Positions 1 through 10,303 of a stretch of 10,303 bases of DNA are shown here, piece by piece; the first letter of the stretch is position 1, and each line of letters begins with the position of its first letter. The notes beneath the pieces were generated by a model. It was not told where the DNA came from and searched no databases. It saw only the letters and a list, made by a program, of their open reading frames with translations. Location of the stretch: assembly GCA_947653315.1 (NCBI GenBank), contig CANTGP010000085.1:1-10303 (forward strand). The letters run 5' to 3'. Made by a program: the position numbers and the translations under genes. This DNA is from an uncultured Lachnospiraceae bacterium. GTDB lineage: Bacteria; Bacillota; Clostridia; Lachnospirales; Lachnospiraceae.

Positions 1-506
1 GCAATCGTAATCTTTCTCTTTTTATAGTGGAATTTATCGACGATTCTGTCCCGTGTAAATTTGGAAATCGTGATAATTCCCCTGCTGACCAGCAATGCGT
101 TTAAAATGGACAGTTTAAAATACCATTCCATATGCTTCTTCATCGTCTCCGGACAGTCCCAGCAAGTCAGGTCAGGAATCATGTTATAAATCCCCCTGTG
201 CCAAAACAGCAGCGGTCCCTGGAATGCCAAAAACAGGAAAACATCCGCCCGTACGCCATACAGGTGAAAGGGCAGAAACAACTGCGCAAACAGCAGCTTA
301 TTCTGCCCTTTGTATACCCTCATTTCCACATTCTTTTTCTCCCGGTACTTTAAAAATTCCGGGTGCACCGCCCTTTTAAACAACAGAATGTACGTATGTT
401 CTTCTTTCCGATCCATTTCCACCAGTTCCCTGGCGATATTCATGGCATACCGTTCAATGCCTGAAAAATTATCCGCCAGAGAGGTTAAATCTACCGCTAT
501 CCTCAT
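1..506 (-). CDS. Glycosyltransferase family 4-type protein, N-terminal part (cut by window edge)
   Basis: The first 168 codons of a protein that runs off the left edge. It opens with MRIAVDLTSLADNFSGIERY, the usual start of GT4 mannosyl/rhamnosyl-type transferases (a beta strand, then a glycine loop with the 'SGIxRY' pattern). Around residues 113-116 it has IPDL, matching the family's 'HDL' region, and near 148-153 TISKFT, matching the 'TxSxFS' motif that leads into the hinge. Only the acceptor-binding Rossmann domain is visible; the nucleotide-sugar-binding domain lies outside the window. The role inferred is adding one sugar to the lipid-linked repeat unit at the cytoplasmic membrane face; donor and acceptor cannot be read. 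The start ATG (504-506) overlaps the upstream stop codon as ATGA, and no strong ribosome binding site precedes it, which suggests translational coupling to the AAA-ATPase gene. Family assignment is fairly sure, specificity unknown. Confidence 0.85.
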   Translation of the reverse strand, partial: MRIAVDLTSLADNFSGIERYAMNIARELVEMDRKEEHTYILLFKRAVHPEFLKYREKKNVEMRVYKGQNKLLFAQLFLPFHLYGVRADVFLFLAFQGPLLFWHRGIYNMIPDLTCWDCPETMKKHMEWYFKLSILNALLVSRGIITISKFTRDRIVDKFHYKKRKITI

Positions 507-2191
507 TGCATCACCGCCCTGCCAATTAACACTGATTTTCCTTCAAATGCAAACCCGTATTTCCGTATCCGTTCTTCCGGTATTCCCGCCGCCAATAGTT
601 CTTTCCCGTATTCTTTTTCCTCAATCTGTTTCAGCGCTTCCCGCACCGTGTCCTCCATCGTCCGTTCCTTCTTTGTCCGCCGCACTTTGAATTCCATCAC
701 GATGGCATCCAAATTTTCCTTTTTAGGAACCAGCATAACATCATATCTGCCAAAGCCACTCTCTCTGTTGGATTTCACCTGATAACAATCCGCCAAATCC
801 ACCATCAGCCCTAACACAAATCCATGGTAAAATTTTTCCGGTTCCGCACTTTTTCCGGTATCAAAATAACTGAACATTTCCGAGGCAACCCTGTTCATAT
901 ATTCATTCATTGCATCCATGTCATCCGCCAGCAATGCTTCCAAAAATTCATTATAACTGCCCCTGCGCTCCGAAAACCAGTCGCGGACCATGTTTTCAAA
1001 CATAATACGGACTTCTTTGTTTGTCAGCGCCAGCCGGTAATATTCCCTGCCGGACAATTCCTCCATCCAACTATCCGCCACTTTCAGATAACCGCCTGCC
1101 AACAGCATACTCCACACCGCGCTTTCTTTCACCTCCAGTTGGTCGAATACCACCTGTTCGTCAAGCACGGTTTCCAATACTTCCCCCCGCATCAAACACT
1201 CGAAATCCATCTTGATATTCCGGCTTCCTTCCCGGATTAATTTTGCCACAAAACGGTTGCTGCTTGTATTTGCCCAATAAGCCGCCGGTTTTCTTTTCTC
1301 CAAAAAATTCAGCACCGACCAGGGATTATACAAGTCTGTCAGCCTGCCAAACGTAAAGCCATCGTACCATGCTTTTACCGTATCTTTTTTTTCCGATAAC
1401 CCGTATTCCTCCAATGCCCCAAACACCTCTGCCTCTGTAAATCCAAAAGCATCCTCGTATTTTTCCGTAGTCGCTGTTACCACTTCCATATGGTTCAAAT
1501 CGGAAAATATGGACTCTTTACTGATTCTGGTAATCCCGGTCAGCAGCGCCCTTTCCAAATATGGATTCGTCTTAAAAGCGGAATGGAACATACTCCTGGT
1601 GAACCGTACCATTTCATCCCAATATCCGTTAACCCATGCTTCCTGCATCGGCGCATCATACTCATCCAACAGAATAATCACCTTTTTCCCGTAATATCGG
1701 TATAAAAAAATCGACAACTGATGGAGTGCCATCGTTGCCTCCACATCCCCCATCCCATAACTTACCCGCCGGAAAAATTCCCTATCCTTATCCGTCAGGG
1801 CATCGCTTTCCAATAGAAATTCAAATTCCGCATATAGGTTCACCAAAAGCTGGCAGATTTTCCCCCTCGCCAATCCATAATCCCTCTCTTTCACATTGGC
1901 AAAAGAGAGACTAATCACCGGATAACTTCCCTGTAATTCCCTGAATTTTTCGTCTTCCCATATCTGAAGTCCCAAAAACAGCGCTCCACGGTCCGCGTAC
2001 CTGACGGAAAAAAATTTTTCCAGCATACTCATGGTAAGCGTTTTCCCGAACCGCCTCGGACGGGTAATCAGCGTAACCTCATCTTCCGACTCCCACCATT
2101 TTTTGATAAACGCCGTCTTATCGATATAAAAAGTATTTCTCACCCTGATTTTCTCAAAATCCTGATGTCCGATTCCCACCGTTCTTGCCAT
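503..2191 (-). CDS. AAA-ATPase-like protein with C-terminal PD-(D/E)XK nuclease-fold domain
   Basis: A 562-residue protein of the two-domain AAA-ATPase-like (PF09820 type) plus PD-(D/E)XK (PF08011 type) family, recognised by motif. From the chosen ATG, a P-loop variant TRPRRFGKT is at about 43-51. It has arginine where the canonical first glycine would be, which I recall as usual for this family. A Walker B strand VIILLDEYD is at about 171-179. The C-terminal domain shows SNRESGFGRYD with Asp484, then VMEFK with Glu500 and Lys502, which fits an intact D...ExK nuclease core. The opening MARTVGIGHQDFEKIR matches the family start, so ATG 2191 is preferred over an in-frame GTG at 2215; AGGAAAGG lies 12 nt before it. 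It overlaps the upstream polymerase gene by 38 nt and the downstream glycosyltransferase gene by 4 nt. The biological role of this common, often multicopy family is not established, and nothing in the sequence ties it to sugar chemistry. Confidence 0.88.
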   Translation of the reverse strand: MARTVGIGHQDFEKIRVRNTFYIDKTAFIKKWWESEDEVTLITRPRRFGKTLTMSMLEKFFSVRYADRGALFLGLQIWEDEKFRELQGSYPVISLSFANVKERDYGLARGKICQLLVNLYAEFEFLLESDALTDKDREFFRRVSYGMGDVEATMALHQLSIFLYRYYGKKVIILLDEYDAPMQEAWVNGYWDEMVRFTRSMFHSAFKTNPYLERALLTGITRISKESIFSDLNHMEVVTATTEKYEDAFGFTEAEVFGALEEYGLSEKKDTVKAWYDGFTFGRLTDLYNPWSVLNFLEKRKPAAYWANTSSNRFVAKLIREGSRNIKMDFECLMRGEVLETVLDEQVVFDQLEVKESAVWSMLLAGGYLKVADSWMEELSGREYYRLALTNKEVRIMFENMVRDWFSERRGSYNEFLEALLADDMDAMNEYMNRVASEMFSYFDTGKSAEPEKFYHGFVLGLMVDLADCYQVKSNRESGFGRYDVMLVPKKENLDAIVMEFKVRRTKKERTMEDTVREALKQIEEKEYGKELLAAGIPEERIRKYGFAFEGKSVLIGRAVMQ

Positions 2192-4058
2192 ATGTCCGCC
2201 AGCCCTTTCCTGCACTTACTATAACATCCGACCAGAACAAAGTCAATGCCGCCAAAACCGCATAAAACACCGCGTCCCGCACATGCTCCGCCTTTACAAT
2301 ATTCCCGGCTTTTTCCACCTCATACCTCCGGCTCTTGTCCATATGCTCAATCCGGTCCTCCCCGGAGCTTTTGCCAATGGTCTCCGAATCAATCCCTTCC
2401 TTTACCGAATATTTCCCGTCCCAAGTTTCCTGTCCGTGGGCAAGCAGCGCATTGAAAAGCCCCGCATATTCGTCTTCCGTAATATCATGGTACAATTCCA
2501 AAAGCCTTATGCGGAACGTATCATAAATTCCGCTGTTCTGCACGGAAACCGGGAGGGAATATTCCAAGGCTGCCGCCAGTTCTTCCGGTGAAATCCTTCC
2601 TTCCATACCGCACTCCCTTACCGCGGCTTCCAAAACGGAAGGATTTTCCAAAATCCTGCGGCAGTCCTCCATCTGTCCCTTAACGGCATCCTTCGTCCCC
2701 GCTGTCTCCGCCGCCTGCATCTGCACAGTCTGCGCCTGCACGTAATTCAGAGCCGTAACCGGCACACGGACATATTCTTCCACCGGCGCCGCAAAGAAAT
2801 ACACGGTAAAAACCACTGCCCCCGCAATACCGCAAACCAATCCCCGCAGACGGCGTTTTCCGTCCGTTTTTCCCATTCCTGCTCCCGCCCGTTTCCCGCT
2901 TCCTTTTTTTCCCCTAACGCGTATTTGAAACATATGCTCCGTCTCTCCGTCCGGGCGTACCGCTGTCCCGGCTTCCGTAATGCCAAACAATAACTCTCCG
3001 AAAAAAAGCAGGGAAAAATTCATAAACGCGTTGGATATAAACTGTTCCATAATACCATATAAAAGGAAGGAAAAAATCATGGCAAGTTCCGTCCGCCTGT
3101 CCGAACGGACATACCTGGCAATAAGTACGGCATAACCCGCGCAAAACAGCACAAATGCCACCACGCCGAACGTCATGAGAAAATACACATATCCGTTATC
3201 CATAATCACCCAAAAATTCGGCACATCCTTCATCCTCGTCCCCAAAAGCGTTATCGGCTGGTTCTGCAGGTAATAAGCGGAAAAAGTCAAACGGGCCTGC
3301 AGCATGGCATCCAGTTTTTGTACTGCCGGATACCGCAGCAGGAAAGGCACCCCGAAGGAGAAAAGCAGACAAAGGGGCAGGGGCAACTGACAAAAGATTT
3401 TCTCCGCCCTGCCAAGCCGCCCCCGTTTCACCGCATAGAAATCCAGCAGCAGGTAAAACGCCGTCACCGCCACTCCCGTATAACTCAAAGAATAGAAAAA
3501 AACCAAAAAATTCCCCGCCATTAACGCCGCAAGGCGTCTCCAGTCATAACGTTCCCCCCATGTATAACAAAGCAGTACGGTCAGCATAAAATAAGAAACA
3601 TGGAAAACATTTCCCGTACTGTATCCCATCCCCCAGCGGATTAGCTCCATCCCGCCCTTTTCATGCACCACCATGGGATTCCCGATGATGCCGCATTTCG
3701 CCGCCACTACGGTAAAGCCAAAGCATATACCGTAAACCACAGTTCCCATCCGGAACAATTTCTTTCCGTCCATATCTTTCATCCCGATAACGGTCAGCAC
3801 GGTAAGGACAATCCCCAGTCTTCCCGAATTCCGGTATGCAACAAAAGCTATGGCACACAACAGCGCCATAGCCGCAATTTCACGCATCCGGTATCTCGTC
3901 AGCACCAGTTTAACACCCACGCACAGACAGGCTGCCACACTTAAAATATAATAAAGCCGGTCGCCGCTGTCCAGCCCGATTCCTTTGGCGGATACCATGA
4001 GAAGGAAAAAAAAGGTATAGGAAATTTGTTTGATCTGATTTATCTTATTTTTATCCAT
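2154..4058 (-). CDS. Wzy-type polysaccharide polymerase with a C-terminal Wzz-like chain-length region
   Basis: A 634-residue membrane protein. Residues 12-362 hold roughly ten to twelve hydrophobic segments. Two stretches recall Firmicute Wzy-type polymerases: RWGMGYSTGN (141-150) followed by a membrane segment, and LLGTRMKDVP (271-280) followed by DNGYVYFLMTFGVVAFVLF (287-305). A basic linker (about 380-406, rich in K, R and G) leads to another membrane segment (407-424), an extracytoplasmic stretch of about 170 residues and a last membrane segment (595-614). That tail has Wzz/PCP topology. Its wording also resembles Wzz proteins: a repeated V/Y-rich start after the first segment, RRILENPSVLEAAVRECGM (467-485), ISPEELAAALEYSLP (489-503) and NSGIYDTFRI (508-517). 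The inferred role is polymerising undecaprenyl-linked repeat units outside the membrane with built-in length control. ATG 4058 was chosen because an upstream in-frame ATG (4187) lies upstream of the likely promoter's -10; the ribosome binding site is weak (GGG about 10 nt before). ATG 4106 is an alternative start. Polymerase call fairly sure; Wzz part moderate. Confidence 0.8.
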   Translation of the reverse strand: MDKNKINQIKQISYTFFFLLMVSAKGIGLDSGDRLYYILSVAACLCVGVKLVLTRYRMREIAAMALLCAIAFVAYRNSGRLGIVLTVLTVIGMKDMDGKKLFRMGTVVYGICFGFTVVAAKCGIIGNPMVVHEKGGMELIRWGMGYSTGNVFHVSYFMLTVLLCYTWGERYDWRRLAALMAGNFLVFFYSLSYTGVAVTAFYLLLDFYAVKRGRLGRAEKIFCQLPLPLCLLFSFGVPFLLRYPAVQKLDAMLQARLTFSAYYLQNQPITLLGTRMKDVPNFWVIMDNGYVYFLMTFGVVAFVLFCAGYAVLIARYVRSDRRTELAMIFSFLLYGIMEQFISNAFMNFSLLFFGELLFGITEAGTAVRPDGETEHMFQIRVRGKKGSGKRAGAGMGKTDGKRRLRGLVCGIAGAVVFTVYFFAAPVEEYVRVPVTALNYVQAQTVQMQAAETAGTKDAVKGQMEDCRRILENPSVLEAAVRECGMEGRISPEELAAALEYSLPVSVQNSGIYDTFRIRLLELYHDITEDEYAGLFNALLAHGQETWDGKYSVKEGIDSETIGKSSGEDRIEHMDKSRRYEVEKAGNIVKAEHVRDAVFYAVLAALTLFWSDVIVSAGKGWRTYGKNGGNRTSGF

Positions 4059-4148
4059 TTTACTATTGCCCGTCTTAACGATTCGCCTCTTATTTATACC
4101 ATGCATATCCCGTATCCACGCCGGTACTCCCACAGACTGCCACTGAAA

Positions 4149-4177
4149 ATTATACCGTAAAACCGCCTGTAAAACAA
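4149..4177 (-). promoter_or_regulatory. Predicted sigma-A promoter for the polymerase operon
   Basis: On the minus strand, TTGTTT (4172-4177) is followed by a 17-nt spacer and a perfect TATAAT (4149-4154). The -35 matches consensus only in TTG; the spacing and -10 are ideal. Transcription should start near 4142, giving a leader of about 84 nt before ATG 4058. Predicted from sequence only. Confidence 0.6.
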
Positions 4178-4191
4178 GTGCAAGCATATTT

Positions 4192-4228
4192 GTAACAGTT
4201 CGATTAACATTTCAATCCGAACGGTTAC
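4192..4228. promoter_or_regulatory. Imperfect inverted repeat between divergent promoters (candidate operator)
   Basis: The left arm GTAACAGTTCGATT (4192-4205) pairs with the right arm AATCCGAACGGTTAC (4214-4228). The arms match except for one mismatch and one extra base, around an 8-nt centre. Arm centres are about 22 nt apart, close to two helical turns, as expected for a dimeric DNA-binding protein. The dyad lies 14 nt upstream of the minus-strand -35 and 29 nt upstream of the plus-strand -35, a placement that would suit an activator serving both. No encoded regulator is seen in the window, so the partner is unknown. A cruciform or transcript hairpin is the alternative. Confidence 0.5.
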
Positions 4229-4257
4229 GCATATTTCATGGAACCCAAGAGAAAAGA

Positions 4258-4286
4258 TTGACAGAAACAAACGCAAAAGATAAAAT
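4258..4286 (+). promoter_or_regulatory. Predicted strong sigma-A promoter for the adenylation enzyme gene
   Basis: A perfect TTGACA (4258-4263), a 17-nt spacer and TAAAAT (4281-4286, five of six consensus bases) lie in AT-rich DNA. Transcription should begin near 4293, leaving a leader of about 48 nt before the start codon. This is the best promoter seen in the window and gives the convergent gene its own transcript. Confidence 0.75.
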
Positions 4287-4324
4287 TATTTTGTCCTGCC
4301 CGCAAAGAATAAACCAAACCTATT

Positions 4325-4331
4325 AAGGAGG
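4325..4331 (+). promoter_or_regulatory. Ribosome binding site that fixes a TTG start
   Basis: AAGGAGG ends 9 nt before TTG at 4341. No ATG or GTG lies at a suitable distance, and the protein beginning at this TTG aligns with the normal N-terminus of DltA-like enzymes, so the rare start codon is preferred. Confidence 0.85.
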
Positions 4332-4340
4332 AACAAAAGA

Positions 4341-5861
4341 TTGAACCGGAAAACCATTACGGATTACCTTGAGGAAACAGCCCGTAACTACCCGGATAAA
4401 ACCGCGTTTACGGACGAAAAACGTGAAATTACTTTTCGTGAAGTAAGGGAAGAAGCCCAAAAAACCGCTTCCGCCCTTCTGTCCATGAACCTTACCAAAA
4501 AACCGGTGGCTATTTTCATGGATAAATGCGTGGAATGCATCAACGCCTTTCTCGGCGTGGCTTACAGCGGAAATTTTTATACCGTCATCGATATCCACAT
4601 GCCGGCGGCAAGGATAGGAAAAATCCTGGAAACCCTGCAGCCGGAAGCCATCATTACGGACGACAGCCATTATTCCGAAGCCGAAAACATTGCCGGCGGC
4701 ATTCAAATACTTACCTACGGGCAAATGATGTCCCATCCCGTGGATGGGGAATTGTTAAAAAAGGCATCCGACCGGATGGTACAGACGGATATTTTATATG
4801 TCCTGTTTACTTCAGGCTCCACCGGCACTCCCAAAGGAGTCATCATTTCCCATGAGGCGGTCATCGCCTATTTGGAATGGGGCGCCGAAACTTTTCCTTT
4901 GGATGAAAATACCGTTTTTGCCAACCAGACGCCGTTCTATTTTGTCATGTCCGGTTTTGATATTTACCAAACCATACACAACGGCTCTACCATGCATATC
5001 ATCCCGAAACGTTTCTTTATGTTCCCGTTGAAACTGCTGGAATTTTTGCGTGACCGGAAAGTCAATACCCTTTACTGGGTTCCCTCGGTGCTGTGCTTCA
5101 TCGCTAATTTCGGCGCGCTTCCCAAAATTCACCTGAATGACCTGCATACGATTATGTTCAGCGGCGAAGTCATGCCTTCCAAACATCTGAATATGTGGCG
5201 GAACGAATACCCGGACGCATTGTTTGTCAACCACTACGGTCCCACGGAAATGACGGATATTTGTACCTATTATACCGTGGACCGGGAAATCGCGGATAAC
5301 GAAGCCCTTCCCATCGGCATTCCGTGCAGCCATATGGACATCCTCCTGCTGGATGAAAATGACAGACCCGTCAAACCCGGAGAGACCGGGGAGCTGTGCG
5401 GAAGGGGACCGTCCCTGGCATACGGCTATTACAACGACCCGGAGAAAACGGCCGCCGCCTTTGTGCAAAATCCGCTAAACACCAGCTACCCGGAAAAAAT
5501 ATACCGGACCGGAGACCTCGTCAGGCTCAATGACCGCGGGGAACTGGTCTACGTCACCAGAAAAGATTTCCAAATCAAACACATGGGGCACCGGATTGAA
5601 CTCGGGGAAATAGAAACGGCAGTATCCGCACTGGAAGGGGTGGAAATGAACTGCTGCCTATACGCCGGGGAAGAATCCGGCATCGTTTTGTTTTATACCG
5701 GCTCCATGGACGGTACCGAAATGCTCCGGCAGCTAAAACTTTCGCTGCCCAACTACATGCTGCCCAACCGGAGAATCCGCTTGGAGCAGATGCCCCTGAA
5801 CCTGAACGGAAAAATCGACCGGGCACAGCTACGCAGCCTTATTCCATCCCAGGCTCCCTGA
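4341..5861 (+). CDS. DltA-like AMP-forming adenylation enzyme with altered substrate pocket
   Basis: A 506-residue cytosolic adenylation enzyme, close to the normal DltA length of about 500. It should activate a carboxylic acid as its adenylate and load it on the phosphopantetheine arm of a carrier protein, probably the one at 8690-8917. Visible core motifs are the P-loop TSGSTGTPKG (157-166), NHYGPTE (297-303), YRTGD (388-392), the hinge and following motif RKDFQIKHMGHRIELGEIE (407-425), and NGK with catalytic Lys491. The substrate site is unusual. The segment PFYFVMSGFDIY aligns without gaps to the DltA segment with FSFDLSVMDLY, putting Val202 where the amino-group-binding aspartate belongs. 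IMFSGEV puts Ser274 where DltA has the cysteine linked to D-alanine choice. The substrate is therefore probably not D-alanine and perhaps not an amino acid. The gene has its own promoter and lies opposite to all its neighbours, with a 23-bp tail overlap with the SGNH gene. Enzyme class is sure, substrate open. Confidence 0.92.
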   Translation: MNRKTITDYLEETARNYPDKTAFTDEKREITFREVREEAQKTASALLSMNLTKKPVAIFMDKCVECINAFLGVAYSGNFYTVIDIHMPAARIGKILETLQPEAIITDDSHYSEAENIAGGIQILTYGQMMSHPVDGELLKKASDRMVQTDILYVLFTSGSTGTPKGVIISHEAVIAYLEWGAETFPLDENTVFANQTPFYFVMSGFDIYQTIHNGSTMHIIPKRFFMFPLKLLEFLRDRKVNTLYWVPSVLCFIANFGALPKIHLNDLHTIMFSGEVMPSKHLNMWRNEYPDALFVNHYGPTEMTDICTYYTVDREIADNEALPIGIPCSHMDILLLDENDRPVKPGETGELCGRGPSLAYGYYNDPEKTAAAFVQNPLNTSYPEKIYRTGDLVRLNDRGELVYVTRKDFQIKHMGHRIELGEIETAVSALEGVEMNCCLYAGEESGIVLFYTGSMDGTEMLRQLKLSLPNYMLPNRRIRLEQMPLNLNGKIDRAQLRSLIPSQAP

Positions 5862-7167
5862 CCTTTTCCGTCCGCCGCTCCCATTCCACGGTATCCCCCT
5901 GTCTCCGGCACCTTACCTGGATGGTTATTTTCCCGTCCAAATACGCTGCAGGAATCCGGCACTGCGTACTTTCCCCGTATTCCTGCAGTTTCACCCATTC
6001 CCCGCCTTCTTCACGGACCCAGTACTCATATTCGGGTACCACATCCGGGGCATGGATGCTTTCCGCCTCAATCAGCCTTCCGCCGCTTTCCCCGCCGGAG
6101 CGCGTGCCGAAATCACATGCCACAATCCCTTCGATATCCGCCTTCATTTCCTCCACGGAGCCGTAAAAATAACCGGATACGTCTTTTCCCGCAAGCCGGT
6201 CCCGCATCATTTCCCCCAGCAGACTGCTGCACACGAGGGCACCGTTTTCCCCCAAATGCCCTTCGTCGCTGAACATGGAATCCGGAAGGAGGCGCATCCG
6301 GTCCCTAAGCAGGTTCAAATCCCAAAAAGGAACCCCCTTTTCCGCCGCATAAGCGGAAAAAAATGCATATACCTGCTGATGGGTTTCCGACTGGTAAATC
6401 CCGGAAAAAGTATAGGGCATAGCCACCAAAAACAACTCGGCATCCTCCTCCCTGCACAAATCCACGATACAATCCAGATATTCCATTGCCCGGTCCGGTA
6501 TCCGCTCCACCCGCCAATCTCCTGCCGGATGAATCCTGGTACGCAGTTCCCCCCGTTCCTCCGTATACACGTAGCCCCGTTCCCGGTAATGCGTCCCTTC
6601 CCTGGTATCCACTCCTTCCCGGTAAGCAGCCTCCAACTTCGCTTTCAGATTTTCCGCCATGCTTCCCATGTTTTCCCTGTACCGGTAACTGGTTAAAAGC
6701 TGCAGCCAGTCCTGCCATTCCAGGCAATTCCCGATATACTCCGCCTTAATGTCCATGGATTTTATCCTGTCCAACACCACAAGCTCCCTTTTCGGAATAT
6801 AATCCTCCTCGGCGGCAAATATTCCGTAGTCAATTCCTACCACCACATATTTGAGGTCGTACTGCCGGAACAAATCCTTCAGATAATAATAGGTGCCCCA
6901 TATCATTTGGGAACCGGTTCCCGCATTCAGGACGCACGATACCCCTTCTCCCCCAAGTTCCCGCTCCAAAGCCGAAGGCACAAAATCCATTTCCGTACAG
7001 GAATCCCCGATGACCGCCATATCCGGGACTTTTCCGTTTTCCCTGTCTTTTTCCAGCTCCATATCCAAAAAATGCCCATACGTCACCGGCTCCAGCAAAA
7101 AAGAAAAAATGCTTTCATACAAAATGACCACCGCAAAAAACAACAACACTTTTTTAAAACTGCGCAT
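5839..7167 (-). CDS. Membrane-anchored SGNH hydrolase-like acyltransferase partner (DltD/AlgJ-like role)
   Basis: A 442-residue protein with a short basic N-terminus and one membrane anchor (about 5-25), placing the rest outside the cell. From the chosen start, IGDSCTEMDF (53-62) carries the likely nucleophile Ser56, and SDEGHLGENG (300-309) carries the DxxH-type pair Asp301 and His304. This is the SGNH fold used by DltD and AlgJ/AlgX-like proteins that finish transfer of an acyl group to a polymer. The last 70 or so residues form a separate beta-rich stretch, with YEYWVREEGGEWVKLQEYG followed by a strand ending ITIQVRCRR. It recalls small Y_Y_Y-type or Ig-like domains and may bind the polymer. 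ATG 7167 is preferred over ATG 7188 because AAAGGA lies 7 nt before it; it overlaps the MBOAT gene by 14 nt, implying coupled expression. Family is likely; the exact subfamily and acceptor are not known. Confidence 0.82.
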   Translation of the reverse strand: MRSFKKVLLFFAVVILYESIFSFLLEPVTYGHFLDMELEKDRENGKVPDMAVIGDSCTEMDFVPSALERELGGEGVSCVLNAGTGSQMIWGTYYYLKDLFRQYDLKYVVVGIDYGIFAAEEDYIPKRELVVLDRIKSMDIKAEYIGNCLEWQDWLQLLTSYRYRENMGSMAENLKAKLEAAYREGVDTREGTHYRERGYVYTEERGELRTRIHPAGDWRVERIPDRAMEYLDCIVDLCREEDAELFLVAMPYTFSGIYQSETHQQVYAFFSAYAAEKGVPFWDLNLLRDRMRLLPDSMFSDEGHLGENGALVCSSLLGEMMRDRLAGKDVSGYFYGSVEEMKADIEGIVACDFGTRSGGESGGRLIEAESIHAPDVVPEYEYWVREEGGEWVKLQEYGESTQCRIPAAYLDGKITIQVRCRRQGDTVEWERRTEKVREPGME

Positions 7168-8674
7168 ACATAAATCCTTTCGATGCATCGCTGCCGATAT
7201 CGCCCAAAAGAAGAATCATATAAACAAGCCCCACAAGGCAGACGTAACGGACCGCCGTCGGCATCCTGCATAACAAGTCCCTGCAATCCGTCTGCTTCTC
7301 CTTCCCAATATCCACTGCCGCCATAAGCAGGATTCCGAACAACAGCACAAAGACATCACAGGCTCCCAGTCCCGTAAGTTCCGGCAGCGATTCCATTGCC
7401 TCCGGCGCATCCCACACAAACAACAACCGCGTCAGGCGTAAAGCCTCCCGCGCGGAAGATGCGCCGGAAACCATCTCCATATAGCCAAAGAGTAAAAACG
7501 TGCGGACCATTTGGATAAGCCGCCACCAACGGCTTTCCTCACGGATATGTAGAAATTCCCGGCATTTCTTATACACCGGCGCCAAAAAAATCCCGGCCGC
7601 GATAAAGAACAGGTTCATCCATCCCCAAAGGAGGAAATTCCACGCCGTCCCATGCCACAGGCCGGTAGCCGTCCATACCAAAAACAGGGCAAGATAGCTG
7701 GGCAGCATCCTGGAAAAACCGGTCCCGAACTTTTCCCTGCATTTCCTTGCCAAATTCTGTGTCCTCTTTCCCACGGAAACCGTATAAAACACATAATCCC
7801 TGAACCACGCGCCAAGCGTAATATGCCACCTGCGCCAAAACTCATCGATGCTTTGGGAAAAAAACGGCTGCCGGAAGTTCTCCTCCAGCCGGATGCCCAA
7901 ACATTGGCAAATCCCTGCCGCAATATCCATATACCCCGAAAAATCGGCATATAGCTGGAGCGCCAGCGATACCATTAATACCAGTACATACACACAGCCG
8001 CAGGGCTTTTGCAACGCAAATACCGCTTCGGCAGCCATGCCAAACCGGTATGCAACCACCGTTTTCTTAAATATCCCCCACAGAATCCGGATACCGCCCC
8101 GCCGTAATCTTTCCCACGAAAAATCATGGGGTTCATACAGGGTTTCTTTCAGGTTGTTGTACCTGCTGAACGGTCCCTGCACCATATGCGGGAAAAAAGA
8201 AAGGAACAGCGCAAACCTCGCCGGGTTTTTCTCCGCCGGATATTTTCCCCGGTATACGTCGATACAGTATCCCATTGCCATAAACGTATAAAAAGAAATG
8301 CCTAGGGGGAATACCGGAAGCCCCGCATACTTTACTGCCACCCATATGCCGAAATTCAGCACCAAACAGGCTGCCATCATCCTTTTCTGTATCTTTGTGC
8401 ACTGCGCCTTGTTCTGCTGCTTTTCCTCCCTCGTATGGCATGTATTCTTCCTGATTTCCCGGTACGTTTCCCCCACCCGTTCCACCCGGACCGCACAGAT
8501 GTATGCGGAAACACAGGTGACGGCAAGAAAGGCGATGGAAAAACCGCCCCCGCTTACGTAAAACACCGCATTGGCAAAAAGCAGCACCAACCACTGCATC
8601 TTCCGGGGCGCCAAAAAATACCCCAAAAACAGCAGCAGGCAAAACACCAAAAATTCCACCGAAATAAAAGACAT
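7154..8674 (-). CDS. MBOAT-family membrane O-acyltransferase (AlgI/DltB type)
   Basis: A 506-residue polytopic membrane protein. PLGISFYTFMAMGYCIDVYRG (123-143), FFPHMVQGPFSRY (160-172), LYADFSGYMDIA (241-252), EFWRRWHITLGAWFRDYVF (278-296) and GLWHGTAWNF (338-347) are the standard MBOAT landmarks. His341 is the conserved catalytic histidine and His284 the second conserved one. Its length is nearer AlgI/PatA-type enzymes than DltB (about 400). The C-terminus ends FMYAQF with Tyr503. I recall this FxYxxF-type ending from DltX and from AlgI-like enzymes, where the tyrosine has been proposed to carry the acyl group. It should take the acyl group from the carrier protein inside and present it outside to the SGNH protein. 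AGAGGGG lies 9 nt before ATG 8674, 15 nt after the carrier gene ends. Confidence 0.93.
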   Translation of the reverse strand: MSFISVEFLVFCLLLFLGYFLAPRKMQWLVLLFANAVFYVSGGGFSIAFLAVTCVSAYICAVRVERVGETYREIRKNTCHTREEKQQNKAQCTKIQKRMMAACLVLNFGIWVAVKYAGLPVFPLGISFYTFMAMGYCIDVYRGKYPAEKNPARFALFLSFFPHMVQGPFSRYNNLKETLYEPHDFSWERLRRGGIRILWGIFKKTVVAYRFGMAAEAVFALQKPCGCVYVLVLMVSLALQLYADFSGYMDIAAGICQCLGIRLEENFRQPFFSQSIDEFWRRWHITLGAWFRDYVFYTVSVGKRTQNLARKCREKFGTGFSRMLPSYLALFLVWTATGLWHGTAWNFLLWGWMNLFFIAAGIFLAPVYKKCREFLHIREESRWWRLIQMVRTFLLFGYMEMVSGASSAREALRLTRLLFVWDAPEAMESLPELTGLGACDVFVLLFGILLMAAVDIGKEKQTDCRDLLCRMPTAVRYVCLVGLVYMILLLGDIGSDASKGFMYAQF

Positions 8675-8689
8675 GCGTTTCTTCCCCTC

Positions 8690-8917
8690 TTACTCGTCCA
8701 AAAGCCTGCACACCAGCCCGTAGATTGCCTCCGCGGAATTAAAGTTTGCGGGAAGCAGGTCTTCCGCATTTATTTCGATTCCAAACGAATTGTTCAGTTC
8801 CCCCACAATGGAGATGATGTCAAAAGAATTCAGAATCTCCCCTTCCACCAAATTTTTTTCCGTCCGGAAATCCACATCCGGATGCAGTTCCCCTAATATT
8901 TTCAATACTTCCTCCAT
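8690..8917 (-). CDS. Small acyl carrier protein (DltC-like role)
   Basis: A 75-residue carrier protein, the usual length for DltC and related discrete carriers. EGEILNSFDIISIVGELNNS holds the expected phosphopantetheine attachment serine, Ser31, at the start of helix II. FGIEINAEDLLPANFNSAEAI follows the normal helix II-III pattern. The residue before the serine is asparagine (codon AAT), whereas this position is nearly always aspartate in carrier proteins and helps recognition by the phosphopantetheinyl transferase. The protein should shuttle the activated acid from the adenylation enzyme at 4341-5861 to the MBOAT next door. The start ATG has AGGAG 12 nt upstream, a slightly long spacing, and follows the dehydrogenase stop by 22 nt. 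Confidence 0.9.
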   Translation of the reverse strand: MEEVLKILGELHPDVDFRTEKNLVEGEILNSFDIISIVGELNNSFGIEINAEDLLPANFNSAEAIYGLVCRLLDE

Positions 8918-8939
8918 TTTTCCGACGTGCTCCTTTCCC

Positions 8940-10229
8940 TTATCTTCCGATGCTGTAATATTCTACCCCGTTTTCCTTCATCTCCGCGATATCATAGACA
9001 TTCCTTCCGTCATATACCAGCGGCGTCTGCATCAGCTCCTTATAGCGCTTTGCGGGAACCTCCCTGATTTCTTTCCATTCCGTGAAAATAAAGCAGATAT
9101 TTGCCCCCTCCAAGGCTTTCTCCGGGTTGTCCACATAAGTAATCTGCGGATACCTTTTCCGGAAGTTGTCCTCCGCTACCGGATCGTAAGCATACAAATC
9201 GGCGCCTTCTTCCAGCAGCAATTCCACATTGTCGATGGATGGCGCTTCCCTCAAATCGTCGGTTCCCGGTTTAAATGCCAGTCCCAACACAGCCACCTTT
9301 AACCCCTGGAACGTAATCATCCGGTCGCTGGCTTTCCGGAACAGCCTTGTCTTCTGCCTTTGGTTCACCGACACGGCGGCTTCCACCGTCTCCAAATGAT
9401 ATCCCGCTTTTTCCGCCAGGAATTTCAGCGCTTTCGTATCCTTGGGAAAACAGCTCCCGCCGTAACCGATACCCGCCTTCAGGAAATTGGCGCCGATTCT
9501 GGCATCATAGCTCATGCCCTTTGCCACATCCTCGATATTTGCCCCCACCAGTTCACAAAGATTGGCGATATCGTTCATGTAGGATATTTTAAGCGCAAGG
9601 AAATCATTGCTGGCATACTTGGTCATTTCCGCGCTCCTGCGGCTCACCGATACCACGGGAAGGCCGAAGGGCTCGTAAATTTCCATTAACAGTTTTTCCG
9701 CTTCCTTACTCTCCGTCCCGATAATAATCCGCGCCGCATGGAGCGTATCGCGCACGGCGGAACCCTGTGCCAAAAATTCCGGGTTGGAAGCCACTTCTAT
9801 CTTCACGTCATGAATGAGGAAATCCTTGATAAACTGCTCCACCTTATCGTTGGTTCCCACCGGAACCGTGGATTTCACCACCACAAGACAATCCCTCTCC
9901 ACCGATTCCGCTATCTGCCTGGAAACCGTTGCAATATAGCCCAAATTCGCGGACCCGTCCGGCTGCTCCGGCGTACCCACGCCGATGAAAATGGCATCCG
10001 CATCCCGGTACGCCGACCGGTAATCCGTGGTATAATGCAGCCTCCCCGCCGCATTGTTTTTCTGCATCAGTTCTTCCAGCCCTTCCTCGTAAATCGGGGA
10101 AATACCTGCTTCCATCTGTTTCACCTTATGTTCGTCCACATCCACGCATGTGACGTCATGCCCCTTTTCCGCAAAACATACACCGGCGACCAAACCGACG
10201 TAACCGGTTCCCGCAACCACTAATTTCAT
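8940..10229 (-). CDS. ugd: UDP-glucose 6-dehydrogenase
   Basis: A complete 429-residue enzyme of the UDP-glucose/GDP-mannose dehydrogenase family. It oxidises UDP-glucose to UDP-glucuronate with two NAD+ in the cytosol, supplying uronic acid or its derivatives for the polymer. The NAD-binding fold starts MKLVVAGTGYVGLVAG (glycine loop 7-12). STVPVGT (120-126) and NPEFLAQGSAVRD (149-161) are the standard middle motifs. Lys204 and Asn208 lie in EMTKYASNDF. GYGGSCFPKDTKAL holds the catalytic Cys260, and FKPGTDDLREAPS (319-331) opens the C-terminal nucleotide-sugar domain. The GYGGSCFPKD wording favours UDP-glucose over GDP-mannose or UDP-HexNAc dehydrogenases. It heads the visible part of the operon that continues with the acyl carrier, MBOAT and SGNH genes. 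The start is supported by a strong ribosome binding site at 10240-10245. No defect is seen. Confidence 0.96.
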   Translation of the reverse strand: MKLVVAGTGYVGLVAGVCFAEKGHDVTCVDVDEHKVKQMEAGISPIYEEGLEELMQKNNAAGRLHYTTDYRSAYRDADAIFIGVGTPEQPDGSANLGYIATVSRQIAESVERDCLVVVKSTVPVGTNDKVEQFIKDFLIHDVKIEVASNPEFLAQGSAVRDTLHAARIIIGTESKEAEKLLMEIYEPFGLPVVSVSRRSAEMTKYASNDFLALKISYMNDIANLCELVGANIEDVAKGMSYDARIGANFLKAGIGYGGSCFPKDTKALKFLAEKAGYHLETVEAAVSVNQRQKTRLFRKASDRMITFQGLKVAVLGLAFKPGTDDLREAPSIDNVELLLEEGADLYAYDPVAEDNFRKRYPQITYVDNPEKALEGANICFIFTEWKEIREVPAKRYKELMQTPLVYDGRNVYDIAEMKENGVEYYSIGR

Positions 10230-10239
10230 GCTTTTGTTT

Positions 10240-10245
10240 CCTCCT
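10240..10245 (-). promoter_or_regulatory. Ribosome binding site of the UDP-glucose dehydrogenase gene
   Basis: A perfect AGGAGG (read on the minus strand) lies 10 nt before ATG 10229. No clear -35/-10 pair is visible in the 74 nt between this gene and the window edge, so its promoter is probably further upstream or shared with an earlier gene. Confidence 0.8.
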
Positions 10246-10268
10246 CTTTTTTATTCCATTCTTTTATG

Positions 10269-10303
10269 CCACTTACTTTTTTCCACTTACTTCATTACCA
10301 CTT
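10269..10303. repeat. Short direct repeats CCACTTACTT at window edge
   Basis: CCACTTACTT occurs at 10269-10278 and 10283-10292, and CCACTT begins a third unit at 10298 that the window cuts. The period is 14 to 15 nt. On the minus strand the units read AAGTAAGTGG, and one frame would give a short serine/glycine/lysine-rich tail ending at a TAA, so this may be the end of an upstream gene or a non-coding repeat. Too little is visible to decide. Confidence 0.45.

Follow-up and report, generated by a model that had tools for sequence, protein, structure and literature searches.

In a 10.3-kb contig, here called the window and analyzed at its full length, we identified a stand-alone adenylation (A) enzyme that appears to be intact but to have a retuned substrate pocket and that probably activates an acid without an alpha-amino group. 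With a neighboring acyl carrier protein (ACP), an MBOAT acyltransferase, and an SGNH-like protein, it makes up what reads, from gene content, as a Dlt-like acylation cassette (Table 1). The sequences of its relatives point to a real, clade-wide, and functionally coherent variant of the Dlt/MBOAT-SGNH kind, with a predicted substrate.

Table 1. Coordinates of the features in the window
Feature	Position	Strand	Evidence
Stand-alone adenylation (A) enzyme, 506 aa, TTG start	4341..5861	+	TIGR01733 match above cut-off
AGGAGG, likely ribosome-binding site for the A-domain gene	4326..4331	+	sequence
Val202 codon (= DltA Asp197, GrsA Asp235)	4944..4946	+	DltA alignment
Phe206 codon (= GrsA Trp239; Lys/Arg in racemase, decarboxylase, and GNAT classes)	4956..4958	+	
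Ser274 codon (= DltA Cys269, GrsA Ala301)	5160..5162	+	DltA alignment
Asp306 codon (= DltA Val301, GrsA Ile330; acidic in 79/80 clade members)	5256..5258	+	
Catalytic Lys491 codon	5811..5813	+	
SGNH-type acyltransferase-like protein, 449 aa, VIGDS and SDEGH	5839..7188	-	Pfam E value 0.0026, below cut-off
MBOAT acyltransferase, 506 aa	7154..8674	-	PF03062, 52.5 bits (cut-off 27)
FMYAQF at the MBOAT C terminus = FxYxxF acyl-shuttle motif	7157..7174	-	
Acyl carrier protein (ACP), 75 aa	8690..8917	-	PF00550, 21.0 bits (gathering 20.8)
UDP-glucose dehydrogenase-type enzyme	8940..10229	-	TIGR03026, 447.5 bits (cut-off 189.8)
Protein without a Pfam match, 64% identical to its same-genus counterpart	2154..4187	-	
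Glycosyltransferase-like protein, N-terminal part, cut by contig end	3..506	-	PF13439, 23.4 bits, below cut-off of 28.5

The A enzyme scored 344.5 bits against the amino acid adenylation domain model TIGR01733 (cut-off, 317.4), and the core motifs TSGSTG, YGPTE, YRTGD, GEIE, and NGK were all found. It fell below the cut-offs of two DltA models, with 303.6 bits against 559.85 for TIGR01734 and 311.5 bits against 476 for the second. Our DltA reference was a protein from a Bacillus genome (L256) that scored 730 bits against TIGR01734 and was itself aligned to PDB entries 3e7w and 3fcc; the roles of the DltA pocket residues follow an excerpt of PMC11253843. The pocket of the reference aligned with that of the window enzyme without a gap, NQAPFSFDLSVMDLYP against NQTPFYFVMSGFDIYQ, and so did MFCGE with MFSGE. 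The residue pairs (DltA/window) are Asp197/Val202, Leu198/Met203, Cys269/Ser274, and Val301/Asp306, and the ten-residue code of the window enzyme is VMFSMSHDIK. DltA is recognized by an Asp for the alpha-amine and a Cys for D-alanine selection, and the window enzyme has neither, with Val202 and Ser274 in their places. A preliminary description of this DNA had proposed the gap-free alignment and both substitutions, and our alignment bears it out. It had also called the catalytic motifs intact, including Lys491, and the enzyme active looking but retuned. Lys491 proved invariant in all 121 sequences of an alignment of the window enzyme with the best 120 of 7,998 scored homologues, and the sequences favor the view of a probably active, retuned enzyme.

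In this alignment, residue 202 was Val in 61 proteins, Asp in 30, Ile in 13, Ser in 13, and Ala in 4. With 91 of 121 proteins lacking it, the absence of Asp202 is usual among the nearest relatives and characterizes a clade rather than being peculiar to the window gene. The preliminary description had suggested comparing positions 202 and 274 among homologues, and this showed Cys (24) or Ala (6) at position 274 in all 30 Asp202 proteins and Gly (64) or Ser (13) in 77 of the 78 proteins with V/I/A202, the last having Asp. On a midpoint-rooted FastTree phylogeny of 225 sequences (position 202: 118 Asp, 62 Val, 25 Ser, 16 Ile, and 4 Ala), the V/I/A202 proteins formed a single clade of 80 (support, 0.86), with two I202 proteins (class ISA) and the S202 proteins falling outside it; parsimony gave an Asp root and six changes between Asp and non-Asp. 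Residue 202 was never acidic in the clade (62 Val, 14 Ile, and 4 Ala), residue 274 was Gly in most members, and residue 306 was Asp in 69, Glu in 10, and Gly in 1.

To rank alignment columns by divergence, we compared the 80 clade members with 51 neighbors outside an enclosing 88-member clade, groups that were taken from the tree alone. Among 500 columns, position 202 ranked 1st and position 274 ranked 5th, and the top 30 took in six of the nine code positions of the core domain (Mann-Whitney P = 0.0005; P = 0.002 when column 202 was dropped and 0.004 when 202, 274, and 306 were dropped). Code positions 206, 249, and 306 showed little divergence (ranks 120, 378, and 253 of 500). The high ranks of the code positions indicate that most of the pocket was remodeled together. 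Residue 306 was Asp in 43 and Glu in 1 of the 51 neighbors and acidic in 38 of the 118 Asp202 sequences of the 225-sequence set; Asp306 was therefore already common outside the clade and was not gained as a replacement for Asp202.

The genes beside the A enzyme have the features of an MBOAT-SGNH pair, with LWHGT and FMYAQF in the MBOAT and VIGDS and SDEGH in the SGNH protein, which would take a DltD/PatB role. The hexapeptide FxYxxF, described as an acyl shuttle in an excerpt of PMC12148441, lies within the last 40 residues of 61 of the 70 family MBOATs, and the other nine have related endings with a Tyr. The MBOAT scored 155.2 bits against the DltB model TIGR04091, below the cut-off of 375, and the ACP, whose phosphopantetheine serine is probably that of NSFD, scored 24.5 bits against the curated DltC model, below its cut-off of 68. 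The SGNH and A-domain genes converge, with their 3' ends overlapping by 23 bases. Of 92 loci, counting the window, 72 have an ACP close to the A domain, 69 have an MBOAT there, and 63 have an SGNH-cluster protein. The UDP-glucose dehydrogenase-type enzyme presumably supplies a polymer precursor, and the protein encoded at 2154 to 4187 might, as a guess, be a Wzy-like polymerase. The window, which is the whole contig, holds no substrate-making gene. Bordering the polysaccharide locus, positions 503 to 2215 (minus strand) encode an AAA-ATPase-like plus PD-(D/E)XK protein (PF09820, PF08011), with relatives at 60% identity in L207 and at 26 to 33% in L132, L141, and L147.

We then grouped A domains into pocket classes by their residues at 202/274/306 (window numbering) and recorded neighbors within four genes, on either strand, in 110 distinct loci; this set excludes identical A domains, the short stretches L178 and L181 to L186 (none V-type), and the NRPS-like or distant L083 to L099 and L101 to L130 (28 to 34% identical). 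An Asp/Glu racemase (PF01177) was present in 18 of 39 DGG loci and 0 of 71 others. An ornithine/DAP-type PLP decarboxylase was found in 12 of 18 DSC loci, both ISA loci, and 1 of 39 DGG loci, and the wider neighborhood of the 92-locus set, which reaches the L141 gene, gave 13 of 18 DSC and 1 of 11 SAD loci. A GNAT gene accompanied all 14 DxV loci and 1 of 11 SAD loci, and an AAC(3)-like acetyltransferase accompanied 4 of 14 DCD and 1 of 11 SAD loci. Position 206 (GrsA 239) is Lys, or in a few cases Arg, in the DGG and DSC classes, which fits acidic substrates for the racemase and decarboxylase classes.

For the loci with V/I/S202, G/S274, and D306, the neighbor was a Na+:solute symporter, present in three of five (L051, L206, and L208) and in 1 of 39 DGG loci; of the other pair, the window lacks one, and in L255 the contig continues for just 375 bases past the A domain. 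Counted on the same strand within three genes in the 92-locus set, the symporter was found in 3 of 4 such loci versus 0 of 88 others (Fisher P = 3 × 10−5), a type of P value that flatters the association because the classes were defined after the data had been seen and the loci are related. In all three loci, it sits between the A domain and the ACP. Its best superfamily model, TIGR00813, fell below cut-off, PF00474 was above cut-off for L206, and the named models that it matched more weakly include carriers of acetate and monocarboxylates, which those of proline and pantothenate outscore.

Several of these loci showed further arrangements. The GNAT gene of DxV loci L133, L234 to L242, and L244 to L247 adjoins the A domain, ahead of the ACP where an ACP is visible, and perhaps N-acylates the aminoacyl-ACP. 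The Asp/Glu racemase lies immediately upstream of the A domain in L053 to L058 and other DGG loci, for which we predict an acidic D-aminoacyl decoration; that of L058 passes the NCBIfam cut-off for cysteate racemase CuyB (204.5 over 190). L253 (7019 to 10893) and L200 have a DCD-like A domain and an ACP beside an AAC(3)-like acetyltransferase (PF02522), which might form a cytoplasmic route with amino sugars as acceptors; L253 also has a DUF4910 protein, and no MBOAT was seen in the L253 stretch. Elsewhere in the window's own genome (G000), a distant AMP-ligase homologue (1644 to 3095) adjoins a Na+:solute symporter homologue (124 to 1518) on contig C371 (L037, L258), and a 3066-aa open frame with three A-domain matches on contig C39 (L032, L033, L036) is probably an NRPS.

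The nearest back-end neighbor belonged to the same pocket class for 53 of 69 MBOATs, 43 of 51 SGNH proteins, and 49 of 73 ACPs. Back end and pocket class thus usually cosegregate, and swaps are exceptions. One such exception involves the window. The equivalent locus in another genome of the same genus (L141, genome G009) encodes counterparts of the WZY-like protein (64% identical), the UDP-glucose dehydrogenase (62%), the SGNH protein (60%), the MBOAT (62%; L141:7660-9210), and the ACP (63%). Its A domain adjoins the ACP, is 44% identical to that of the window, and belongs to class DSC, and L141:4866-6053 encodes a PLP decarboxylase (PF02784/PF00278), whereas the window has no decarboxylase. 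The DNA of the two loci is collinear at 68% identity across SGNH-MBOAT-ACP (window 5971 to 8882) and reaches 78% over a large part of the WZY-like gene. The dehydrogenase gene lies elsewhere in inverted orientation, and the A-domain match comprises 56 bases only. Other SGNH matches among 290 relatives (E values up to 1e-30) were just 28 to 29% identical and came from two genomes. The stretch L141:1-19901 also holds a second MBOAT (11003 to 12535; 31% identical to the window's) beside a small protein (12536 to 12778) that looks ACP-like by eye. L212 (S202) and L063 (DSC) provide a weaker second case of a swap, with MBOATs 55% and SGNH proteins 53% identical.

In this one genome pair, the loci differ in the activating enzyme upon a conserved back end. 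In one of the two possible directions, the window enzyme would have replaced an acidic-amino-acid-type A domain plus PLP decarboxylase like those of L141. The seemingly exchanged activating part probably alters how, or which, group is attached. The preliminary description had overlooked this locus with its decarboxylase, as well as Asp306, the ACP, MBOAT, and SGNH partners, and the link between pocket class and neighboring gene.

In the mechanism that we propose, the A enzyme would adenylate a small acid and then load the ACP, the MBOAT would take the acyl group onto the tyrosine within FMYAQF at its own C terminus, and the SGNH protein would transfer it to a surface polysaccharide, the presumed target polymer. 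Val202 would line the alpha-amine site, and Asp306, with its side-chain direction taken from GrsA geometry, would grip an amine further along the substrate. The preliminary description had arrived at a substrate without an alpha-amino group, which our analysis supports as probable, and had named another acidic residue at the amine position as evidence against it; Asp306 is a version of that case, since it could hold an amine, only further along.

Our tentative choice of substrate is a short omega-amino acid, for example beta-alanine or 4-aminobutyrate, in preference to a hydroxy acid. The window enzyme stands where L141 has a decarboxylase and another A domain, so direct loading could deliver a group of the same kind, and this puts the odds of an omega-amino acid no lower than those of a hydroxy acid. 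The L141 route shares the logic of VinN/VinO/VinL, in which a dicarboxylic amino acid is loaded on an ACP and decarboxylated there, and of BtrK, which acts on iso-glutamyl-ACP (excerpts of PMC11284099 and PMC7756342), and this supports the omega-amino choice. Moreover, none of the 225 sequences combined an acidic residue 306 with a basic residue 206 (73 had K/R206, and all 142 with an acid at 306 were neutral at 206). This would be expected of a carboxylate reader at 206 and an amine reader at 306, the roles we would assign to them, although the pattern follows few branches and could be one event. Other observations count against this choice. An acid at 306 is frequent beyond the clade too, the window carries no substrate-making gene, the gene beside three of the five V/I/S202 loci is a symporter and not a decarboxylase or amino acid gene, VinN-type enzymes grip the beta-amine by the very Asp that is absent here (excerpt of PMC11253843), and an excerpted account of the bolagladin pathway rules out free beta-alanine as an intermediate.

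The same cassette could serve a small hydroxy acid, such as lactate, 3-hydroxybutyrate, or glycerate, or else some other plain acid, a possible though somewhat doubtful reading in which Asp306, which may hold a hydroxyl instead of an amine, would do so together with Gln/His at 298, and relatives would import the acid through the Na+ symporter found in three of the five reference loci. The preliminary description had pointed to hydrophobic residues at position 202 in A domains for keto or hydroxy acids. Known alpha-hydroxy-acid domains do have Ala or Gly there, and the keto-acid domain StsA has Ile, but McyG has Val and yet activates L-Phe (all from an excerpt of PMC11253843), so this precedent is real but weaker than described there. 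The near-constant acid at 306 (79 of 80 in the clade) goes beyond the need of a hydroxyl, the symporters in the window's genome (81% complete) are just 25 to 27% identical with none in the window, and L141 pairs the shared back end with an A-domain-plus-decarboxylase front end; these points argue against a hydroxy acid, which nevertheless stays a rival as the preliminary description had it. Its other option, an alpha-keto acid, fared worse and is very improbable. Besides the Ile of StsA, it can draw on the loss of the GPTE Pro (to Gln or Ser) in 17 of 80 clade members, as in StsA, versus 2 of 145 other sequences. The window protein retains this Pro as residue 301, whereas the StsA residue is Met, whose replacement by Pro (M415P) abolished activity (excerpt of PMC11253843), and profile searches revealed no ketoreductase in the window.

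McyG also serves as a precedent for an alpha-amino acid still being activated, through backbone carbonyls and hydrophobic contacts, and DltA residues 295 and 301 likewise help to hold the amine (excerpt of PMC11253843). This seems unlikely to us, given a clade of 80 that has no acid at 202 and in which further pocket columns, 274 among them, shifted as well. A decaying or inactive enzyme that tolerates the loss of a key residue is the least credible reading, with nothing in its favor besides the lost Asp and the convergent gene placement. We tentatively retain an omega-amino acid as the working substrate.

Among aminoacyl decorations of bacterial envelopes, D-alanylation is the textbook case. 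This A-enzyme family suggests further acyl groups on gut-type bacterial polysaccharides, set by the pocket code and a matching neighbor gene. The charge and bulk of such groups influence the encounters of polysaccharides with host peptides, phages, and lectins. We tentatively propose a modular acyl code in Lachnospiraceae-type and related bacteria, with one back end, exchangeable A enzymes, and an accessory gene for each pocket class, of which the window would be a natural front-end swap. If so, a racemase would signal acidic D-amino acids, a decarboxylase omega-amino acids, a GNAT N-acylated amino acids, and a Na+ symporter imported acids, and the window would join a non-alpha-amino-acid enzyme to a back end that is served by a decarboxylating route in its sister locus.

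Compared with known systems, the window enzyme resembles NRPS A domains with a hydrophobic or small residue at GrsA position 235, namely StsA for a keto acid, engineered TycA and EnSyn for hydroxy acids, and McyG (excerpt of PMC11253843). It differs in acting outside an assembly line and in having an acid at GrsA position 330, and it combines the hydrophobic 235 of StsA with a GPTE Pro that StsA lacks. Val202 is also a small aliphatic residue, as in alpha-hydroxy-acid domains, whose known cases in that excerpt are Ala and Gly. The A enzyme, ACP, and PLP decarboxylase logic of VinN/VinO/VinL and BolO/BolN/BolC matches the L141 sister class. VinN has the bulkier residues Phe231 and Ser299 (excerpt of PMC11253843), for which the window has Met203 (GrsA 236) and Ser274 (GrsA 301), likewise bulkier; unlike the VinN type, the window has no Asp at 235 and no decarboxylase. 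The beta13-beta14 loop, shorter by one residue in VinN-type enzymes, is of full length here, judged by gap-free alignment with DltA and LgrA in an alignment without VinN. Sister-class decarboxylases match the exosortase-A-associated decarboxylase model TIGR03099 below its cut-off, and the window A enzyme scored 201 bits against 592 for the associated ligase model TIGR03098.

The window shares the acyl-shuttle motif with the Dlt system but has it fused to the MBOAT rather than on a DltX microprotein, its activating enzyme lacks the two hallmark residues of DltA, and the set stands beside UDP-glucose dehydrogenase-type and glycosyltransferase-like genes. In the C-terminal FxYxxF of its MBOAT and the SGNH partner, it is like the PatA/PatB type, from which it differs by having an ACP and an A enzyme; an excerpt of PMC12148441 describes MBOAT/SGNH pathways other than Dlt as working without a DltC-like carrier protein. 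As far as the sequences tell, the family unites a Dlt-like front end with a Pat-like fused shuttle.
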